Assembly (NCBI RefSeq): GCF_000444875.1
Contig: NC_021985.1
Span: 496,001-560,000, forward strand
Source: Streptomyces collinus Tu 365
Lineage (GTDB): Bacteria; Actinomycetota; Actinomycetes; Streptomycetales; Streptomycetaceae
Length of the DNA: 64,000 bases
Direction of reading: 5' to 3'
Shown here: in pieces, positions 1-64,000 of the stretch
Layout: each line of letters starts with the position of its first letter
Position numbering within the stretch: position 1 is the first letter of the stretch
The notes under the pieces: generated by a model
What the model was told of the DNA's origin: nothing
Seen by the model: only the letters and a program-made list of their open reading frames with translations
The model's database searches: none
Program-made: the position numbers and the translations under genes

Positions 1-49
1 GGCAGCAGCCGGCCAGGGCCGCCACACCGATGGTGACGCGCAAAGACAT
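1..49 (-). CDS. N-terminus of a secreted or lipid-anchored protein, cut by left edge
   Basis: Only 16 codons lie inside the window, reading leftwards from an ATG at 49 (an alternative GTG sits just upstream at 52). They give MSLRVTIGVAALAGCC, a short basic start followed by a hydrophobic run ending in Gly-Cys-Cys, as at the start of an export signal or lipoprotein signal. No strong ribosome binding site is visible. The rest of the gene is outside the window, so its function cannot be said. Confidence 0.4.
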   Translation of the reverse strand, partial: MSLRVTIGVAALAGCC

Positions 50-88
50 CACGACTGAACCGGTCGGGCCAACTTTGTTGCCTCTCGG

Positions 89-117
89 GAAAGTTTAATC
101 ACGAACTAATCACTTTC
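89..117. promoter_or_regulatory. AT-rich inverted repeat, possible operator/promoter
   Basis: A GAAAGT / ACTTTC pair (89-94 and 112-117) brackets an AT-rich core that contains AATCAC twice. It lies between the leftward gene starting at 49 and the small rightward frame at 195. AT-rich stretches are rare here, so a divergent promoter with an operator is plausible. The regulator is unknown. Confidence 0.35.
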
Positions 118-194
118 GCTTCCCCCAGGGCAACTGCGTGGCTCCTTCACCGGTCACACACCTGCAAGCGCAGCAGAAGCGCACGGGGAGCACC

Positions 195-371
195 ATGAAT
201 CAGCAGCAGTACCCCCAGCCTCGGCGGTTCGGACTGGCGTCCAGGACACGGCGACCGTCAGGAACGCTCCGGGCCGTTCCGGCGGCTGGGCCCGGTGACT
301 TCGCGCAGAAGGGAAGTGAGCGGCCGGTGTCCGTCGCGGAAGCAGGGCCTCGCCGAGGCCTTCGGCGGTGA
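195..371 (+). CDS. small hypothetical protein or gene start remnant
   Basis: An ATG preceded by a GGGGAG box about five bases upstream opens a 58-codon frame starting MNQQQYPQPRRFGLASRTR. The first 20 residues look like a real N-terminus. The remainder is rich in Arg, Gly and Pro, as in a non-coding GC-rich frame. It may therefore be the surviving start of a gene whose body was lost. No family is recognised. Confidence 0.25.
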   Translation: MNQQQYPQPRRFGLASRTRRPSGTLRAVPAAGPGDFAQKGSERPVSVAEAGPRRGLRR

Positions 372-521
372 CGGCGGCCGGGGTCGGGCCCCGTCCGCGG
401 CGTCCCGGTCGGCCGGGGGCCGAACGGGCAAGGGTCGGGTGCCGACGGGCCCGGGGGCCGCGGACCGGAGGGTGCCGCGGTGTCCGCCGGGCCGGGAGGG
501 AGCCGGGCCGGCCCGGCTCGT

Positions 522-728
522 CTACCGCCCCGGCTGTCCGGTCAGCGCGGCCAGTGCGGCGATCGCCCGCTCCAGGGGCCGGTCCCGGCCCTGGCCTTCG
601 ACGCCGAGGGCGGCTGCCAGAGCGCCGGCGTCACCGCTGCGGACGGCGCCCCACACCAGGTCGGCCGGAGCGGACGGCTCGTCGGCGACCCGGCCGATGC
701 TGATCCACTCTCCCCTGCCATGACGCAC
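522..728 (-). CDS. small hypothetical protein (68 aa)
   Basis: This GTG-started frame has consistent G/C third positions and a balanced composition, unlike the overlapping frames. It includes ADLVWGAVRSGDAGALAAAL and ends in a predicted helix ERAIAALAALTG. The AVRSGD-ALAAALG pattern faintly resembles the linker before ketoreductase domains in type I polyketide synthases, and also helical repeats, but 68 residues are too few to decide. It may be an intact small protein or a fragment. Confidence 0.35.
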   Translation of the reverse strand: MRHGRGEWISIGRVADEPSAPADLVWGAVRSGDAGALAAALGVEGQGRDRPLERAIAALAALTGQPGR

Positions 729-971
729 ACCTTCCTACCTGGCCGCATCGAGGAACGGCCGAACGAGGCCCGCCTGCACGAAGACCCTCGCGGTCCCGCC
801 TGACGCCCGTCTGACCGATGACTGATGCAACGCACCGCGGCCAGGGCTGTCGGCCGACGGACAGCCGTTCCGCTCCGGACGGGGCGGCCGCCGATCCCTC
901 CGGACGCCGCCACGGCCCGTGGCGGGCCCGGCGACCGACGCACCGGTCGACCGCCGCGCCGAACGAAGGTG

Positions 972-1709
972 CTAGCCCGCCGACTTCACGGTCAGGTCAC
1001 CGTTCGTCGTGGACAGGTCCAAGCGGTACCTGCCCGACGGGTCGTTCTTGAACCCCACCTTCTTGTCGCCGTTGGTGTCGTGCGCCGAGATCGCGTAGTC
1101 GGCCGGCGGGGCCGTGACCGTGAGGCCGCCGCTGGTCGTGCGGGCCTTGATGTTCTGCGGAGTGTCCGCCTCGATCGTCACCTCGCCGTTCGACGTCTGC
1201 GTGTCCACGCCTCCGCCTTTGGCGTTCTTGACGTGGACGTCGCCGTTGGACGTGCGCAGCTTCACCGGTCCCCTGGCATCGTCCACCGCGATCTCGCCGT
1301 TGCTCGAGTGCACGTCGACCGCGCCGACACCCTTCAGCGTGACGCCACCGTTGGTCGTGCCCCCGGTCACCGGAAGTCCCGCGGGCACCTTGACGACGTA
1401 ATCGACGCCGCAGTCGTCGCCGCAGCCGGCCAGCGTCAGAACGCCGTTCGCGACACTGAACGAGGTGCCGCTCCGCTTGTCACCGCGGTAGTCGACCTTG
1501 CGGTGGACGGTAACCGTCGAGACGTCCCCCGAGGCGTCCACCTCCACCCCGCCGTTCCTGCTGTCGATACGGATCGAGGTGATCTTCTGGGACACCTTCG
1601 CATCATCCTGGAAAGTCTTCTGATCGACGGCCGAGCACGCGGTGAGCACGCCGACGGTGAGGGCGGTCAGAGCCGCTGCCGCAAGAAGACGTGCCTGTGG
1701 GCGTCGCAT
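972..1709 (-). CDS. DUF4097-family beta-helical lipoprotein
   Basis: A 245-residue exported lipoprotein. The N-terminus has two arginines, a hydrophobic stretch and a lipobox ending LTAC around residue 24, so it should be lipid-anchored on the outer face of the membrane. The rest is a repetitive beta-strand ladder with recurring SNG(D/E)V and TNGG turns, typical of the DUF4097 putative-adhesin fold. The start ATG at 1709 was preferred to an in-frame start 14 codons upstream because GGGGGAAC lies just ahead of it. It stands alone; the exact role is unknown for the family. Confidence 0.8.
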   Translation of the reverse strand: MRRPQARLLAAAALTALTVGVLTACSAVDQKTFQDDAKVSQKITSIRIDSRNGGVEVDASGDVSTVTVHRKVDYRGDKRSGTSFSVANGVLTLAGCGDDCGVDYVVKVPAGLPVTGGTTNGGVTLKGVGAVDVHSSNGEIAVDDARGPVKLRTSNGDVHVKNAKGGGVDTQTSNGEVTIEADTPQNIKARTTSGGLTVTAPPADYAISAHDTNGDKKVGFKNDPSGRYRLDLSTTNGDLTVKSAG

Positions 1710-1850
1710 GAAGTTCCCCCGGTGTAGCGAGTTGGATCGGCGTTCAGTCAACGCGACTCTACGCAGCCACCGTGGCGCCCACGATGGGGAAAACCCCCCA
1801 ATGCCCGGACCGGGCCGGCATCCACGAGGACCCCGGCCGCGGTGCGGCGA

Positions 1851-3485
1851 TCACCCGACCGACTGCAGGTCTCCACCGGAGCGGGGCTGGGCGGTTGGGA
1901 GCCTCGCGGTGAAGTACATCGCCAGGACGGAGGTGAAGGCCAGGATGGCGAGCGCGGCGCGCAGGCCGTCCAACCTGGCGTCGGCGTTGGCCTCCAGCGC
2001 TGCCTGGGCCACCTTCTGGCTCGTGCCCGCTTCATCGAGAGCGGTCTTGAGCTGGGCGTCCGACAGAAAGGTCGCCCCACTCTGGAGTTTGATCGCCGCT
2101 TCGTTCTTCACCCTGGCCGGGACGGCCGGATTGTCCGCGATGTGGGTCAGGAACGAGGAGGTGAGTACGGCGAGCAGGATCGACCCCGCCAGAGCCGTGC
2201 CGATGGAGGAGCCGAGGTTGGTGACGGCGTTCTGCACACCACCGACGTCTGCGCTCTGTTCGTCCGGCACCGCGGAGACGGTGACGGAGCCGAGCTGGGA
2301 CGCCAGCGCACCCAAGCCGAGCCCGATGAGCAGGAGAGGAACTGTGACGATCTCCGCTCCCGCGCCCGTGTCGAGGGCGGCCATGAGGAGCACCGCGCCG
2401 GCGAGGATCGCGACGATCCCGAGCCGGACCACCCGCCTCGGTGAGATGTCGGGGAGGAGACGTGGGATGAGGGTTGCGGCTGCCACCAACGTCAGCGACA
2501 GCGGTAGAAGTCGTCCGCCGGTCGCGAGCGCGGACAGGCCCAGAGCGACCGACAGGTACAGCGGTACGACGAAGAACACGCCCATCATGACGAGGTACTG
2601 GAAGAAGAACATGGTCAAACCGCCGGTGAGCTGCTTGTTGTGCAGCAGGGCCGGGTCGAGGAGCGGTTCCCGGCGCTGTGCCACGAGGCGGCCCTCCCAC
2701 GCGGTGAAGAACCAGATCAAGAGCACGCCCGTCAGCATCAGCCACACGACGAGCGAGACTCCCAGCCACGACGGGGCGTCGGCCTTCGGCCTGAACCAGC
2801 CCCATTCGTCGGAGCGGAGCACACCGAAGACAAAGGTGCCGAGCCCGAGCGCGGACAGCCCGGTGCCGACGAAGTCGATGTGCGGACGCTCGCCGCTCGG
2901 CACGTCGGTGAGACGGCGAGCGAGGAACAGGATGCCGACCACGACCAGGACCTCACCGGCGAACACCCATCGCCAGGAAAGGTAGGTGGTTGCGAAGCCT
3001 CCGATGAGCGGCCCGAGCGCGATCGCCACGGCACCCGCGGCCGCGACCAGTCCATAGGCGGCCGCCCGTCGTTCCACGGCGAAGTTGCCGGCTACCAGCG
3101 CTACGACCGCGGGCAGGATGAGCACAGCCCCGATTCCTTCGAGGAACGACCAGCCGACCAGCAGCACGCCCAGATTCGGCGCGAGAGCGGTGGTGAGGGA
3201 GCCGCATCCGTAGATACAGCAGCCGATCATGAAACCCCGCCTTCGGCCGAGCAACGCTCCGACCTTGCCGCCGGGAATCATGAACATCGCCATCACGAGT
3301 GTGTACGCCGTGATGGCGCCTTGAATCCCGGTCACGGTCGTGCCGACGTCTACGGCGACCGCAGCGATTGAAACGTTCATGACGGAACTGTCGAGCGCCA
3401 TCAGGAACTGGCCGGCAGCAAGTGTCAGCAGAACGACCCGCGCTCCTGCTGCCGAGCTCTTGGTCGTGCCGGCTCCGGGAGTCAT
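1851..3485 (-). CDS. MFS transporter, DHA2 (EmrB/QacA-type) drug exporter
   Basis: A 544-residue membrane protein of the 14-helix drug:proton antiporter class. Visible are the first helix ending in LALDSSVMNVS-type sequence (FLMALDSSVMNVSIAAVAVD), the loop GALLGRRRGF after helix 2, and the long-proline antiporter region GPLIGGFATTYLSWRWVF. The last ~70 residues contain a polar segment before a final helix. No adjacent TetR or MarR gene is present, so no local regulator can be named. The substrate is unknown; export of a toxic compound is the family expectation. Confidence 0.88.
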   Translation of the reverse strand: MTPGAGTTKSSAAGARVVLLTLAAGQFLMALDSSVMNVSIAAVAVDVGTTVTGIQGAITAYTLVMAMFMIPGGKVGALLGRRRGFMIGCCIYGCGSLTTALAPNLGVLLVGWSFLEGIGAVLILPAVVALVAGNFAVERRAAAYGLVAAAGAVAIALGPLIGGFATTYLSWRWVFAGEVLVVVGILFLARRLTDVPSGERPHIDFVGTGLSALGLGTFVFGVLRSDEWGWFRPKADAPSWLGVSLVVWLMLTGVLLIWFFTAWEGRLVAQRREPLLDPALLHNKQLTGGLTMFFFQYLVMMGVFFVVPLYLSVALGLSALATGGRLLPLSLTLVAAATLIPRLLPDISPRRVVRLGIVAILAGAVLLMAALDTGAGAEIVTVPLLLIGLGLGALASQLGSVTVSAVPDEQSADVGGVQNAVTNLGSSIGTALAGSILLAVLTSSFLTHIADNPAVPARVKNEAAIKLQSGATFLSDAQLKTALDEAGTSQKVAQAALEANADARLDGLRAALAILAFTSVLAMYFTARLPTAQPRSGGDLQSVG

Positions 3486-3804
3486 GCGCGCAGCATCTCA
3501 GCCACCCCGGCGGCACCTCCGGGACCACGCCACGCAGATCAACCGCTTGGCGGGTATGAAGACGATCAGCCCGGCGTATAGCGAGGCCCTATTAGGCGTA
3601 CAGATCCTCCAGGTCGGCTCGAAGGGGCCAGAGGGCCAACGTCGACCACAGACTGAAACCGTGGCCTCTGCGGTGAAGGCCGCCGCCGACAACGCCGTTG
3701 GCGAGCCGCACGCGAGGAACTCGCGGTCCCCGAACCCGCTCTTACCGGGTGGTGCTGTGATGGGCGGGACACGGTGACCGACGTGACGGGAAGGTTGGAG
3801 GACG

Positions 3805-4953
3805 GTGCAATTCGGGCGTTATCCGGTGCGGTGGCACATCGTGCTGCTCACTCTGTGGACGGTCGTCTGGTTCGCGGTGGCCGAACGGCACGCGGCCGTG
3901 TCCTGGCACTATCTGCGCCAGGGGGAGCAACTGCTCTTCGGCCAGGCGAACGGCGGCGGACTCGCCCTGTATGCCAACCACCCCGAGCTGCAGATAGGCC
4001 CCGTCAGCTTCCTGACCGCCGGACTCTTCGCACCTTTCCCCGCCGATCTCGGTGAGAAACTCGCCGACGCCTTCATGTCCGGCCTCGGCCTCTACATGCT
4101 CGTCCTGGTCGGCCGTGCCGCCGCCGACCATTACCTCGGCACGGGCGTCAACCACAAGCGCCTACAACAACGCGTCCTCATCGCCGGCGCCGCATTCATC
4201 CCCATGTGGGTGGAGGTCGCGGTCCGTTTCGCCCATCTCGACGACGTCCTCGCCCTGTTCTTCACTACGCTCGCCGTCCGCGCACTGGTCCGGGGCAACG
4301 CGACGGCGGTGGGCGCCCTCCTGGCTCTCGCGGTCGACTCCAAGCCCTGGGCCGTCGGATTCCTGTCCCTGCTGCTCGCCCTGCCCCGCCCGGCCCGCCT
4401 GCGCGCCGCGGCCTGGACGTTCGGCCTGGTGGCGGTGGCCTGGCTGCCCTTCTACCTGACCCATCTGGAAACCCTGCACGCGGCCCGCTTCACGATCCCC
4501 AACCAGCTCGCTTCCTCACTGCGCTGGTTCGGCGTCGACGACCCCCGGACCCCCTGGTGGGACCGCCCCGCCCAGTTGGCCCTCGGCATGGGCCTGGGCG
4601 CACTGGCAGTACGACGCGGACGCTGGCCGGCGGTGGTGTTCCTGGCGGCCGACGCCCGCATCGTCCTCGACCCGAGCGTGTACACGTACTACAACGCGTC
4701 GGTCCTGCTCGGCACCCTGATCTGGGACTCGATCGGCCAGCGCCGCCTGGTCCCGTGGGTCAGCTGGATCGCCCTGATCTCCCTGTACGGCAGCGCCCTG
4801 CTGATCCCGTCGGACGCCGCCCGGGGCTTCATCCGCCTGGCGTTCTGCCTGGGCTCGGCGGCGTACGTCCTTCTGTGGCCCCAGCGCCCCCCGCGCGGCG
4901 ACCGCCGCCGCCCCGCAGGCGAGCCGGTGCAAGGGGCGCTCGCCAGCAACTGA
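3805..4953 (+). CDS. polytopic membrane protein, glycosyltransferase-C-like
   Basis: A 382-residue protein with about nine hydrophobic segments, started by GTG behind GGAGG. The arrangement (short cytoplasmic N-terminus, one helix, then a large polar loop with conserved-looking aspartates and aromatic residues, then repeated helices) resembles GT-C or DUF2029-type polyprenyl-phosphate sugar transferases. No diagnostic catalytic motif was found, so the enzyme class is an inference. It is alone on its strand. The 320 bases before it hold no recognisable gene. Confidence 0.55.
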   Translation: MQFGRYPVRWHIVLLTLWTVVWFAVAERHAAVSWHYLRQGEQLLFGQANGGGLALYANHPELQIGPVSFLTAGLFAPFPADLGEKLADAFMSGLGLYMLVLVGRAAADHYLGTGVNHKRLQQRVLIAGAAFIPMWVEVAVRFAHLDDVLALFFTTLAVRALVRGNATAVGALLALAVDSKPWAVGFLSLLLALPRPARLRAAAWTFGLVAVAWLPFYLTHLETLHAARFTIPNQLASSLRWFGVDDPRTPWWDRPAQLALGMGLGALAVRRGRWPAVVFLAADARIVLDPSVYTYYNASVLLGTLIWDSIGQRRLVPWVSWIALISLYGSALLIPSDAARGFIRLAFCLGSAAYVLLWPQRPPRGDRRRPAGEPVQGALASN

Positions 4954-5121
4954 AACGGGTCGCACGGGCGTGAGGACGCGGTGGAGGACCAGGGACCGGC
5001 TCAGTCCGCCGGTCGGATCAGGCGGTGGCCGAAGCGAGGCGTACCGGCACCGCGGTCAGGGCCTCCCGGTGAACATCGGCCCACCGAACAGGACCGCCAG
5101 GGCATGTCAGCCCCGCCCCGG

Positions 5122-5973
5122 TCACGCTGCTTTCGCGTCCTCACCGGCCAGGAACGGATGCAGCAGCGCGAGCAGGGCGTGCGGCCGGTGCAGCGGGATG
5201 ATGTGGCCGCAGTCATCGATGACGTGTCCGGTGAGATCGTCGGTGACCGGGCGGAGTTGGCGTTCCAGCGCGGCACCGACCGGCCGGGCGCCCAGCGCCA
5301 TCGTGGGCACCGTCAGGCGGGCAGTGGCGACCGCCTGTTCAATCTGTACCGCGCTCTTGGGCAGGGCCCGGTAGTACGAGAACGCGCAGCTCAACGCCTG
5401 GCGGCCGGTGTATGCGCGGACGAACGCGTCCCGGAGGGCCGGGCGCACCCCGTCGCCGAGTGTGCCGGCGCTCAGAAACCAGTCGACGTAGGCGGCCTCG
5501 TGGCCCTCCAACACGGTCTCGGCGAGGCTGGGCGCGGCGGAGTGGAAGCCGAACCACCACGGGGGCCCCTCGGCGAGGAAGTCCTCGGCTCCAGGAAGCC
5601 TGCCCAGCAGGGACTCCATGACGACCAGGCGCCGGACGAGACCGGGGTGGCGCAGAGCGAGGAGGAAGGCCGGCGCGGTGCCCGCGTCGATGCCCACCAC
5701 AGTGGCCGAGGACACGCCGAGCGCGGCGAGAAGCGCCGCGGCGTCCTCGGCCAGGGTGCCCGCGTCGTACCCGGAGGCGGCGCGGCCGCTCGCGCCGAAC
5801 CCTCGCAGGTCCGGAGCGATGACGCGGTAGCGGCCGGACAGATCGGCCATGACGTCCGTCCACAGCTCCCAGGTATGCGGGAAGCCGTGCAGCAGCAGGA
5901 CAGCCGGGCCCGATCCGCAGAGGGCGACATTCAGTTCGACACCGTTGGCGAGGACGCGTCGCAACTCGGGCAT
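5122..5973 (-). CDS. alpha/beta hydrolase, epoxide-hydrolase-like (Asp nucleophile)
   Basis: A 283-residue alpha/beta-hydrolase. The oxyanion motif HGFPHTWELW, the strand APDLRGFGAS and the nucleophile elbow VGIDAGTAPAF are in the usual order, and the C-terminal histidine is in DDCGHIIPLHRP. The elbow carries Asp where esterases have Ser, as in epoxide hydrolases and haloalkane dehalogenases, which form an alkyl-enzyme ester. HGFP before the Trp fits epoxide hydrolases. It is divergent from the HxlR regulator at 6077, separated by about 100 bases, and is probably its target. Confidence 0.8.
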   Translation of the reverse strand: MPELRRVLANGVELNVALCGSGPAVLLLHGFPHTWELWTDVMADLSGRYRVIAPDLRGFGASGRAASGYDAGTLAEDAAALLAALGVSSATVVGIDAGTAPAFLLALRHPGLVRRLVVMESLLGRLPGAEDFLAEGPPWWFGFHSAAPSLAETVLEGHEAAYVDWFLSAGTLGDGVRPALRDAFVRAYTGRQALSCAFSYYRALPKSAVQIEQAVATARLTVPTMALGARPVGAALERQLRPVTDDLTGHVIDDCGHIIPLHRPHALLALLHPFLAGEDAKAA

Positions 5974-6076
5974 GGAGGGACTCCAGGTGCTCGGTGAGTG
6001 ATAGTGACCAGGTCACGCTAGGGAACTAACCTGGTCTGCCCAAGACGGCACTTTCCCTTCAGGTGGTGAGTCCCAG

Positions 6077-6496
6077 GTGACCACGTCGAGGCCCGGCGGA
6101 CGTGACCAGCGCCCCGGTGAGCGCGGGGACCTGCTGGATCCGCGCTGTCCGACCCGCCGGTTGCTCGACCGTATCGGCACCAAGTGGACGTCGATGGTGG
6201 TCAAGGTGCTGGCGGAGGAGGCTCCGGGCGAGCTGCGTTTCGCGGATCTGCGGCGCCGTGTCCCGGGCATCTCACAGAAGATGCTGTCCGTCACCCTGCG
6301 GAGTCTGGTCCGCGATGGTCTGGTCGCGCGCCGCGTGGAACCCACCGTGCCGCCCGCCGTCCACTACCGGCTCACCGAGCTCGGCCTGTCCCTCGAAGGA
6401 CCGCTCTCCGCCCTGCGGGTCTGGGCTGAGACGCACATGCCCGAGATCGACCGCAGCAACCGGCTCGCCGACGAGGCACCCTCATCCCCCACTTAG
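6077..6496 (+). CDS. HxlR-family transcriptional regulator
   Basis: A 139-residue winged-helix regulator starting at GTG. The family signature is clear: DPRCPTRRLLDRIGTKWT, then RFADLRRRVPGISQKML (recognition helix) and LTELGLSLEGPL at the end of the wing. HxlR proteins usually respond to electrophiles or quinones and control neighbouring detoxification genes. Here the divergent hydrolase at 5122-5973 is the obvious candidate. Its stop overlaps the stop of the transposase remnant on the other strand. Confidence 0.88.
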   Translation: MTTSRPGGRDQRPGERGDLLDPRCPTRRLLDRIGTKWTSMVVKVLAEEAPGELRFADLRRRVPGISQKMLSVTLRSLVRDGLVARRVEPTVPPAVHYRLTELGLSLEGPLSALRVWAETHMPEIDRSNRLADEAPSSPT

Positions 6497-6575
6497 ACCC
6501 TGTCCTGTGTGGTGAGGCGGCCGAGTCGCTTGTAGCAGCACAGGGCAGCGGCCAGGCCGAGAAGACGCCAGCCTC
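6493..6575 (-). pseudogene. C-terminal remnant of a transposase
   Basis: Reading leftwards, the last 26 or so codons before a TAA at 6493-6495 give WRLLGLAAALCCYKRLGRLT followed by TQDRV, a pattern resembling the extreme C-terminus of IS5-like transposases of Streptomyces. Nothing of the catalytic core is present to the right, where the frame runs into the truncated gene at 6574-6771. I read it as the scar of an element that removed the end of the catabolic operon. The IS family is a guess from memory of the motif. Confidence 0.5.
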
Positions 6576-6771
6576 AGGGGCGCCACTTCGGGCCGCCTGC
6601 GGGCCCCGTGCAACGCAGCGCGGTACCGGCGCGGCCGGCCCCGGCCGGCCGCTCGGCCAGCACGGTCGGCCAGTGCTCTGCAACGCGCTCGCGCAGCCCG
6701 CGGACGACGACCAGGTAGGGGCCGGGAGCCGTGACCGCGTCGCCGACGGTGGCTTCGGGAGTGGCGCTCAT
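6574..6771 (-). pseudogene. truncated last gene of the catabolic operon
   Basis: Its ATG at 6771 overlaps the TGA of the MFS gene by four bases (ATGA), as expected of a translationally coupled downstream gene. It starts MSATPEATVGDAVTAPGPYL and continues plausibly for about 45 residues, then turns into low-information sequence and stops after 65 codons at the transposase scar. The surviving piece is too short to identify the enzyme. The intact operon probably had a fifth gene here. Confidence 0.55.
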
Positions 6772-8186
6772 GAGGGCCTCTCCGCGGGGGGTTCGGACTC
6801 CGCCGCCGGTGCCGCGAGGCCGCCGACGCGGAGCAGGTCGCGCTCGTACCAGTGCCGTCCGACCAGGAAGGCCGCCGTCGCCGCGATCGCGACGAGGGGC
6901 ACCACGCGCAGGGCGCCCAGCAGGCCGACGTGGTCCGCCAGCACGCCGGTCAGCGCCGGTCCGGGCGCCAGGCCGAGCAGGCTGTTGGCCAGGGTGAGGG
7001 TGCCGAAGGCGGTCGCGGCGACGGACGCGGGGGTCAGGTTCGCCACCATGGCCGCCGCGGGGCCCGCAGACCCGGCCGACAGCAGCGCGCCGAACGCCAG
7101 CGCGCCCAACTGAACCGGTCCGTCGGGGAGTTGAAAAGCCACCGTGAGCAGCACCAGCGAGCCGAGGCTGCACCCGACGGCGACGGCCCACTTGCGGATG
7201 GAGACGCCCGCGCTGATCCGGTCGGATACGACACCGCCGAGGATCATGCCTACGCCGATGATCAGCGCGTAGCCGCCGGCCGCGCTGCCCGACTGGGCGG
7301 TCGTGAGGTGGTAGTAGCGGTTGAAGTAGCTCGGCAGCCAGGACAGCAGCGTGGCGGCGACGAACAGCTGCAGTCCGCTGCCGACGTAGGCGCTGATGAC
7401 GGAGACGGAGGAGAACAGCCGCGGCAGGTGCGCGCGCAGCGGCACGTTCGCCGGTGCCGGGGGCGCGTCCCGCGATCCGGCGGCGCTCGCCCCGGCGGCA
7501 TCCGACGGATCCTCGGCGGAGTCCGCGACCCGCACGAGCCTGCGCTCCTTGACGACGACGCCGTAGACCGCGGCGAGCACCAGGCCGAAGATGCCCATGA
7601 CGGCGAACGCCCAACGCCAGCCGGCCGCCTGGGCCACAGCGCCACCGATGGAGACGCCGAGCACGGCCCCGAACGCACCGCCCGCGATGAAGGTGCCGGA
7701 GAGGGTGGCCCGCAGGGCGACGGGGAAGATGCTCAGCACCACGGCGATCCCGACGCTGCCGTAGGCCGCCTCGCCGATGCCGACGAAGAGACGGGCCACG
7801 AACATCTGGCCGTAGTCCGCCGACATCGCGCATCCGACGGTGGCGATGGACCAGAGCGTGGCGGCGAACAGCAGACAGCGCACCCGCCCCCACCGGTCGG
7901 CCATGAGGGACATCGGGAAGGTCAGCACGCCGACCGCCAGCGCCACGATGCTGCTGAGCGACCCGAGGGCGGCGTCCGACAACAGCCACTCGGACTTGAG
8001 CATCGGGAAGACGGCGTTGAGAACCTGCCGGGACATGTAGTCCGACAGCAGCAGGCCGAAGCTGAGCGCGAAGACCGTCCAGGCGTAGCCCCGGGGAACG
8101 GGCCACACCGAGGGGAAGGCCCCTGGGGCCGGGAGGGTCGCCTCCACGGTGGGAGCCGAGGTCTGCGCAGGGGTGTGAAACTCCAT
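6768..8186 (-). CDS. MFS transporter of the organic-anion (ACS-like) type
   Basis: About 472 residues, 12 hydrophobic segments. The first helix pair ends in LMADRWGRVRC, the classic MFS loop, and there is a variable acidic central loop (VADSAEDPSDAAG). SEWLLSDAALGSLSSIVALA resembles anion:cation symporters that import organic acids. ATG 8186 is chosen because AGAGG lies eight bases upstream; an ATG six bases earlier overlaps that box. It follows the dioxygenase by about 40 bases and probably imports the substrate of the operon. Confidence 0.8.
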   Translation of the reverse strand: MEFHTPAQTSAPTVEATLPAPGAFPSVWPVPRGYAWTVFALSFGLLLSDYMSRQVLNAVFPMLKSEWLLSDAALGSLSSIVALAVGVLTFPMSLMADRWGRVRCLLFAATLWSIATVGCAMSADYGQMFVARLFVGIGEAAYGSVGIAVVLSIFPVALRATLSGTFIAGGAFGAVLGVSIGGAVAQAAGWRWAFAVMGIFGLVLAAVYGVVVKERRLVRVADSAEDPSDAAGASAAGSRDAPPAPANVPLRAHLPRLFSSVSVISAYVGSGLQLFVAATLLSWLPSYFNRYYHLTTAQSGSAAGGYALIIGVGMILGGVVSDRISAGVSIRKWAVAVGCSLGSLVLLTVAFQLPDGPVQLGALAFGALLSAGSAGPAAAMVANLTPASVAATAFGTLTLANSLLGLAPGPALTGVLADHVGLLGALRVVPLVAIAATAAFLVGRHWYERDLLRVGGLAAPAAESEPPAERPS

Positions 8187-8228
8187 TGTCATCACCTCTA
8201 CTGCTCGAAAGTGCACAGGAGTTGCAGG

Positions 8229-9152
8229 TCAGAAGGGTTTGTCGCCCACGATCCCGGCGCGCTCCATCTTGCGGACGCCGGGCCAGTAGTCCTGTACGGC
8301 GTAGTGCTGGGTCGACCGGTTGTCCCAGATGGCTACGGAACCGGGGGTCCAGCGCCAGCGCACCTGGTACTCGGGGACGGCGGCCTGGCTGATCAGGTAG
8401 CTGAGCAAGTGGCTCGCGCCGGGCGCGTAGTCCTGGCCGAACCGGACGTTCGCCGGGGTGTGGAAGTTGGTGAAGTGCGTGGTGAAGGCGTTGACGAAGA
8501 GGATCTTCTCCCCGGTCTCGGGGTGCGTCCGCACCACCGGGTGCTCGGCGTCCGGGTACTGCTCGTGGAGCGCGATCCGCTTCTCCTCGGGCATGACCGC
8601 GCCGAAGCTGGCCTCGATGCTGTGCCGGGCCCGCAACCCCGCGATCTGCGCCTTCACGTGGGCGGGCAGCCTGTCGTACGCCGCCACCATGTCGACCCAG
8701 ATGGTGTCGCCGCCTACCGGGGGCGACTCGACGCAGTGCAGCACGGCGCCCATCGACGGGTTCACCCGCCAGGTACCGTCCGTGTGGAGGGCGTTCTCGT
8801 AGTGCTCCGGCGCGCTGTCCAGCTCCTTGTAGATGCGGACCAGGCCGGGGTGGTCGGGGTCGCTGCCGGCGACGGGGTGGTCCTCCAGCGCGCCGAAGCG
8901 CGACGCGAAGGCGACATGCTCGGCGCGCGAGAGGTCCTGGTCCCGCAGGAACAGCACGCGGTGCTCCAGCAGCAGGCTCTTGATCTCGGCGAACAGGTCG
9001 TCGTCACGGACGGCGTCGGCGATGTTCACACCGCGCAGTTCGGCGCCGATGGCGCAGGTCAGCCGCTCGACCTCGATCGAGGTGCATCGGGCGCCCTGGC
9101 GCGCCCGCGCCCGCCCCGGGGCGTGGCCGGACGGCGAAAGGATGTCTGTCAT
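8229..9152 (-). CDS. TauD/TfdA-family Fe(II)/2-oxoglutarate dioxygenase
   Basis: A 307-residue dioxygenase. The metal site is visible: ALHTDGTW gives His-X-Asp, NRSTQHYAVQDY gives the distal His, and KMERAGIVGD carries the arginines that hold 2-oxoglutarate. The N-terminal IGAELRGVNIADAV and VLFLRDQDLS are typical of the TauD group. ATG 9152 has GGAG upstream; a start five codons earlier is possible. Family members hydroxylate taurine, phenoxyacetates or betaines; the substrate here is unknown. It sits third in the operon. Confidence 0.87.
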   Translation of the reverse strand: MTDILSPSGHAPGRARARQGARCTSIEVERLTCAIGAELRGVNIADAVRDDDLFAEIKSLLLEHRVLFLRDQDLSRAEHVAFASRFGALEDHPVAGSDPDHPGLVRIYKELDSAPEHYENALHTDGTWRVNPSMGAVLHCVESPPVGGDTIWVDMVAAYDRLPAHVKAQIAGLRARHSIEASFGAVMPEEKRIALHEQYPDAEHPVVRTHPETGEKILFVNAFTTHFTNFHTPANVRFGQDYAPGASHLLSYLISQAAVPEYQVRWRWTPGSVAIWDNRSTQHYAVQDYWPGVRKMERAGIVGDKPF

Positions 9153-9207
9153 GGGTGCTCGCTCCATGGGGTCACTAGGTGGGGGAAGGTCCGGGAAGAG
9201 GCGGGGC

Positions 9208-10182
9208 TCAGAGGACGAAGACGGACGACCCCGTGGTCCGCCCGGACTCCAGGTCGCGATGGGCCTGCTCCGCGTCCTTGAGGTCATAGCGCTGATTGAT
9301 CTCGATCCTGATGCGGCCGGCGACGACGTGCTCGAACAGCTCGCCCGCGAGCGCGGCACGCTCGGCCGGGTCGGCGATGTAGTCGGCCAGCGCGGGCCTG
9401 GTGACGAACACCGACCCCGCCAGGGCGAGTCGCATCGCGTCGATCGGCGGCACCGGGCCCGACGCGGTGCCGAAGCAGACCAGCAGTCCGCGGCGGGCCA
9501 GGGAGGCCAGCGAGCCCGCGAAGGTGTCCTTGCCGATGCTGTCGAACACCACCGGGACCCCCGCCCCGCCTGTCAGCTCCCGCACCCGCTCGGCCACGTC
9601 CTCGTGCCGGTAGCGGATGACGTGCTCGCATCCGTGTGCCAGGGCGAGTTCGGCCTTCTCCTCGCTGGACACCGTCCCGATCACACGGATGCCGAGCAGT
9701 GCGGCCCACTGGCTCAGGATCAGGCCCACCCCGCCCGCCGCCGCGTGCAGCAGCACGGTGTCGCCTGACTTCAGCGTGTGGATCCTGCGCAGCAGATAGG
9801 CCGCCGTCAGGCCGCGCATGGTCATCGCGGCCGCCGTCTCGCAACTGATCTGCCGGGGCAGCACGATCAGGTGCGAGGCGGGCATGATCCGCTCCGTGCT
9901 GTAGGCACCGAGCGGACTTCCGGTGTACGTGACGCGATCGCCCGCGGCGACGCCGGTGACGCCCTCGCCGACCGCCTCCACCACGCCGGCGGCCTCGACG
10001 CCCATGCCCTCGGGCAGCCGGACCGGGTACAGGCCGGTGCGGAAGTAGGTGTCGGCGAAGTTGAGCCCGACGGCCTCGTGCCGCACGCGCACCTCACCGG
10101 GGCCGGGCTCGCCGACGGTCACCTCCTCCCAGCTGAGGACGTCGGGGCCACCGGTTTCGTGGAAGCGGACGGCATGTGCCAC
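9208..10182 (-). CDS. zinc-independent NADPH:quinone oxidoreductase (MDR family)
   Basis: A 324-residue medium-chain dehydrogenase/reductase starting at GTG with GGAG upstream. Markers are VRHEAVGLNFADTYFRTG near the N-terminus, MGVEAAGVVEAVGEGVTGV, and the nucleotide site LLHAAAGGVGLILSQWAALLG. The zinc ligands of alcohol dehydrogenases are missing, as in quinone oxidoreductases (QOR). It presumably reduces an alpha,beta-unsaturated carbonyl or quinone in the pathway of this operon. Confidence 0.85.
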   Translation of the reverse strand: MAHAVRFHETGGPDVLSWEEVTVGEPGPGEVRVRHEAVGLNFADTYFRTGLYPVRLPEGMGVEAAGVVEAVGEGVTGVAAGDRVTYTGSPLGAYSTERIMPASHLIVLPRQISCETAAAMTMRGLTAAYLLRRIHTLKSGDTVLLHAAAGGVGLILSQWAALLGIRVIGTVSSEEKAELALAHGCEHVIRYRHEDVAERVRELTGGAGVPVVFDSIGKDTFAGSLASLARRGLLVCFGTASGPVPPIDAMRLALAGSVFVTRPALADYIADPAERAALAGELFEHVVAGRIRIEINQRYDLKDAEQAHRDLESGRTTGSSVFVL

Positions 10183-10270
10183 GGGGTGCTCCAGGGAGGG
10201 GTCGTAGGAGGGTCGCAGCCGCAGGTGGGGCCGCGGGCCGGCGAAGGTACGGGCGAGGGACGGGTGGGGA

Positions 10271-11323
10271 TCAGGCGTCGCGCAGCATGAAGCCGCGCTG
10301 TCCCGGACGGCGGTTGGGCACCATGCCGAGGCGGGCCAGCGTCTCGTCGGTGTCGGCGTAGTACTCGCCGATCCGGTAGATCCGCTTCGCGTCCGTGCCG
10401 GTGGCGATGTCCCGGCCGAGCGCCTCGGAGATCTGCACCATCTGCTCGACCTGCGCCACGGAGGACATCGGCTCGCCCTTGGCACGCCACAGGTTGTCCT
10501 CGTTGCCGACGCGCACGTGCTGGCCGAGGGCGATGGCCACCGCGTTCATCGGGGCCACGGCGCGCATGGAACTCTCGACCGTGAGGACGGCGCCGTCCGG
10601 TACACGACGGATGAACTCGACCAGGTCCGCCGGGTGCCGACCGGCGAAACCGCCACCTATGGCGACGTAGTTGAGGACCAGCGGGCCGGTGTGGACGCCC
10701 GCGCGGATCAGCCGCTCGACGGTCTCCAGCTGCGCCAGGTGCGCGAGCTGGAAGTGCGGCTGGATGCCGCTCGCGCGCAGCCTCTTGAGGTGCTCCAGGT
10801 AGAAGTCCGGACCGGCCTCGACGACCATGTCGCGGTAGGCGCGGTAGTAGTCGGGCTTCGCCATCGAGGTGCCCGCCAGGTCGTCGTCGTTCATGATTTC
10901 GACGATGTTCATCTGGCTGGTGTTGATCGCGATGGTCACCTGGTCGGGCGCCGGAGTGAGTTCGGCGAGCAGGTGACGGGTGTCGTACGCGAGCCACTTG
11001 GCGTCGCCGCCCTCGCCCTCGGGGGCGAAGGAGATCGAACCGCCGATCTGCAGCACCATGTCCGGCACGGCCTCGCGCAGCCGGCCGAGCAGCTCGTTGA
11101 ACATGGACATCCGCTTGGAGCCCTTGCCGTCGAGCTCACGGACGTGGATGTGCAGCACGGTCGCGCCGGCGTTGTGGCAGTCGACGGCCGCCTGGACGTG
11201 CTCGTCCATGGTCAGCGGCAGGTCCTCCGCGTCGCCGGGCAGCCACTCCGGCCCGTACGGCGCGGCCTGGATGACCAACTTCTCCTGGTTCTCCGGGAAG
11301 AGAGAGTCGTCGTGGAAGTGCAC
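10271..11323 (-). CDS. BKACE (beta-keto acid cleavage enzyme, DUF849)
   Basis: A 350-residue TIM-barrel enzyme of the 3-keto-5-aminohexanoate cleavage family. These Zn enzymes condense a beta-keto acid with acetyl-CoA to give acetoacetate and a new acyl-CoA. The metal histidines are in ATVLHIHVRELDG; other family landmarks are QIGGSISF, GPLVLNYVAIGGGFAG, and the C-terminal HVRVGNEDNLW. GTG 11323 has AAGGAG eight bases upstream. As first gene of the operon it defines a beta-keto-acid catabolic route; carnitine-type or amino-acid substrates are both known for the family. Confidence 0.87.
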   Translation of the reverse strand: MHFHDDSLFPENQEKLVIQAAPYGPEWLPGDAEDLPLTMDEHVQAAVDCHNAGATVLHIHVRELDGKGSKRMSMFNELLGRLREAVPDMVLQIGGSISFAPEGEGGDAKWLAYDTRHLLAELTPAPDQVTIAINTSQMNIVEIMNDDDLAGTSMAKPDYYRAYRDMVVEAGPDFYLEHLKRLRASGIQPHFQLAHLAQLETVERLIRAGVHTGPLVLNYVAIGGGFAGRHPADLVEFIRRVPDGAVLTVESSMRAVAPMNAVAIALGQHVRVGNEDNLWRAKGEPMSSVAQVEQMVQISEALGRDIATGTDAKRIYRIGEYYADTDETLARLGMVPNRRPGQRGFMLRDA

Positions 11324-11535
11324 GGTGCGTCTCCTTGAAGCGGGGTTCGGGGGTACACCTCGGTCGCCGCGGGTACGGCGATGCGGCGTTGGGAAGAGGG
11401 GGTTGCGGCTCTGCGGCGGCGCGGGGACGGGCTCTACGGCTCTGGCACTCAGAAGCGGTGAACTCCTTCCGGAGGTCCGCCGACTGTGCGGTGGTGCAAA
11501 CGTAGGGCGGGCGGCACCGGCTCGCTTCACCTGAC

Positions 11536-11547
11536 GTGACAGGTCAC
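11536..11547. promoter_or_regulatory. GTGAC-AG-GTCAC palindrome upstream of the catabolic operon
   Basis: Two five-base arms with a two-base centre lie about 210 bases upstream of the operon start and just after the stop of the AraC-type regulator. It may be the operator of that regulator or of another factor. Only the symmetry is observed; binding is inferred. Confidence 0.35.
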
Positions 11548-11602
11548 TTGCCAATCGGGGACAGGTGCCCGGCCGAACGGACGCGCAGGACGGGGCGCCG
11601 CC

Positions 11603-12628
11603 TCAGCTCTCGCCGGGCGTCGCCGCTCCGCCGCCCCCGCTCCGGCGCCACTCCCGCGGTCCTACGCCGTAGTGCTCGTGGAACCAGCGGGAGAACGCGC
11701 TCAGCGACGAGAACCCAAGCAGCGTGGACACCTCGGTCAGCGACCTGCTCGGGTTGGGCACGAACTGCTCCGCGAGCGCCGAGCGGGTGGACTGCAGCAG
11801 CGAGGAGAACGTCTGCCCGGAGCGTGCGAGATGCCGGTGGACGGTGCGCCGGTCGACGCCGAGGCTGCGTGCGACCTGCTCGATGGAGCAGCGCCCGGTC
11901 GGCAGCAGCGCCTCGATGAGGTCGCGCACCCGGTCCGCCTCGGTCGCTTCCCGCAGCGCCGCGACGGGCTCGAAGTACTGCCGGGTGTAGCTGCGCAGCT
12001 GCGCGTCGGCCATCGCGTTGGCCGCGTCCAGGTCGTCGGCGTAGAACTCGATGCCGTTGAAGCCGCGGTCGAACTCGACCACGGGCCCGAACGCGCGGCG
12101 GTGGCTCGCGGTGTCGCGCGGCGCCGGGTGTGCGAAGCGGACCGCCGACGGCCGCCAGTGCGGCCCGAGGAAGCCGCACAGCACCCGGTGGAACGCGGCC
12201 ACCGCGAGCTCCGTGCCCTGCCGGGCCGGCTGCGGCTCGCCGAGCCGCACGTCGACCTTGAGCGTCGCGACGCCGTTGCCCTCGGAGAGCCGGGCGTGCA
12301 GGACCTCGTTGTAGGTGTGCTGGTGGCGGATGAGCAGGGCCAGGGCGCTGCGCACGTCGGGCTCCTCGCGCACCAGGAGGCTGATCGGGCCGAGATTGGA
12401 GAAGCGCCGCAGCTCCGCCAGGAGCAGCCCGAAGTCCTCGCGCGCGGAGGCGGCCGCGGACAGCTCCAGCAGCCGGACCACGGCCGTACCCGAGATCCAC
12501 CGGTCCTGGACGGCGAGGTCGGCGGTGTCGAGCCCGACGCTCTTCATCAGCGCGCGCGGGTCGAGACCCAGGGAACGGCTCAGTTCGACGTAACCGTTCA
12601 GCGCGGCGGTACGGACAAGGGGTCTCAT
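11603..12628 (-). CDS. AraC-type regulator with Arabinose_bd-like (OruR/ArgR-type) sensor
   Basis: A 341-residue regulator. Residues 1-200 resemble the ligand domain of OruR-like proteins (LSRSLGLDPRALMKSVGLD, FGLLLAELRRFSNLGPISLL, RHQHTYNEVLHARLSEG). The last ~90 residues hold two helix-turn-helix units: CSIEQVARSLGVDRRTVHRH and LTEVSTLLGFSSLSAFSRWF, then the family ending HYGVGPREWRR. It lies immediately upstream of the catabolic operon in the same direction and is its likely activator. Confidence 0.85.
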   Translation of the reverse strand: MRPLVRTAALNGYVELSRSLGLDPRALMKSVGLDTADLAVQDRWISGTAVVRLLELSAAASAREDFGLLLAELRRFSNLGPISLLVREEPDVRSALALLIRHQHTYNEVLHARLSEGNGVATLKVDVRLGEPQPARQGTELAVAAFHRVLCGFLGPHWRPSAVRFAHPAPRDTASHRRAFGPVVEFDRGFNGIEFYADDLDAANAMADAQLRSYTRQYFEPVAALREATEADRVRDLIEALLPTGRCSIEQVARSLGVDRRTVHRHLARSGQTFSSLLQSTRSALAEQFVPNPSRSLTEVSTLLGFSSLSAFSRWFHEHYGVGPREWRRSGGGGAATPGES

Positions 12629-12689
12629 GGGCAGGCTCCGGGGGCTGCGGGTCCCCAGAAGCTAGGTTTTCCGTCCCCGTGGGTCAAGC

Positions 12690-12934
12690 ATGCGGACCGG
12701 ATGATCACTGACATCCCCGTCGACGCGGGACGGCACCCGTGCCGCACGTCCATCGGTGATCTGATCGCGGACGGCGCCTACGCCGAACACCCGCGCGTCC
12801 CGGCCCGCGTCGAGCACACCTTTGCGCGCATGAAGACCTGGAAGATCGTCCGTGACCGCCACCAAGGGGGCGACGGCCTCCACCACGCCGTCCAGGCCGT
12901 CGCCGCCATGCACAACCTCACCCTGGCAGGGTAG
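12690..12934 (+). pseudogene. C-terminal remnant of an IS5-family (DDE_4) transposase
   Basis: The frame ending at a TAG at 12932-12934 reads IGDLIADGAYAEHPRVPARV, then EHTFARMKTWKIVRDRHQGG, then HHAVQAVAAMHNLTLAG. This is the usual C-terminal third of a DDE_Tnp_4/IS5-type transposase, including the catalytic Glu of VEHTFARMK. The upstream catalytic part is missing, so it is inactive. It marks the right edge of the segment that begins at the scar at 6493. Confidence 0.75.
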
Positions 12935-12992
12935 AAACAGCAGCTCAACTGCCACTCAACCCTGTTCACCGCCGACCTTCCGCAGCACCCCT

Positions 12993-14621
12993 TCAGCCGC
13001 GCGTCCGTCGGCGCGACAGCGTGACGCCCGCGACGCCGGCCGCCAGCGCTGCTGCCGCCGACGCCGCGATCCAGGGCAGTGCGCCCGCGCCGGTGGAGGC
13101 CATCACACCGCCCTCGGGGCTCGTCCCGCCGGACGTGGCGCCGCCGTTGGAGGCCGAGCCCCCGTTGGAGGCGCCGGCGCTCGGGGACGCCGATGCGGAA
13201 GGAGAGGGAGAGGGAGAAGGGGAAGCGGAGGGCGAGGCCGACGGGGTGCCGCCGGTGATCGTCAGGGTCACGGGTGCGGAGTCGTTCTCCGGGTGGTTGT
13301 CGCGGTTGGGGAAGTCGGTGCGGCCCGTGGCCTCGATGGAACCGGCCTTCGGATGGGCGACGGCCTCCTGGATCTTCACGTAGAAGGTGAGCTCGCTGGT
13401 GTCGCCGGCCGGGAAGATGTCCGGGATCTCGCACTCGTAGGTGCGGGTGCCCTTGATGGGTGCGCCGCAGGCGTGGTCGTCGTCCTCGCCGGGGAAGGGG
13501 ATCTTCGTGATCACGGTGCCCTCGGGCGGGGTGACGCGATAGGTGCCGGAACCCTGGCCGGGGCGGCTGTAGAGGTTCATCGAACCCGGGCCCTCGTTCT
13601 TCACACCGAGGGTCACCGGTACCGTCTGGCCCAGCTTGCCGGTGACCTCGCCGCCGATCGCGCGGTAGTCCGCGTGCTGGGTGGTGGACACCTCGACGAA
13701 GCCGCCGAAGTCGGGGAACCCGGAAGCGGACACGGGCTTGAGGCCGAGCTCCGGTCCGCTGCCGGTGACGGTGTAGTCCGCCGGATCGTCGTACTCCCAC
13801 GGATTGCCGCTGCCCAGGGGCCAGGTGGAGTAGTTGATGGTGGCGTACATCAGGTCGTTCGACGTGGTGAAGTGCCACGGCTTGTCGAAGGCGTAGGCCG
13901 TGCCGGGCTCGATCGGGGTGTCGAAGGTGCAGTACGCGGTGGGCTGCGGCATCGGCCGGTAGTGGCAGTTGCTGTACTGCTCGGCGACCTTCAGCCCCTC
14001 CTCGCCGAACAGCTTCACGCCGATGCCTCGGGGCGCGGCCAGTGGGCCGACGTTGGCGACGGCGGGCGTGAGGTCGAAGCCGGCGCCGGGTGTGACATCG
14101 GCAATCGCCTTTTCCCGCTGGGTGAGCAGCTTGGGGCCGCCGACGACCGCGTGCGTCGTGGCGGTGGCCGTCCCGGCGTCGCTGGACGTCGCGGTGTAGT
14201 GGATGTCGCCGGAGGCGCCGGGCTTCGTGCCCTTCGCCCCTTTGATGTAGAACGGCTGGACGCTGGTTTTGCCGTCGATCGAGGTGTAGGCGCAGGTGTA
14301 GACGTAGGCCTGGTGCGAGCAGGCACCCCCGGCACCGGTGATGACCGCCTTGCCCTCGAGTTCCGTGGCGTCGATGGTCAGTTTGACGTTCTTGGCCAGG
14401 GGCTTGGTGCCCTCCGGGGCGCTGAGGTTGAGTTCGAGGAGGAACAGGCCGCCGTCGCCGGGCGGCCCCTCACCGTACTGGTAGGCGTAGTAGGTGTCCT
14501 GCGCCTCGATCGACAGCTTCGTGCCGGCGGCGTTCGCCGTGCCGGGCAGCGCTGCCAGGCCGAGCCCGCTCACCGCCGCCAGCAGTGCCGTCACGCGGCT
14601 CCATCGCCTCGTCCCCGCCAT
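12993..14621 (-). CDS. large secreted protein with wall-anchor-like C-terminus
   Basis: A 542-residue exported protein. ATG 14621 has GGGAG six bases upstream. Residues 1-33 form a signal peptide ending PGTANAAG. The body is beta-rich with repeated Ig-like segments and paired cysteines (GGACSHQAYVYTC; NCHYRP and TAYCTF; DDDHACGAPIKGTRTYECEI). A low-complexity Pro/Ser/Ala/Gly stalk follows, then MASTG, a hydrophobic helix and SRRRTRG. That tail resembles a sortase signal (Streptomyces class E sortases use LAXTG), but Met replaces Leu. Function unknown; a surface protein is likely. Confidence 0.75.
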   Translation of the reverse strand: MAGTRRWSRVTALLAAVSGLGLAALPGTANAAGTKLSIEAQDTYYAYQYGEGPPGDGGLFLLELNLSAPEGTKPLAKNVKLTIDATELEGKAVITGAGGACSHQAYVYTCAYTSIDGKTSVQPFYIKGAKGTKPGASGDIHYTATSSDAGTATATTHAVVGGPKLLTQREKAIADVTPGAGFDLTPAVANVGPLAAPRGIGVKLFGEEGLKVAEQYSNCHYRPMPQPTAYCTFDTPIEPGTAYAFDKPWHFTTSNDLMYATINYSTWPLGSGNPWEYDDPADYTVTGSGPELGLKPVSASGFPDFGGFVEVSTTQHADYRAIGGEVTGKLGQTVPVTLGVKNEGPGSMNLYSRPGQGSGTYRVTPPEGTVITKIPFPGEDDDHACGAPIKGTRTYECEIPDIFPAGDTSELTFYVKIQEAVAHPKAGSIEATGRTDFPNRDNHPENDSAPVTLTITGGTPSASPSASPSPSPSPSASASPSAGASNGGSASNGGATSGGTSPEGGVMASTGAGALPWIAASAAAALAAGVAGVTLSRRRTRG

Positions 14622-14956
14622 GTCCCACTCCCATCTCACCCGCACCATCCGCAACGCCGTACGCACACGTCGTTCGGGATGGCTGACCGGTCACGGGCTC
14701 GGATGGTTGCGCTCTGCACGGTTGCGATTTCCGCGTCGGCCGCGCGACCGCGTGCGGGAGGGGGAAAGGCCGGGCAGTGGACCCGCCGGTCGCGGCCGCG
14801 GACTCGCGGTCACTGCGGGTGGCGGGCCAACTTCCCCCGCGTAAAACCCGGTTGAGACGGCAGGAAGCTCGAACGGCTGCGACGGGGTTCTTCTCGGTCC
14901 GCCCGGCGGTACGGCAGCAGACGGGGCGGTCATGAGGACGGCGACAACAGCGGCCG
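14622..14956. other. intergenic, no gene seen
   Basis: About 335 bases upstream of the secreted-protein gene. The only symmetry noticed is a perfect 10-bp palindrome TGACCGGTCA at 14684-14693, in the promoter region of that gene. No convincing coding frame was seen. Confidence 0.4.
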
Positions 14957-15214
14957 TCATGTCGAGCGGACGTCGAGTCGCATGCCTGACCACTCGTCCC
15001 CGGCCCTCGATGTCCCGCCCGCGTCCAGGAGCCGTCGTGTCACGCTGAAGGTCCGCGGCTTCGCCGAGACCGTGCGCGGGTCGACCACAGAGATCGCGGT
15101 CCCGGCCTCGCTGAACCGGGCCGCGCTTCCCTGCTTGCCATCGACGATCCCACCGCCGTACATTCCCTGGACCCGGCTTGTCCGGCCGCTTCGTCCACCC
15201 CCCTTTGAGCACAT
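14957..15214 (-). pseudogene. fragment of a LamG/concanavalin-like secreted protein
   Basis: Reading leftwards to a TGA at 14957, the frame contains GGIVDGKQGSAARFSEAGTA, then ISVVDPRTVSAKPRTFSVT. This looks like the first strands of a LamG-type jelly-roll domain (gain of a ligand-free 'G-x-A-x-F-x-G-T-A' strand followed by TFSVT). Neither a signal peptide nor the rest of the domain is present, so it appears to be a decayed fragment. It is divergent from the kinase gene at 15229. Confidence 0.4.
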
Positions 15215-15228
15215 GAGGAGCGCCCGTT

Positions 15229-15870
15229 ATGACGGGTGTACTGGCGGTTGCAGGCGGCACCGCATCCGGCAAGTCCACCCTTGCCGAGGCCCTGTCGCTG
15301 CGGTGGCCCGAGACCGTGGCGCTGGTCCACCTGGACGACTACTACGTGCCCGCCCACGACCCCCTGAGGGGTGTGTGGACGGTCAGCGCCGACGGGCACG
15401 CCGTCCTCGACTGGAACCATCCGGGATCGATCGACGAGACAGCGGCGGCACACGCCATCGACGCGGCGCTGCGGCGCCCCGGCGTGCTGCTGGTGGTGGT
15501 CGAGGGCCTGTTCGCGCTGTCACTGCCGTCCGTGGTGAGGCGGGCGGCGTGGCGGGTGTACGTCGAGACCCCCGACGACATACGACTGGCCCGCAAGATC
15601 CTCCGGAAGATCGAGGCGCAGCGCCAGGACCCCCGGCTGTCCCTGCGCAACTATCTGCAGACCGGCAGGGACCGCCACGCAGCCCATGTCGCGCCCTCCC
15701 GGGCAGCGGCCGATCTGGTCGTGGACGGGACCGCGAGCGAGGCGGAGATGCTGGCCGCGGTCATGCCGCTGATCGGGCCGGCCCTCACCCCACTGCCCGC
15801 GGCACCCTCGCAGGCGCGACAGGTATGCGGTGTGCCCGACACCCCCGGAGCCCCGGCGCTCGCGATGTGA
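15229..15870 (+). CDS. uridine-kinase-like P-loop kinase
   Basis: A 213-residue P-loop protein. The Walker A motif GGTASGKST starts at residue 9; HLDDYYVP and the base-binding loop DWNHPGSIDE follow in the order of uridine kinases, and VVEGLFAL is the Walker-B-like strand. The last 30 residues are Pro/Ala-rich and variable. AGGAG lies ahead of the ATG. Phosphorylation of a nucleoside or related small molecule is the family expectation; salvage is likely but unproven. Confidence 0.75.
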   Translation: MTGVLAVAGGTASGKSTLAEALSLRWPETVALVHLDDYYVPAHDPLRGVWTVSADGHAVLDWNHPGSIDETAAAHAIDAALRRPGVLLVVVEGLFALSLPSVVRRAAWRVYVETPDDIRLARKILRKIEAQRQDPRLSLRNYLQTGRDRHAAHVAPSRAAADLVVDGTASEAEMLAAVMPLIGPALTPLPAAPSQARQVCGVPDTPGAPALAM

Positions 15871-16085
15871 CGTGTCTTGGGGGGCGACTCGCCGCGCCGC
15901 CGAGCGGCACCGCCGAGAGCACCGGCCGCGGCCTCCTCCCTGAGCTCGCCCCGCGCGTCGTCGACCGATCCACCTCTTGTGCTGAATTGTCCTGCTCTGT
16001 GGGGCCGGGGTGTAACAATTCCGGCCGCGTCGGCTCTGTCCAAGCGGACGGCTGTGTCGGTCGGCCAGAAAGAGGAGCACGACTC

Positions 16086-16928
16086 GTGCAGTGGACGGAC
16101 CAGAGCAGCGGAGGGTACGGCGCGGATCCGTACGACAGTGCCGGGGACGGGTACGACTACGCCTGCGAGCACGACGGCGGTACCACCACCGGCATGGCCG
16201 CCACGCCCCGGGCGTCGGGGCAACTCGCGCAGGGGACGTACCCCGCGGTCGACGCCTACGCACGGGGGACGGATCTCTACGGCGCCGAGGCGCACGTGCA
16301 CGATGCCGGACCCGGGGCCGCCGCGACCGTGTCGGGCGTCCACGGTGACGTCCTCACCGTGGACGTCCTCACCGCGCCGGCCCCGGGACTCGGCACGCCC
16401 GGCGATCCCACGCCGGGAGCGGAGACTCCGTTCGGAAGCGATTCGGTGCGGCCGGTCTTCGTGGACTCCTCGGGCCGCCGCCAGCGCCGCGTGCGGCGCG
16501 CGGCCCGGCTGCTGGTGATCCCCGCGGGCGGCTACGTCGCCCTGCTGATCAGCGCCGTGCTCGGCGGCCCCAGACTCAGCGCCCCGTTCGTGCCCCAGCC
16601 GGACTCCCCGGACCGCTCCACGCCACGCGCGTCCGTGCCCGACACCTCCGCCGGTACCGGCGACTCCGCGGAGAGCACGCGGTCCGCTGCGGCGCGGAAG
16701 AACTCCCGCTCCACGGCGGCGCAGAAGAACGCCAGTCCGACCGAACGGCCGACAGCCCCCGCCACCACCGCGGCCACACCCGTGCCGACCACGGCGCCCA
16801 CCAGCGCCGCGTCTCCGACCTCTTCCACCTCCGTCTCGGCCCCGGCCCCGGCCGCCACTCCTGCCGTGCCCACCCGTCCGACCCCCAGGGGCCGCGCGCT
16901 CGGCACGTCCCACAAGCCCGTGAGATGA
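16086..16928 (+). CDS. matA: MatA-like membrane protein with Pro/Thr/Ala-rich tail
   Basis: A 280-residue protein starting at GTG (AGGAG upstream). The first ~130 residues are acidic and Gly/Asp/Tyr-rich (QSSGGYGADPYDSAGDGYDY), followed by a basic stop (RRQRRVRRAARLL), one transmembrane helix (VIPAGGYVALLISAVLGG), and a low-complexity Ser/Thr/Pro/Ala tail outside. It lies 15 bases before the bifunctional synthase. This gene pair matches the matAB arrangement of Streptomyces, where MatA is needed with MatB for the hyphal poly-N-acetylglucosamine. The symbol rests on context, not on alignment. Confidence 0.6.
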   Translation: MQWTDQSSGGYGADPYDSAGDGYDYACEHDGGTTTGMAATPRASGQLAQGTYPAVDAYARGTDLYGAEAHVHDAGPGAAATVSGVHGDVLTVDVLTAPAPGLGTPGDPTPGAETPFGSDSVRPVFVDSSGRRQRRVRRAARLLVIPAGGYVALLISAVLGGPRLSAPFVPQPDSPDRSTPRASVPDTSAGTGDSAESTRSAAARKNSRSTAAQKNASPTERPTAPATTAATPVPTTAPTSAASPTSSTSVSAPAPAATPAVPTRPTPRGRALGTSHKPVR

Positions 16929-16943
16929 TCCAAGGCTCCTGAC

Positions 16944-19148
16944 GTGACCCATCACCGCCGCCGCGCCGCCCGGCGCCGCGACCGCACTCGCCGGATCACA
17001 CCCCGCACCCATTGGCTGCTGCTCAGCGTGTTCGCGGTCACCTTGTCCACGGCCCTGCTGCTCCAGGGCTACACCCACCACATGTTCGGCATCACCTCGG
17101 ACGCCGTGACCGGCGTCCGGGGCAGGAGCGACATGGTGCCCGCCCGGGTGGCCCACGGCGGCCCCGTGATCGCGGGCGCCGCCACCTCTCCCCACACCGC
17201 CCGGGTGCGGCCCCGCACCATCGCGCTGACCTTCGACGACGGCCCGGACCCCACCTGGACGCCACGCATCCTGGAGGTGCTGCGCCGCAACCACGTGCAC
17301 GCGACCTTCTTCGTCGTCGGGACCCAGGTCGTCGCCCACCCCGAGCTGGTCCGCCGTATCGTCGCCGACGGCCACCAGATCGGCATCCACACCTTCACCC
17401 ATCCCGACCTGGCCCGTCTCGCCCCGTGGCAACGCTCGCTGGAGTTGCGTGAGACGCAGTTGGCGGTGGCCGGCGCCGCGGGGGTCACCACCGCACTGCT
17501 CAGGCCGCCGTACTCCTCGGAGAACGGCGCGCTGGACGACGCCGACTGGTCCGTCCTGAAGCAGGCCGACGCGGCGGGTTACGTCACGGTGCTGTCCACC
17601 CAGGACGCCGAGGACTGGCAGCGCCCCGGTGCGCGCCGCATCCTCGCGAACGCGACACCACACGGGCACGGCGGGCAGGTCCTGCTCATGCACGACGCCG
17701 GCGGCGACCGCTCCCAGACCGTCGCCGCGCTGGCTGCCCTGGTCCCACGCCTCAAGGCGCAGGGCTTCAGGTTCGCGACGGTCTCCGACGCGGTCGGCAT
17801 GGCCGCACCCGTACAGCCCGCCGGCCTGGGCGATCACCTGCAAGGACTGGCCCTCGTCAGGGCCCTCCAGGGCGGTGACCGGGTCGTCCGGCTGCTGGGC
17901 TGGCTGATGTACGCGGCAGGCGCGATCAGCGTGCTGCGCGCGGCCGTCGTACTGACAGCCGCCCGGCGGCACCGCCGCCTGCGGGCGGGCGGACCCGACC
18001 GGTCCTGGGGACCACGGGTCACCGAGCCGGTCAGCGTCATCGTTCCCGCCTACAACGAGAGCGCCGGGATCGAGGCGGCCGTGCGTTCGCTGCTCGCATC
18101 CGACCATCCGGTCGAGATCATCGTGGTCGACGACGGGTCGACCGACGGCACCGCCGATCTGGTGGAGGCACTCGGTCTGCCGGTGCGGGTGATCCGCCGG
18201 CGGAACGCGGGCAAGCCCGCCGCCCTCAACAGCGGGCTCGCCGCCGCCACCTGCGACCTGGTGGTCATGGTCGACGGCGACACGGTCTTCGAACCCGACA
18301 CCGTCCGCACCATCGTGCAGCCTTTCGCCGACCCCCGCGTGGGGGCCGTCTCGGGCAACGCCAAGGTCGTCAACCGTGGCGGCCTGCTGGGTCGCTGGCA
18401 GCACATCGAGTACGTGGTCGGGTTCAATCTCGACCGCCGCCTGTTCGACCTCGCCGAATGCATGCCGACCGTGCCCGGCGCGGTCGGCGCGTTCCGCCGC
18501 CGGGCGCTGCTTGACCTCGGCGGAGTCAGCGACGTCACCCTGGCCGAGGACACCGACCTCACCATGGCCCTGTGCCGGAACGGCTGGCGCGTGGTGTACG
18601 AGGAGGGCGCCAAGGCATGGACGGAGGCTCCGGCCTCTTTGAACGCCCTGTGGCGGCAGCGCTACCGCTGGTGCTACGGCACCCTCCAGGCGATGTGGAA
18701 GCACCGCGGCGCGCTCGTACAACGCGGCGCCGCCGGGAAACTGGGCCGCAGGGGCCTGATCTACCTGCTTCTCTTCCAGGTGCTGCTGCCCCTGCTCGCA
18801 CCCGCGGTGGACATCTTCGCCCTCTACGGGCTCGTCTTCCTCGACCCGGTCCGGATCATCGGGCTGTGGCTGACCTTCCTGCTGCTGCAACTCCTGATGG
18901 GCCTCTACGCGTTCCGTCTGGACGGCGAACGCCCGGGCCCCCTGTGGAGCCTGCCGCTGCAGCAGTTCGTCTACCGACAGCTGATGTACCTGGTCGTGAT
19001 CCAGTCCGTGTTCACCGCCGTCTCGGGCTCGCGCCTGCGGTGGCAACGCATGGAACGGTACGGAAGTCTGCAGCCCCCGGTCGGCGCTCAGCCACTCCCC
19101 TCCGACCTCACCCGGGAGGAGCCTCCCGCGGCATCCACCCCGCGATGA
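16944..19148 (+). CDS. matB: bifunctional polysaccharide deacetylase / family 2 glycosyltransferase (MatB-like)
   Basis: A 734-residue membrane enzyme. After an N-terminal helix (22-42) comes a NodB-type deacetylase: TFDDGPD at 96-102 and the metal pair HTFTH (149-153), with RPPYSSENG. A second membrane segment follows near 300. A GT2 synthase then shows VSVIVPAYNES, VVDDGSTDG, VMVDGDT, LAEDTDLT and QRYRW, ending in three or four helices. One protein therefore makes and partly deacetylates a beta-linked GlcNAc polymer, as MatB does in S. coelicolor/lividans for hyphal aggregation and adhesion. GTG start. Confidence 0.85.
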   Translation: MTHHRRRAARRRDRTRRITPRTHWLLLSVFAVTLSTALLLQGYTHHMFGITSDAVTGVRGRSDMVPARVAHGGPVIAGAATSPHTARVRPRTIALTFDDGPDPTWTPRILEVLRRNHVHATFFVVGTQVVAHPELVRRIVADGHQIGIHTFTHPDLARLAPWQRSLELRETQLAVAGAAGVTTALLRPPYSSENGALDDADWSVLKQADAAGYVTVLSTQDAEDWQRPGARRILANATPHGHGGQVLLMHDAGGDRSQTVAALAALVPRLKAQGFRFATVSDAVGMAAPVQPAGLGDHLQGLALVRALQGGDRVVRLLGWLMYAAGAISVLRAAVVLTAARRHRRLRAGGPDRSWGPRVTEPVSVIVPAYNESAGIEAAVRSLLASDHPVEIIVVDDGSTDGTADLVEALGLPVRVIRRRNAGKPAALNSGLAAATCDLVVMVDGDTVFEPDTVRTIVQPFADPRVGAVSGNAKVVNRGGLLGRWQHIEYVVGFNLDRRLFDLAECMPTVPGAVGAFRRRALLDLGGVSDVTLAEDTDLTMALCRNGWRVVYEEGAKAWTEAPASLNALWRQRYRWCYGTLQAMWKHRGALVQRGAAGKLGRRGLIYLLLFQVLLPLLAPAVDIFALYGLVFLDPVRIIGLWLTFLLLQLLMGLYAFRLDGERPGPLWSLPLQQFVYRQLMYLVVIQSVFTAVSGSRLRWQRMERYGSLQPPVGAQPLPSDLTREEPPAASTPR

Positions 19149-19520
19149 CTCCCGTCAGCAGGGACGGGTCGTGATGGAGGGCCCGGGCGTCGGGACCGAG
19201 GCACCTTCCCGGCAGAGGTGCGGGCCGGGGACGATCTCACGGTGACCGGCGCCGATGACACGACCCGTCAGGTGCTCATCCGCTCTCTGAGGCGGCGACG
19301 GTTCAGGCTCCGCCCCCGACGGCCTTCCCCGGGGCTCGACAGGTGCTGCCTGTCGTGAACAGCGCCCGGGTGGCGAAAGATTGGCGGTCTGCTGGTCCGC
19401 CTCTGTCCATGTGCTGGGCCGTCTCTCAACAACGGGTTCCTAGGGTCGTGGTCATCCCCCGAAGGCCCGGTTCCACCGCCTTCGAAACCGCGAGACTTCC
19501 CAGCGTTTGGAGACTCCCTG
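19149..19520. other. intergenic, no intact gene
   Basis: About 370 bases. A short frame near 19220-19300 (RAGDDLTVTGADDTTRQVLI) looks faintly coding but has no start or domain; it may be a relic. The 60 bases before 19521 are somewhat less GC-rich and should hold the promoter of the lipoprotein gene. Confidence 0.35.
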
Positions 19521-19919
19521 ATGCGTGTTCTGTCCCGCCGTGCCGTGCTCGCCGCTCCCGCTGCCGTGCTGATGTGGGCACTCGTCGCCTGCGGCGGATC
19601 CGACTCCGGCTCCGGTTCCAAGGCCGCTGACACCCAGCAGCAGGCGCAGAGCGCCGACGGCGCCGAGGCGGCCGGCGGTGACACCGACGACAGGACGGAG
19701 CCGCCGCTGACCGGTGAGGTCAAGCGGAAGGCCGAGGCCGCGGCGCTCGGCGCGTACCCGGGCACCGTCGTGAAGTCCGAGGAGGACGCGGAGAAGCCCG
19801 GCATGTACGCGGTGGAGGTGAAGCAGGCCGACGGCTCCTCGATCGAGGTCTACCTCGACAAGTCCTTCAAAGTCACCGACACCAAGAAGGAGGGCACCGA
19901 GGAGGCCGACGCCGGCTGA
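19521..19919 (+). CDS. small PepSY-like lipoprotein
   Basis: A 132-residue exported protein with a lipobox LVACGG near residue 24 and an acidic Asp/Glu/Gln linker. The C-terminal 70 residues (EVKRKAEAAALGAYPGTVVK, then MYAVEVKQADGSSIEVYLD) have the size and strand pattern of a single PepSY domain, a fold often found with two-component sensors. It is 310 bases upstream of an OmpR-type system and could be its envelope partner, but that is inference. Confidence 0.7.
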   Translation: MRVLSRRAVLAAPAAVLMWALVACGGSDSGSGSKAADTQQQAQSADGAEAAGGDTDDRTEPPLTGEVKRKAEAAALGAYPGTVVKSEEDAEKPGMYAVEVKQADGSSIEVYLDKSFKVTDTKKEGTEEADAG

Positions 19920-19976
19920 CGGGGACGTCCGAGCCGTAGGGCGGGCGACCCGATGTCATTCGAGGTCGCCGACCGC

Positions 19977-20108
19977 TCAGCCGCTTCCGCCGGACGTCAC
20001 GACCGGCCCCGCGTCGCCCGGTGGCAGCACGAGCACCGCCGCCGCACCCACGCAGACGAGTTCCCCGTCGGATACCGGCGTGAGCCCGAACACCGGGGAA
20101 GAAGACGG
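19977..20108 (-). pseudogene. possible C-terminal remnant of a membrane protein
   Basis: Reading leftwards to a TGA at 19977, the frame gives VFGLTPVSDGELVCVGAAAV then LVLPPGDAGPVV. It resembles the last helix of cation-transporting P-type ATPases (F-x-x-x-PLS followed by a hydrophobic run). No upstream coding sequence continues it. It is weak evidence for a decayed gene in an otherwise empty 310-base gap. Confidence 0.25.
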
Positions 20109-20229
20109 ACATGAGGAGCAAGGACGCGAGGACGGCGACGATCGCATCGTCCCGTTCGCCTTCTCCGATCCCTGGTGGCTTCCCCTGAACCCCTCAACTC
20201 TCCTGACACAGCTGTGCGAGCCTGGCGCC

Positions 20230-20964
20230 ATGCGGCTGCTGCTCATCGAAGACGACGACCGAATCGCAGGCCCTCTCACCGAGGGCCTGGGACGCTACGG
20301 GTTCGCTGTGGACCACGTCCGCACCGGCACCGCCGGGCTCGCCGCCACCGCGACCTCGCCGGACCTGGTCCTGCTGGATCTCGGTCTGCCCGACATGGAC
20401 GGCCTGGACGTCTGCCGCACCCTCAGGGCCCGCTCCGCCGTCCCCATCATCATGATCACCGCGCGGGGCGAGGAGGCCGACCGTGTCGTCGGCCTGGAGC
20501 TCGGCGCCGACGACTACCTCGCCAAGCCCTTCGGCGTGCGGGAGCTGATCGCCCGCATCCGCGCCGTCACCCGCCGGGCCGGCGCCCCCGCCTTCACGCC
20601 GACCGGACCCGCGCGAACACCCGAATCGCATCGGCCGGCCTCCGGCGCGCAGGTGTTGGGGCCGCTGACCCTCAACCGCCGCACCCGCGAGGTCCATCTC
20701 AACAGCCGGCAGGTCGCCCTGACGCCCCGAGAGTTCGACCTGCTCGCCTTCCTCGCCGACGATCCGGGCACGGTGTGCACCCGGCAGCAGATCATGGACA
20801 CGGTCTGGGACCCCCACTTCTTCGGCCCCACCAAAACCCTCGACGCGCACGTGGCCGCCCTGCGCCGCAAGCTCGGCGACCCCGGATGGGTCACCACCGC
20901 CCGCGGCGTCGGCTTCCGTCTCACCGTCCCCCGCGAACCCGGCGCCTCAGAGGCGGCCGAATGA
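20230..20964 (+). CDS. OmpR-family response regulator
   Basis: A 244-residue regulator. The receiver (1-118) shows IEDDDRI, the phospho-acceptor in LLDLGLPDMDG, the Thr of MITARGEE and LAKPFG. A winged-helix DNA-binding domain (150-235) contains LTPREFDLLAFLADDPG, RQQIMDTVWDP and DAHVAALRRKLGDP. There is no clear ribosome binding site before the ATG. Its TGA overlaps the ATG of the kinase by four bases. Confidence 0.92.
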   Translation: MRLLLIEDDDRIAGPLTEGLGRYGFAVDHVRTGTAGLAATATSPDLVLLDLGLPDMDGLDVCRTLRARSAVPIIMITARGEEADRVVGLELGADDYLAKPFGVRELIARIRAVTRRAGAPAFTPTGPARTPESHRPASGAQVLGPLTLNRRTREVHLNSRQVALTPREFDLLAFLADDPGTVCTRQQIMDTVWDPHFFGPTKTLDAHVAALRRKLGDPGWVTTARGVGFRLTVPREPGASEAAE

Positions 20965-22415
20965 CCCGCCGCCTCCTCCTCAGCTACCTCGCCCTGGCCG
21001 CACTCGTACTGGCCGGGCTGGAGATCCCCCTCGGCTACATATACGCCCGCGGCGAGACCTCCCGTGCCTCACAGAGCGTGGAACGCGACGCCTCCACGCT
21101 CGCCGAGGTCGCTGAGGAGAACATCGAAAAGGGCCGGCTCGACGCGCTGCCGGACGTTGTCGGTGACTACGCCAACCGCACCGGCGCCCACGTCGTCGTC
21201 ACCGACAGACAGGGCATCGTCCTGGCCGACTCCGATCCCGCCGGCCGCGCTGGGAGGAGCCTTGCCGATCAGCCGGACATCGCCCGCGCCCTGAACAACC
21301 AGCCCACCGTCACCACCACGACGGACGGCGCCGGCCGTGACGTGCTGTCCGCGACCATGCCCGGCTCCTCCGGCACCACGATCCGCGGCGCCCTGCGCCT
21401 GACGTGCCCCCTGGACCAGGTCAGCACCCGCGTACACCGCATCTGGGGCGCCTTGGCCCTCGCCGCAGCCTGCATCCTTGCCGCGGTCGCTCTGATCGCC
21501 TTCAGCCTGGCCCGCTGGATCACCCGCCCCCTGCGCACCCTGGAAGCCGCGACCACCCAACTCGCCCACGGGCACCTGGCCCACCCGCCCGACGCCACCA
21601 CCGGACCGCCCGAACTGCGCCGACTGGCCACGTCGTTCAACCACACCGCGACCCGGCTCCAGCACCTCCTCGCGTCCCAGCAGGCGTTCGCCTCGGAAGC
21701 CTCCCACCAGCTGAAGACTCCGCTGACCGCACTGCGACTGCGGCTGGAGAACTTCGAGCCCCACCTGGACCCGCGCGCGCACGGCAGCCTGGAGGAAGCC
21801 GTCGGAGAGGTCGAACGCCTCGGCCGTATGGTGCAGGGACTCCTCGCGCTGGCCCGGCTGGAGAACACCGCGACCACCCCCGAACCCGTCGATCTGGACG
21901 CCGTCCTCACCGACCGTGTCGCCATGTGGGAGCCACTGGCGGCCGAACAGTACGTGACCCTCGACATCACCGGCCCGCCCACCGGCCATGTGTGGGCGAT
22001 CCCCGGCGCCCTGGAACAGATCATCGACAACCTCCTCGCCAACGCTCTGCGTGTCTCCCCACCCGGCACCACCATCACCCTGCACCGCGTCCCCGGCAGC
22101 GAACTCCACGTCATCGACCAGGGGCCCGGCATGAACGACACGGACCGCGATCGCGCCTTCGACCGGTTCTGGCGCTCCTCCGACTCTCACCACGACGGCA
22201 CCGGCCTCGGCCTGCCGATCGTCCGCCACCTCGTCGACGCCTCCGGCGGCACCATCACGCTCCACCCCGCCCCCGGCACCGGCCTCGACGCCCGCATACG
22301 GCTGCGCCCCGCCCCTGCCCGCCGGAACAAAGTGTCACCGCCGGGAGAGGACTTCGGCGCGCGCCGCGGCCGCAGCCGTCACACAGAGCCGGCCGGCCGC
22401 GGCTTCGATGCGTGA
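20961..22415 (+). CDS. sensor histidine kinase
   Basis: A 484-residue kinase coupled to the response regulator by an ATGA overlap. It has an N-terminal helix (5-28), a periplasmic-type sensor of about 130 residues (TGAHVVVTDRQGIVLADSDP), a second helix, a HAMP segment (ARWITRPLRTLE), the H-box ASEASHQLKTPLTALRLRLE with the phospho-His, and a HATPase domain (EQIIDNLLANALRVSP, VIDQGPGM, GTGLGLPIV). The last 40 residues are basic and variable. The signal is unknown. Confidence 0.92.
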   Translation: MTRRLLLSYLALAALVLAGLEIPLGYIYARGETSRASQSVERDASTLAEVAEENIEKGRLDALPDVVGDYANRTGAHVVVTDRQGIVLADSDPAGRAGRSLADQPDIARALNNQPTVTTTTDGAGRDVLSATMPGSSGTTIRGALRLTCPLDQVSTRVHRIWGALALAAACILAAVALIAFSLARWITRPLRTLEAATTQLAHGHLAHPPDATTGPPELRRLATSFNHTATRLQHLLASQQAFASEASHQLKTPLTALRLRLENFEPHLDPRAHGSLEEAVGEVERLGRMVQGLLALARLENTATTPEPVDLDAVLTDRVAMWEPLAAEQYVTLDITGPPTGHVWAIPGALEQIIDNLLANALRVSPPGTTITLHRVPGSELHVIDQGPGMNDTDRDRAFDRFWRSSDSHHDGTGLGLPIVRHLVDASGGTITLHPAPGTGLDARIRLRPAPARRNKVSPPGEDFGARRGRSRHTEPAGRGFDA

Positions 22416-22453
22416 AGAGCACGGTCGGTCGATGTGGCGATAGCTTGCTCCTC

Positions 22454-23254
22454 ATGACGGCTGAGGGCGAGGCGCTGGTCGGCGGGATGGCGAACGCGGG
22501 GGCGGTCTTCCGCCGGGGTGAGTCGGTGGAGCGACCGGCACCGCGCAACGCCCGTGCTCTGCATGCCTATCTCCGTGCGTTGAGGGTGCATGGCTTCGAC
22601 GCGGCGCCGGCCCCTGTCGGTCTCACCGCGGATGGCCGTGAGCGGCTGACGTTCATCCCCGGTGACGTGGCCCTGCCGCCGTTCCAGGACTGGGCGATGG
22701 GGAGTTCCGCCCTCGAATCGGTGGGCAGCCTGCTGCGGCGTCTGCATGAGGCCGGCGCGGCCGTCGCGGTGGACAGCCGTGCCGAGTGGCCCTCGGACCT
22801 CGCCGACCCGGAGGGGGGAACGATGCTGTGCCACAACGACGTGTGCCCGGAGAACGTCGTCTTCCGCGACGGCCGTGCCGTGGCCCTGATCGATTTCGAC
22901 TTGGCGGCCCCGGGCCGTGCGCTCTGGGACATCGCCATGACCGCCCGCTATTGGGTGCCCATGCTTGATCCCGAGTCCGCGGCCGCTCTTCATCCCCCCG
23001 GGCTTGATGCGGCCGCGCGGCTGCGGATTCTTGCCGACGGCTACGGCCTCCCGGCCGCGGGCCGCGCCGAGTTGTCTGGCGTCATCGAGCAGGCCACGGC
23101 GGTCTGCAGGGCCTTCGTCGCCCGCCGCGTCGCCGGCGGAGACTCCGTCTATCTCCAGGCGTTGGCCGAGCGTGGTGGATGGGAACGCTGGGACCGCGTG
23201 CAGACCTGGCTGGTGGACCACCGCAAGAGCTTCACGGCCGCCCTGCTGAGCTGA
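22454..23254 (+). CDS. aminoglycoside-phosphotransferase-family protein
   Basis: A 266-residue small-molecule-kinase fold. The catalytic loop is CHNDVCPENVVF (His-Asn-Asp with the downstream Asn), and the metal Asp is in LIDFDLA. The N-terminal lobe is short, and the Lys of a typical nucleotide lobe was not found. AAPGRALWDIAMTARYWVP follows as in APH proteins. The real substrate in Streptomyces is usually unknown; antibiotic resistance should not be assumed. It is convergent with the ThiF gene. Confidence 0.75.
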   Translation: MTAEGEALVGGMANAGAVFRRGESVERPAPRNARALHAYLRALRVHGFDAAPAPVGLTADGRERLTFIPGDVALPPFQDWAMGSSALESVGSLLRRLHEAGAAVAVDSRAEWPSDLADPEGGTMLCHNDVCPENVVFRDGRAVALIDFDLAAPGRALWDIAMTARYWVPMLDPESAAALHPPGLDAAARLRILADGYGLPAAGRAELSGVIEQATAVCRAFVARRVAGGDSVYLQALAERGGWERWDRVQTWLVDHRKSFTAALLS

Positions 23255-23267
23255 CCGGCCCGGACGT

Positions 23268-23314
23268 CCGAGGACGAACCCCTCGGGTGTCCATCGGCCG
23301 GAGTTCGTCCTCGG
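23268..23314. terminator. inverted repeat between convergent genes
   Basis: Perfect 12-base arms (CCGAGGACGAAC at 23268-23279 and its complement at 23303-23314) enclose a 23-base loop just after the phosphotransferase stop and before the stop of the convergent ThiF gene. The position suits a bidirectional terminator. There is no U-tract, as is usual in Streptomyces. Confidence 0.6.
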
Positions 23315-23368
23315 CGGCGGCCCGGAACCGGGAGGCGGCCTTCGTCCCGTGGCCGTGCAGGGGCGGTC

Positions 23369-24451
23369 TCAGGAACCGCACAGCGGGCACTCCGGGCGCG
23401 CCGGATGTCGTACGTCGACCAGTTGGTCGGGAGCGATCAGGTTGAGGCCCCGCACATACCCCGGTGCGCGCCTGCCCGTTCCCGTGAGCAGCGAGACCAC
23501 CTCATGGGCGATCAGCTGTCCGGATATTCCCGCGGACGGGGCGAGCACCCCGGTACCCCCCAGGTCCGGGTGCCAGCCGGGCTTGAGCTTCGCCTCCTCC
23601 CCCGCACCGACGCATTCGAAGCAGGGACCGGCGGGACCGTACACGCCGACGGTCACCAGCGGGCCGTTGTATCCGGCGGTCACCCAGGGGACGCCCTGTG
23701 CGGCACACACCCGGTTGGTCATCTTGGCGATGAGGTCGTTGCGCGGCTCGTCGGCGCACAGAGCGAAGACATCGCAGTCCGAGACGAGTTCTGCCAGCGC
23801 CTTCTCGGTGTCCACCATCCGGATGTCGCAGGTGAAGGAGCCCGCCGAGTTGACCGAGCGCAGACGCTCGACCGCGACCTGGGCCTTGGGCCTGCCGAGG
23901 TCGGCTTCGCCGTACAGTACCTGCCGGGTCAGATTGGACACCTCGACGCGGTCCGGATCGACGAGGTGCAGGCTGCCGACCCCTACGGCGGCCAGCGCCC
24001 ATGCGGCGTGGCTGCCCGTGCCGCCGACACCCAGAATCCCCACGCGCGCGTTCTTGAGCCGCCGCTGCGCCGCCCACGGGTCGCTGCCCGGTCGCAGGTC
24101 GATACGCCGGAAATAGGCGTGGTTGCGGCTGTATCGCTCCGTCTCATCGCCGGTGAGGCCTTCGGGGTGTCCACCGGCCGCGTCTTCGAGGTAGCCGGTG
24201 TCCAGCAGCGCCTTGACCATTCCCCGTGCGCCGCTGTCGCCCAACGACGGGTGCCGTGCGGCCAGTTCCGCCTCGATACGCTCGACCGGGGTGGCTCCGT
24301 CCATCAGGCTCAGCGCTTCCCAGACCCAGCCGTGCGGGTCGGTGATCTCCGCTGCGATTCCGTACAGTTCGCCGCCGATCCGGATGGTTCCGTCGTCGAA
24401 TCGATGGGCTGTGTGCTCGGGTTTCACCCGTGGATGTGTCACGACCACCAC
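23369..24451 (-). CDS. E1-like adenylating enzyme (ThiF/MccB-type) with N-terminal peptide-binding-like domain
   Basis: A 360-residue protein, close in length to MccB. Residues 10-95 form a small winged-helix-like domain (HRFDDGTIRIGGELYGIA; VERIEAELAARHP; VKALLDTGYLED) resembling RiPP recognition elements. The adenylation domain follows: GVGGTG at 141-146, DPDRVEVSNLTRQ at 165-177, and LCADEPRND near 231. Two CXXC pairs (C277/C280 and C355/C358) should bind Zn. Adjacent GTGs at 24451 and 24448 follow AAGGAG. It lies 53 bases after the candidate precursor gene. Adenylation of the peptide C-terminus or a side chain is inferred; the product is unknown. Confidence 0.82.
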   Translation of the reverse strand: MVVVTHPRVKPEHTAHRFDDGTIRIGGELYGIAAEITDPHGWVWEALSLMDGATPVERIEAELAARHPSLGDSGARGMVKALLDTGYLEDAAGGHPEGLTGDETERYSRNHAYFRRIDLRPGSDPWAAQRRLKNARVGILGVGGTGSHAAWALAAVGVGSLHLVDPDRVEVSNLTRQVLYGEADLGRPKAQVAVERLRSVNSAGSFTCDIRMVDTEKALAELVSDCDVFALCADEPRNDLIAKMTNRVCAAQGVPWVTAGYNGPLVTVGVYGPAGPCFECVGAGEEAKLKPGWHPDLGGTGVLAPSAGISGQLIAHEVVSLLTGTGRRAPGYVRGLNLIAPDQLVDVRHPARPECPLCGS

Positions 24452-24464
24452 GCTCCTTGAGAGC

Positions 24465-24496
24465 CGTGCCGGTGATCCCGAGGAATCACCGGCACG
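24465..24496. promoter_or_regulatory. 12-bp hairpin between precursor and modifying enzyme
   Basis: CGTGCCGGTGAT (24465-24476) and ATCACCGGCACG (24485-24496) are perfectly complementary around an eight-base loop. It sits in the 53-base gap between the precursor stop and the enzyme start, on their common transcript. Such leaky terminators or mRNA-stabilising hairpins commonly keep precursor levels above enzyme levels in RiPP operons; that role is inferred. Confidence 0.7.
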
Positions 24497-24504
24497 AACC
24501 TTTC

Positions 24505-24645
24505 CTACCTGACGATCGACTTGTTCTGGATGGTCTCGATCTTGTCGAGCAGACGGATCTCGAGGAGCTCGGTCTGCGCCGTCGCCTCGGCCTCGCCGGG
24601 CGCGATCGCTTCCTCGTCCTGTGTGGCGTGGATGTTGTCCTGCAC
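24505..24645 (-). CDS. candidate RiPP precursor peptide (46 aa)
   Basis: The frame starts at GTG (24645) behind GAGGGAGAAA and stops at TAG (24505). It encodes an acidic, Glu/Ala-rich half (QDNIHATQDEEAIAPGEAEA) and then a predicted amphipathic helix (TELLEIRLLDKIETIQNK) ending SIVR. There is no Cys. Size, acidity, good start signal, and position directly upstream of an E1-like enzyme make it the likely substrate. The C-terminus is Arg, not the Asn known for the microcin C peptide, so the modification site is open (Asp, Glu, Asn and Ser are all available). Confidence 0.7.
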   Translation of the reverse strand: MQDNIHATQDEEAIAPGEAEATAQTELLEIRLLDKIETIQNKSIVR

Positions 24646-25118
24646 GATCTTTCTCCCTCTTTGTGTTGATCTCTCCCGCGGATGCGGAAGTCCATGGGCG
24701 ATCGACGCCGTTCCTGCACGTGAGTCGTCACCCCACGGCGGCGAGGCGGGCGCCGGTCATCCCTGCCGCGACCTCGGCGTCGAAGGCGGAACCGGGTTCA
24801 TTCAGGACAGGTTCAGCAGCAGGTCTGGTACCGGCCCCGGCGCCTCGCGCCGGCTACTGGAAACGATTCGTGACGCCCGCAGCCCGCAACTGCGGTTGTC
24901 GGAGGAACGTTCTCTGCATTCAGGGATTCACCTGCCGGACTTCCTACCGGCCCGGCCTGCTCCCACTCTTCACGGCCGTACTTTCCAGGTCCTTTCGGCG
25001 TTCTTTCCGCCGACGACGCCCGCGGCCACCCTGTTCAGGGCGGCAAGCAGCCGTCTGTGGAAGCCGGCCACCGAGTCGTCACCAGACACCCTTGCGGATG
25101 ATGGGCTGAAGACGGGCC
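24646..25118. other. intergenic upstream of the precursor gene
   Basis: About 470 bases between the GH65 stop and the precursor start. A leftward frame around 24725-24830 (AAEPVLNEPGSAFDAEVAAG, MTGARLAAVG) has coding character but no start codon after an in-frame stop, so it may be the tail of a lost gene. No other gene was seen. The precursor promoter should lie here. Confidence 0.35.
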
Positions 25119-27512
25119 TCAGTCCTGTGGCTCCGTCCAGGCGGCCTCCGGGCTGGGCCGTCCTGCCGGGCGGCGGCCGCGCGGCTGCTGTGGTTCGGGC
25201 AGCACGGGGGCGGGCGGCAGCGGGCGGTCCACCGGTTCGTCGGCGGTCACGGTCATCGGTTCTCCGTGGTGCAGCACCTGAAGCGGGTCGCCGTCGACCA
25301 GTCGGTAGCGTGCTCTGGTCTGATCGATGTCCACGTTCAGCCTGCGTCCGTGCACCGCCACCGTGAACGCCACCCTGGACAACGCCTCGGGCAGGCGCGG
25401 AGCGAACCCCAGCAGGTCCGCCCTTCCGTCCTTGAGGTGCCTTTGCAGGCCCCCGAATCCGGCGACCAGCGCGATCCACGTCCCTGCGAGGGAGGCGATG
25501 TGCAGTCCGTCGCGGGTGTTGTGCTCCAGGTCGTCCAGGTCCATCAGCGCGGCCTCGCCGAGGTAGGCGTAGGCCAGCCGCAGATGACCCGTCTGCGCGG
25601 CGAGCACCGCCTGGCAGGCCGCCGAGAGGGAAGAGTCGCGGACGGTCAGCGCCTCGTAGTAGGCGAAGTTGCGTTCCTTCTCCTGGTCGGTGAACGCATA
25701 GGGGCACTCCAACATCGCCAGCACCACGTCGGCTTGCTTGATCACTTGTTTGCGGTACAGATCGAAGTAGGGGTAGTGCAGCATCAGCGGGTAGTTCTCC
25801 GGCGGGGTCGCGTCGAAGTCCCAGCGCTGGAAGTGTGTGAACCCGGCCGACTGTTCGTGCACGCCGAGGCTCTCGTTGTACGGCATCGCCATGCGGGCCG
25901 CGGCGTCCCGCCAACCGGCGGCCTCCTCGTCGTCGACCCCCAGTTCCTCGGCGCGCTCCCGGTGACGCGTGACCACGTCCGCGGCGGCACGCAGGTTCTG
26001 CCGGGCCATCAGATTGGTGTAGAGGTTGTCCCGGGCGATGGCGCTGTACTCGTCCGGTCCGGTGACCCCGTCGATGTGGAACACGCCCTGCGCGTCGTGG
26101 TGTCCAAGGGAGCGCCACAAGCGGGCGGTCTCCACGAGCAGGTCGAGTCCCTCGTGGCGCTCGAACTCCTCGTCGCCGGTCATCGCCACGTAGCGGACCG
26201 CGGCCATGGCGATGTCGGCGTTGATGTGGAAGGCGGCGGTGCCGGCCGGCCAGTAGGCGGAGCACTCGGCGCCGTCGACCGTCCGCCAGGGGAACACCGC
26301 CCCGGCCAGACCCAGTTGGCGGGCGCGTTCCCGGGCCGCCGGGAGCGTGCGGTGGCGCCATCGCAGCGGCGAGGGAACGGTGTCCGGCACGGTGAAGGTC
26401 AGCACCGGCAGGACGTAGGACTCGGTGTCCCAGAAGCAGTGTCCGTCGTACCCGGTTCCGGTGAGTCCCTTGGCGGGAATCGCCCGGTTCTCGCCGCGGG
26501 CCGCGGCCTGGAGGACGTGGAAGAGGGCGAAGCGTACCGCCTGCTGGATCTGCGCGTCGCCCTCGACCTCGACGTCCGCGCCGGCCCAGAACCGGTCCAG
26601 GTAGTCACGCTGGGCCGCGACCAGGCCGTCCCAGCCGGTGCTGATCGCGGCGGCCACCGCGCCGTCCACCTGGTCGTGCACGGCCGGCAGCGACCGCTCC
26701 CCCGACCAGCCGTAGGCCACGAACTTGACCAGGCGCAGCGGTCGTCCGGGCACCAGGTCCGCGGTCACCGTCAGACGGCTGACGTCGGGCTCGCACTGCG
26801 CGGTCCAACGGGTGCTCTCCGGACCCTCGACGAGGTGGTCGGCCGCAGCCGCGACCCGCAGCCCGCTGACGCCGGTACGGTGCACGAGCCGCAACCGGGT
26901 GTCCTGCGCGAAGGACTCCTCGGCCACCAGTGGGGACTCGGTCGCCGCGGCGACGCGCGGATCGCCCTCGACGCGGGGCAGCTGCTCGTTGGCGACCAGC
27001 TCGGACTGCACGGCGACCGTGGTCGGACCGTCGAGCGGCTCTACCTCGTACACGATCGCGGCGACCGCGCGCTGGGTGAAGGAGACGAGCCGCTGTGAGG
27101 AGATCCGCACCGTACGGCCGTCGGGCGAGACCCATCGCGCCGTCCGGCTGAGGATGCCCGAGCGGAAGTCCAGGGAACGCTCGTGCGCCAGCACTTGCCC
27201 GTAGCGCAGGTCGCACGGGTGGTCGTCGACCAGCAGTCGGATGATCTTGCCGTCGGTGACGTTGATCATCGTCTGGCCGGACTCGGGATACCCGAATCCG
27301 CCCTCGGCGTAGGGCAACGGGTGCCTCTCGTGGACACCGTTGAGGTACGCACCGGGCAGCCCGTGCGGTTCCCCCTCGTCCAGGTTCCCGCGCCACCCGA
27401 TGTGCCCATTGGAGAGGGCGAACACCGATTCGCTCTGGGCGAGGACGTCCAGGTTCAGCTCGGTCTCGCGCAGGCTCCACGGCTCGACCGTGAAGCTGGG
27501 ATGGGTGATCAC
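25119..27512 (-). CDS. glycoside hydrolase family 65 disaccharide phosphorylase
   Basis: A 797-residue protein with the GH65 layout: an N-terminal beta-sandwich (SVFALSNGHIGWRGNLDEGE), an (alpha/alpha)6 barrel with KGLTGTGYDGHCFWDTE and the catalytic acid in DGVTGPDEYSA, and LEHNTRDGLHIASLAGTWIA near the phosphate site. Such enzymes phosphorolyse trehalose, maltose, kojibiose or nigerose to beta-glucose 1-phosphate. GTG 27512 overlaps the stop of the upstream HAD gene by four bases, matching the usual pairing with beta-phosphoglucomutase. The last 50 residues are Pro/Arg-rich and dispensable-looking. Confidence 0.88.
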   Translation of the reverse strand: MITHPSFTVEPWSLRETELNLDVLAQSESVFALSNGHIGWRGNLDEGEPHGLPGAYLNGVHERHPLPYAEGGFGYPESGQTMINVTDGKIIRLLVDDHPCDLRYGQVLAHERSLDFRSGILSRTARWVSPDGRTVRISSQRLVSFTQRAVAAIVYEVEPLDGPTTVAVQSELVANEQLPRVEGDPRVAAATESPLVAEESFAQDTRLRLVHRTGVSGLRVAAAADHLVEGPESTRWTAQCEPDVSRLTVTADLVPGRPLRLVKFVAYGWSGERSLPAVHDQVDGAVAAAISTGWDGLVAAQRDYLDRFWAGADVEVEGDAQIQQAVRFALFHVLQAAARGENRAIPAKGLTGTGYDGHCFWDTESYVLPVLTFTVPDTVPSPLRWRHRTLPAARERARQLGLAGAVFPWRTVDGAECSAYWPAGTAAFHINADIAMAAVRYVAMTGDEEFERHEGLDLLVETARLWRSLGHHDAQGVFHIDGVTGPDEYSAIARDNLYTNLMARQNLRAAADVVTRHRERAEELGVDDEEAAGWRDAAARMAMPYNESLGVHEQSAGFTHFQRWDFDATPPENYPLMLHYPYFDLYRKQVIKQADVVLAMLECPYAFTDQEKERNFAYYEALTVRDSSLSAACQAVLAAQTGHLRLAYAYLGEAALMDLDDLEHNTRDGLHIASLAGTWIALVAGFGGLQRHLKDGRADLLGFAPRLPEALSRVAFTVAVHGRRLNVDIDQTRARYRLVDGDPLQVLHHGEPMTVTADEPVDRPLPPAPVLPEPQQPRGRRPAGRPSPEAAWTEPQD

Positions 27513-28039
27513 CGTGCCTCCAGGAGTTCATCCAGGTCGCGGACGACCACATCCGCGCCGTGCGCCCGCAAGTGCTCCGCCTGGCCGACCCCGGCGACCC
27601 CCACGACCAGGCCGAACCGTCCCGTCCGCCCCGCTTCGGCACCGGCGAGCGCGTCCTCGAGCACAGCGGCCGCGTCCTCGTCCACCGCCGGCGCACGGCC
27701 CGCCGCAACGGTCGCCACCAGGAAGTTGTTCTTCCGGGTGCCGGGCCCGTTCACCGTCTGCGTCCGCGGCTGGCCGTCCGGTGCGCCTTCGGGCAGCCGC
27801 ACCCCTCGCGCGGCGAGGAAGGTACGCACGCCGTCCTCGCGGGGCCTGCCGTTCACGGACTCGCCGTAGTCGTGAACGGCGTCGAAGGGCACGTACGCCG
27901 CCCCCTCGCGTGCCGGGCGCTCGCGGAGACAGTCGTCGAACATCTCCTTCCAGGCAGCCGCGTGCGCCTTCGCAGGCTGGGCGAGCACCCCGTCGGGGTC
28001 GAACGGGCAGACACGGACGCGAGCAGGTAGCCCCAGCAT
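27509..28039 (-). pseudogene. beta-phosphoglucomutase-like HAD protein with internal deletion
   Basis: A 176-residue frame coupled to the GH65 gene. The N-terminus keeps CPFDPDGVL (both Asp of the HAD DXDG motif, though Pro is unusual between them), then AAAWKEMFDDCLRERP and the cap region ending NGPGTRKNN. After only ~25 further residues it resumes at VLEDALAGAEAGRTGRFGLV, the normal C-terminal end. The family is about 230-250 residues, so the middle of the Rossmann core, with motifs II and III, appears deleted in frame. It probably cannot isomerise glucose 1-phosphate. Confidence 0.6.
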
Positions 28040-28164
28040 GCCGCCGAGGCTAGAAGCCGTCGTCGGACTACGGGACGAAGACACTCCCCCGCACGTGGCA
28101 AGGCACCCACTCGGTCCACGCGGCGGTAGTTCGGAGGTGGCGGTGACGGGGGTGCAGGGGGGCC

Positions 28165-28561
28165 ACCGCGGTCCGCTACGGCGACGGCTGGCCCGACCGG
28201 GTACGGGCCGGCCGCCCGCCAGGGCGTCGACTTCGTCCTGACGCCTCCGGTGCGCGGTGCAGCTGGCCAGCACACGGGGCATCACCGTCATCGGAACGGC
28301 CGGTGAACGCGACATCCGCCGTTGGCGGCAGCTACGGCGAGTACGCCCTGCTCGACGGGCCGGTGGCCAAGCCCGGATCCCTGTCGTGGGAGACGATCCC
28401 AGGACCTCCTCCCCCACGACCACGCCGGCGCCCTCGCCGACCGCGTCCACGACACCGGCGGCATCGAGGCCGGGGGTCACGGGAAAGCGGGCCGGGGCGG
28501 TGCCGGCCATCAGACCGGCGCGGATCTTCAGGCCGAGTGGGTTGACGGAGGCGGCCCGCAC
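28165..28561. pseudogene. scrambled remnants of a quinone-oxidoreductase-like gene
   Basis: Four pieces of one MDR-type oxidoreductase can be read. On the plus strand: TAVRYGDGWPDRVRA (about 28165-28205, continuing after a one-base shift as QGVDFVL), VQLASTRGITVIGTAGER (from 28258), and GGSYGEYALLDGPVAKPGS (from 28324). On the minus strand from 28561: RAASVNPLGLKIRAGLMAG and PGLDAAGVVDAVGEGAGVV. The physical order is that of a minus-strand gene, but three of the four blocks are inverted in place. No functional enzyme can be made. Confidence 0.6.
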
Positions 28562-28563
28562 GC

Positions 28564-28663
28564 CGCCTGGAGCAGGCCGGCTTCGTGCGCCGCCGCCCCT
28601 GCGCCACCGCCAAGCGCGCCTCCCTCATCGAACCCACCGCGGCCGGCCACGCCCTGGGCCGGG
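28564..28663 (+). pseudogene. fragment of a MarR-family regulator
   Basis: The plus frame reads RLEQAGFVRRRPCATAKRAS followed by LIEPTAAGHAL. This is the wing and following helix of MarR proteins (LE-x-x-GLV-x-R-x-P-x-D-x-R). Neither end of the gene is present. It starts where the oxidoreductase fragment begins on the other strand, so the original pair was probably divergent. Confidence 0.5.
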
Positions 28664-28688
28664 ACAGCACGGCTCGGGGATCACAGGG

Positions 28689-29405
28689 TCAGCGGGGCAG
28701 GCCGATGTACTGGCCCATGGCGGTGGCCGCGTGGGTGAAGAAGGCGGCCGGGTCGGCGGCGACGCCCGCGATATGGCCGTTGACCTCGAAGCCGACCATG
28801 CCGTGCAGCTGGGTCCAGACGATCAGCATGCGGGTGATGACCGGGGTGGGCAGGCCGCTCAGCATGCCCTGGGCCAGCGGCTCGATCGTGCGGGCCATGC
28901 CCTCGGACAGCTCGGGCGCGGGCACGTGGTCCACGGCGAGTTCGCCTGCCGCCAACGCCTCGCGGACCAGGCCTAGCAGGACCAGGACCGTGCGGGCGCC
29001 CGCGGCCATCGTCTCCGGCGGGGCGTCGTAACCGGGCACCGGGCGGCCCCAGATCAGCACGTACTCCTCGGGGTGGGCGAGCGCCCACGCGCGGACGCCC
29101 TCGCAGCACGCGACCCAGCGGCCCAGTAAGTCGGCACCGGCCTTCTCCGCCTCGGCCGTGGCCCGCTCCGCGCTGTCGCCCATCGCGTTGTAGGCGGCCA
29201 GCACCAGGTCGGTCAACAGGGCGTCCCGATCCGGGAATCGCTCCTCGATCAGGTTCGGGTCGACGCCCGCCGCGCGGGCCAACTCGTCCGGATCCAGGTC
29301 GACGCGGTGCCGGGCCGCGAGGCGGCCGCCCGCCTCGGCCTTCAGCCGGGAGACGGCCGCCTCGGGGTTGTCCTTGCGGGGGTCATGGGCTTCGGAAGTC
29401 GTCAT
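28689..29405 (-). CDS. TetR-family transcriptional regulator
   Basis: A 238-residue regulator. The helix-turn-helix near residues 36-60 reads VDLDPDELARAAGVDPNLIE, a somewhat atypical but recognisable TetR arrangement followed by ERFPDRDALLTDLVLAAYNAM. The ligand domain contains EYVLIWGRPVPGYDAP and a C-terminal WHG-like segment (IVWTQLHGMVGFEVNGH). No intact neighbour is an obvious target; the decayed oxidoreductase beside it may once have been. Confidence 0.82.
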   Translation of the reverse strand: MTTSEAHDPRKDNPEAAVSRLKAEAGGRLAARHRVDLDPDELARAAGVDPNLIEERFPDRDALLTDLVLAAYNAMGDSAERATAEAEKAGADLLGRWVACCEGVRAWALAHPEEYVLIWGRPVPGYDAPPETMAAGARTVLVLLGLVREALAAGELAVDHVPAPELSEGMARTIEPLAQGMLSGLPTPVITRMLIVWTQLHGMVGFEVNGHIAGVAADPAAFFTHAATAMGQYIGLPR

Positions 29406-29644
29406 GATCCAGACCCTGTCAGAGGTTCCGCATCGCGTCGATTACATGGCGGGTAATGCGGCGTGCATGCGGCCAGTTCTGGCCAAGGGGTCACGACACA
29501 GGGCCCGTCCTGTCTGACGAGGAATCCTGGGCCGGTTCGCGGTGCCAGCGGCTCAATGCGACGAGGTGGGCTCCGGCCTTCCAGCGAGAGGCGAGTTCGT
29601 CGGCCCCGGACCGTTCACGGGACCGGCCGGAGCAGCTGCGCGTG

Positions 29645-29899
29645 TCACGGTGCCCTACAACCGGCCGGATACGGGATCCGCCGCTGGCGCTTCAGCGAGT
29701 GCAGGCACAGGCTCGTGACGCCGTCTTCGCTGTACTCCGGGTAGGCGACGTAGTCCCGCGACGCGCAGGGGCCGTCCGTCGGGTCGACGACGTGGTACTG
29801 CGCCTCGGGGTGCGGGGGCGGCGGCGTGCTCAACTGGAGCCTCTCCAGGGGGACAAGTCGGAACGGCACAGCACCCCACTCGGTGAGTTGTGCCGGCAT
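29645..29899 (-). CDS. hypothetical protein (84 aa)
   Basis: The frame has strongly G/C-ending codons and normal composition (MPAQLTEWGAVPFRLVPLER; YHVVDPTDGPCASRDYVAYP). It contains three Cys and ends in a basic stretch. No family is recognised. No ribosome binding site precedes the ATG at 29899; a GTG four codons earlier is an alternative. The 240 bases to its left, up to the TetR gene, contain nothing recognisable. Confidence 0.45.
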   Translation of the reverse strand: MPAQLTEWGAVPFRLVPLERLQLSTPPPPHPEAQYHVVDPTDGPCASRDYVAYPEYSEDGVTSLCLHSLKRQRRIPYPAGCRAP

Positions 29900-30051
29900 C
29901 GGTCCGCACACGCGGCGACCGCATGACCGCCACACCGGCACACGATCACTGGCGTAATGCCGTTCAGGGCTGGAGGAAGGAACAGGTCGGCCGAGGCATC
30001 GCCGCGGGCGCCACGAAGACCCGGAAGGCGCAAAAGCCGCCGACGGGGCGA

Positions 30052-30540
30052 TCACGTCCCGCTGGAAGCGGCGGCATTCGTGCGGGCGGTGTCGGTGGCG
30101 GTGGTCATCGCACCGAGGAAGCGTTCGACGGTGCCGAGTTCCTCCGGGGTGAAGGCGTCCATGGCGGTGAGCAGTGTGCCGATGGCGGGGCCGAAGAACG
30201 ACCAGCCCAGGTCGACCGCCCGTGGTTCGACAGTGAGCAGGACCCGCCGGCGGTCGGTGGTGTCGCGTTCGCGGCGGACCAGGCCCAACCGCTCCAGGCG
30301 GTCGATGAGGGTGGTGGTACCGGCCGAGTTGAGATGGAGCCGTTCACCGAGCCGGCCGGGTGTCATGGGGCGTTCGGCCCGCGCGGCGTCGAGCAGGGCG
30401 ATCAGGGCTCGCAGATCGGTGGGATGCAATCCGTGGCGGGCTGCGAACCCCGCGGCCAGCAGGTCGAACTCGACGGTGACCGCGCGCAGTTGATGGACCA
30501 GTCGCAGCCGGGGGTCCTGTGGAGTCTCCTCGGTGTTCAT
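30052..30540 (-). CDS. MarR-family transcriptional regulator
   Basis: A 162-residue winged-helix protein. LHPTDLRALIALLDA, TPGRLGERLHLNSAGTTTLI (recognition helix) and RLERLGLVRRERDTTDRRRV (wing) are textbook MarR features. It is divergent from the hydrolase at 30616, with a palindrome in the 75-base gap, so it most likely represses itself and the hydrolase until a ligand binds. Confidence 0.88.
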   Translation of the reverse strand: MNTEETPQDPRLRLVHQLRAVTVEFDLLAAGFAARHGLHPTDLRALIALLDAARAERPMTPGRLGERLHLNSAGTTTLIDRLERLGLVRRERDTTDRRRVLLTVEPRAVDLGWSFFGPAIGTLLTAMDAFTPEELGTVERFLGAMTTATDTARTNAAASSGT

Positions 30541-30569
30541 TGACGCACCATCCTCTCGCCGGCTTAGTA

Positions 30570-30584
30570 TCTCGCTCAGCGAGA
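30570..30584. promoter_or_regulatory. MarR operator palindrome
   Basis: TCTCGCT-C-AGCGAGA: seven-base perfect arms around one base, in an AT-richer stretch (TTAGTA ... GAATAC) between the divergent MarR and hydrolase genes. Length and symmetry suit a MarR dimer site overlapping both promoters. Confidence 0.7.
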
Positions 30585-30615
30585 GAATACGTCATCGATC
30601 TGCCGAGGAGCCGGC

Positions 30616-31461
30616 GTGTCCGACACCTATTTCGCCGCCTACGACGCGCTGCTGGCCCGCTGGCCGTCCGGGACCGCAGAGCTGACCGTGCCGACGTCGT
30701 ACGGCCCGACCCGGGTGCACGCCTACGGCCCGCCGGACGGCCCGCCCCTGGTGTTGCTGCACGGCGGCGGGGCCACCGGCACGGCGTGGTTCGCCAACGC
30801 CCCGGCGCTGGGTTCCCGGCACCGGGTCTACGCGGTCGACATCCTCGGTGACGTCGGCCGCAGTGAACGCGCCGGTCTGCCGCTGCGCACGCCCCGGGAC
30901 CTCACGGCGTGGCTCGACGCCGTGCTCGACGGGCTGAGCCTGCCGGCGGCCGCCCTGTGCGGGCACTCGTACGGCGGCTGGGTGGCCGCCGCATACGCAC
31001 TGCACGCTCCGCATCGGGTGCAGCGCCTCGCGCTGCTCGACCCGACCCAGGTGTTCGGCGGATACCGGCCGGGCTACCTGCTGCGCGCACTGCGGATGCT
31101 GCTGCGGCCCACCGAGCGGCGAGTCGGCGCGTACCTCGACTGGGAAACCGCGGGTACCCGTGTGGACGAGGACTTCAGACGCCTGTACGTACTGGGTGCC
31201 ACCCTGCGAGGGCGAAGCCGCCCGGTGGTGGGGCGGACGCTGGACCCGGCGCCGCTCACCATGCCGGTGCTGGCGCTGTTCGCCGGGCACAGCCGGGTCC
31301 ACGACGCCGAAGCGAGGGCCGACCGGGCCCGTCAGCTGCTGCCACAGGCCAAGGTCCACGTGCTGCCGGGGCTGGGGCACCACGCGCTGCCCGTCGCCGG
31401 CGCCGCGTCCGTGGACGCGATCGTGCTGGACTTTCTCGGGGCGCCGTCCGCGGAGGGATGA
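30616..31461 (+). CDS. alpha/beta hydrolase
   Basis: A 281-residue hydrolase started at GTG (GAGG upstream). VLLHGGGATGTAWFANAP forms the oxyanion loop, CGHSYGGWVAAAYA the Ser nucleophile elbow, and PGLGHHALPV the catalytic His; the acid is probably in FAGHSRVHDAEA. It resembles the group of MarR-controlled hydrolases that clear esters or lactones. The substrate is unknown. Confidence 0.83.
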   Translation: MSDTYFAAYDALLARWPSGTAELTVPTSYGPTRVHAYGPPDGPPLVLLHGGGATGTAWFANAPALGSRHRVYAVDILGDVGRSERAGLPLRTPRDLTAWLDAVLDGLSLPAAALCGHSYGGWVAAAYALHAPHRVQRLALLDPTQVFGGYRPGYLLRALRMLLRPTERRVGAYLDWETAGTRVDEDFRRLYVLGATLRGRSRPVVGRTLDPAPLTMPVLALFAGHSRVHDAEARADRARQLLPQAKVHVLPGLGHHALPVAGAASVDAIVLDFLGAPSAEG

Positions 31462-31528
31462 ACCTTCCGCGCCGGGCCCGCGTCTTCCTGCGCGACCATC
31501 CCCCCACACGCAGGAGAAGAAGCACACC

Positions 31529-31849
31529 GTGGACGACAAGGCCGCTGAGCGGACCGACGAGCCGAACCACGTCGCGGAGCCCTGGTGGACGGACCTGGGA
31601 ACATGGGGAGCCGTCGCATTGATCGCTCTCGGAGCCATCGCTACAGCATGGGTCTCTCTCCGGCTGCCCGGCACCCCACGGGAGCCGGCGCTCCGCTACT
31701 ACGGGGCCGCCAAGCTCATCGCCATCGGGCTGGTAACCGTCGGATGCACCCTGATGAACCGACGCCGTGGCCGGCCCGCGACAAGCGACAGCTCGCACAG
31801 GTGCAGAGTGAACGGCACAGGGCGCGCGGAGGGCGGACGACGGCGGTGA
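31529..31849 (+). CDS. small two-helix membrane protein (106 aa)
   Basis: The frame starts at GTG with AGGAGAAG upstream and follows the hydrolase in the same direction. Two hydrophobic segments (WGAVALIALGAIATAWVSL; LIAIGLVTVGCTLM) flank a short polar loop, and the tail is basic. No family is recognised. It may be co-transcribed with the hydrolase. Confidence 0.6.
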   Translation: MDDKAAERTDEPNHVAEPWWTDLGTWGAVALIALGAIATAWVSLRLPGTPREPALRYYGAAKLIAIGLVTVGCTLMNRRRGRPATSDSSHRCRVNGTGRAEGGRRR

Positions 31850-31859
31850 CGGCGCCGGG

Positions 31860-32747
31860 TCAGCTGAACGTGTCGCAGTTGGCGACGCGGCCGGAGCGGT
31901 AGCCGGTGGAGAACCATTGCCGGCGCTGGCTCGCGGAGCCGTGGGTCCAGGTGTCGGGTGTGACCTTGCCCTGGTAGCGCTGCTGGATACGGTCGTCTCC
32001 GACGGCGGCGGCCGCGTCCAGCCCGCGGTTGATGTCGTCCTTCGTCAAGTCGGTGATCAGTGGCTTACCGCTCGTGGGGTCGGGGGTGGTGGTGGCGTGG
32101 TGGGCCCACACTCCGGCGTAGCAGTCCGCCTGCAACTCGAGTTTCACCGAGCCGCTGTTCTGGCCCTTTCCGCTGCCGCGGGAGATCGTTCCGCTGAGGT
32201 CCTGGATGTGGTGGCCGTATTCGTGCGCGATGACGTAGGCCTCGGCGAACGGGCCGCCCTTGGCGCCGAACTTGCTGCTCAGGTCTTTGAAGAAGTCGAG
32301 GTCGAGATAGACCTTGTCGTCGGCTGAGCAGTAGAAGGGGCCGACGTCGGAAGTCGCGTTCCCGCAACCGGTGTTCACACTGCCGGTGAACAGGAACGTG
32401 GGGGCCTGCTGGTAGGGCTCGCCGGCGGCCGTCTCCGTCTGCTTCCAGAATGCCTGCACGCTGTCGACCACGGCGACGATCCGGCACTCCTCCTTGCGGT
32501 TGGCGTCGACACCGGTCCGGCACTCCGCCGCGAGGTCCGCGGCCGGCTTGCCGGACGAGGACGTGTCGCTGCTGCCCGAGCCGAACATGCCGGGGTCGAC
32601 ACCCAAGAGCACGGACACGACCAGCACCACGAGCCCGACCAGTCCCCCGCCGACGGTCTTCCCGCCGCCCGGGATCCCGCCCAGCGCGCCTCCCCGCCCG
32701 TCCGCGACCTCGGACGTGTCCAGAGCAGCATCGTCGTCGAATTGCAT
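31860..32747 (-). CDS. neutral zinc metallopeptidase (YpfJ/PF04228 family)
   Basis: A 295-residue membrane-anchored peptidase. A Gly-rich cytoplasmic segment precedes one helix ([17 protein letters not shown]); the outside domain carries the zinc motif [11 protein letters not shown] and the downstream ligand region [13 protein letters not shown]. Two Cys pairs (CRTG...CRIV and CGN...YCS) fit an extracytoplasmic location. GGAGGG precedes the ATG. The cleavage substrate is unknown in this family. Confidence 0.88.
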
Positions 32748-32919
32748 ACGTTGACCCTCCCTCGAGCAGCGCGCCGGACCACCCCGCGTCGTCCCGCTCG
32801 CCTACCCCGTACGAGGGCATCCTCATCCCGTCTTGTTCCTGCTCCGCCTCTTGGAGGAACACGACGGGCGGCCTCCGCAGGTCGGCTGTCGTTCGCGCTC
32901 TCCTTCGACGACTTCATCA

Positions 32920-33441
32920 TCACCATTTGCCGTGATGTGGAGATCGGACAGTGTCCAGGCGCTTCGCCATGACCCGCTCCCTGCCCACACCATCGAGCAG
33001 GAGGTCGCCGGGCTCACCCGTGTCCGTGAAACCGTGGCGCGCATAGAGCGCGGTCGCCGTGCGGTTGTCCGGCATGACGGACAACCGCAGCGTCTTGGCA
33101 CCGCGCTCCGCCGCCCACCGCTCGACCGCCTGGATCAGGTGGTCGCCCACGCCCTTGCCGCGAGCCGCGGGATCGACCCACATCGAGATCAACTCCACGT
33201 ACTCCGCTCCCTCGCCCGGCACTCCGCTGGCCATGCCCACTGGGAGGCCGTCGAGGAGCGCCATGAGATCGTGCGCGCCAGGAATCGACAGACGGGCACG
33301 CCAGCGTTCCTCCCGGTCGCCGGCGCCCTGCCACTGAGCCAGCGTCGATCCGAACGCGTAGGGCGCATCAGCGAGCGCGGCCAGTCGCAACTCCCGCCAA
33401 AGGGGCCAGTCGTCTGCTTCCAAGGTGCGTAGTTCAAGCAT
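32920..33441 (-). CDS. GNAT N-acetyltransferase
   Basis: A 173-residue GNAT. The acetyl-CoA loop is DPAARGKGVGDHLIQ, followed by RLSVMPDNRTATALYARHGF, the usual motif B. The N-terminal ELRTLEADDWPLWRELRLAA is a typical RimI-like start. The acceptor is unknown. It stands alone between the metallopeptidase and pepN. Confidence 0.85.
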   Translation of the reverse strand: MLELRTLEADDWPLWRELRLAALADAPYAFGSTLAQWQGAGDREERWRARLSIPGAHDLMALLDGLPVGMASGVPGEGAEYVELISMWVDPAARGKGVGDHLIQAVERWAAERGAKTLRLSVMPDNRTATALYARHGFTDTGEPGDLLLDGVGRERVMAKRLDTVRSPHHGKW

Positions 33442-33538
33442 GATTGCGACCCTGCCCGCCCGACGGGGCGCGCGGCAAGGTGATGACGACCTCGCGTTCA
33501 GGGTGCGTGAGTGAGCTGTGGACCAGGCTGGAAGGACT

Positions 33539-35971
33539 TCAGCCGCGTGAGTGCAGTATGCGGCGCATCCGGTCGGCCCGGTCCAGGAGGTTGGTGCGGA
33601 CGACCGGAACAGCCTGTGCCGCCAGGTCTTCCGCTCGTTCCACGAAGGTCAGGTCGATACCGAACAGCGGGAAGAGGCTTCTGGTGAACACCGTCGCCGG
33701 AATGCTCCCGCCGCGGTCGACGGTTGGCAAGAGGTCGAGGTAGGCCTCCCCGTAGGGCCTGAGCATGTCGTCCTGACCGGCGCTCCAGAACAACGTCGCA
33801 ACTGAGTGGACAAAAGCGAGAGGCACCGCGCGGTCCGTCACCAGCGTCTGCCACACCGTCTCCTTCTCGGCCGCGTCCGGGGTCGCAGCGCTGACCTGAA
33901 GCCTGGTGACCCATGCTTCGGGATCCGGGTCGCGGTCGAGCAGAGCGTGTGCCTCGGCTGCGGTCGGACTCCCTAGCTGGGCCTTGCGAACCAGGGCACG
34001 CCACTGGAGGTCGATGTCCTCCCCTGCCTCGGTCTGGAGCCACGCGACCTCCTCCGGTTCGGCCGCGGTGCGGGCGAAGCCGCGCAACGCCGCTTTGCGG
34101 TAGGCGCCGACGCCGGAGAGGCTGCGGCACACCGCAGCCACTGTTCGCAGCAACTCGTCCCGCTCCGACTCCGGGCTCCACAGATCCGCGGCCTCGACAG
34201 CCAAGTTGAGATACGGCTCGACCACCGACGCGGACGTCTCGACAGCGAGTACTCCGGTGAGGCACTGCACGGCTTCGGCTGCTGTCGCTTCGCCGTTGAT
34301 CAGCATGTCCCAGGCCGTGGTGACGGCGACACCCCGCGCGGTCGCCGTGGGCAGACGGGCGGCGTTGCGAAAGAACGTGTCTCTGGTGGCGGTGTCAGGT
34401 CTTGTCGAGGCGAAGGTCAGGTCTTCATCGTTGACCAGGTACAGATCGGCTCCTGCCGGCAGGTCGATCCGGGTTCGCTCCCCTGCTACCTCGACTTCGA
34501 CGAGTGCCGTGCGCGCGAGACGGTCCCCGGAACGCTCGTAAGCGCCGACGGCAAGCACATGCCGGCGCAGCCGCCCACCCGCACCCTGGGCGATCAGGGC
34601 GAACCCGTCTCCGTCGTGGCTGAGAGTCAGCCGGTCGGTGCCCGCTGATTCCAACCATCCCGCGCGCCACTGGTTCAGGTCACGTCCGCTGGCGTCGGCG
34701 ACCGCGTCGATCAGGTCCTGCAGCGTGGTGTTGCCCCAGGCATGCATGGCGAAGTAGTTGGTCAGCCCCTGGGAGAAGTTCGCCTCGCCGACGTACGTCA
34801 TCAACTGGTGCAGGACGGACGCGCCCTTGGGGTAGGTGATGGCGTCGAACGTCGCTTCGGCCTCGGCGACGTCGCGGACCTGCTGGCGGATCGGGTGCGT
34901 CGCCGGTCCCTGGTCCATGAAATAGGCTTTGAGTTTCTCGCCGGCCAGATGTGCCGTCCAGGCGTCGGTGTACGTCGTCACGCTCACGGCGGCCCAGTTG
35001 CTCGCGAACTCCGCGAACGCTTCGTTCAGCCACAGGTCGTCCCACCAGCGCATCGTGACGATGTTGCCGAACCACATGTGCGCGAGTTCGTGCAGCAGGT
35101 ACCGCGCGAAGATGTCCCACTCCGCTCTGGTCGGCGTGCTCCTGCGCAGGAACCAGTCCATCCAGGTGACGCAGCCGAAGTTCTCCATCGCGCCGGGGTA
35201 CTCGGGCGTGAAGACCTGGTCGTACTTGTGCTGCGGAAACGGCATGCCGAACTTGTCGGCGAAGAACTCGAGCCCCTGAGTGGTCAGGGTGAACAGTTCC
35301 TCGGCGTCCCGGTCCAGGATCGGCGCCAGCGACCGCCGGGCGAAGAGCCCGAGATCATGGCCGGCTCCGCGACGCCGCAACTCGTAGTAAGGACCTGCGT
35401 TGATCACCGTGTTGTACGTCGCCAGCGGCGGCGTCGGCGGGAAGGTCCAGCGTCGCACAGAGCCGAGGTCTTCGATCTTCGGGTCACCGCTGTTGCTCAG
35501 CACCTGCCAGCCGGCTGGAGCGGTCACCGTGAACGCCCACGGCGCCTTGAGGTCCGGCTGATCGAAACAGGCCCATACGTAGCGGGCATAGTCGGGAGTG
35601 AAGTCGGTGTAGAAATACGTCTCGCCGTCGGCGGGATCGACCGCCTTGTGCACGCCCCGGGCATCGGCCGAGCACTCCGCCACGGAGGCCACCGTGAGGA
35701 CGTTGAGCTCCGCAAGGTCAGTCAGCGTGATCCGGCCCTCGACAGGCGACGCCACCACGACTCCGTTGAGTGTGGCGCTCTCGACCGCCGCCGCACAATC
35801 GGCAAAGGTCCCCGCCCCGGGCCGGTGGCACGTGAAGGTGATCGTCGATTCGCACCGGACCCGCGAGCCGGTCATCAGACCCGTGAGGTCGACGGCGACG
35901 TCACATCGCTCGACCGTCAGCAGGCTCGCACGCCCCTCGGCCTCGGTCTGGGTCAGACTCCTGCCGCTCAT
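33539..35971 (-). CDS. pepN: aminopeptidase N (M1 family)
   Basis: An 810-residue M1 peptidase that removes N-terminal residues from cytosolic peptides. GAMEN is at 260-264, the zinc site HELAH at 294-298 and its third ligand Glu at 317 (LNEAFAEF). The C-terminal ERAP1-like domain has its normal length. The start ATG at 35971 has GAGGGGG upstream; in-frame ATGs at 35998 and 36025 lack one. It is divergent from the dienelactone-hydrolase-like gene. Confidence 0.9.
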   Translation of the reverse strand: MSGRSLTQTEAEGRASLLTVERCDVAVDLTGLMTGSRVRCESTITFTCHRPGAGTFADCAAAVESATLNGVVVASPVEGRITLTDLAELNVLTVASVAECSADARGVHKAVDPADGETYFYTDFTPDYARYVWACFDQPDLKAPWAFTVTAPAGWQVLSNSGDPKIEDLGSVRRWTFPPTPPLATYNTVINAGPYYELRRRGAGHDLGLFARRSLAPILDRDAEELFTLTTQGLEFFADKFGMPFPQHKYDQVFTPEYPGAMENFGCVTWMDWFLRRSTPTRAEWDIFARYLLHELAHMWFGNIVTMRWWDDLWLNEAFAEFASNWAAVSVTTYTDAWTAHLAGEKLKAYFMDQGPATHPIRQQVRDVAEAEATFDAITYPKGASVLHQLMTYVGEANFSQGLTNYFAMHAWGNTTLQDLIDAVADASGRDLNQWRAGWLESAGTDRLTLSHDGDGFALIAQGAGGRLRRHVLAVGAYERSGDRLARTALVEVEVAGERTRIDLPAGADLYLVNDEDLTFASTRPDTATRDTFFRNAARLPTATARGVAVTTAWDMLINGEATAAEAVQCLTGVLAVETSASVVEPYLNLAVEAADLWSPESERDELLRTVAAVCRSLSGVGAYRKAALRGFARTAAEPEEVAWLQTEAGEDIDLQWRALVRKAQLGSPTAAEAHALLDRDPDPEAWVTRLQVSAATPDAAEKETVWQTLVTDRAVPLAFVHSVATLFWSAGQDDMLRPYGEAYLDLLPTVDRGGSIPATVFTRSLFPLFGIDLTFVERAEDLAAQAVPVVRTNLLDRADRMRRILHSRG

Positions 35972-36123
35972 CGCCGTCCCCCTCGAAGATTCGTTCATCG
36001 CTACGAACCACCCACCGAACACCAAGAGGCCACCGTGGACCAGGTTCCTTGTCGGTGCGCTTCAAGTCTGCCAGCGGCAGACCACGGCCGATCCGGGCGC
36101 GACGATCGCTACATTCCAGTCTC

Positions 36124-36849
36124 ATGGCGACGATTACGACGCGTACGGTCGAGTACCCGGCCGACGGTTTGACGATGATCGGGCACCTCGCGCTCCCGGC
36201 CGGTATCGACCGCCGGCCCGCGGTGCTGCTCGGACCGGAGGGCATGGGGCTCAGCGACGTCGAGCGCCGCCGGGCCGATGCTCTCGCCGAGCTGGGATAC
36301 GCAGTGCTGGCCTTCGACCTCCACGGCGGGCGCTATCTGGGTGACCCCGAGGAGATGCTGTCCCGTTGCATGCCGCTGCTCGCTGATCCCGACCGGATGC
36401 GGGGCATCGGCCATGCGGCGCTCGACGTGTTGCGCGCCGAACGGCGGACCGACCCCGACCGGATCGCCGCCGTCGGTTACGGCACCGGGGGCGCCATCGG
36501 GCTGGAGCTCGGGCGTGACGGCGTCAGCCTGCGCGCGATCGGGACCGTCAACGCCCTGACCACGGGCCGACCGGGTGAGGCGGCGCGCATCCTCTGCCCG
36601 GTGTGGGCCGGGGTCGGGTCGGAAGACCCCATCATGTCAGCCGCGCAACGGAACGCGTTCACCGCTGAGATGCAGGCGGCGGGCGTCGACTGGCGCCTCA
36701 CGGTGTACGGCGGCGCCTTGCACGCCTTCCACCACCCGCCGGTCGACCACCCCACAGTCCCCGGCGTCGGCTACCACCCACGGCACGCGCGGCGGGCCTG
36801 GCGGGATGTCGTCGGCCTGCTCGCCGAGTGCCTGCCCTTGATCCAGTGA
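36124..36849 (+). CDS. dienelactone-hydrolase-family protein lacking the Cys nucleophile
   Basis: A 241-residue protein with the DLH fold: VLLGPEGMGLSDVERRRADA, LAFDLHGGRYLGDPEE, then the elbow VGYGTGGAIGLELG, the acid region GVGSEDPIM and the His in GGALHAFHHP. In dienelactone hydrolases the elbow reads GXCXGG with a Cys nucleophile; here Gly occupies that place with Thr next to it. Either Thr acts or the protein is not a hydrolase. No ribosome binding site is visible, so a leaderless mRNA is possible. Confidence 0.8.
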   Translation: MATITTRTVEYPADGLTMIGHLALPAGIDRRPAVLLGPEGMGLSDVERRRADALAELGYAVLAFDLHGGRYLGDPEEMLSRCMPLLADPDRMRGIGHAALDVLRAERRTDPDRIAAVGYGTGGAIGLELGRDGVSLRAIGTVNALTTGRPGEAARILCPVWAGVGSEDPIMSAAQRNAFTAEMQAAGVDWRLTVYGGALHAFHHPPVDHPTVPGVGYHPRHARRAWRDVVGLLAECLPLIQ

Positions 36850-36913
36850 TCTTGTCAGTCCGAGTTCGGGTGTCCGCCGACCGCCGCGACGCGGCCGGGC
36901 CATGGAGGTCGGG

Positions 36914-37357
36914 TCAGCCGGCGCGCTGCGTCGTCTCTCCGGCCTGAGCGGGTACGGCGGGCAGGGAGATGGTGCAGGAGGCGCAGCGTCGGGCCTGGGC
37001 GGGTACCGGGCTGAGGCACTCGGGGCAGTCCCGTTTGGGGGCCTGGACGTCCTGGTGCGGGGCGAGGCGTTCGTGGAGCTTGTTGATCGGGAGCACGACC
37101 AGGAAGTACAGGGCGCCGGCGAGGAGGAGGAAGCTGATCGCCGCGTTGACGAAGGCGCCGTAGGGGAACTTGATGGCACCCACGGTGAAGGTCTTGCGAC
37201 TCATGTCGCCGGTGGCGCCGGTGGCCAGCCCGACGAGCGGTGTCAGGAAGGCGCGGACGAAGCCGTTCACCACGGCGGTGAACGCTGCACCGATGACGAT
37301 GCCGACGGCCAGGTCGACCACGTTGCCGCGCAGGATGAAACTGCGGAAGCCCTTCAC
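36914..37357 (-). CDS. mscL: large-conductance mechanosensitive channel with zinc-ribbon tail
   Basis: A 147-residue MscL. GTG 37357 follows AGGAG. The pore helix reads NVVDLAVGIVIGAAFTAVVN, followed by the loop and the second helix AFVNAAISFLLLAGALYFLV. The channel opens under membrane tension to release solutes after osmotic downshock. The cytoplasmic tail is extended by a likely zinc ribbon, CPEC and CASC separated by about 11 residues, not part of the standard channel. Confidence 0.9.
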   Translation of the reverse strand: MKGFRSFILRGNVVDLAVGIVIGAAFTAVVNGFVRAFLTPLVGLATGATGDMSRKTFTVGAIKFPYGAFVNAAISFLLLAGALYFLVVLPINKLHERLAPHQDVQAPKRDCPECLSPVPAQARRCASCTISLPAVPAQAGETTQRAG

Positions 37358-37571
37358 TTTCTGACTCCTAAGAGGCTCTTGACGTCGACGAGCGGCACCG
37401 AAAGTGCGGTAAGCCCACTCCTTTTCACCACCTCTGATGCCCTGCCACCCCTCCCCCATGCCGGATCCGCCGCACGGCGCGGTACGTACGGGTTCAGCAA
37501 GGGCGTGACGACGGCAGACCATCCTTGACCTGCTGCTCCGGCAGGTGCGCTGCGACCGCTGAGCGTCGAGG

Positions 37572-38087
37572 TCAGCCGCTGGCGACTGCCGGGCCGGCCG
37601 GACCGGGGAGCGTCTGCTGAGCGTGGGGGCAGGGCGTGGCGGAAGTGGTTGTGGGAATGCGCATCCGACGCAGGAGACCACGGGTGGTGCGCTTGTGCAG
37701 CGTGCTGCGCCAGGTCAGTCCCGGGTGGCGGGACCGCAGGTGTGACAGCGCGCGGGTGCCCAGACCGGTGCTGTGGAAGCGCTCGTCGATGACGACGGCG
37801 GTGATGACGCCCTGGGCGCAGTCGGTGCAGATCCGGTACCGGACGTCGCCGACGACCTGGCGGGTGTGCACGAGGAGCAGGCACTCGTCGCCCGGGCCGG
37901 GGTCGTCCGGGATGTGCGTGGACAGGAAATCGATTGCCCGGTACGCGAGGGCGCGGCGGCGCAGGCGGCCGGTGCGCCGACCTCGGTGTGAGTGTTTGGC
38001 GCCGCCGTGACCGGGCGGCGATGTCTCGGCTGTGGCGGCCTGGCCGAGGAGACTGCTGCTGGCGGGACGCGCATGTAGTCCGTGCAT
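37572..38087 (-). CDS. GNAT-fold acetyltransferase-like protein
   Basis: About 171 residues from ATG 38087. The central part LLLVHTRQVVGDVRYRIC, CAQGVITAVVIDERFHSTGL and GTRALSHLRSRHPG matches GNAT motif A, with an R/G-X-X-G-like loop (RFHSTGLGTRAL). Flanking regions are basic and variable; the start is uncertain because no good ribosome binding site is seen. The acceptor is unknown. Confidence 0.65.
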   Translation of the reverse strand: MHGLHARPASSSLLGQAATAETSPPGHGGAKHSHRGRRTGRLRRRALAYRAIDFLSTHIPDDPGPGDECLLLVHTRQVVGDVRYRICTDCAQGVITAVVIDERFHSTGLGTRALSHLRSRHPGLTWRSTLHKRTTRGLLRRMRIPTTTSATPCPHAQQTLPGPAGPAVASG

Positions 38088-38382
38088 GACGTCTCGAGTG
38101 CCCGAACAGCCGACGGCTACCCCTCCAGCGCGTGGGCGCCCGGCCCGGGCCGTTCTGGCGTGCGAAAACCGCACATACGGCATACGACTGCCGTGAAGGC
38201 CCATCGGGCAGCCGCGGCCCGGGACGGCTCGGCGCTGGGCGCCAGCTCGGCTACCGGGACAGCGGTAGCCGCCGTGCCCGTGGGAATGCTGGGATACCAC
38301 CACGGGCACAACCTTCCCCCCGTGTCAGGAGCAAGCCGATGACTCCTCCTGCTGCACGCCACCCGGCGCTGTCGGCTCGGTC

Positions 38383-38769
38383 ATGGCACACATGACCCTG
38401 AGCGCCACAGGCGCGGCCCACCCCGACATGGTCTGGCAGCGCTACGCCGACGTCGACCGGTGGGCGACCTGGTCGCCCCAGATCAAGGCGGTCCACTCTG
38501 TGGGCCGCCGCCTCGGTCCCGGCCTGAGCGGTACGGTCCAAGGACTCGGCGGCGTCCGTGCCGCCTTCGTCGTGGAGGCGGTCGACCACGACCGCCGCAC
38601 CTGGACCTGGCGGGTACGCCTGGGCCGCATCCGGATCCGGCTGCACCACGAGGTGAGGCCACAAGGCCGCGGCAGCACCACGAGCCTGAAGATGCACGGC
38701 CCGCGGCTCGTGCTGCTGGCCTACGCGCCCCTCGCCCGTCTCGCTCTCCACCGCCTCGTGCAGCCCTGA
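38383..38769 (+). CDS. SRPBCC (START-like) small protein
   Basis: A 128-residue helix-grip protein: PDMVWQRYADVDRWATWSPQ at the N-terminus, the central strands and LVLLAYAPLARLALHRLV at the C-terminal helix are typical of polyketide-cyclase-like SRPBCC proteins, which bind hydrophobic ligands. A second ATG three codons in is an alternative start. The function is unknown. Confidence 0.8.
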   Translation: MAHMTLSATGAAHPDMVWQRYADVDRWATWSPQIKAVHSVGRRLGPGLSGTVQGLGGVRAAFVVEAVDHDRRTWTWRVRLGRIRIRLHHEVRPQGRGSTTSLKMHGPRLVLLAYAPLARLALHRLVQP

Positions 38770-39037
38770 CCTCACCGCCCGGCTACCGGGGTCCGTCCGG
38801 CTGGTACGTCGAGCAGGAGCCATGCGCAGCGGCCCCACAGGCAGGAGGAGCAGGGTTCCACTGCTGGGCCTGCGGGGCCGGTGCATCACTCACCTACCCC
38901 GCGGCGCGTCCGATACGCCCGATCTCTCCCCACCATGCGCGCAAGAAACCTTGTTACGCGAGTGGGGCCCGGCCGTATCCGGCCGAGCCCCATCACCTCA
39001 CGCGCGCGGCGCGCTCTTCGCGCCTTGTGTCTGTCGT

Positions 39038-39208
39038 CTACCAGCGGTACCAGCGGCCCTTGCGGCCGCCGCTGTCCGCGGTGCGGACGACGAAGCCCAG
39101 CAGCCACACGACGAGCACGATCACCGCGATCCACCACAGCGCCTTCAGCGCGAAACCCGCACCGAAGAGGATCAGAGCCAGCAGAAGAACCAGAAGCAGG
39201 GGAACCAT
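39038..39208 (-). CDS. small hydrophobic membrane protein (56 aa)
   Basis: MVPLLLVLLLALILFGAGFA followed by a second hydrophobic run and a basic/aromatic tail ending RWYRW. Start ATG 39208 has GGAGG nine bases upstream. This is a conserved Streptomyces 'hydrophobic protein' type with two near-continuous membrane segments. The role is unknown. Confidence 0.75.
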   Translation of the reverse strand: MVPLLLVLLLALILFGAGFALKALWWIAVIVLVVWLLGFVVRTADSGGRKGRWYRW

Positions 39209-39611
39209 AGCTATCAACCTCCTGGCCACCGAATGCCCTCACCCGTTGCCCACAAGCCCACAAAGTAGGAGTTACTTCCGCGACACGCGGGGCATATTCA
39301 CAGGCTGCGCTCCGTGCATCGTTCCCCCCGGCCGCGCACCCGGGGAGGGAAAACGATCATCAACCAGGTTCCGCGCGCTGGGAGGCGGGGCAGGTTCCTG
39401 GTACCCATGGCTGCCGGGTGCGACAGGCTGAGGGCAGCTCGTCTCGATCCGGCGGCGGGCCAAGACGACGATGTTCCGTGCCCGTAGTACGGCCGCCGGT
39501 CAGAGGCGGCTCATCGTGCGCCGCGAGCGCGGCGCGGCGCTGCCCCTGACACCCACGTGCAGCCGGGCGCGCCGCCCGCGCCCGGCCCCGAGCGCAGACA
39601 GGAGGCCGCAA
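39209..39611. other. intergenic, no gene seen
   Basis: About 400 bases between a leftward and a rightward small gene. Frames present are Arg/Pro-rich and show no domain. It should contain both promoters. Confidence 0.35.
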
Positions 39612-39848
39612 GTGACCGCCCTGCCCCAGGGCCGCGACTGGACCCGGATGAAGCGCGCCGACTTCGACGACTCCGCTCCGCTCAACCTGGTCGACGCGGC
39701 CGTATGCCGGCCGGTGCCCGCCGAGCCCGACGAGTGCGGGACCCAACCGCTGTTCGGGAAGGACCCGAAGCCCCCGCGTCCCCGTCGCCCCCGCACGCCG
39801 GCCCCAGCACCCACCGAGGTCTCCGAGAACACCGACACCTTGTTCTGA
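39612..39848 (+). CDS. small hypothetical protein (78 aa)
   Basis: GTG preceded by AGGAGG at a good distance. The product begins TALPQGRDWTRMKRADFDDS and has an acidic/aliphatic middle (APLNLVDAAVC), then a Pro/Arg-rich basic stretch and ENTDTLF at the end. The strong start signal and composition support a real gene, probably Streptomyces-specific. No function is known. Confidence 0.5.
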   Translation: MTALPQGRDWTRMKRADFDDSAPLNLVDAAVCRPVPAEPDECGTQPLFGKDPKPPRPRRPRTPAPAPTEVSENTDTLF

Positions 39849-40597
39849 ACCGGCCCCCAGGAACCGACACCCTGAGCAGCTTCACGAACTGCCGTGCTTC
39901 GTGGCAGTCGCCGACGACGCCAAGTCGTTCGACCTTTAACACCCGACCGTTCGGCGGTTGTTGCCGACTGTTTTCTGAGTATTGGCTCTGCCGGGACCGC
40001 CGCATCCTCCACGCGAAGCGTCAGCGTATCCGAGAAACCGGCATTCCGGGCCTGCCGGGTGAGGTTTCCCAGTCAGTGAACTCGCCATGCGATGACACAT
40101 GGAGGACCGGAACGAGCCAGGGGGAAATGAGAACCGGCCATTCCACGGAACGGAGTACTTCGCTCCCTCGGCGCGGTGAAATCCGGGGTGTGCCGACCCC
40201 TTACATCCGGACATACCTGAATTGCCTTCTCCAAACGAACACGAGATCGGTGCAGTCTCGTAGTTGACACGTGTGGCATCGGCTCGTGACCATGCAGTGC
40301 GGATCACGGCGCATGATCCACCCGGTCCTGAAACGAGGGGCGTACGAGCGAGTGTTCTCCTCGCCCGCTCCGTCATCCAGATCCGCCCCACCGGAGGAAA
40401 TTCCAGGCTCAAGGAAGGAATCCGACAGCGCCCCTCGCCCAGCAGCGACTTTCCCGCCGCGGGCTCCTTCTCTGCCCGGCAGAGACGGTGTGCGGGCGAC
40501 CTGGCCGGAGAGATTCATTTCGCCGTCATATCCGTCACCCAATCAGGACACCCGCGATTCCGTGTGCCCGGACGCGTGGTGACGAAGGAGTGAGTAC
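39849..40597. promoter_or_regulatory. long leader region of the biosynthetic-like cluster
   Basis: About 750 bases with lower G+C than the surroundings and no convincing gene. At 39883-39908 two alternative stems overlap: CACGAA/TTCGTG and ACTGCC/GGCAGT. The latter could be a terminator of the small gene at 39612. Near 39940-39970 AT-rich sequence (TTTAACACCCGACCG, TTGTTGCCGACTG) could hold an operator. AAGGAG lies eight bases before the first cluster gene. No regulator gene is adjacent. Confidence 0.4.
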
Positions 40598-42280
40598 ATG
40601 ACGTTCAATGCCCTGATGGGCACGTCCCCGAACGGCGACGAACTGCCACGGGCCGGCGCCACCGCACGGCTCCACACCGTGATCAGCGGCCACTGGTCCT
40701 CGGACGCCCTGCTGCGCCTGCGCCTGAGGCGATGGCCGGACCCGGCGGAACCGCATCCGGCGGGCCATGAGGTGGTCGCTCTCGACGACGGCGGCTACGC
40801 GCACACCGTGGACGCCGGCACCGGCTTCGTCACGGTGCAGTTCACGCCCGAGCCGGACTCCGCGCCGCACGCGCTGGAGCACAGCGATCCGCCGACCCCC
40901 CGCTGGCGCGCAGCCGTGCTGACGGAGAGCGTCCGCCCGGACGATCCGGGGCCGGCCGCGGTCGCCCGGGCGCTGGCCGAGGCCCTGCGGAGCGAAGGCG
41001 CCGCCTTCAGCGAGACCGAGGTGGCGACGCTGTGGGAGGCGATGCCGCTGCTGCGTCGGTACGCCACCGAGGACAGCGCCCTCGCCGACTGGGCGCTGAT
41101 ATTCCGCGACCACTACGTGGAGAACAGCGTCGGCTTCCTGCTGGCCGCCGAACGGGCGGGGTTCGCACCGCAGTGGATCTACGCGCTGGACAAGGGCGAC
41201 AAGACGTTACGACGGGACCGCGTGCACGGGTGGTTCCTGTCCCGGGGCTACCGCAGCGCCACCCTCGACAACTCCGTCGTGAACGGCACCGCCACCGACG
41301 AGGAAGTGCGCCGGGCGCGCGAGGTGGGCTCCGACGTGGACGCCTTTATCCGCGCGGCGCACGCCGAAGGCCGTCGCGTTCTCATGGTCGACGACGGCGG
41401 CATCATCGCGCTCGGCTCCGCACACGAACGCCTGGTCACCGAACAGCCGGACGCGGCGCTGGAGTTGACCGTCAGCGGGCTCAAACGAATATCGGCGGCG
41501 ACCGACATGCGCCTGCCCGTCCTCAACATGGCGCGCTCCGAGGTCAAGACGCACCTGGCGTACAACGAGATCGCCGACTCGTGCGTGCGGCGACTGCGCG
41601 CCATCGTGCCGGGGGCGAAGTTCGTGGGCCGGCGGGTGCTGTCCCTGGGCTTCGGCACCCTCGGCGCCCGGGTCGCGAGGGCCCTGCGCGCCATCGGGTG
41701 CCGGGTCACGGTCGTGGACACCGACACACTCGCCCTCGTACGCGCCGCCGAGGAGGGCTTCGACACCAGCCGCTCGGCCCACGAGGCGCTGCGGCACACC
41801 CGCCCCTTCCTGATCGTCGGGACCACCGGCGAGGACGCGCTGACCGAGGCCGACCTGGCGCTGCTGCCCGACGGCGTGCTTCTGGCCGGCTTCGCCACCC
41901 GGGACTTCAGCCTGCTCAGCGAGCGTCGCGTCGCCACGGCGGCGTCGGACGTCCCCGGCGTGGGGGTGCGCTACACGCTGCCCGGGCGCCGCTCCGCCGT
42001 CCTCCTCGGCGACGGCCGGTCCCTGAACCTCTACACCTACGAGGGCATACCCAACCGGGGCTATGACGCCTACCGCGCCGCCACCCTGGTCACCGCCAAA
42101 CACCTGTGCCGGTCCGCCGCGGACCTCGCGCCCGGCATCCACCTCGGAGTCGTGGACGAAGTCGTGCGCGAAGCGGGGCTGTTCGACGCCTACTACGACA
42201 CGTATCTCGCCGACACGGTCCAGCCGCCCGAGGGCGTCGTCGAGGGCGGCGTCGAGGACGGTGGGGGCGCACATGAGTGA
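40598..42280 (+). CDS. S-adenosylhomocysteine-hydrolase-like NAD-dependent enzyme
   Basis: A 560-residue protein. Residues ~165-520 follow the SAHH plan: YALDKGDKTLRRDRVHG, VLMVDDGGIIALG (264 on), ELTVSGLKRI, LPVLNMARSEVKTHLAYNEI, and a Rossmann site GFGTLGARVARALRAIGCRV (351 on) followed by an acidic strand end VVDTD for NAD. The first ~150 residues form an extra domain I do not recognise. SAHH proteins oxidise a ribose 3'-OH to drive beta-elimination; similar oxidise-eliminate-reduce chemistry on a nucleoside or cyclitol is the inference. Its stop overlaps the next start by eight bases. Confidence 0.72.
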   Translation: MTFNALMGTSPNGDELPRAGATARLHTVISGHWSSDALLRLRLRRWPDPAEPHPAGHEVVALDDGGYAHTVDAGTGFVTVQFTPEPDSAPHALEHSDPPTPRWRAAVLTESVRPDDPGPAAVARALAEALRSEGAAFSETEVATLWEAMPLLRRYATEDSALADWALIFRDHYVENSVGFLLAAERAGFAPQWIYALDKGDKTLRRDRVHGWFLSRGYRSATLDNSVVNGTATDEEVRRAREVGSDVDAFIRAAHAEGRRVLMVDDGGIIALGSAHERLVTEQPDAALELTVSGLKRISAATDMRLPVLNMARSEVKTHLAYNEIADSCVRRLRAIVPGAKFVGRRVLSLGFGTLGARVARALRAIGCRVTVVDTDTLALVRAAEEGFDTSRSAHEALRHTRPFLIVGTTGEDALTEADLALLPDGVLLAGFATRDFSLLSERRVATAASDVPGVGVRYTLPGRRSAVLLGDGRSLNLYTYEGIPNRGYDAYRAATLVTAKHLCRSAADLAPGIHLGVVDEVVREAGLFDAYYDTYLADTVQPPEGVVEGGVEDGGGAHE

Positions 42281-43379
42281 CCTGCCCCGCGTGTGCGTCG
42301 TCGGCTACGGAGTGGCCGGCAAACTGCACCACCGCCTGCTGGAGGCCGCCGGTCTGCGCGTGTGCACCGTGGACCCGGCCCTGACCGGCGTACCCGGAGG
42401 CTTTTACCGCCACCGACCCGTGGAGCACAGTGCGACGGTGCGGGACACGGCGGGCCCCGTGCACCTGTGGTCGCTCTGCACACCCACCCAGGTGCATGTC
42501 GACGTCCTGGCGGAGGTCCTGAAGCGCGACCCGCGGGCCCGCGTCATCATGGAGAAGCCGGCCTGCCGGGCGCAGGACGTGCCCCGTCTCCTGGATCTGC
42601 TGGAGCGGCATCCCGGAGCGCGCGTGGTCGTGATGAACCAGTACCGGCACGCCCACGCGCTGCGGCTGCTGGACGACCTGAGGCGGCACCACATGCCGGA
42701 CCAGCCGGTGACGGCGGTGCGCGTCGCCTTCAGCAAGGACCGGCGAGCCGACATGGAGGCGGGCCGGTTCGTCGACCGTGACCACGGCGTCTTCGGCTAC
42801 GAGTGGCCGCACATGCTGGCGGTGGCGAGCCGGCTGCTGCCGCCCGACACCTACCGTGACTACGTCGAGAGCCCTGTCGAGGACGTACGCGGCGTCGTTC
42901 ACGAGGACTACTTCGTCACGGCCGCGCGGGAACGCGCCGTGGTGGCGGACGGCGTGGAGCTGGAACTGTACTCGTCGGTCGTCGGCGACGCGCCCGACGA
43001 CACCGGTGTGCCCGACTGGGCCCGTCCCTTCGGCCACTCCACCGGCGGCCGACGACGACTCGCCCAACTCCAGGTCGGGCCCGCGCTGTTCACGGCGGAG
43101 ATGGACCCCGTGGCACTGCCGGACGGTGGCCGGCTGCCCGGCAACACCCACCGGCTGACGGCCCAGCTTCCCGGCGGCTGCCAGGAGACGCTGGTGAACG
43201 ACTCCCCCATGGACAACGCCCTGCGCACCGCGGTCGCCCGGCTGCTCGGCGACCTCCCCCTGCCTCCGGTCGACCTGCGGCCGGTGCACCGCATCAACGC
43301 CCTGGCGGACCAGTTCCGGCACGCCCGCGAGACCGCCACCGCGGCCGCGGCCGGACAGCTGAGCGGAGGCCCCGTATGA
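42273..43379 (+). CDS. Gfo/Idh/MocA-type oxidoreductase, divergent
   Basis: A 368-residue protein. VCVVGYGVAGKLHHRLLEAA is the Rossmann nucleotide site; SLCTPTQVHVDVLAEVLKRD and VIMEKPACRAQDVPRLLDLL give the family motif EKP, whose Lys is usually catalytic. The middle (HGVFGYEWPHMLAVASRLLP) carries the His region. It is more divergent than the next gene. The substrate is unknown; NAD(P)-dependent oxidation or reduction of a sugar or cyclitol is the family role. It overlaps both neighbours. Confidence 0.75.
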   Translation: MSDLPRVCVVGYGVAGKLHHRLLEAAGLRVCTVDPALTGVPGGFYRHRPVEHSATVRDTAGPVHLWSLCTPTQVHVDVLAEVLKRDPRARVIMEKPACRAQDVPRLLDLLERHPGARVVVMNQYRHAHALRLLDDLRRHHMPDQPVTAVRVAFSKDRRADMEAGRFVDRDHGVFGYEWPHMLAVASRLLPPDTYRDYVESPVEDVRGVVHEDYFVTAARERAVVADGVELELYSSVVGDAPDDTGVPDWARPFGHSTGGRRRLAQLQVGPALFTAEMDPVALPDGGRLPGNTHRLTAQLPGGCQETLVNDSPMDNALRTAVARLLGDLPLPPVDLRPVHRINALADQFRHARETATAAAAGQLSGGPV

Positions 43380-44503
43380 GCAGGCTCCGCTTCGGCGTCA
43401 TCGGCTGCGGTGTGATCGGCGGTCTGCACGCCCGGGTGCTCAGCGGCTACGCGCCGCTCGCCGAACGGGCGCGACTCGTCGCCGTCGCGTCGCCGTCGCC
43501 CCAGCGCGCGCGACGGCTGGCCGAGGAGACCGGCAGCGAGGCGACGGACGTCGCCGCCCTGCTCGACCGCTCTGATATCGATGTCATCAGCGTCTGCACC
43601 CCCAGTGGCCTGCACGCCGAGCTGGGGCTGCGGGCACTGGCCGCGGGCAAGCACGTCGTCGTGGAGAAACCCGTCGAGGTGACCGCCGAGGCGGCGGACC
43701 GGCTGATCGCCGGCGCACGACAGGCCGGACGTGCCCTGGCCGTCATCAGCCAGCGCCGCTTCGACCCCGCCTCCCGCATGCTGCGTTCCGCCCTGGACGC
43801 CGGGGAGTTCGGGACGCTGACGTCCGGGCTCGTGGAAGTCCCCTTGTGGCGCGGCCAGTCCTACTACGACTCGGGCGACTGGCGCGGCAGCCGGGCCCTG
43901 GACGGAGGAGGTGCGCTACTCAACCAAGGGGTGCACGCCGTCGACCTCGTCCAGTGGCTGATGGGCCCGGTCGTCGAGGTCGCCGCGCACACCGCCCTCA
44001 AGGGGCACCATGGCATCGAGGTCGAGGACGTCGTCACCGCGAGCCTGCGGCATGCCGGCGGCGCCCTGACGTCCCTGCTGGCGACGACCGCGGCGTACCC
44101 CGGGCGCACCACGCGCCTGACGGTGCACGGCGACCGGGGAAGCGCCGTGATCGACAACGACGAACTCACCTGGTTCCACGCCGCCGGACCCGAGGACGAC
44201 ACCTCCGCCTACGGTGCCTACGGAGCGGGCAACCAGGCCGCCGAGCGCCGTCCGGCCCCTGTCGCCGAGCAGCGGGACGCCAGCGGTCTGCTCCCCTCAC
44301 CGCACGGCGACCAACTCCTCGACTTCTGCGACGCGGTCACCGAGGGCCGGCCCCCCGCCGTCGACGGCGAGGAGGGCCGCAGGGCCCTGCGGACGGTGCT
44401 CGCCGTGTACGAGGCGGCGCGCACCGGCGCCGTCGTACAGGTCGCACCCGCCCCTGAGACGTCACCCGCCCCATCCGCCCCCATGACCCCGGAGCCGGCA
44501 TGA
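43376..44503 (+). CDS. Gfo/Idh/MocA-family oxidoreductase
   Basis: A 375-residue enzyme starting in an ATGA overlap. FGVIGCGVIGGLHARVLSGY is the NAD(P) site, VCTPSGLHAELGLRALAAGK and HVVVEKPVEVTAEAADRLI carry the EKP motif, and GGGALLNQGVHAVDLVQWLM contains the conserved G-X-X-X-D-X-X-X-H-like active-site segment. It probably oxidises or reduces a cyclic polyol or sugar intermediate of the cluster. The last 20 residues are Pro/Ala-rich. Confidence 0.85.
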   Translation: MSRLRFGVIGCGVIGGLHARVLSGYAPLAERARLVAVASPSPQRARRLAEETGSEATDVAALLDRSDIDVISVCTPSGLHAELGLRALAAGKHVVVEKPVEVTAEAADRLIAGARQAGRALAVISQRRFDPASRMLRSALDAGEFGTLTSGLVEVPLWRGQSYYDSGDWRGSRALDGGGALLNQGVHAVDLVQWLMGPVVEVAAHTALKGHHGIEVEDVVTASLRHAGGALTSLLATTAAYPGRTTRLTVHGDRGSAVIDNDELTWFHAAGPEDDTSAYGAYGAGNQAAERRPAPVAEQRDASGLLPSPHGDQLLDFCDAVTEGRPPAVDGEEGRRALRTVLAVYEAARTGAVVQVAPAPETSPAPSAPMTPEPA

Positions 44504-45765
44504 CCAGTGTGAGTTTCGTCGTCGCCGACGACGAGTTCGAGCGTGACTTCCTGCAACTTCCCCTGGACGTGGCCAACGCGGCCGCTCTGCTGGGGCGGGA
44601 CGGGGTGGACGTCGTCGTCTGGGACCGTCGCCTGAGCGACGAGGCACCCCGCGTCGGCACGGTCGACGTGGCCGTCGTGGTGACGGCGATCGCGGACCGC
44701 GCCCAGTGCTACCCCCTCGATCTGGGCCCGGTGCGCACCGCCGTGGAGCAGGTGCGGCGGACCTGGCCGGAGGCCACCGTCCTCGCCGTCGGCCCGCACG
44801 CCACCCAACTGCCCACGGCCACGCTGCGCGAGCTGGGCGTGGACCACGTGGCGCGCGGCGAGGCGGACGCGGCGGCGGTGCACGGCGTACGGGACCTGCT
44901 GAGCGGCAGGCCGGTGCTGGGCGAGCTGCCGCTGAGCGGGACGTACCCACCGCTGGACTTCGACGGGGCGCCCCTGCCCGCCTACGACCTGCTGGACCTG
45001 ACCGCCTACACGGCCGAGACGTTCACCGGCGGGCGGGTCAGGCGCGGGCCGTGCGGCATGGTGCTGGGCGTGCGGGGCTGCACCTACGGATGCACCTTCT
45101 GCCACCTGCCGTTCGGCACGCGGATGCGCCCCGAGCCCGTGGAGCGCACGCTCGCGGAGATCGAGGCGATGCGCGAACGCGGCGTGGACTCGCTGTTCTT
45201 CCTCGACTACGTCTTCGGTCTGCACCCGACTTTCTACAAGGAGCTGTGCACCGGACTCGTCGGAGGCGGCCTGGGCTGGAGCGGGCAGAGCCGGGCGGAG
45301 GTGGTTCTGCGCCAGGACGTGGACCTGTGGGCCGCCGCGGGATGCAACGGTATGTGGCTGGGCGCCGAGTCGCCGGCCGTGGCGGAGACCGGCGTCGGCA
45401 AACGTGTCCCGGCGGAGAAGATCGACGCGGCGATCCGCCGGCTCTCGACGGCCGGCATCACCCCGTTCGCGTTCATCCTGCTGGGCCTGCCCGGCGACCC
45501 GGCCTGCCTGAGCGGCGAAGTGGTCGACTGGGCCGCCTCACTGCCGGGATACTTCGGGCTCAACCAGCTCTTCCTGCGCCCCGGCACCCCGCTCTACGAC
45601 GAACTGGCGGCCGACTACAACGACGGTACGAAGCCGACGACTTGGGCCGAGGTGGAGGCGGTGACGCGGCGCTATCGGGAGCGCTATCCGGTCAGCCTCG
45701 ACGACCTGTGGCAGCGGCTCGTCAAGCTGCCGAACTACATCGGCAACGCGATGGCCGCCGTATGA
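44500..45765 (+). CDS. B12-binding-domain radical SAM enzyme
   Basis: A 421-residue enzyme, ATGA-coupled to the preceding gene. Residues 1-135 form a Rossmann-like cobalamin-binding domain (VLAVGPHATQLPTATLRELG). The radical SAM cluster motif is C194-X3-C198-X2-C201 (GCTYGCTFCHLPFG), followed by LFFLDYVFGLHPTFYKEL and GMWLGAESPAVAETG. Such enzymes carry out C- or P-methylations, ring contractions or epimerisations. The substrate is presumably the cyclic intermediate made by the oxidoreductases. The DXHXXG motif of base-off B12 proteins is not seen, as is common in this class. Confidence 0.85.
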   Translation: MTSVSFVVADDEFERDFLQLPLDVANAAALLGRDGVDVVVWDRRLSDEAPRVGTVDVAVVVTAIADRAQCYPLDLGPVRTAVEQVRRTWPEATVLAVGPHATQLPTATLRELGVDHVARGEADAAAVHGVRDLLSGRPVLGELPLSGTYPPLDFDGAPLPAYDLLDLTAYTAETFTGGRVRRGPCGMVLGVRGCTYGCTFCHLPFGTRMRPEPVERTLAEIEAMRERGVDSLFFLDYVFGLHPTFYKELCTGLVGGGLGWSGQSRAEVVLRQDVDLWAAAGCNGMWLGAESPAVAETGVGKRVPAEKIDAAIRRLSTAGITPFAFILLGLPGDPACLSGEVVDWAASLPGYFGLNQLFLRPGTPLYDELAADYNDGTKPTTWAEVEAVTRRYRERYPVSLDDLWQRLVKLPNYIGNAMAAV

Positions 45766-45848
45766 GCACCGGTCGCCTCGTAGCCGGCGACGGCCCGGTG
45801 CACCGCGCCGGGCCCCGCGCCGGACGGCAGGAGCCCTTCGTACCGTGA
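45762..45848 (+). CDS. 28-codon micro-ORF coupled on both sides
   Basis: ATG overlaps the radical SAM stop (ATGA) and its own TGA overlaps the GTG of the exporter (GTGA). It would encode MSTGRLVAGDGPVHRAGPRA followed by GRQEPFVP. It contains the AGGAG box of the exporter. It may only carry ribosomes across the gap, or it may be a genuine small protein or peptide. No family is known. Confidence 0.45.
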   Translation: MSTGRLVAGDGPVHRAGPRAGRQEPFVP

Positions 45849-47059
45849 CCGCTGATGCCCAGAGTGCGGCGCGCGAGGCGACTGCCGTCGGGCCGGTGCT
45901 GCCACGCGCGTTCTGGTGGCTGTGGACCGCCACGCTCGTCAACCGGCTCGGCGGCTTCGTCGTCGTGTTCCTGTCGCTGTACGTCACGCTCGACCGGGGC
46001 GGCTCGGCGTCCTTCGCGGGGCTCGTCACCACCTTGTACGGCGTCGGCGGCGCCGTCGGCTCGGTCGTGGGCGGCCTGCTCGCCGACCGCCTCGGCAGGC
46101 GGGCGACACTGCTGGGCGCTCAGCTGCTGAGCGCCGTCGGCACGGGGGCGCTGGCGTTCGCCCAGGGGCGGACGGCACTCGCGGTCACCGCGTGCCTGGT
46201 CGGCCTGGCGGGCAACGCCTCCCGGCCGGTCGTCCAGGCCGTGGTGGCCGACATGGCCGGCGCGCAGGCACGTGTCAGGGCCTTCTCCCTCCTCTACTGG
46301 GCCGTCAACATCGGGGTGGCGGTCTCGGCCGCGCTCGCCGGAGTGCTCGCGCAGCGCGGATACACCCCGCTGTTCCTCGGTGAGGCGGCGGTGACCGTGG
46401 TGTGCGCGCTGACCGTCTTCCTGGCGGTGCCCGAGACGCGCCCCGAGCCGGTCCGGCGGGGAGACGCCGCCGCCCCGGACACTCAGGCCGGGGCGGAACC
46501 GTCGAACCGGCGCCGCTTCGTGGCCTTCGTGGCCGTGACCTTCCTGGTCGGGCTGCTGATGCAGGAGATCAGTACCGCACTGCCGCTCACCATGACGCGG
46601 GCGGGCTTCAGCGCACGCGACTACGGCCTGGTCATCAGTCTCAACGGCCTTCTCGTGGTGGCGCTGCAACTCCCCGCGGGCCGGATCCTCGCGCGCTTCG
46701 GTCCGGCGGGCCCCCTGGCCGTCGGGACGCTGCTGCTGGGCGCAGGGCTGGGGACGACGGCCGTGGCGGCCTCCCTCGGGGCGTACGCCCTGAGCGTCGT
46801 GGTGTGGACGGTCGGCGAGATCCTGCTCGCTCCGACCGCCATGGCCGCCGTGGCCGACCTCGTGCCGGGCCACGCGCACGGGCGCTACCAGGGGATGTAC
46901 AGCTTCGCCTGGTCGGCGGCGGCGTGCGTCGCGCCGGTGGTCTCGGGATACGCACTGGACGGCGTGGGCCCGACCGCCCTGTGGGTCGCGAGCGCGGTGC
47001 TGGGCGCGCTGGCGGCCGTGGGGTACTTCCTCGTCCTGCGCGGACGGCGCGACGACTGA
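45845..47059 (+). CDS. MFS exporter (DHA1-like, 12 helices)
   Basis: A 404-residue transporter with a GTG start. FWWLWTATLVNRLGGFVVVF, GGLLADRLGRRATLLGAQLL (loop motif A) and the second-half counterpart QLPAGRILARFGPAGPLAVG are diagnostic. The central loop is short and polar. As the only transporter of the cluster it is the likely product exporter and self-resistance determinant. Confidence 0.85.
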   Translation: MTADAQSAAREATAVGPVLPRAFWWLWTATLVNRLGGFVVVFLSLYVTLDRGGSASFAGLVTTLYGVGGAVGSVVGGLLADRLGRRATLLGAQLLSAVGTGALAFAQGRTALAVTACLVGLAGNASRPVVQAVVADMAGAQARVRAFSLLYWAVNIGVAVSAALAGVLAQRGYTPLFLGEAAVTVVCALTVFLAVPETRPEPVRRGDAAAPDTQAGAEPSNRRRFVAFVAVTFLVGLLMQEISTALPLTMTRAGFSARDYGLVISLNGLLVVALQLPAGRILARFGPAGPLAVGTLLLGAGLGTTAVAASLGAYALSVVVWTVGEILLAPTAMAAVADLVPGHAHGRYQGMYSFAWSAAACVAPVVSGYALDGVGPTALWVASAVLGALAAVGYFLVLRGRRDD

Positions 47060-47112
47060 GGGCCAGGACGACCGAGGAGCAGGATGACCGACGAGCAGGA
47101 GGATCCACAGGA

Positions 47113-48405
47113 ATGGCCGATGAGATCGCGTTCTGGGACTTTTCGAGGTCACAGGTGCTCAGCCGCTACAACGGTTCGAGGATCGACGTGCGGGAGATCG
47201 CGGAACTGTGCGCTGTCCGCGGGGAGATCGAAGCCGTCGACGCGCGATTCCCGTCCGCGGACGAGATGGCGGGAATCCATCCCCTGGCGCTCAAGCGGCC
47301 GCGCCGGTGGGAGGCGGCGATCGCCGCGATGATCTACGCCTCCAGCGGGCAGGTCGCCCTGCGGGAGGAGATCATCAAGGCACGTGAGCTGCTGGACCGG
47401 CTTCCCAAGGCCGACCGGAGCGCTCTCACCGTGGCGCGCATGCTCGCGCTGGTCCCCGCCATGATCGCCGGCTTCCGTTTCAGCCGGCAGGGCGAGGCGT
47501 TCAACCCGGAGGCGAACCGCTTTCTGGAGGGCGCGCGTTTCCTGTCGGTGCTGCTGGAGGAGCGACCGGCTCTCGACGTGGAGATAGGACTGTGCGCGCA
47601 CCGGGCCGGCGTGAGCGATCCGGTCCTTCCTGAACACGTCAGCTCCACGGGCGCGAACCGCATGGTGGCGTTCGTGGCCGCACTGCTGGACAACTCGCGG
47701 GCGAGGCAGCGCACGGTCAGCGTCTCCCAGCAGACGGCGACCGACCGGGCCGCCGGCACGGTGAACTCCCTTGTCTTCCTGCACTACGCGCACGGCGGGA
47801 GGTTGGAAGACTTCCTCCGCGCCCTCGACCAGCACGCGGACGACATACGCGCGGTGCTGGCGCGGCACAACGCCGCCTCGGCGACGCGTTTCCGGTTCAC
47901 CCCGCTCGATCCGTTCAGCGAGGTGGTGGAGCGGGACATGGAGGAGGTGTTCGGACCGGACTGGACCGGTGCGCCCACCGATCCGCGATGGAGGCCCGGG
48001 GGCACGCTGGACTCGGCCGTCGAGGAGGCGAAGGGGAAGATGGCACGGTTCATGCGGAACGAGCCGCTGGACATCGACCGGTTGCTCAGGCTGCACAAGG
48101 ACTCCGGGGCTCCCAGTGAGCGAGGTGTGTCGGCACTCCACTGGTTCGACCGGCACCAACGGCAGCCGCTCGCTGTCCGGGCCCGTTACGACGTCGCCTT
48201 CCACCACCGCCTGGCCTTGACCACTATGGAGAAGGACGGCGTGGGGATCGGCATGGAACGGGGATGGGACGCGTACCAGTGGCTGGCCTGGCGAGCCGCG
48301 TACGGTTCCGCCGGAACGGCGATGCCGCTCCTGTACGCCCGGAGCTCGACGGAACCCGCGAGCCACGTCTCCCTGCGGAGCTTCAACCTGCGGCAGTTCT
48401 GGTGA
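47113..48405 (+). CDS. unrecognised protein (430 aa) ending the cluster
   Basis: ATG 47113 follows AGGAGG by ten bases and lies 53 bases after the exporter. The protein is soluble and mostly helical, rich in Arg/Glu. It starts ADEIAFWDFSRSQVLSRYNG and includes RTVSVSQQTATDRAAGTVNS, FRFTPLDPFSEVVERDMEEV and, at the end, SHVSLRSFNLRQFW. There is no signal peptide, membrane helix, Cys cluster or nucleotide motif. I do not recognise a family. Its position suggests a role in the cluster, perhaps as an enzyme of a new fold family or a regulator. Confidence 0.75.
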   Translation: MADEIAFWDFSRSQVLSRYNGSRIDVREIAELCAVRGEIEAVDARFPSADEMAGIHPLALKRPRRWEAAIAAMIYASSGQVALREEIIKARELLDRLPKADRSALTVARMLALVPAMIAGFRFSRQGEAFNPEANRFLEGARFLSVLLEERPALDVEIGLCAHRAGVSDPVLPEHVSSTGANRMVAFVAALLDNSRARQRTVSVSQQTATDRAAGTVNSLVFLHYAHGGRLEDFLRALDQHADDIRAVLARHNAASATRFRFTPLDPFSEVVERDMEEVFGPDWTGAPTDPRWRPGGTLDSAVEEAKGKMARFMRNEPLDIDRLLRLHKDSGAPSERGVSALHWFDRHQRQPLAVRARYDVAFHHRLALTTMEKDGVGIGMERGWDAYQWLAWRAAYGSAGTAMPLLYARSSTEPASHVSLRSFNLRQFW

Positions 48406-48600
48406 CGGGTGGGGCGCCGGAGGATGAGGGCGCGGCGGGCCCCTGCATCGCGGCCTGTCCGGATGCGGCACCGAGGCCGGCTCGCGATGCTCACGCAGCG
48501 ACTCACCCGTAACTCACGAGCAGTGCAGAGGACTTCCGCCCCTCCTCGAAGAGGTCAGCGCACACCGTCAGCCTCTTCCACGAACCTGGGGCCGCGGTAC

Positions 48601-48625
48601 AACCATCGGACGTGGTCGGGAGTCT
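48601..48625 (+). promoter_or_regulatory. possible ECF-sigma promoter (AACC-N17-GTCT)
   Basis: AACC at 48601-48604 and GTCT at 48622-48625 are 17 bases apart, about 120 bases upstream of the FG-GAP gene. This spacing and sequence resemble promoters used by extracytoplasmic-function sigma factors. The rest of the 339-base gap from 48406 to 48744 holds no recognisable gene. Confidence 0.35.
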
Positions 48626-48744
48626 GTTCTTCGCTGCGCATCGCGTGATCAAACGGGTGGCCCATTGGGGGACACGAAGGTGCGGGCTGTCGTTCTGGGT
48701 TCGCGGATGCCGTCCGGGCGTCTGTGGTTGTACAGGGGGTTTTC

Positions 48745-50175
48745 GTGCGTCATTCAGTGCGTCTCGCCGTGGCAGCGGCCGTAGCCGCTTCTCTGACCGG
48801 CAGTCTGACGGCCGTCTCGGCCGACCGTGCCGTAGCGGCTCCGGCCAAGCTGGCGGACGACTTCAACGGTGACGGATACCGGGACCTGGCCGTCGGCATG
48901 CCCGGCACGACCGTCAGTGGCAAGGAGGGCGCGGGTGCCGTTCTCCTCACCTTCGGTTCCGCCCGTGGCCTGACCGGCAAGCACGTCTACATCACGCAGA
49001 ACTCCACAGGCGTGCCCGGCACGGCCGGGTACCAGGACTTCTTCGGCAGCAGCATCGCCAGCGGTGACCTGAACGGCGACGGTTACGCCGACCTGCTGGT
49101 CGGCAGCGAAGGGGACACCACCTCCGGCACGTCGGGCAACGGCTCGGTGACCGTGCTGTGGGGCGGCACGTCGCCGTTGCGCAGCGGCCTGGCTCTGCCC
49201 GCGGGGGATTCGTATTCCGGGCGGATGTTCGGCGCAGACATCGCCGTGGGTGACTTCACCGGCGACTCCGCCCCCGACATCGCCGTCAGCGGACAGACGT
49301 CCCTGTGGCTGTACTCGGGTACGTTCACCCGCACCAAGGCCCCGGCAGGACTCGACGTGGGCGACCCCGATTACACCGGCAGCTGGAACCTCGCGGCCGG
49401 CGACTTCAACGGCGACGGCAAGGACGAACTGGCCGTCGTCCAGCAGAAGGCCACCCTCGTCTACGGCCAGAACGACCAGACCACCGACGCCGACTCCTTC
49501 ACCGTCCAGGCCCACCTCGCCGGCGGAGACCGCGTGGCGGCAGGAGACCTCAACGGCGACGGCCGCGACGACCTCGCCGTCGCCCTGGCCGACCCGCGGC
49601 TGAACCCCAACGGGCTGACAGACCCCAGCCACAAATCCGGCTACGTCACCGTCCGCTACGGCGACCGGGCCGTCACCGGCGGCCTCGCCCCCACGGGCCA
49701 GGTCTTCCACCAGGACACCGCAGGCATCCCGGGCACCGACGAGTCCGACGACCACTTCGGCGCGTCCCTGGCCATTGCCGACATCACCGGCGACCACCGC
49801 GCCGAGCTCGCCATCGGCGTTCCCTACGAGTCGTTCGGCAGGACCGTCAGGGCCGGCGACGTCCTGGTCCTGCGCGGAAGCGCCCACGGGCTGACCACCA
49901 CGAGCGCGGCACGCTACTCACAGGACACGCCCGGCGTCCCCGGCAGCACCGAGAACAACGACGTGTTCGGCTCCCAGGTGCGCCTGGCCGACTTCAACCG
50001 AGACGGCAAGGCGGACCTCGCCGTCACCGCCCCCCACGAAGACCACGGCAACGGCGCCCTCTGGCAGCTACGGGGCACCAGCACCAAAGTGAGCACCAGC
50101 AACGTCAGTGTCTTCGGCCCCAAGGACTACAACGTCGCGTCCGGCTCAGGCATCGGCGACACCCTCCTGGGCTGA
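48745..50175 (+). CDS. secreted FG-GAP repeat protein
   Basis: A 476-residue exported protein. GTG 48745 follows GGGGG; the signal peptide ends around VAAPAK. At least seven repeats follow, each with a calcium-loop-like core: DFNGDGYRDLAVG, DLNGDGYADLLVG, DFTGDSAPDIAV, DFNGDGKDELAVV, DLNGDGRDDLAVA, DITGDHRAELAIG and DFNRDGKADLAVT. That number suits a complete seven-bladed integrin-alpha-like propeller. An extracellular binding or adhesion role is inferred. Confidence 0.88.
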   Translation: MRHSVRLAVAAAVAASLTGSLTAVSADRAVAAPAKLADDFNGDGYRDLAVGMPGTTVSGKEGAGAVLLTFGSARGLTGKHVYITQNSTGVPGTAGYQDFFGSSIASGDLNGDGYADLLVGSEGDTTSGTSGNGSVTVLWGGTSPLRSGLALPAGDSYSGRMFGADIAVGDFTGDSAPDIAVSGQTSLWLYSGTFTRTKAPAGLDVGDPDYTGSWNLAAGDFNGDGKDELAVVQQKATLVYGQNDQTTDADSFTVQAHLAGGDRVAAGDLNGDGRDDLAVALADPRLNPNGLTDPSHKSGYVTVRYGDRAVTGGLAPTGQVFHQDTAGIPGTDESDDHFGASLAIADITGDHRAELAIGVPYESFGRTVRAGDVLVLRGSAHGLTTTSAARYSQDTPGVPGSTENNDVFGSQVRLADFNRDGKADLAVTAPHEDHGNGALWQLRGTSTKVSTSNVSVFGPKDYNVASGSGIGDTLLG

Positions 50176-50220
50176 GGTCCGGTCACGACCGGGGCGGACG
50201 ACCGCTCCCCGTACAAGGGG

Positions 50221-50266
50221 GCCGTGCCGGTGACAGTCGTCAACGAATGACTGTCACCAGCACGGT
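50221..50266. terminator. strong hairpin after the FG-GAP gene
   Basis: 18-base arms (50221-50238 and 50249-50266) pair at 17 positions around a ten-base loop, 45 bases after the stop codon. This is the clearest intrinsic-terminator-like structure in the window, without a U-run. Confidence 0.75.
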
Positions 50267-50314
50267 GGCCACGCTGTCAGACCCATGACCGTCACCCACC
50301 GTCCACCATTGGAC

Positions 50315-50353
50315 AGATAGTCTTCGCACAGATAATCTATGCGTAGATGATCT
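50315..50353. promoter_or_regulatory. three operators AGATNRTCT at 15-bp spacing
   Basis: AGATAGTCT (50315), AGATAATCT (50330) and AGATGATCT (50345) start exactly 15 bases apart; the last two are perfect palindromes around one base. Units two and three also form a longer inverted repeat, GATAATCTA / TAGATGATC (50331-50352). They lie just upstream of the SRPBCC/MarR operon, in AT-rich sequence that should be its promoter. Autoregulation by the MarR protein is the likely explanation. Confidence 0.7.
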
Positions 50354-50370
50354 AGCCGAGGAGACCACTC

Positions 50371-50787
50371 ATGTGGGAGTACGAGCACAGCATCGAGACC
50401 AGCGCCACCCCCCAGGCGATCTGGCGGCTCTGGGCCGACGTCGAGAACTGGGGTACCTGGAACGCCGAGATCGAGAAGATCGAGATGGACGGCCCGTTCG
50501 TCGCGGGCACGCAGATCACGATGACGCCGCCCGGGGACGACCCGGTACTGCTGCGCATCGCCGAGGCGGTCGAAGACGAACTCTTCGTCGACGAAGCGCG
50601 CTTCGACGGCCTGCTGCTGCGCACCGTCCACCGCATCGACCGGATCGACCGGAACCGGATCCGTGTGACGTACCGGATGGAGATCACCGGCACCGGCGCC
50701 GACGAGGTCGGCCCGCAGATCGGCCCGGGCATCACCGCCGACTGGCCCGAGACCATGGCCTCGCTGGCCGAGCTGGCGCTTCGCTGA
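50371..50787 (+). CDS. SRPBCC-family protein
   Basis: A 138-residue helix-grip protein (EYEHSIETSATPQAIWRLWA, then DVENWGTWNAEIEKIEMDGP), close in pattern to polyketide cyclase/dehydrase-like proteins. GAGGAG precedes the ATG. It is coupled to the MarR gene by a TGATG junction, so the pair is one operon; the SRPBCC protein may bind or clear the ligand sensed by MarR. Confidence 0.85.
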   Translation: MWEYEHSIETSATPQAIWRLWADVENWGTWNAEIEKIEMDGPFVAGTQITMTPPGDDPVLLRIAEAVEDELFVDEARFDGLLLRTVHRIDRIDRNRIRVTYRMEITGTGADEVGPQIGPGITADWPETMASLAELALR

Positions 50788-51215
50788 TGCCCCTCAGCCC
50801 CGGCGACAGCCCCGGATTCCTGCTGTGGCACGCCACCCTGCGCTGGCAGCGCGACATCGCCGCAGCCCTGGCCCCGCTCGATCTCACCCACGTGCAGTTC
50901 GTGCTGCTCGCCTGCACCTGGTGGCTCAACACCCAGGGCGAGCACCCCAACCAGCTGGCCCTCGCCCGCCAAGCCGGCACCGACGTCAAGATGACCTCCC
51001 AGGTACTACGCAATCTGGAACACAAAGGACTCATCGAGCGTGAAGTCGACCCGGCCGACGCCCGCGCCAAACGACTGCGCGTCACCGACGCCGGCGCCGA
51101 GCTGGCCCCACGCGCGATTGCCGCCGTCGAGCGCGCCGACGCGCGGTTCTTCCAACCGGTGCCCCTCGACGACGCGGTAGCCCTGCTCGGCCCCCTGGCC
51201 CATCCCGAAACCTGA
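50787..51215 (+). CDS. MarR-family transcriptional regulator
   Basis: A 142-residue regulator. LTHVQFVLLACTWWLNTQGE, QLALARQAGTDVKMTSQVLR (recognition helix) and LEHKGLIEREVDPADARAKR (wing) define the family. It probably binds the iterated operators in front of its own operon. It is convergent with the P450 gene. Confidence 0.87.
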   Translation: MPLSPGDSPGFLLWHATLRWQRDIAAALAPLDLTHVQFVLLACTWWLNTQGEHPNQLALARQAGTDVKMTSQVLRNLEHKGLIEREVDPADARAKRLRVTDAGAELAPRAIAAVERADARFFQPVPLDDAVALLGPLAHPET

Positions 51216-51323
51216 AACGCCCTCATGGGCAACTGCGGGCCACCGAGCGCGACTTGTCCGGTCGGTGGCATCTGCAACAGGCCGGCCCCACCGCCCCGCA
51301 TGGGGCGCAGTGGCGCACGTCGC

Positions 51324-52532
51324 TCACCAGACGACGGGCAGTTCGGTGAGGGAGTGGAAGACGGGATGTTCGCGAACGCGGAGCTGACCGACCTCGCAGG
51401 CCAGACGCAGCGTCGGCAGGGTGGTGAAGAGCGAACCGAGGGCGAGCGTCACCTCCAGGCGCCCCAGTGACGCGCCGAGGCAGAAGTGGGCGCCGTGGCC
51501 CCACAGCAGATGATCGGAGGCGTCGCGGTGGATGTCGAGGCGCTCGGGGCGGGGGAAGACCGTGGCGTCATGGTTGGCGGCGAGCAGGCTGATCATCACC
51601 GACTCGCCCGCGCCGACCAGGGTCTCGCCGATCCGGACGTCCTCCGTGGCCTGGCGTACGACGTTGTCCTGGATGATCGACCAGAACCTCATCGACTCCT
51701 CCACGAACTGCGGCAGCAGGGCCCCGCCGTCGGCGAGGACCTCCGCGCGCAGTCCGTCGTCGGTCAGCAGGCTCAGCGCGCTGAAGGCGATCTGAGTGGC
51801 CGTCGACTCGTGGCCGGCGATGAGGAGCAGCTTCAGGATGCCGAGGAGGTCGGCGCGGTCGAGTTCGCCGGTGGCCACGTGGTTGGTGACCAGACGGCTG
51901 ACCAGATCGTCGCCCGGTTGCTTCTCCTTGGCGCGCGCCGTCTCGTCCAGGAAGGCGATGATCCGGTGGTGGGCCGCCAGGGAGAGCGCCGGGTCGCCGT
52001 CCGTGAGCAGGATCCGGGTCTGCTCCAGGAAGAAGGCGGTGTGCTCGTCCGGAATCCCCAACAGCCGGGCGATGACCAGCGCCGACACATGGGCCGCGAA
52101 GTCCCGTACCAGGTCGGCGGGTTGCGGACCGGCCGCCAGGGCGTCGGCAGCCCGGTCGGTCAGTTCCTGGAGACCGGGTCTCAGCATGCGCACCCGGCGC
52201 GCCGTGAACTCCGGGGCGACCATTCTGCGCAGCCGACCGTGCTCCGGATCGTCCATGCGCAGGAACCCGCTCGGCCGGTCGTCGGTAGGCACGGGAATGC
52301 GCAGCGGAAAGCCGGGCCGGGTCTCGTCGGCGCTCAGCCGGGGGTCCTTGAGCGCGGCCTTCACGTCCTCGTGGCGGGTGATCAACCAGGCCAGCTGCTC
52401 CTCACCGGCGACCGCCGGCAGCCGGACCAGCGTCGGCGGCCCGTCACGGACGACACCCAGGGCCGGTGGCGGCGACAGCGGACAGACGCGGGCCAGCGGC
52501 CAGTCCAGCACACTGGGGTATGCAACGCGCAC
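51324..52532 (-). CDS. cytochrome P450
   Basis: A 402-residue P450 started at GTG (AGGGGAG upstream). The I-helix is LLLIAGHESTATQ, the K-helix EESMRF (EXXR), and the heme ligand is Cys in LLWGHGAHFCLGAS. These bacterial class I enzymes hydroxylate small lipophilic substrates with ferredoxin partners, none of which is encoded nearby. It is a monocistronic gene; the substrate is unknown. Confidence 0.92.
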   Translation of the reverse strand: MRVAYPSVLDWPLARVCPLSPPPALGVVRDGPPTLVRLPAVAGEEQLAWLITRHEDVKAALKDPRLSADETRPGFPLRIPVPTDDRPSGFLRMDDPEHGRLRRMVAPEFTARRVRMLRPGLQELTDRAADALAAGPQPADLVRDFAAHVSALVIARLLGIPDEHTAFFLEQTRILLTDGDPALSLAAHHRIIAFLDETARAKEKQPGDDLVSRLVTNHVATGELDRADLLGILKLLLIAGHESTATQIAFSALSLLTDDGLRAEVLADGGALLPQFVEESMRFWSIIQDNVVRQATEDVRIGETLVGAGESVMISLLAANHDATVFPRPERLDIHRDASDHLLWGHGAHFCLGASLGRLEVTLALGSLFTTLPTLRLACEVGQLRVREHPVFHSLTELPVVW

Positions 52533-52848
52533 GGTCTCCCCTTCATGTGAACGAATGCCCGCGCCACACGTCGTCCTCGGCGGCGGTGCTCCGACCGAAC
52601 TACACAACCACCCCCGGCTGACGTCCGGGTGACCAGCCACTGACCCGGGCCCCCCGTCACTGGCTCGACCGGACCTCGGGCGCGAAGACACCTGCTTGCG
52701 CCGGCTTCGGACCGACGCACAACCGGCCACGCGAACCCTGCACCAACGGCAAAGCAGAGCCGGTCCGTCCGACCGGATGGCGCTCGAGCGTCGTGATCCG
52801 GCTGACATGTCCTCAGACCACACCGGAGCGCCGGGGCAGGCCGTCGCC
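52533..52848. other. intergenic, no gene seen
   Basis: About 315 bases between the P450 start and the stop of the FemX-like gene. Frames present lack coding character. The P450 promoter should be here. Confidence 0.35.
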
Positions 52849-53970
52849 TCAGCGGCGGGACATGTAGAGGTCGAGAGCTTTGTGCAGGACCTTGTTCAGG
52901 GGATAGTCCCACTCGCCGAGGTACTCGACGGCCTGGCCGCCGGTGCCGGCCTTGAACCGGAGCAGTCCCAGAAGGTGGTTGTCCTCTTCCAGGGTGTCGG
53001 TGATGCCGCGGAAGTCGTAGACAGCCGCCCCGAGTTCGTGGGCGTCACACATCATGCGCCACTGGATGGCGTTGTTCGGCTGGACCTCGCGTTTGCGGCT
53101 GGTGGAGGCGCCGTAGGAGTACCAGACGTGCTCGCCGACGGTGAGCATCGTGGCGGCGGCGAGCACCTCGCCCTCGTGACAGGCGAGGTAGAGGCGCATC
53201 CGGTCGGCGTCCTCGGCCTGCAGCGTGGTCCACATCCGCTGGAAGTAGGCCAGTGGTCGCGGGATGAACCGGTCCCGTTCAGCGGTCTCGACGTAGAGGC
53301 CGTAGAACGTGGGAAGGTCCTCGTAGCCGCCCTGGACGACCTTGACGCCGGCCTTCTCCGCCTTCTTGATGTTGCGGCGCCACTGCTGGTTGAAGTCGCG
53401 CTGGATCTCTTCCAAGGACCGGCCGGCGAAGGGTACCTGGAACACGTAGCGGGGCTGGCCCGCGGCAAAGCCGTCCTCGCTGCCGGGCTCGGTCTGCTGC
53501 CAGCCCATCCGGCGCAGCCGGTCGGCGATGTCGAAGGCCAGCGGCTCCTGGACGGTGGCCTCCACATCCCGTAGTTTCCTGGCCTGCGGGTCGGCGATCG
53601 CGGCCTTGACCGCTTCGGCGCTCCAGCGGCGTGCGACGACGGGTGGTCCCATCTTCACCGAGAAGGCGCCCTGCCCCTTCAGATACGCGAGCATCGGCTC
53701 GAGCCACCGCTCCAGGTCTGCCGCTGCCCAGTCGATGACCGGGCCCTCCGGCAGATAGGCGAGGTACCTCTTCAGCTTCGGCAACGGTCGCAGCAGCACC
53801 AGACCTGCCCCGACGAGGCGGTCGCTGTCGTCGAACCAGCCCAGACACTGCGCCTGCCAGTCCGGCTTCACGTCCCCCCACGAGGGAACCTGCATGTGGC
53901 TCACCGAGGGCCGGGCCGTGACGAAGGCCAGATGCTCCTCGCGGGTGATCGCCTTCAAGCGATAGCTCAT
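52849..53970 (-). CDS. femX: FemX-type peptidoglycan branching aminoacyltransferase
   Basis: A 373-residue FemABX protein that transfers the bridge glycine from glycyl-tRNA to lipid II in Streptomyces. YLAYLPEGPVIDW, FSVKMGPPVV, PRYVFQVPFAGRSLEEIQRD, QWRRNIKKAEKAGVKVV and the ending LNKVLHKALDLYMSRR are characteristic. AAGGAG precedes the ATG. It is isolated from other wall genes, so it may be a second copy rather than the housekeeping one; VanK in the vancomycin-resistance cluster is such a paralogue, but no van genes are seen here. Confidence 0.85.
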   Translation of the reverse strand: MSYRLKAITREEHLAFVTARPSVSHMQVPSWGDVKPDWQAQCLGWFDDSDRLVGAGLVLLRPLPKLKRYLAYLPEGPVIDWAAADLERWLEPMLAYLKGQGAFSVKMGPPVVARRWSAEAVKAAIADPQARKLRDVEATVQEPLAFDIADRLRRMGWQQTEPGSEDGFAAGQPRYVFQVPFAGRSLEEIQRDFNQQWRRNIKKAEKAGVKVVQGGYEDLPTFYGLYVETAERDRFIPRPLAYFQRMWTTLQAEDADRMRLYLACHEGEVLAAATMLTVGEHVWYSYGASTSRKREVQPNNAIQWRMMCDAHELGAAVYDFRGITDTLEEDNHLLGLLRFKAGTGGQAVEYLGEWDYPLNKVLHKALDLYMSRR

Positions 53971-54099
53971 GCGCAGTGCTCCTTTGTCCGACGCCCAAAT
54001 CTACCGAGGTAGGGAACGCCCAAGTGTTCCGTGCAGGACGGGTGCTCGGCGAGGACCGAAGCGGCGCAGTCGAGTGGGATGCCGCCGCGCTGGAGTGGG

Positions 54100-54414
54100 T
54101 CATCGCGGTCGAGTCAACGATCTTGCGGGTCCATCAGCACGCGACCGGGGCCAGGCCAGGTCCAAGCGGCTGTATGCCTCGTCAAACCAGGCATCTTTCA
54201 GCGGGACGCTCACTGTCACCGTCGTCAAAGACGATGAGGCGTCCCTGATCGTCACATGAGCCCGTCCCTCCTCCGGGTCACGCTCGATGAATACCTCAGG
54301 GCCGCGGGTGTCCTGGCGCCACGCGATGTCCTGGCCGGCGTCGAGCGCGTCCAGGGCCTCCTGCCAGTGCCGCAGGTCGTCCGGCAGCACCCAGGTCTTG
54401 AGGCTTCCGCGCAC
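54100..54414 (-). CDS. DUF5959-like protein with damaged 5' end
   Basis: From GTG 54414 the frame reads RGSLKTWVLPDDLRHWQEAL, then GQDIAWRQDTRGPEVFIERD and TIRDASSSLTTVTVSVPLKD, like Streptomyces proteins I associate with DUF5959. The same frame continues upstream with DACGVLTGEFLVDTPF but has no start codon before an in-frame stop near 54540. The 5' part therefore seems lost or frameshifted. The role is unknown. Confidence 0.5.
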   Translation of the reverse strand: MRGSLKTWVLPDDLRHWQEALDALDAGQDIAWRQDTRGPEVFIERDPEEGRAHVTIRDASSSLTTVTVSVPLKDAWFDEAYSRLDLAWPRSRADGPARSLTRPR

Positions 54415-54571
54415 GAACGGCGTGTCGACCAGAAACTCTCCGGTCAGTACACCGCAGGCGTCCTGACCGTCCGGAAATCCCCGAGCACGTCCCCAGGATC
54501 CGTCATGGTGTCGGCGAGCCGTGGCCGCAGCGCGCCACTCTCACCTACGCTGCTCTATGGATCTACGGAGG

Positions 54572-54673
54572 ATGACGGTGGAGGGCACCAGCACGCGTAC
54601 GGTCCACCCCGACGACGGCACACCCGACCGGCGCCCGGCCGAGATGCCCGCCCACCCGGCGGAGCCGGCATGA
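54572..54673 (+). CDS. micro-ORF coupled to the cysteine desulfurase
   Basis: A 33-codon frame (or 31 from the GTG at 54578, which has GGAGG six bases upstream) ending in a TGA that overlaps the desulfurase ATG by four bases. It would read TVEGTSTRTVHPDDGTPDRR and end AHPAEPA. The desulfurase itself has no better start signal, so translation probably enters through this micro-ORF. Whether the peptide has a function is unknown. Confidence 0.45.
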   Translation: MTVEGTSTRTVHPDDGTPDRRPAEMPAHPAEPA

Positions 54674-55860
54674 CCGGCCGGGGCGACACCGCCGACGTGC
54701 TGCCGCCGTTCCCCGGGCCGCCGGACGGACCCGTCTACCTGGACTACAACGCCACCACGCCCGTCGACCCACGGGTCGTCGAAGCGATGATGCCGTACCT
54801 GACCCGCTTCTTCGGCAACCCCTCCAGCAGCCACCCCTACGGCGCCGAGCCGCGGCGCGCGCTGGGTGCGGCCCGGGCCCAGGTCGCCGCCCTCATCGGG
54901 GCCCGCACCGGCGAGATGGTTTTCACCGGCTCCGGTTCGGAGGCCGACCTGCTCGCACTGCGCGGCGCGGTGCTGGCCTCCGGGCGCTCACGGCCGCATG
55001 TGATCACGCAGGCCACCGAACACCCGGCCGTGCTGGAGAGCTGCCGGTCCCTGGAGCGCCTGCACGGAGCACGCGTCACCGTGCTGCCGGTCGACGGCGA
55101 CGGGCAGGTCGACCCGGACGCGCTGGACTCGGCGCTCACCGAGGCGACGGTACTGGTGTCGGTCATGGCCGCCAACAACGAGACGGGCGCCCTCCAGCCG
55201 GTCACCGAGCTCGCCGCCCTCGCGCGCAAACGCGGCGCTCTCTTCCACTGCGACGCGGCCCAGGCGGTGGGGAAGATCCCTCTCGACGTCGACGAGCTGG
55301 GCGTGGACCTGCTCACCGTCGTGGGTCACAAGATGTACGCGCCGAAGGGCGTCGCCGCGCTCTATGTGCGCGAGGGCGTGCGGCTGGAGCCGGTGGTCCA
55401 CGGCGGCCCGCAGGAGCAGGGGTTGCGGGCCGGCACGGAAAACGTCGCCCTGGCGGTCGCCCTCGGCACCGCCGCCCGTATCGCGGCCCACGAGCTCGAC
55501 CACGGCACACCGGACCGGATCGCGACCCTGCGCGACGACCTCCATCGGCGGCTGAGCACGGCCCTGTCCGGCCGCGTCCACCTCAACGGCCCCGAGAAGG
55601 CCCGCCTGCCGAACACCCTGAACGTTCGCATCGACGGCGTACTCGGACACGAACTCCTCGACGCCGCGCAGGGCATCGCGGCCTCGACGGGTTCCGCCTG
55701 CCACAGCGGCACCCACACCCCGTCGCCGGTGCTGACCGCCATGGGGCTCGAACCGGCCCGCGCACTGGAGGCGTTGAGGCTGACTCTGGGACGCTGGTCC
55801 ACGCCCGCAGGCATCGAGACGGCGGCGAACGCGCTCATCGAGGCGGCTGCCTCGCACTGA
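54670..55860 (+). CDS. cysteine desulfurase (class V PLP enzyme, NifS/IscS/DndA type)
   Basis: A 396-residue PLP enzyme releasing sulfur from cysteine as a persulfide. VYLDYNATTPVDPRVVEAMM starts the fold, TEHPAVLESC and AANNETGALQP are conserved, the PLP Lys is in VVGHKMYAPKG, and the reactive Cys is in ASTGSACHSGTHTPSPVL. No iscU, sufBCD, dnd or thiouridylase gene is adjacent, so its acceptor is unknown. It begins in the overlap with a micro-ORF. Confidence 0.88.
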   Translation: MTGRGDTADVLPPFPGPPDGPVYLDYNATTPVDPRVVEAMMPYLTRFFGNPSSSHPYGAEPRRALGAARAQVAALIGARTGEMVFTGSGSEADLLALRGAVLASGRSRPHVITQATEHPAVLESCRSLERLHGARVTVLPVDGDGQVDPDALDSALTEATVLVSVMAANNETGALQPVTELAALARKRGALFHCDAAQAVGKIPLDVDELGVDLLTVVGHKMYAPKGVAALYVREGVRLEPVVHGGPQEQGLRAGTENVALAVALGTAARIAAHELDHGTPDRIATLRDDLHRRLSTALSGRVHLNGPEKARLPNTLNVRIDGVLGHELLDAAQGIAASTGSACHSGTHTPSPVLTAMGLEPARALEALRLTLGRWSTPAGIETAANALIEAAASH

Positions 55861-56276
55861 CCCGGCTCGGCTGGGCCATCGTCGATCCGCGCCCGATCCC
55901 CGCCCGCGCCTTTCGTGGCCGACCGCCAACGCCTACGCAGCCGGAGCCCGGCGCGCATCGGCACTTCGGCAGAGGGGTGAGGATGGTCAGGGGGTGATCT
56001 TCTTCCGAGCGGCGGCCATCGCGGGCGCGGGCGTCGACGAGGTCCTCGCGGCTCGACTTCGACCGGCCCTGCACCTCCCATGGGCCACCAAAGCCACGGC
56101 AGAGCCGCGGCCCCGGATCGCCGTCCCCGACCACGACCGGCCTCGGCCAGGGCGCCCCATCCCTGCCACGGAACCACCATCAGGACCCAGTCGAGGCAAA
56201 CCCAAATCCCGTGGAGCCGACCTGCGCGGTCGTGGAATGATCTTCGCGACTGCTGACGGAAGGGAAGGCTGACAAC
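55861..56276. other. intergenic, no gene seen
   Basis: About 415 bases. Overlapping frames on both strands near 55990-56270 have no recognisable domain. It contains the promoter of the deaminase/ASCH gene. Confidence 0.35.
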
Positions 56277-57080
56277 GTGTACGTACCGCCATCTGCACGA
56301 GCTCTCGATGATGACGAGCGTGAGCTCGTGGAGCTGGCACGCCGCACCATTGACGCGCAAACCGACGCCGGGCCCGACGAAGACGGGATCCACACGATGG
56401 GCGCCGCGGTCATGGCCGCCGACTACCGGATGTTCGCCGGCGTGAACCTCTACCACTTCACCGGCGGACCCTGTGCCGAACTCGTGGCTCTGGGAGCCGC
56501 ACGAGCCCAGGGCGCCCGCCAGATGCGCTGCATCGTTGCCGTGGGAAACCACGGGCGCGGGGTCGTCGGCCCGTGCGGACGCGATCGGCAGGTCTTCGTG
56601 GACTACTACCCCACCATGCGCGTCATCGTGCCCACGCCCGCCGGGCCCAGATCCGTTCTCGCCGCCGACCTGATGCCGCTGACTCAGCGATGGACCCCGG
56701 AAGGCATGAACGGTCTCGACCCGTCGCTCTATGAAGACCCGGAGACGGCCGGTCCCCCGATCATCCGGTTCAACCCCCGTTACCTCGATAACGTCCGCTC
56801 CGGCGCCAAGACCAAGACCACCCGCTTCCGGGACCCGGCCCGGCTCGGGCCGGCACGGCTGGTGTTCGAGAGCGACCCCGAAGTCGTCCTGCCGGCAGAG
56901 GTGACCGGCATCAGGCACTGCCTGGTCAGCGACCTCACCGACCAGGACGCCCGAGCCGAGGGGCTGACGACCGCAGCCGAACTCCGGGAAGGCCTCAAGA
57001 GCCACTACCCGGATCTCACGGAAACCGACGAGGTCGACGTAGTCACCTTTCAGATCAACGACAAGACAGGCGCCGCTTGA
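56277..57080 (+). CDS. cytidine-deaminase-like / ASCH domain fusion
   Basis: A 267-residue two-domain protein with a GTG start. Residues 1-125 are a CDA fold: AGVNLYHFTGGPCAELVALG supplies C66-A-E68, and GPCGRDRQVFVDYYP supplies C100, but the third zinc Cys of PCXXC is Asp103. The ribose-binding Glu of the N-V-E motif is also absent. Residues ~160-261 form an ASCH domain with G176-X-K178-X4-R183 (SGAKTKTTRF) and the ending VDVVTFQI. ASCH proteins such as YqfB deacylate N4-acetylcytidine, so a route from acylated cytidine to uridine is possible; RNA binding is the alternative. Confidence 0.75.
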   Translation: MYVPPSARALDDDERELVELARRTIDAQTDAGPDEDGIHTMGAAVMAADYRMFAGVNLYHFTGGPCAELVALGAARAQGARQMRCIVAVGNHGRGVVGPCGRDRQVFVDYYPTMRVIVPTPAGPRSVLAADLMPLTQRWTPEGMNGLDPSLYEDPETAGPPIIRFNPRYLDNVRSGAKTKTTRFRDPARLGPARLVFESDPEVVLPAEVTGIRHCLVSDLTDQDARAEGLTTAAELREGLKSHYPDLTETDEVDVVTFQINDKTGAA

Positions 57081-57199
57081 ATCGCGGAGGCACCAGCGAA
57101 CCTGTCCCGGGCCGGCTCACTTGTGCACTCTTCCCGATGGCCTGATGTGACAGATCCTGGTCATTGCAGCCATGCCGGATCGGGCGGAATGATCAGGGC

Positions 57200-58174
57200 A
57201 TGCCCCAACCGCACCGCGTTGTGATCGTCGCCTTTCCCGGCATCGAGCTGCTGGACGCCACCGGACCGGCCGAGGTGTTTTCCGTCGCCTCCCGGGTCGG
57301 AGGAGCTGACCGGACCGGCTACCTCGTGCGGATCGCTACGGCGGACGGCGCCCCCGTGACCACCTCCAGCGGCGTGCGGCTGATGGCGGACCTGGACTTC
57401 GACGATGTGGCCGGCCCGATCGACACCCTGCTGGTGCCGGGGGCGATCGAGCTCGTCGACGGCGGCGTCGAGCCGGTGATCGACCACCAGGTCACCACCT
57501 GGCTGCAGCGTGCGGCACCCCGGGCCCGGCGGATCGGGTCGATCTGTGCGGGTGCGCACCTGCTGGCCGCCGCGGGGCTGCTGGAGGGCCGGCCGGCCAC
57601 GACGCACTGGCTCACCGCGGACCGGCTGGCCGCCGAACACCCAGGAGTGCGGGTGGATCCAGATCCGATCTTCATTCGGGACGCGCGGGTGTGGACCTGC
57701 GCCGGCGTCACCTCGGGGATGGACATGGCGCTGGCCATGGTCGCCGAGGACCACGGCCAGGACCTTGCTCTCGCGACCGCCCGGATGATGGTGATGTACG
57801 TCAAACGCTCAGGTGGACAGAGCCAGTTCAGTGTGCCGCTGTCCGTCCAGGGCTCCTCGGACGACCGGATCGACGAGCTGCGCAGGTGGATCACCGAACA
57901 CCTCGCCGAGGACCTGTCCCTCGAAGTCCTGGCGGCCCGTACGCACCTGAGCACGCGCCACTTCACCCGTCTGTTCCATCAGCGCACCTCCACGACACCG
58001 GCCGCCTACGTGGAAGCCGCCCGGCTGGAGGCCGCCCGGCGCCTGCTGGAGGACAGCGACCGCAGTCTGCCCGAGGTCGCCGCCGCCAGCGGCCTGGGCT
58101 CCGTGGAAACGCTGCACCGCGTCTTCCGTCGGCGGCTGGGCACCACCCCGGCCGAGTACCGCCGCCGGTTCTGA
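57200..58174 (+). CDS. GlxA-type AraC-family regulator (DJ-1/PfpI sensor)
   Basis: A 324-residue regulator. Residues 5-185 form a DJ-1/PfpI fold (VVIVAFPGIELLDATGPAEV) with the elbow RIGSICAGAHLLAAAGLL. The C-terminal double helix-turn-helix has LSLEVLAARTHLSTRHFTRL and LPEVAAASGLGSVETLHRVF, then RLGTTPAEYRRRF. It probably controls the MBL-fold gene 105 bases downstream on the same strand. Confidence 0.87.
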   Translation: MPQPHRVVIVAFPGIELLDATGPAEVFSVASRVGGADRTGYLVRIATADGAPVTTSSGVRLMADLDFDDVAGPIDTLLVPGAIELVDGGVEPVIDHQVTTWLQRAAPRARRIGSICAGAHLLAAAGLLEGRPATTHWLTADRLAAEHPGVRVDPDPIFIRDARVWTCAGVTSGMDMALAMVAEDHGQDLALATARMMVMYVKRSGGQSQFSVPLSVQGSSDDRIDELRRWITEHLAEDLSLEVLAARTHLSTRHFTRLFHQRTSTTPAAYVEAARLEAARRLLEDSDRSLPEVAAASGLGSVETLHRVFRRRLGTTPAEYRRRF

Positions 58175-58279
58175 CCCCTACCACCCGCACCACCTGCCGA
58201 CCACCGGGCACGCTCGCTCACCGGCCGAGCTTCGCCATGCCCGCACGCGACATCGACCAGCACACTTCCAAGGAGAACC

Positions 58280-59026
58280 GTGGCCCGCACGAAGGTCGTC
58301 CCCATCCCGGTCATGGGCCGGCACAACATCAACGCCTACCTGCTGCTCGGCCGTCGGCCCGTCATCGTCGACGCCGGAACCCCCGGCAGCGGCCACAGGA
58401 TCCACGACCGGATCACCGCCCTCGGCGTCGATCCCGCCGACGTCTCACTGATCGTCATCACCCACGGCCACATCGACCACTTCGGCTCCGCCGCCGAACT
58501 GCACCGGCTGACCGGCGCACCCCTCGCCGGCCACGTCGCCGACCTCGGACCGTACCGCTCGGGCCGGGTCCGCGAACCGTATCTGCCCACCGGCCCGATG
58601 GGCCGTCTCATGGCCCGCAACCGGAAACTTCACGTCCGGGCCGAGCCGTTCGAGCCCGCGGTGCTCGTCCGCGGCGAGACGAACCTCGAGGACTTCGGGC
58701 TCGCTGCGCGCATCATGCCCACCCCCGGCCACACCGCCGGATCTGTCTCCGTCCTCACCGACGACGGCGACCTCGTCGCCGGCGACCTGATCGCCGGCTC
58801 CTTCATGGGTCTCATCCCCGGCAGGCCGGCCAATCCGCCCTTCCACGACGACTCCCGGCAGAACCTCGCCAGCCTGCGCGAGATGCTCGCCCTGAACCCC
58901 ACTCGCCTGCACGTCGGCCACGGCACCGCCCTGGATCCCGGCCGGGTGAGGCGGTGGGCCGAGAAGGAACACGACCGCCTGGCACGGCTCGGCGCGGCCG
59001 GACGCCTTGTCACGCGCGATGGATAA
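58280..59026 (+). CDS. metallo-beta-lactamase-fold hydrolase
   Basis: A 248-residue MBL protein from GTG behind AAGGAG. The metal motif is ITHGHIDHFGSA (HXHXDH), followed by MPTPGHTAGSVSV, DLVAGDLIAGS and the last His in HVGHGTALDPG. A full dinuclear metal site is present. The group includes quorum-quenching lactonases and glyoxalase II-like hydrolases; the substrate is unknown. Confidence 0.86.
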   Translation: MARTKVVPIPVMGRHNINAYLLLGRRPVIVDAGTPGSGHRIHDRITALGVDPADVSLIVITHGHIDHFGSAAELHRLTGAPLAGHVADLGPYRSGRVREPYLPTGPMGRLMARNRKLHVRAEPFEPAVLVRGETNLEDFGLAARIMPTPGHTAGSVSVLTDDGDLVAGDLIAGSFMGLIPGRPANPPFHDDSRQNLASLREMLALNPTRLHVGHGTALDPGRVRRWAEKEHDRLARLGAAGRLVTRDG

Positions 59027-59363
59027 GTCGCCAGTTCGCGGCCCGGCACCCGGCACCCGGGTGCACCCCGGCAGGGGCTTCCGGCGCCAGCCGGCAACGG
59101 GTCCGTCGGTGCAGGCGTCTTGGTCGGACTGATGATCCGTGCAACGGCCTCCCCGCCGCCGTACGAAGTGACCGGGTCAGCCTCGACCGGGCAGGTTCTC
59201 CCAGTGGCGGCGGACCAGGGTCGGGTTCCGTACCGCGGACCCGTGCGGACGTGGTCGAACTGCGGTCGCTTTGCTGTGCGGTTCGCACCCCTCACCACCG
59301 CGTCGCATGATCTCGGGCGCCCTTCTCACACGTCCGCAGGCAGTCCCGGCGATCACTACGCCG
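59027..59363. other. intergenic, no gene seen
   Basis: About 335 bases between convergent genes. A leftward frame ending VRNPTLVRRHWENLPGRG near 59177 has slight coding character but no domain. No clear terminator was found. Confidence 0.35.
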
Positions 59364-59933
59364 TCACGCGGCGTTCGCCCACTCCTCGCGGAGCATCCCG
59401 AAGAGCACTCTGTCGTAGCGCTTCCCGTCCAGCAGTACGGCCGACCGGCGGCGCCCCTCCTCCCGGAAGCCGAGCCTGGTGAAGGCGCGCACGGCACGCT
59501 CGTTGCCGCTCCAGGTGTCCAGCTCCAACCGACTGAGGCAAAACGCGCCGAACAGATGGTCCACGAGCAGCCGCAGCGCGTCACTGCCGTGGCCGCGGCC
59601 CCAGAACTCCCGCTCGCCGATGGTCACTCCCAGCGTGGCCACGCCGGCGTACGGGTCCAGGTCCCGGTAATCCGCCATGCCGATCACGCTGCCGCTCGCC
59701 AGGTCCTCGACCGTGAACACGGCAGATTCCCTCGGGTTCAGGAGGAGCATCGTCTCGAAGCCGAGACCGATAGCCTCCGCTGTGACCGGGCCGAAAGTCG
59801 GGTCGCCGGCCGTGGCCCAGCGCACCACCTCCGCGTCGTTCCGCCACCGAAGATGATGCTTCGCATCCTCGGAGTGCAACGCACGCAGCCTTACCTGTTT
59901 TCCTTCGAACATCGCGCCACTGTAATCGATCAC
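59364..59933 (-). CDS. GNAT acetyltransferase, RimJ/RimL type
   Basis: A 189-residue acetyltransferase. KQVRLRALHSEDAKHHLRWR starts the fold, TIGEREFWGRGHGSDALRLL is the acetyl-CoA loop, and LELDTWSGNERAVRAFTRLGF motif B. A GTG at 59933 with AGGGA upstream was used; an ATG seven codons in (MFEGKQ) is an alternative. The acceptor is unknown. Confidence 0.83.
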   Translation of the reverse strand: MIDYSGAMFEGKQVRLRALHSEDAKHHLRWRNDAEVVRWATAGDPTFGPVTAEAIGLGFETMLLLNPRESAVFTVEDLASGSVIGMADYRDLDPYAGVATLGVTIGEREFWGRGHGSDALRLLVDHLFGAFCLSRLELDTWSGNERAVRAFTRLGFREEGRRRSAVLLDGKRYDRVLFGMLREEWANAA

Positions 59934-60038
59934 ATCATCCCTGAGCCGAGCATTTCCGGAGGTGCAGCCGAGGTCCAGCCCCAGCCGTGAGAACCGGCTT
60001 GTCGGGCGTTGTCAGAGGCATCAGGCACACTGCGCTGT

Positions 60039-60908
60039 ATGGACTTGGTGACCGCACACGACTACGCCTGGATCCGCACCTCGCCGCTCTTCCGCCACAT
60101 GATGGAGAGCGGATACACCTTGACACTGATACGGGGGCGGAGCCCGCAGGAGGTGCTGCGTGCGATGGGGGCGGAACCGCGCGGCACTGAGGAGGGCACG
60201 GCCGGGCTGATCGAGGCCGATGACGCCCACCGTGCAGAGGTGGACTACGACTACTGGGACGAGTCCTACATCGCGGGCGCCTTCAGGGCCCCGGGCGAGC
60301 ACGGCGACTGGACAGTCGTCCTCGGCTTTGACGGTGGCCTTGGGATACCGCGCGTGGAGACGCTGTCGGAGGGCGGCCGGGTCGTGGCGCACTCGAGCAA
60401 CGGCGGCAAGCCCATCCACCTCTTTCACTGGTTCGAGGACGGTGAACTCCGCACGGCCTTCGAGGGCCCCTCGGCGCGCGACGGCGGCAGCCCCGATGAA
60501 CTGGTTCCCTTGTTGCGGGAAGTCGGCTTCCCGCTGACTCCCGAGGGAGAGCACGACGAGAGCGCCCCGGTGGTCGACGGGAAGGCGGCGGTTCTTGCTC
60601 TGACCGAGAGACTCACCGGCGTACGCGTCACCGAATCCCTGCTCCGGGACGCCACATATGAACTGGGACTCGTCCCTGAACAGCCCGCCGAGGAGTGGAC
60701 CGGCCTGGTCATCGACATCACCGACGCCCACGGAGAGCGTCTGTACAAGGAATGGACCTACGAGGAGATCGCAGCGGCTTCCGACCGCGCACGGGCGGAG
60801 GCGGACGCGCCCGTCGTGATCACCTACAACGAGTCCCTCACCAAGGATCGTTCGGAACACGGACGGGTGAGTAGCGAACAGGAGCGTGGGTGGCATGCAC
60901 CGGAATAG
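60039..60908 (+). CDS. DUF6461-family protein
   Basis: A 289-residue soluble acidic protein. DLVTAHDYAWIRTSPLFRHM and LTLIRGRSPQEVLRAMGAEP at the start, then WTVVLGFDGGLGIPRVETLS and GKPIHLFHWFEDGELRTAFE, match Streptomyces DUF6461 proteins. The C-terminal 60 residues are an acidic helical extension. The function is unknown for the family. The downstream small membrane gene may be co-transcribed. Confidence 0.7.
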   Translation: MDLVTAHDYAWIRTSPLFRHMMESGYTLTLIRGRSPQEVLRAMGAEPRGTEEGTAGLIEADDAHRAEVDYDYWDESYIAGAFRAPGEHGDWTVVLGFDGGLGIPRVETLSEGGRVVAHSSNGGKPIHLFHWFEDGELRTAFEGPSARDGGSPDELVPLLREVGFPLTPEGEHDESAPVVDGKAAVLALTERLTGVRVTESLLRDATYELGLVPEQPAEEWTGLVIDITDAHGERLYKEWTYEEIAAASDRARAEADAPVVITYNESLTKDRSEHGRVSSEQERGWHAPE

Positions 60909-60921
60909 AGAAATCCGGAAC

Positions 60922-61134
60922 ATGCAGAATCCGTTCAAGGACGGCGGTCCGCTCGACGGCGCCATGGGATGGCTCAGTCTGCTGATCTCGGTCGCTCTGC
61001 TGTGGAAGGGCCTCCATCTGGCCCGGAACGGGGCTTCGTGGTGGTGGCCGCTGACGGCAGGCGCAATGGTCGCTCTCGTACTGCATGGGCTGTATCGGCG
61101 CCGCCGCCGGACGAAACGGAAGAGCACTCTGTGA
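60922..61134 (+). CDS. small membrane protein (about 70 aa)
   Basis: Two hydrophobic segments (MGWLSLLISVALLWKGLHLA; WWPLTAGAMVALVLHGLY) with a strongly basic tail (RRRRRTKRKSTL), so the C-terminus is inside. The start is uncertain: ATG 60922 is used, but ATG 60895 in frame would overlap the end of the preceding gene. No function is known. Confidence 0.55.
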   Translation: MQNPFKDGGPLDGAMGWLSLLISVALLWKGLHLARNGASWWWPLTAGAMVALVLHGLYRRRRRTKRKSTL

Positions 61135-61386
61135 CCCACGCTGTTGAGGCACGGAGGTGTCCGCTCGGCCAGGGTGCCGCACGTGGCGCGAGGCGGACGA
61201 CACCTGTCCTTCTTCGGTGCCGGCCACGAGCCAGGCGGCAGCGGGGGTGCGACGCCCGCGACCGCATTCCGCTGCGGCCGGAAGGAGCGAGTCCGGACGC
61301 GGGGCGACGACGCGGCCCGCTGCGGCCGGGCGCCGGGCGCCTCGGGACCAGGTGTCGGACCGGGGTCCGGGGGCATCGGCTGAAGT

Positions 61387-62232
61387 ATGAATGCACAGGC
61401 ATGGGCAGTGGGTGGACGGGGTGGGGCGCGCCGGGCTGCGGACAGCCCGGCGATGGCTGCGGCGGGGCGTGCGGGTTTCGCCGCCCGCGGGCTGATCTAT
61501 CTGCTGGTGGGGGTCATCTCCCTGCAGATCGCCTTCGGTGGTGACAGCGGCGGCAAGCAGGCCGACCGCGGTGGGGCGCTGAGCGAGCTGGCCCAGCGCC
61601 CGTTCGGGTCGGCGCTGCTGTGGATCGTCGGCATCGCGCTCGCCGGTATGGCGCTGTGGCGGCTGTCGCAGGCCGTGTTCGGCGGCGCGGGCACGGACGG
61701 GGGCAAGCCCTCGAAGCGTGTCATGGCGGCGGGCCGGTTCGTCTTCTACGCCGTCGTGTCGTGGTCGGTGCTCTCGTACGCGGCCGGCGACAAGGGCAGC
61801 GGGAGCGGCTCCTCCGACCGCCGCACCGACGACCTGACCGCCACGGTGCTGGGGTGGCCGGGCGGCCAGTGGATCGTCGGGATCGCCGGCGTGGCGGTGG
61901 TGGCCGCCGGGCTGTACATAGCGGCCCGGGCCGTGATGAAGAAGTTCCGCAAGCACCTGAACACGGCGGTCATGTCCGCGAAGGCCCGGAAGGTGACCGA
62001 CTTCTTCGGTGTCGCGGGTGGCACGGCCCGCGGGATCGTGTTCGCCGTCGCGGGTGTGTTCGCCGTGGTGGCGGCGGTCCGGCACCAGCCCGGCAAGGCG
62101 AAGGGCATGGACGACACGCTGCGCGCGTTCCGGGATCTGCCGGCCGGCCCGTGGCTGCTCGCGGTGATCGCGCTCGGTCTTGCGGCGTTCGGCGTCTTCT
62201 CCTGGTGCGAGGCCCGCTGGCGCAAGCTCTGA
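61387..62232 (+). CDS. DUF1206 membrane protein
   Basis: A 281-residue protein made of three tandem two-helix units: ARAGFAARGLIYLLVGV-type (RAGFAARGLIYLLVGVISLQ), GRFVFYAVVSWSVLSYA and GGTARGIVFAVAGVFAVVAA, each followed by a second helix ending near (F/L)-R-(D/E)-L-P or similar. This threefold repeat is the DUF1206 signature. The function is unknown. It is convergent with the isomerase-fold gene. Confidence 0.85.
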   Translation: MNAQAWAVGGRGGARRAADSPAMAAAGRAGFAARGLIYLLVGVISLQIAFGGDSGGKQADRGGALSELAQRPFGSALLWIVGIALAGMALWRLSQAVFGGAGTDGGKPSKRVMAAGRFVFYAVVSWSVLSYAAGDKGSGSGSSDRRTDDLTATVLGWPGGQWIVGIAGVAVVAAGLYIAARAVMKKFRKHLNTAVMSAKARKVTDFFGVAGGTARGIVFAVAGVFAVVAAVRHQPGKAKGMDDTLRAFRDLPAGPWLLAVIALGLAAFGVFSWCEARWRKL

Positions 62233-62418
62233 CCCTTGGCAGCTGGTGCGCGGAGCGGGGACATGGCTCAGCAGCGGACGGTCCGGGTCAGCAGGTGACC
62301 GGCCGGGCGCCCACCGTGACGTCCTCGACGAGTGGCAGGCGGGCCAGCCGCGACTGCGTCCGGGCTCCGCAGCCATGTTCCCTGCCTGGCCGAGTCGGCA
62401 GTGCCGCGGAGGCCCTGG

Positions 62419-63180
62419 CTACTCCTCGGGCTCCCAGGCGATCAGCCGCTCGAACACCTGCTGGTCGCCCTCGGTCTTCAGGTCGCTCATCGTGAGGCGG
62501 CCCCAGACGAAGAGGAGCAGCTGCTCGGCCGTGCCCGTCGCCGAAGCGGAGGGGGGTGCGGCGTCGTCCGTGAGGGGTGCGGGCCAGGCGCCGGTGCCGT
62601 CCAGCGTGAGGAGCCAGGAGCGGCCCTCGGTGGCGTGGTAGTGGATGGTGGCCGGTTCGTGCGGCCAGGCCGCCGGGGTGGAGTTGCAGGTGTCGAGGAA
62701 CTCGGCCACACCGTCGATCGCGACGTCCGCCGGCATCGGCTGCACGGCGCCCGCGGCGAGCTGGGCGTCGTAGGTGTGCACCAGCACCTCGTGCACCCGG
62801 CGCCGGGCGACGCCCCAGGAGTTCGCCGGGGACACGCCGGCGCTCCACCACGTCCAGCACGCGCGCTCCGGGCCGGCCTCGCGCAGCGCGCTCAGCAGCA
62901 GCTCGTTCGACTCGGTGTACCAGGCCAGCAGCGCCTCGAGCTCGCGTGGCGCCTCCGTGGCGTCCTTGGCCGGCGGAGCCTCGGCCGGCCCCGCGGCGAC
63001 GACGGCGGCCCACCAGCGCTGGCCCGTACCCAGGTGCTGCACCAGATCGAACAACGTCCACTCGGGGCAGGACGGCACCGGCGCGTCGAGGCCGGGCGCG
63101 GCGGCAACCGCACTCCGGAACGCGGCCGACCGCTCATCGAGCAGCTGCAGCAGGGCGGAGTACTCAAGACTGTCTGTCAC
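62419..63180 (-). CDS. maleylpyruvate-isomerase-fold (mycothiol-dependent-type) protein
   Basis: A 253-residue protein starting at GTG. The DinB/MDMPI four-helix domain has PVPSCPEWTLFDLVQHLGTG with the first metal His, ARRRVHEVLVHTYDAQLAAG with the others, and the conserved CPEW. The C-terminal MDMPI domain includes EQLLLFVWGRLTMSDLKTEG. Members use mycothiol, the actinobacterial thiol, in isomerisation or conjugation; the substrate here is unknown. Confidence 0.85.
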   Translation of the reverse strand: MTDSLEYSALLQLLDERSAAFRSAVAAAPGLDAPVPSCPEWTLFDLVQHLGTGQRWWAAVVAAGPAEAPPAKDATEAPRELEALLAWYTESNELLLSALREAGPERACWTWWSAGVSPANSWGVARRRVHEVLVHTYDAQLAAGAVQPMPADVAIDGVAEFLDTCNSTPAAWPHEPATIHYHATEGRSWLLTLDGTGAWPAPLTDDAAPPSASATGTAEQLLLFVWGRLTMSDLKTEGDQQVFERLIAWEPEE

Positions 63181-63252
63181 ATCGCTTACCTATCACCCCT
63201 GCTCAACCGACCGCATCCGAGTTTTCCAGGCCCTCGGCGAGACAGCGCTCCG

Positions 63253-64000
63253 TCAGCGGCTGACGTCCGGGTCCGGCACCCGCCGGCCGTGGGTGAGCAG
63301 GTCGCCGACCGCCGCGATCCCCGCCGCGATCGCCCGCTCGGGCACGTCACCGAAGCCCAGGACGAGTTGGGGCGGCCCGGCACCGCCCGAGGCACGGCAC
63401 GCACTCATCCCGTATAGGCCGACCCGGCGGGCACGCGCCGCTGCGATCACCGTCGACTCATCGACTTCGTGGGGAAGATGGGCCACGGCGTGGAACCCCG
63501 CAGCGAGGCCGGTCAGGCGCACCTCAGGGGCGTGCTCGGCCAGGGCGGCGCGCAGCGTACGGCAGCGGGCCCCGTACAGGGTGCGCATACGGCGCAGATG
63601 GCGGTCGTAGCGGCCCGATTCGATCAGTCGGGCCAGGGCGAGTTGGTCGAGGGTGGGTGTGCCGCGGTCGGCGCTCCGCTTCGCCTCGGTGAGCGGCGCG
63701 GTGAGCGCGCGGGGGCTCAGCAGCCAGCCGATGCGCAGGGCGGGGGCCAGGGACTTGCTGACGGTGCCGATCGAGACGACCCGGTCCGCCGCGAGGCCCT
63801 GGAGGGCGCCGACCGGCTCGCGGTCGTAGCGGAACTCGGCGTCGTAGTCGTCCTCGACGACATACGCGTCGTGGCGCCGCGCCCACGCGAGCAGGGCGTG
63901 CCGGCGTTCCGGGGCGAGGAGGACACCGGTGGGCCACTGGTGGGCCGGGGTGACGATCGCCGCGCGAGCGCCGCTCGCCTCCAGGGCCGCAACGTCGACT
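63253..64000 (-). CDS. MocR/PdxR-type regulator, C-terminal part, cut by right edge
   Basis: The aminotransferase-like half of a GntR/MocR regulator, open to the window edge. TPAHQWPTGVLLAPERRHAL, VVEDDYDAEFRYDREPVGAL and the PLP Lys in SIGTVSKSLAPALRIGWLLS are characteristic; the C-terminus ends HGRRVPDPDVSR. The N-terminal winged helix lies outside. PdxR-like members control pyridoxal phosphate synthesis, other MocRs control varied pathways. Confidence 0.85.
   Translation of the reverse strand, partial: VDVAALEASGARAAIVTPAHQWPTGVLLAPERRHALLAWARRHDAYVVEDDYDAEFRYDREPVGALQGLAADRVVSIGTVSKSLAPALRIGWLLSPRALTAPLTEAKRSADRGTPTLDQLALARLIESGRYDRHLRRMRTLYGARCRTLRAALAEHAPEVRLTGLAAGFHAVAHLPHEVDESTVIAAARARRVGLYGMSACRASGGAGPPQLVLGFGDVPERAIAAGIAAVGDLLTHGRRVPDPDVSR

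What the first reader, a model, noticed from the sequence alone, without database searches (positions are those of the whole stretch)
23369..24645. Two-gene candidate RiPP system: 46-aa acidic precursor plus MccB-like ThiF enzyme
Seen: a 46-codon frame with a good ribosome binding site and GTG start directly precedes a 360-residue E1-like protein that has an N-terminal winged-helix-like (RRE-like) domain, GXGGXG, and two CXXC pairs. Known: MccB (microcin C) and PaaA (pantocin) are ThiF-like enzymes acting on small peptides. Inference: the peptide is adenylated or cyclised at an acidic or Asn residue in its C-terminal helix region. The C-terminal Arg, lack of Cys, and absence of an exporter, methyltransferase or YcaO gene set it apart from the classes I know.
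Basis: partly seen in the sequence, partly recalled or inferred. Interest (0 to 1): 0.82.

Follow-up and report, generated by a model that had tools for sequence, protein, structure and literature searches.

The report
Split two-gene actinobacterial ThiF peptide system
This Streptomyces DNA encodes a 46-amino-acid peptide and, right after it, an enzyme resembling those that activate small peptides to build natural products; nearly every related enzyme examined has such a peptide gene nearby with the same short motif, so this is likely a little-explored family of modified-peptide products whose chemistry would need a bench test.

Summary
On the minus strand a 46-codon frame (24505-24645) lies 53 bp before a 360-aa RRE-ThiF gene (23369-24451). 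The pair belongs to a wide actinobacterial family: in 70 of 74 loci, the window included, a small frame near the ThiF gene carries an IxIRxLD(K/R)xET-like motif plus a short tail; 686 kb elsewhere in the same loci holds no hit. PaaA (pantocin) and MccB (microcin C) are the best solved sequence relatives and match the whole length by fold. The enzyme lies apart from MoeB/MoeZ in a tree. An RRE-fused, site-2-type membrane metalloprotease (predicted) follows ThiF in 49 of 74 loci. The window's strain has one too, but 2.2 Mb from the nearer of two peptide-ThiF copies, while 22 of 23 genomes with both keep them adjacent. So "two genes, no protease" reflects a split cluster. Likely mechanism: the RRE grips IxIRxLD, ThiF adenylates the near-invariant Glu37 (same Arg-to-Glu spacing as PaaP), a neighbour captures it, and the protease frees the product. 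The activated carboxylate is unproven; C-terminal activation is the main rival. New variant of a known kind.

The parts
24505..24645 (-). 46-residue precursor peptide (GTG start)
   Evidence: related small frames in 70 of 74 loci, this one counted; its 4 database homologues are named 'hypothetical protein' or not at all
24529..24564 (-). conserved motif LEIRLLDKIETI (residues 28-39), taken as RRE-binding leader plus Glu37-Thr38
   Evidence: R31 to E37 spacing of 6 equals R10 to E16 in PaaP
24508..24528 (-). C-terminal tail QNKSIVR (residues 40-46)
   Evidence: tails after ETx are 6-11 residues and vary between clades
24651..24660 (-). ribosome binding site region AGAGGGAGAA
   Evidence: sequence
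24465..24496 (-). 14-bp intercistronic hairpin between peptide and ThiF gene, perhaps setting the peptide:enzyme ratio
   Evidence: -32.8 kcal/mol, z -6.6; of the 9 other group-1 loci 7 have a strong hairpin (z -4.4 to -7.1), L058 a weaker one (z -2.6), L057 none
23369..24451 (-). RRE-ThiF adenylating enzyme, 360 aa
   Evidence: PF00899 E 7.9e-42; PaaA best solved relative, E 5.6e-33
24167..24439 (-). predicted RRE (winged-helix) domain, residues about 5-95
   Evidence: AlphaFold2 model; MccB/PaaA superpose from residue 5
23372..24163 (-). ThiF/E1 adenylation domain, residues 97-360, with ATP site and CFEC/CPLC
   Evidence: RQx11K spacing in 79 of 79 tree rows, outgroups included

Best explanation
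The two genes encode a 46-residue peptide and a ThiF-type enzyme with a predicted RRE domain, members of a conserved actinobacterial family that is likely a RiPP pathway: the predicted RRE would bind the peptide's IxIRxLD motif, the ThiF domain would adenylate the near-invariant Glu37 so that a nearby group of the peptide (probably Thr38 or the backbone next to it) captures it with loss of water, and a predicted RRE-fused intramembrane metalloprotease, encoded elsewhere in this strain, would then cut off the leader. Shown here: the gene pair, motif conservation, intact E1-type ATP and Cys4 motifs, co-occurrence with the protease gene, and that gene's displaced copy in this strain. Predicted by models: the RRE domains on both enzymes. 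Inferred: leader binding, Glu37 as the activated residue, the cross-link, the cleavage site, export and any activity of the product.
Confidence: 0.55

Rival explanations
1. Same RiPP family, but the enzyme activates the C-terminal carboxylate, as MccB and IndF do, giving a nucleotide-capped or tail-cyclised peptide; the E-T element is then only part of the recognition sequence.
For: MccB and IndF act at the C-terminus. Tail length is fairly constant. The Gln variant L070 would be tolerated. 18 of 68 distinct peptides end in Asn.
Against: The last residue is highly variable, while Glu is found in 67 of 68 (the pattern asked for E or Q) and ET in 61 of 70 when not asked for. The window peptide ends in Arg. 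A carboxypeptidase homologue accompanies 17 of 74 loci.
Confidence: 0.3
2. Peptide and enzyme form a small carrier-protein or signalling pair (sulfur carrier or modifier like ThiS/MoaD) and not a natural-product pathway.
For: ThiF-fold enzymes serve ubiquitin-like carriers (established knowledge); a few relatives' peptides end in GG (L065, L136, L137). Opp-type peptide transporter genes (named by eye) lie beside several group-1 clusters.
Against: The peptides are about 20-50 aa, too short for a beta-grasp fold, most lack a GG end, and both partner enzymes carry a predicted RRE, a RiPP hallmark.
Confidence: 0.08
3. Ordinary MoeB/ThiF cofactor enzyme beside a chance open reading frame.
Against: The best two NCBIfam scores are far below the curated cut-offs (118 bits against 275 for ThiF and 266 for MoeB); MoeB and the strain's own MoeZ fall outside the family in the tree; the peptide is conserved.
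Confidence: 0.02
4. In this strain the pair is a decaying relic: the cluster was broken up and the peptide-ThiF pair in the terminal repeat is no longer functional.
For: The protease-regulator half sits between Opp-like operons without the pair, while 22 of 23 Streptomyces genomes with both genes keep them adjacent (coordinates).
Against: Both genes are open and kept in two identical copies (4,080 bp compared), ATP-site and Cys4 residues are present, the protease frame is open, and near-identical peptides exist in other Streptomyces.
Confidence: 0.15

Closest known systems
PaaA / pantocin A pathway (Pantoea)
   Same: RRE-ThiF fusion, best solved relative by sequence (5ff5, E 5.6e-33 over residues 6-269); leader Arg six residues before the modified Glu
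   Different: PaaP core is EEN with a follower, plus PaaB oxygenase and PaaC transporter; here one Glu in ET(T/I/A), only part of the PaaP leader motif, and no PaaB or PaaC type hit among the 10 window frames scanned with Pfam
MccB / microcin C pathway
   Different: MccA-type precursors are mostly 7 residues (abstract start) and MccB acts on a C-terminal Asn; here 46 residues, C-terminal Arg
IndF, GrcB and EnfB ThiF-like RiPP enzymes of Streptococcus/Enterococcus
   Same: small precursor and RRE-ThiF, with a protease in the Ind cluster
   Different: the Trp-Ile (IndF) and Glu-Cys (GrcB) linkages have no counterpart in the window peptide, which has no Trp or Cys; Ind uses an M16 protease, here a predicted intramembrane HExxH protease
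Daptide RRE-site-2-protease
   Same: an RRE fused N-terminally to an intramembrane site-2 protease is described for daptides (passage); weak NCBIfam hits below cut-off to daptide_HExxH (E 0.011, one relative) and YydH/LiaK (E 0.05-0.09)
   [quoted passage not shown] here IxIRxLDKxET and a ThiF enzyme

Membership tests
RRE-ThiF RiPP enzymes in general | RRE fused to a ThiF adenylation domain | tested here: met
   model pLDDT 92.9, full-length match to MccB/PaaA; the RRE is a prediction, binding untested
RRE-ThiF RiPP enzymes in general | conserved precursor peptide gene nearby | tested here: met
   70 of 74 loci
RRE-ThiF RiPP enzymes in general | ATP-dependent modification of the peptide | not testable with these tools
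   ATP-site spacing RQx11K kept, activity unknown
Pantocin A type | two adjacent Glu plus Asn core at the modified site | tested here: not met
   window peptide has a single Glu in KIETI after the leader motif
Pantocin A type | PaaB oxygenase and PaaC transporter beside the pair | tested here: not met
   no such Pfam hit among the 10 window frames scanned; relatives' neighbours only partly scanned
Microcin C type | precursor with C-terminal Asn | tested here: not met
   window peptide ends in Arg; 18 of 68 distinct peptides of the family end in Asn
Daptides | RRE-fused site-2 protease | tested here: inconclusive
Daptides | precursor with invariant C-terminal Thr | tested here: not met
   last residues vary, Thr in 4 of 68; window peptide ends in Arg
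MoeB/ThiF cofactor enzymes | groups with MoeB or MoeZ and reaches the family score | tested here: not met
   placement of PaaA and MccB in that tree is unsure (long branches)

The most novel reading that the evidence does not exclude
A large unrecognised actinobacterial RiPP class in which one leader motif (IxIRxLD) serves two RRE enzymes, a ThiF adenylase that activates the following near-invariant Glu and cross-links it to the adjacent Thr or its backbone, and a site-2-type membrane protease that releases a short product; in the window's strain the two halves of the cluster have been parted, with the peptide-enzyme half doubled in the terminal repeats.
Probability: 0.4. Interest if true: 0.75.

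Novelty: new variant of a known kind. Interest (0 to 1): 0.62.

Why it matters
RRE-ThiF fusions are numerous (27,400 candidates in one survey), but the papers seen name only a handful with known chemistry. This family gives a precise, testable substrate motif, a candidate processing protease and many natural variants of the tail. It is not rare: 28 of 392 genomes of the window's genus and 40 of 150 genomes of one other actinobacterial family have a match. The 4 database hits of the window peptide are named hypothetical or not at all, and no paper in the held library prints the five motif strings searched. It also shows that an apparently minimal two-gene RiPP system can be half of a split cluster.

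Tried and rejected
Cofactor enzyme: rejected. Anti-phage E1-E2 system: PADLOC hits cover only the ThiF core (residues 112-259 at most in the 25 of 27 rows shown) and were not followed further. Known peptide family: no NCBIfam hit for the window peptide or six relatives' peptides; one Pfam hit below cut-off, DUF2200, E 0.098, for one of the six. Known RNA element: none at Rfam's gathering scores. Intrinsic terminator or sigma-70 promoter in 24440-25120: none found by consensus, so the hairpin has no T run by that test. Literature: five motif strings, 0 papers; context searches listed the ThiF review, IndF, RRE and daptide papers, and in what I saw of them no description of this family. The IndF paper mentions further unexplored clusters in its Figure S1, which I could not see; this family may be among them. 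AclA (9egb), a ThiF-fold hit, could not be placed from the library.

Weak points kept: in the tree PaaA and MccB are long branches whose place is unsure, and the branch that parts the family plus MccB from MoeB, MoeZ and PaaA has 93/54 support. Loci were not a complete sample: 42 of 53 match rows were fetched with flanks and used; of the 28 genomes, G050 and G105 were left out of the 74-locus set (G105 has the motif, G050 showed none); L011 was dropped as a distant match and L141 as a duplicate of L010. The names Opp, SARP, methyltransferase, GNAT and lectin are by eye or recall, not from a family scan. Genes in loci were called by my own GC-based script, not by a standard gene finder.

Papers: PMC12250964 outline, passages, section 7, the first part of section 9, and section 13; PMC12150305 parts 1 and 2 of 3; PMC12710340, PMC7470986, PMC13252029 and PMC10036551 passages only; others only as search listings.

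Full report
WHAT IS THERE. On the minus strand a GTG-started 46-codon frame (24505-24645) is followed after 53 bp by a 360-codon gene (23369-24451). The protein has a ThiF domain (PF00899, E 7.9e-42), GVGGTG, and two CXXC pairs whose Cys are invariant in a 58-sequence alignment, as are D167, N173, R176, Q177, K189 and D234. The Q-to-K distance of 12 is that of Q167 and K179 in IndF, which that paper places at the alpha-phosphate, and RQx11K is present in 79 of 79 rows of the tree set, outgroups included.

THE ENZYME. PaaA is the best solved sequence relative (E 5.6e-33, residues 6-269), then MccB (3e-26) and MoeB (7e-26). The AlphaFold2 model (58 sequences, pLDDT 92.9) is matched over 5-360 by MccB and 5-350 by PaaA, and only from 97-99 by MoeB and ThiF; by Z alone MoeB and ThiF (31.6-32.5) stand level with MccB (30.7-31.4) and above PaaA (27.9). 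Foldseek ranks MccB and PaaA in its first 21 rows, before ThiF. In a tree of 79 rows the window enzyme groups with L010 and L069 (100/98), and MoeB with the strain's own MoeZ (L003) lies outside the family rows; the positions of PaaA and MccB are unsure.

THE PEPTIDE FAMILY. I examined 74 loci: the window, 6 named records and 67 unnamed-genome stretches. 70 of 74 have, within -1.6 to +4 kb of the ThiF start, a small frame with an IxIRxLD(K/R)xET(T/I/A)-like motif and a tail of 6-11 residues; 76 peptides, 68 distinct; same strand upstream 31, same strand downstream 27, opposite strand upstream 18; no hit in the other 686 kb of the same loci. With only the leader half asked for, 61 of 70 distinct nearby frames continue with ET against 0 of 26 elsewhere. 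Missing: L083, L084, L085, L088. L070 has Gln for Glu. Three types appear: Streptomyces group 1 (window; tails such as QNKQIDS, QNKSIVR, ETKAVSR), Streptomyces group 2 (mostly 23-25-residue peptides on the opposite strand, such as KIEIRPLDKKETTGDSGGNGGS), and family f17, probably Streptosporangiaceae (many after the ThiF gene, ETT plus SNSxGN-like tails, others before it). Over ten group-1 sequences, all pairs pooled, the last 19 codons show pN 0.15 against pS 0.36; the pair window and L010 instead shows 20/107 nonsynonymous and 2/31 synonymous over 46 codons, not significant (p 0.16).

HAIRPIN. The spacer folds into a 14-bp hairpin (-32.8 kcal/mol, z -6.6 against dinucleotide shuffles). Of ten group-1 loci, the window included, eight have a strong hairpin there (z -4.4 to -7.1 against mononucleotide shuffles), with different stem sequences between sub-clades; L058 is weaker (z -2.6) and L057 has none. 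A role in giving more peptide than enzyme is inferred.

CO-OCCURRENCE AND THE SPLIT. In the same 392 Streptomyces genomes 23 have both genes, 5 ThiF only, 12 protease only, 352 neither (Fisher p 8e-24). All 12 protease-only stretches were opened: 9 hold a ThiF match that the first search's threshold had missed (L156 cut by its contig end), 8 of the 9 with the peptide; 3 do not. With these moved the table is 32/5/3/352 (p 3e-38), but the added matches were found by a looser search that was not run on the other genomes. In 22 of 23 the two genes are neighbours by their coordinates. The exception is the window's strain: the pair lies at C1:519372 and 7752474, in two identical 4,080-bp stretches of opposite orientation near-symmetric to the contig ends, whereas the protease lies at C1:5514853-5516088, 2.2 Mb from the nearer copy. 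There it is flanked by Opp-like operons and followed by a SARP-like gene, as in the intact clusters L006 and L008 but without the pair. The strain's protease is nearest to those of L069 and L010 (73%), which are also the nearest kin of its ThiF, so one ancestral cluster that was parted is the simplest history; this is inferred.

MECHANISM. By analogy with PaaA, MccB and IndF, the RRE holds the leader and the ThiF domain adenylates a carboxylate. PaaA work places leader contacts at F4, L7, R10 and I11 and the first modification at E16; the Arg-to-Glu spacing is the same here, although of the other contacts only the hydrophobic residue three before the Arg is shared. With Glu near-invariant, the C-terminal residue variable and a carboxypeptidase homologue beside 17 of 74 loci, I favour Glu37 as the activated residue and capture by Thr38 or the adjacent backbone. 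The Gln variant L070 and the fairly constant tail length speak against it or leave the C-terminal alternative open.

VERDICT. A real, conserved RiPP-like system; a new variant of the RRE-ThiF kind, with an unusual split in this strain.

Noticed in passing
L005 about 4006-4179 and L010 about 4013-4189; L064 about 10509-10703: Cys-rich 57-64-aa peptides (LLPxTxAAAGC in two, VLPHTEAAAGC in one) beside a thioredoxin-like protein and an ABC exporter (by eye), with an S26 signal-peptidase-like gene in L005 and L010: perhaps a second peptide system next to the ThiF cluster; the window's genome gave only weak matches (E 0.68 and 0.80).
   Followed up: partly
L161 about 7486-7644; L008 about 16678-17068: Small peptides MKKI(S/A)VRKxGxxxLTS; in L161 directly before a distant relative of the HExxH protease (27% identity), in L008 before a similar-looking frame cut by the locus end (by eye): perhaps another peptide family with an RRE-type protease.
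   Followed up: no
L004 (G000:C1:1190703-1191146): A second ThiF-like ORF of the same strain, 37% identical to the window enzyme over residues 121-273, with no CXXC in its printed translation.
   Followed up: no
L136, L137, L065: Peptides of this family that end in GG (ALREGG, GLREGG, GWRVIGAGG), reminiscent of sulfur-carrier tails.
   Followed up: no
L070 (peptide 156 bp upstream of ThiF, opposite strand): Only one of 68 distinct peptides with Gln in place of the Glu; a natural test case for the proposed mechanism.
   Followed up: no
window 20080-22415 (+) and 25119-28561 (-): Neighbours look unrelated: OmpR-type response regulator with histidine kinase, a family-65 glycoside hydrolase, and a frame with a below-cut-off beta-phosphoglucomutase hit.
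   Followed up: partly
L076, L078, L067, L130, L131, L143: Loci with two different peptides of the family near one ThiF gene.
   Followed up: partly
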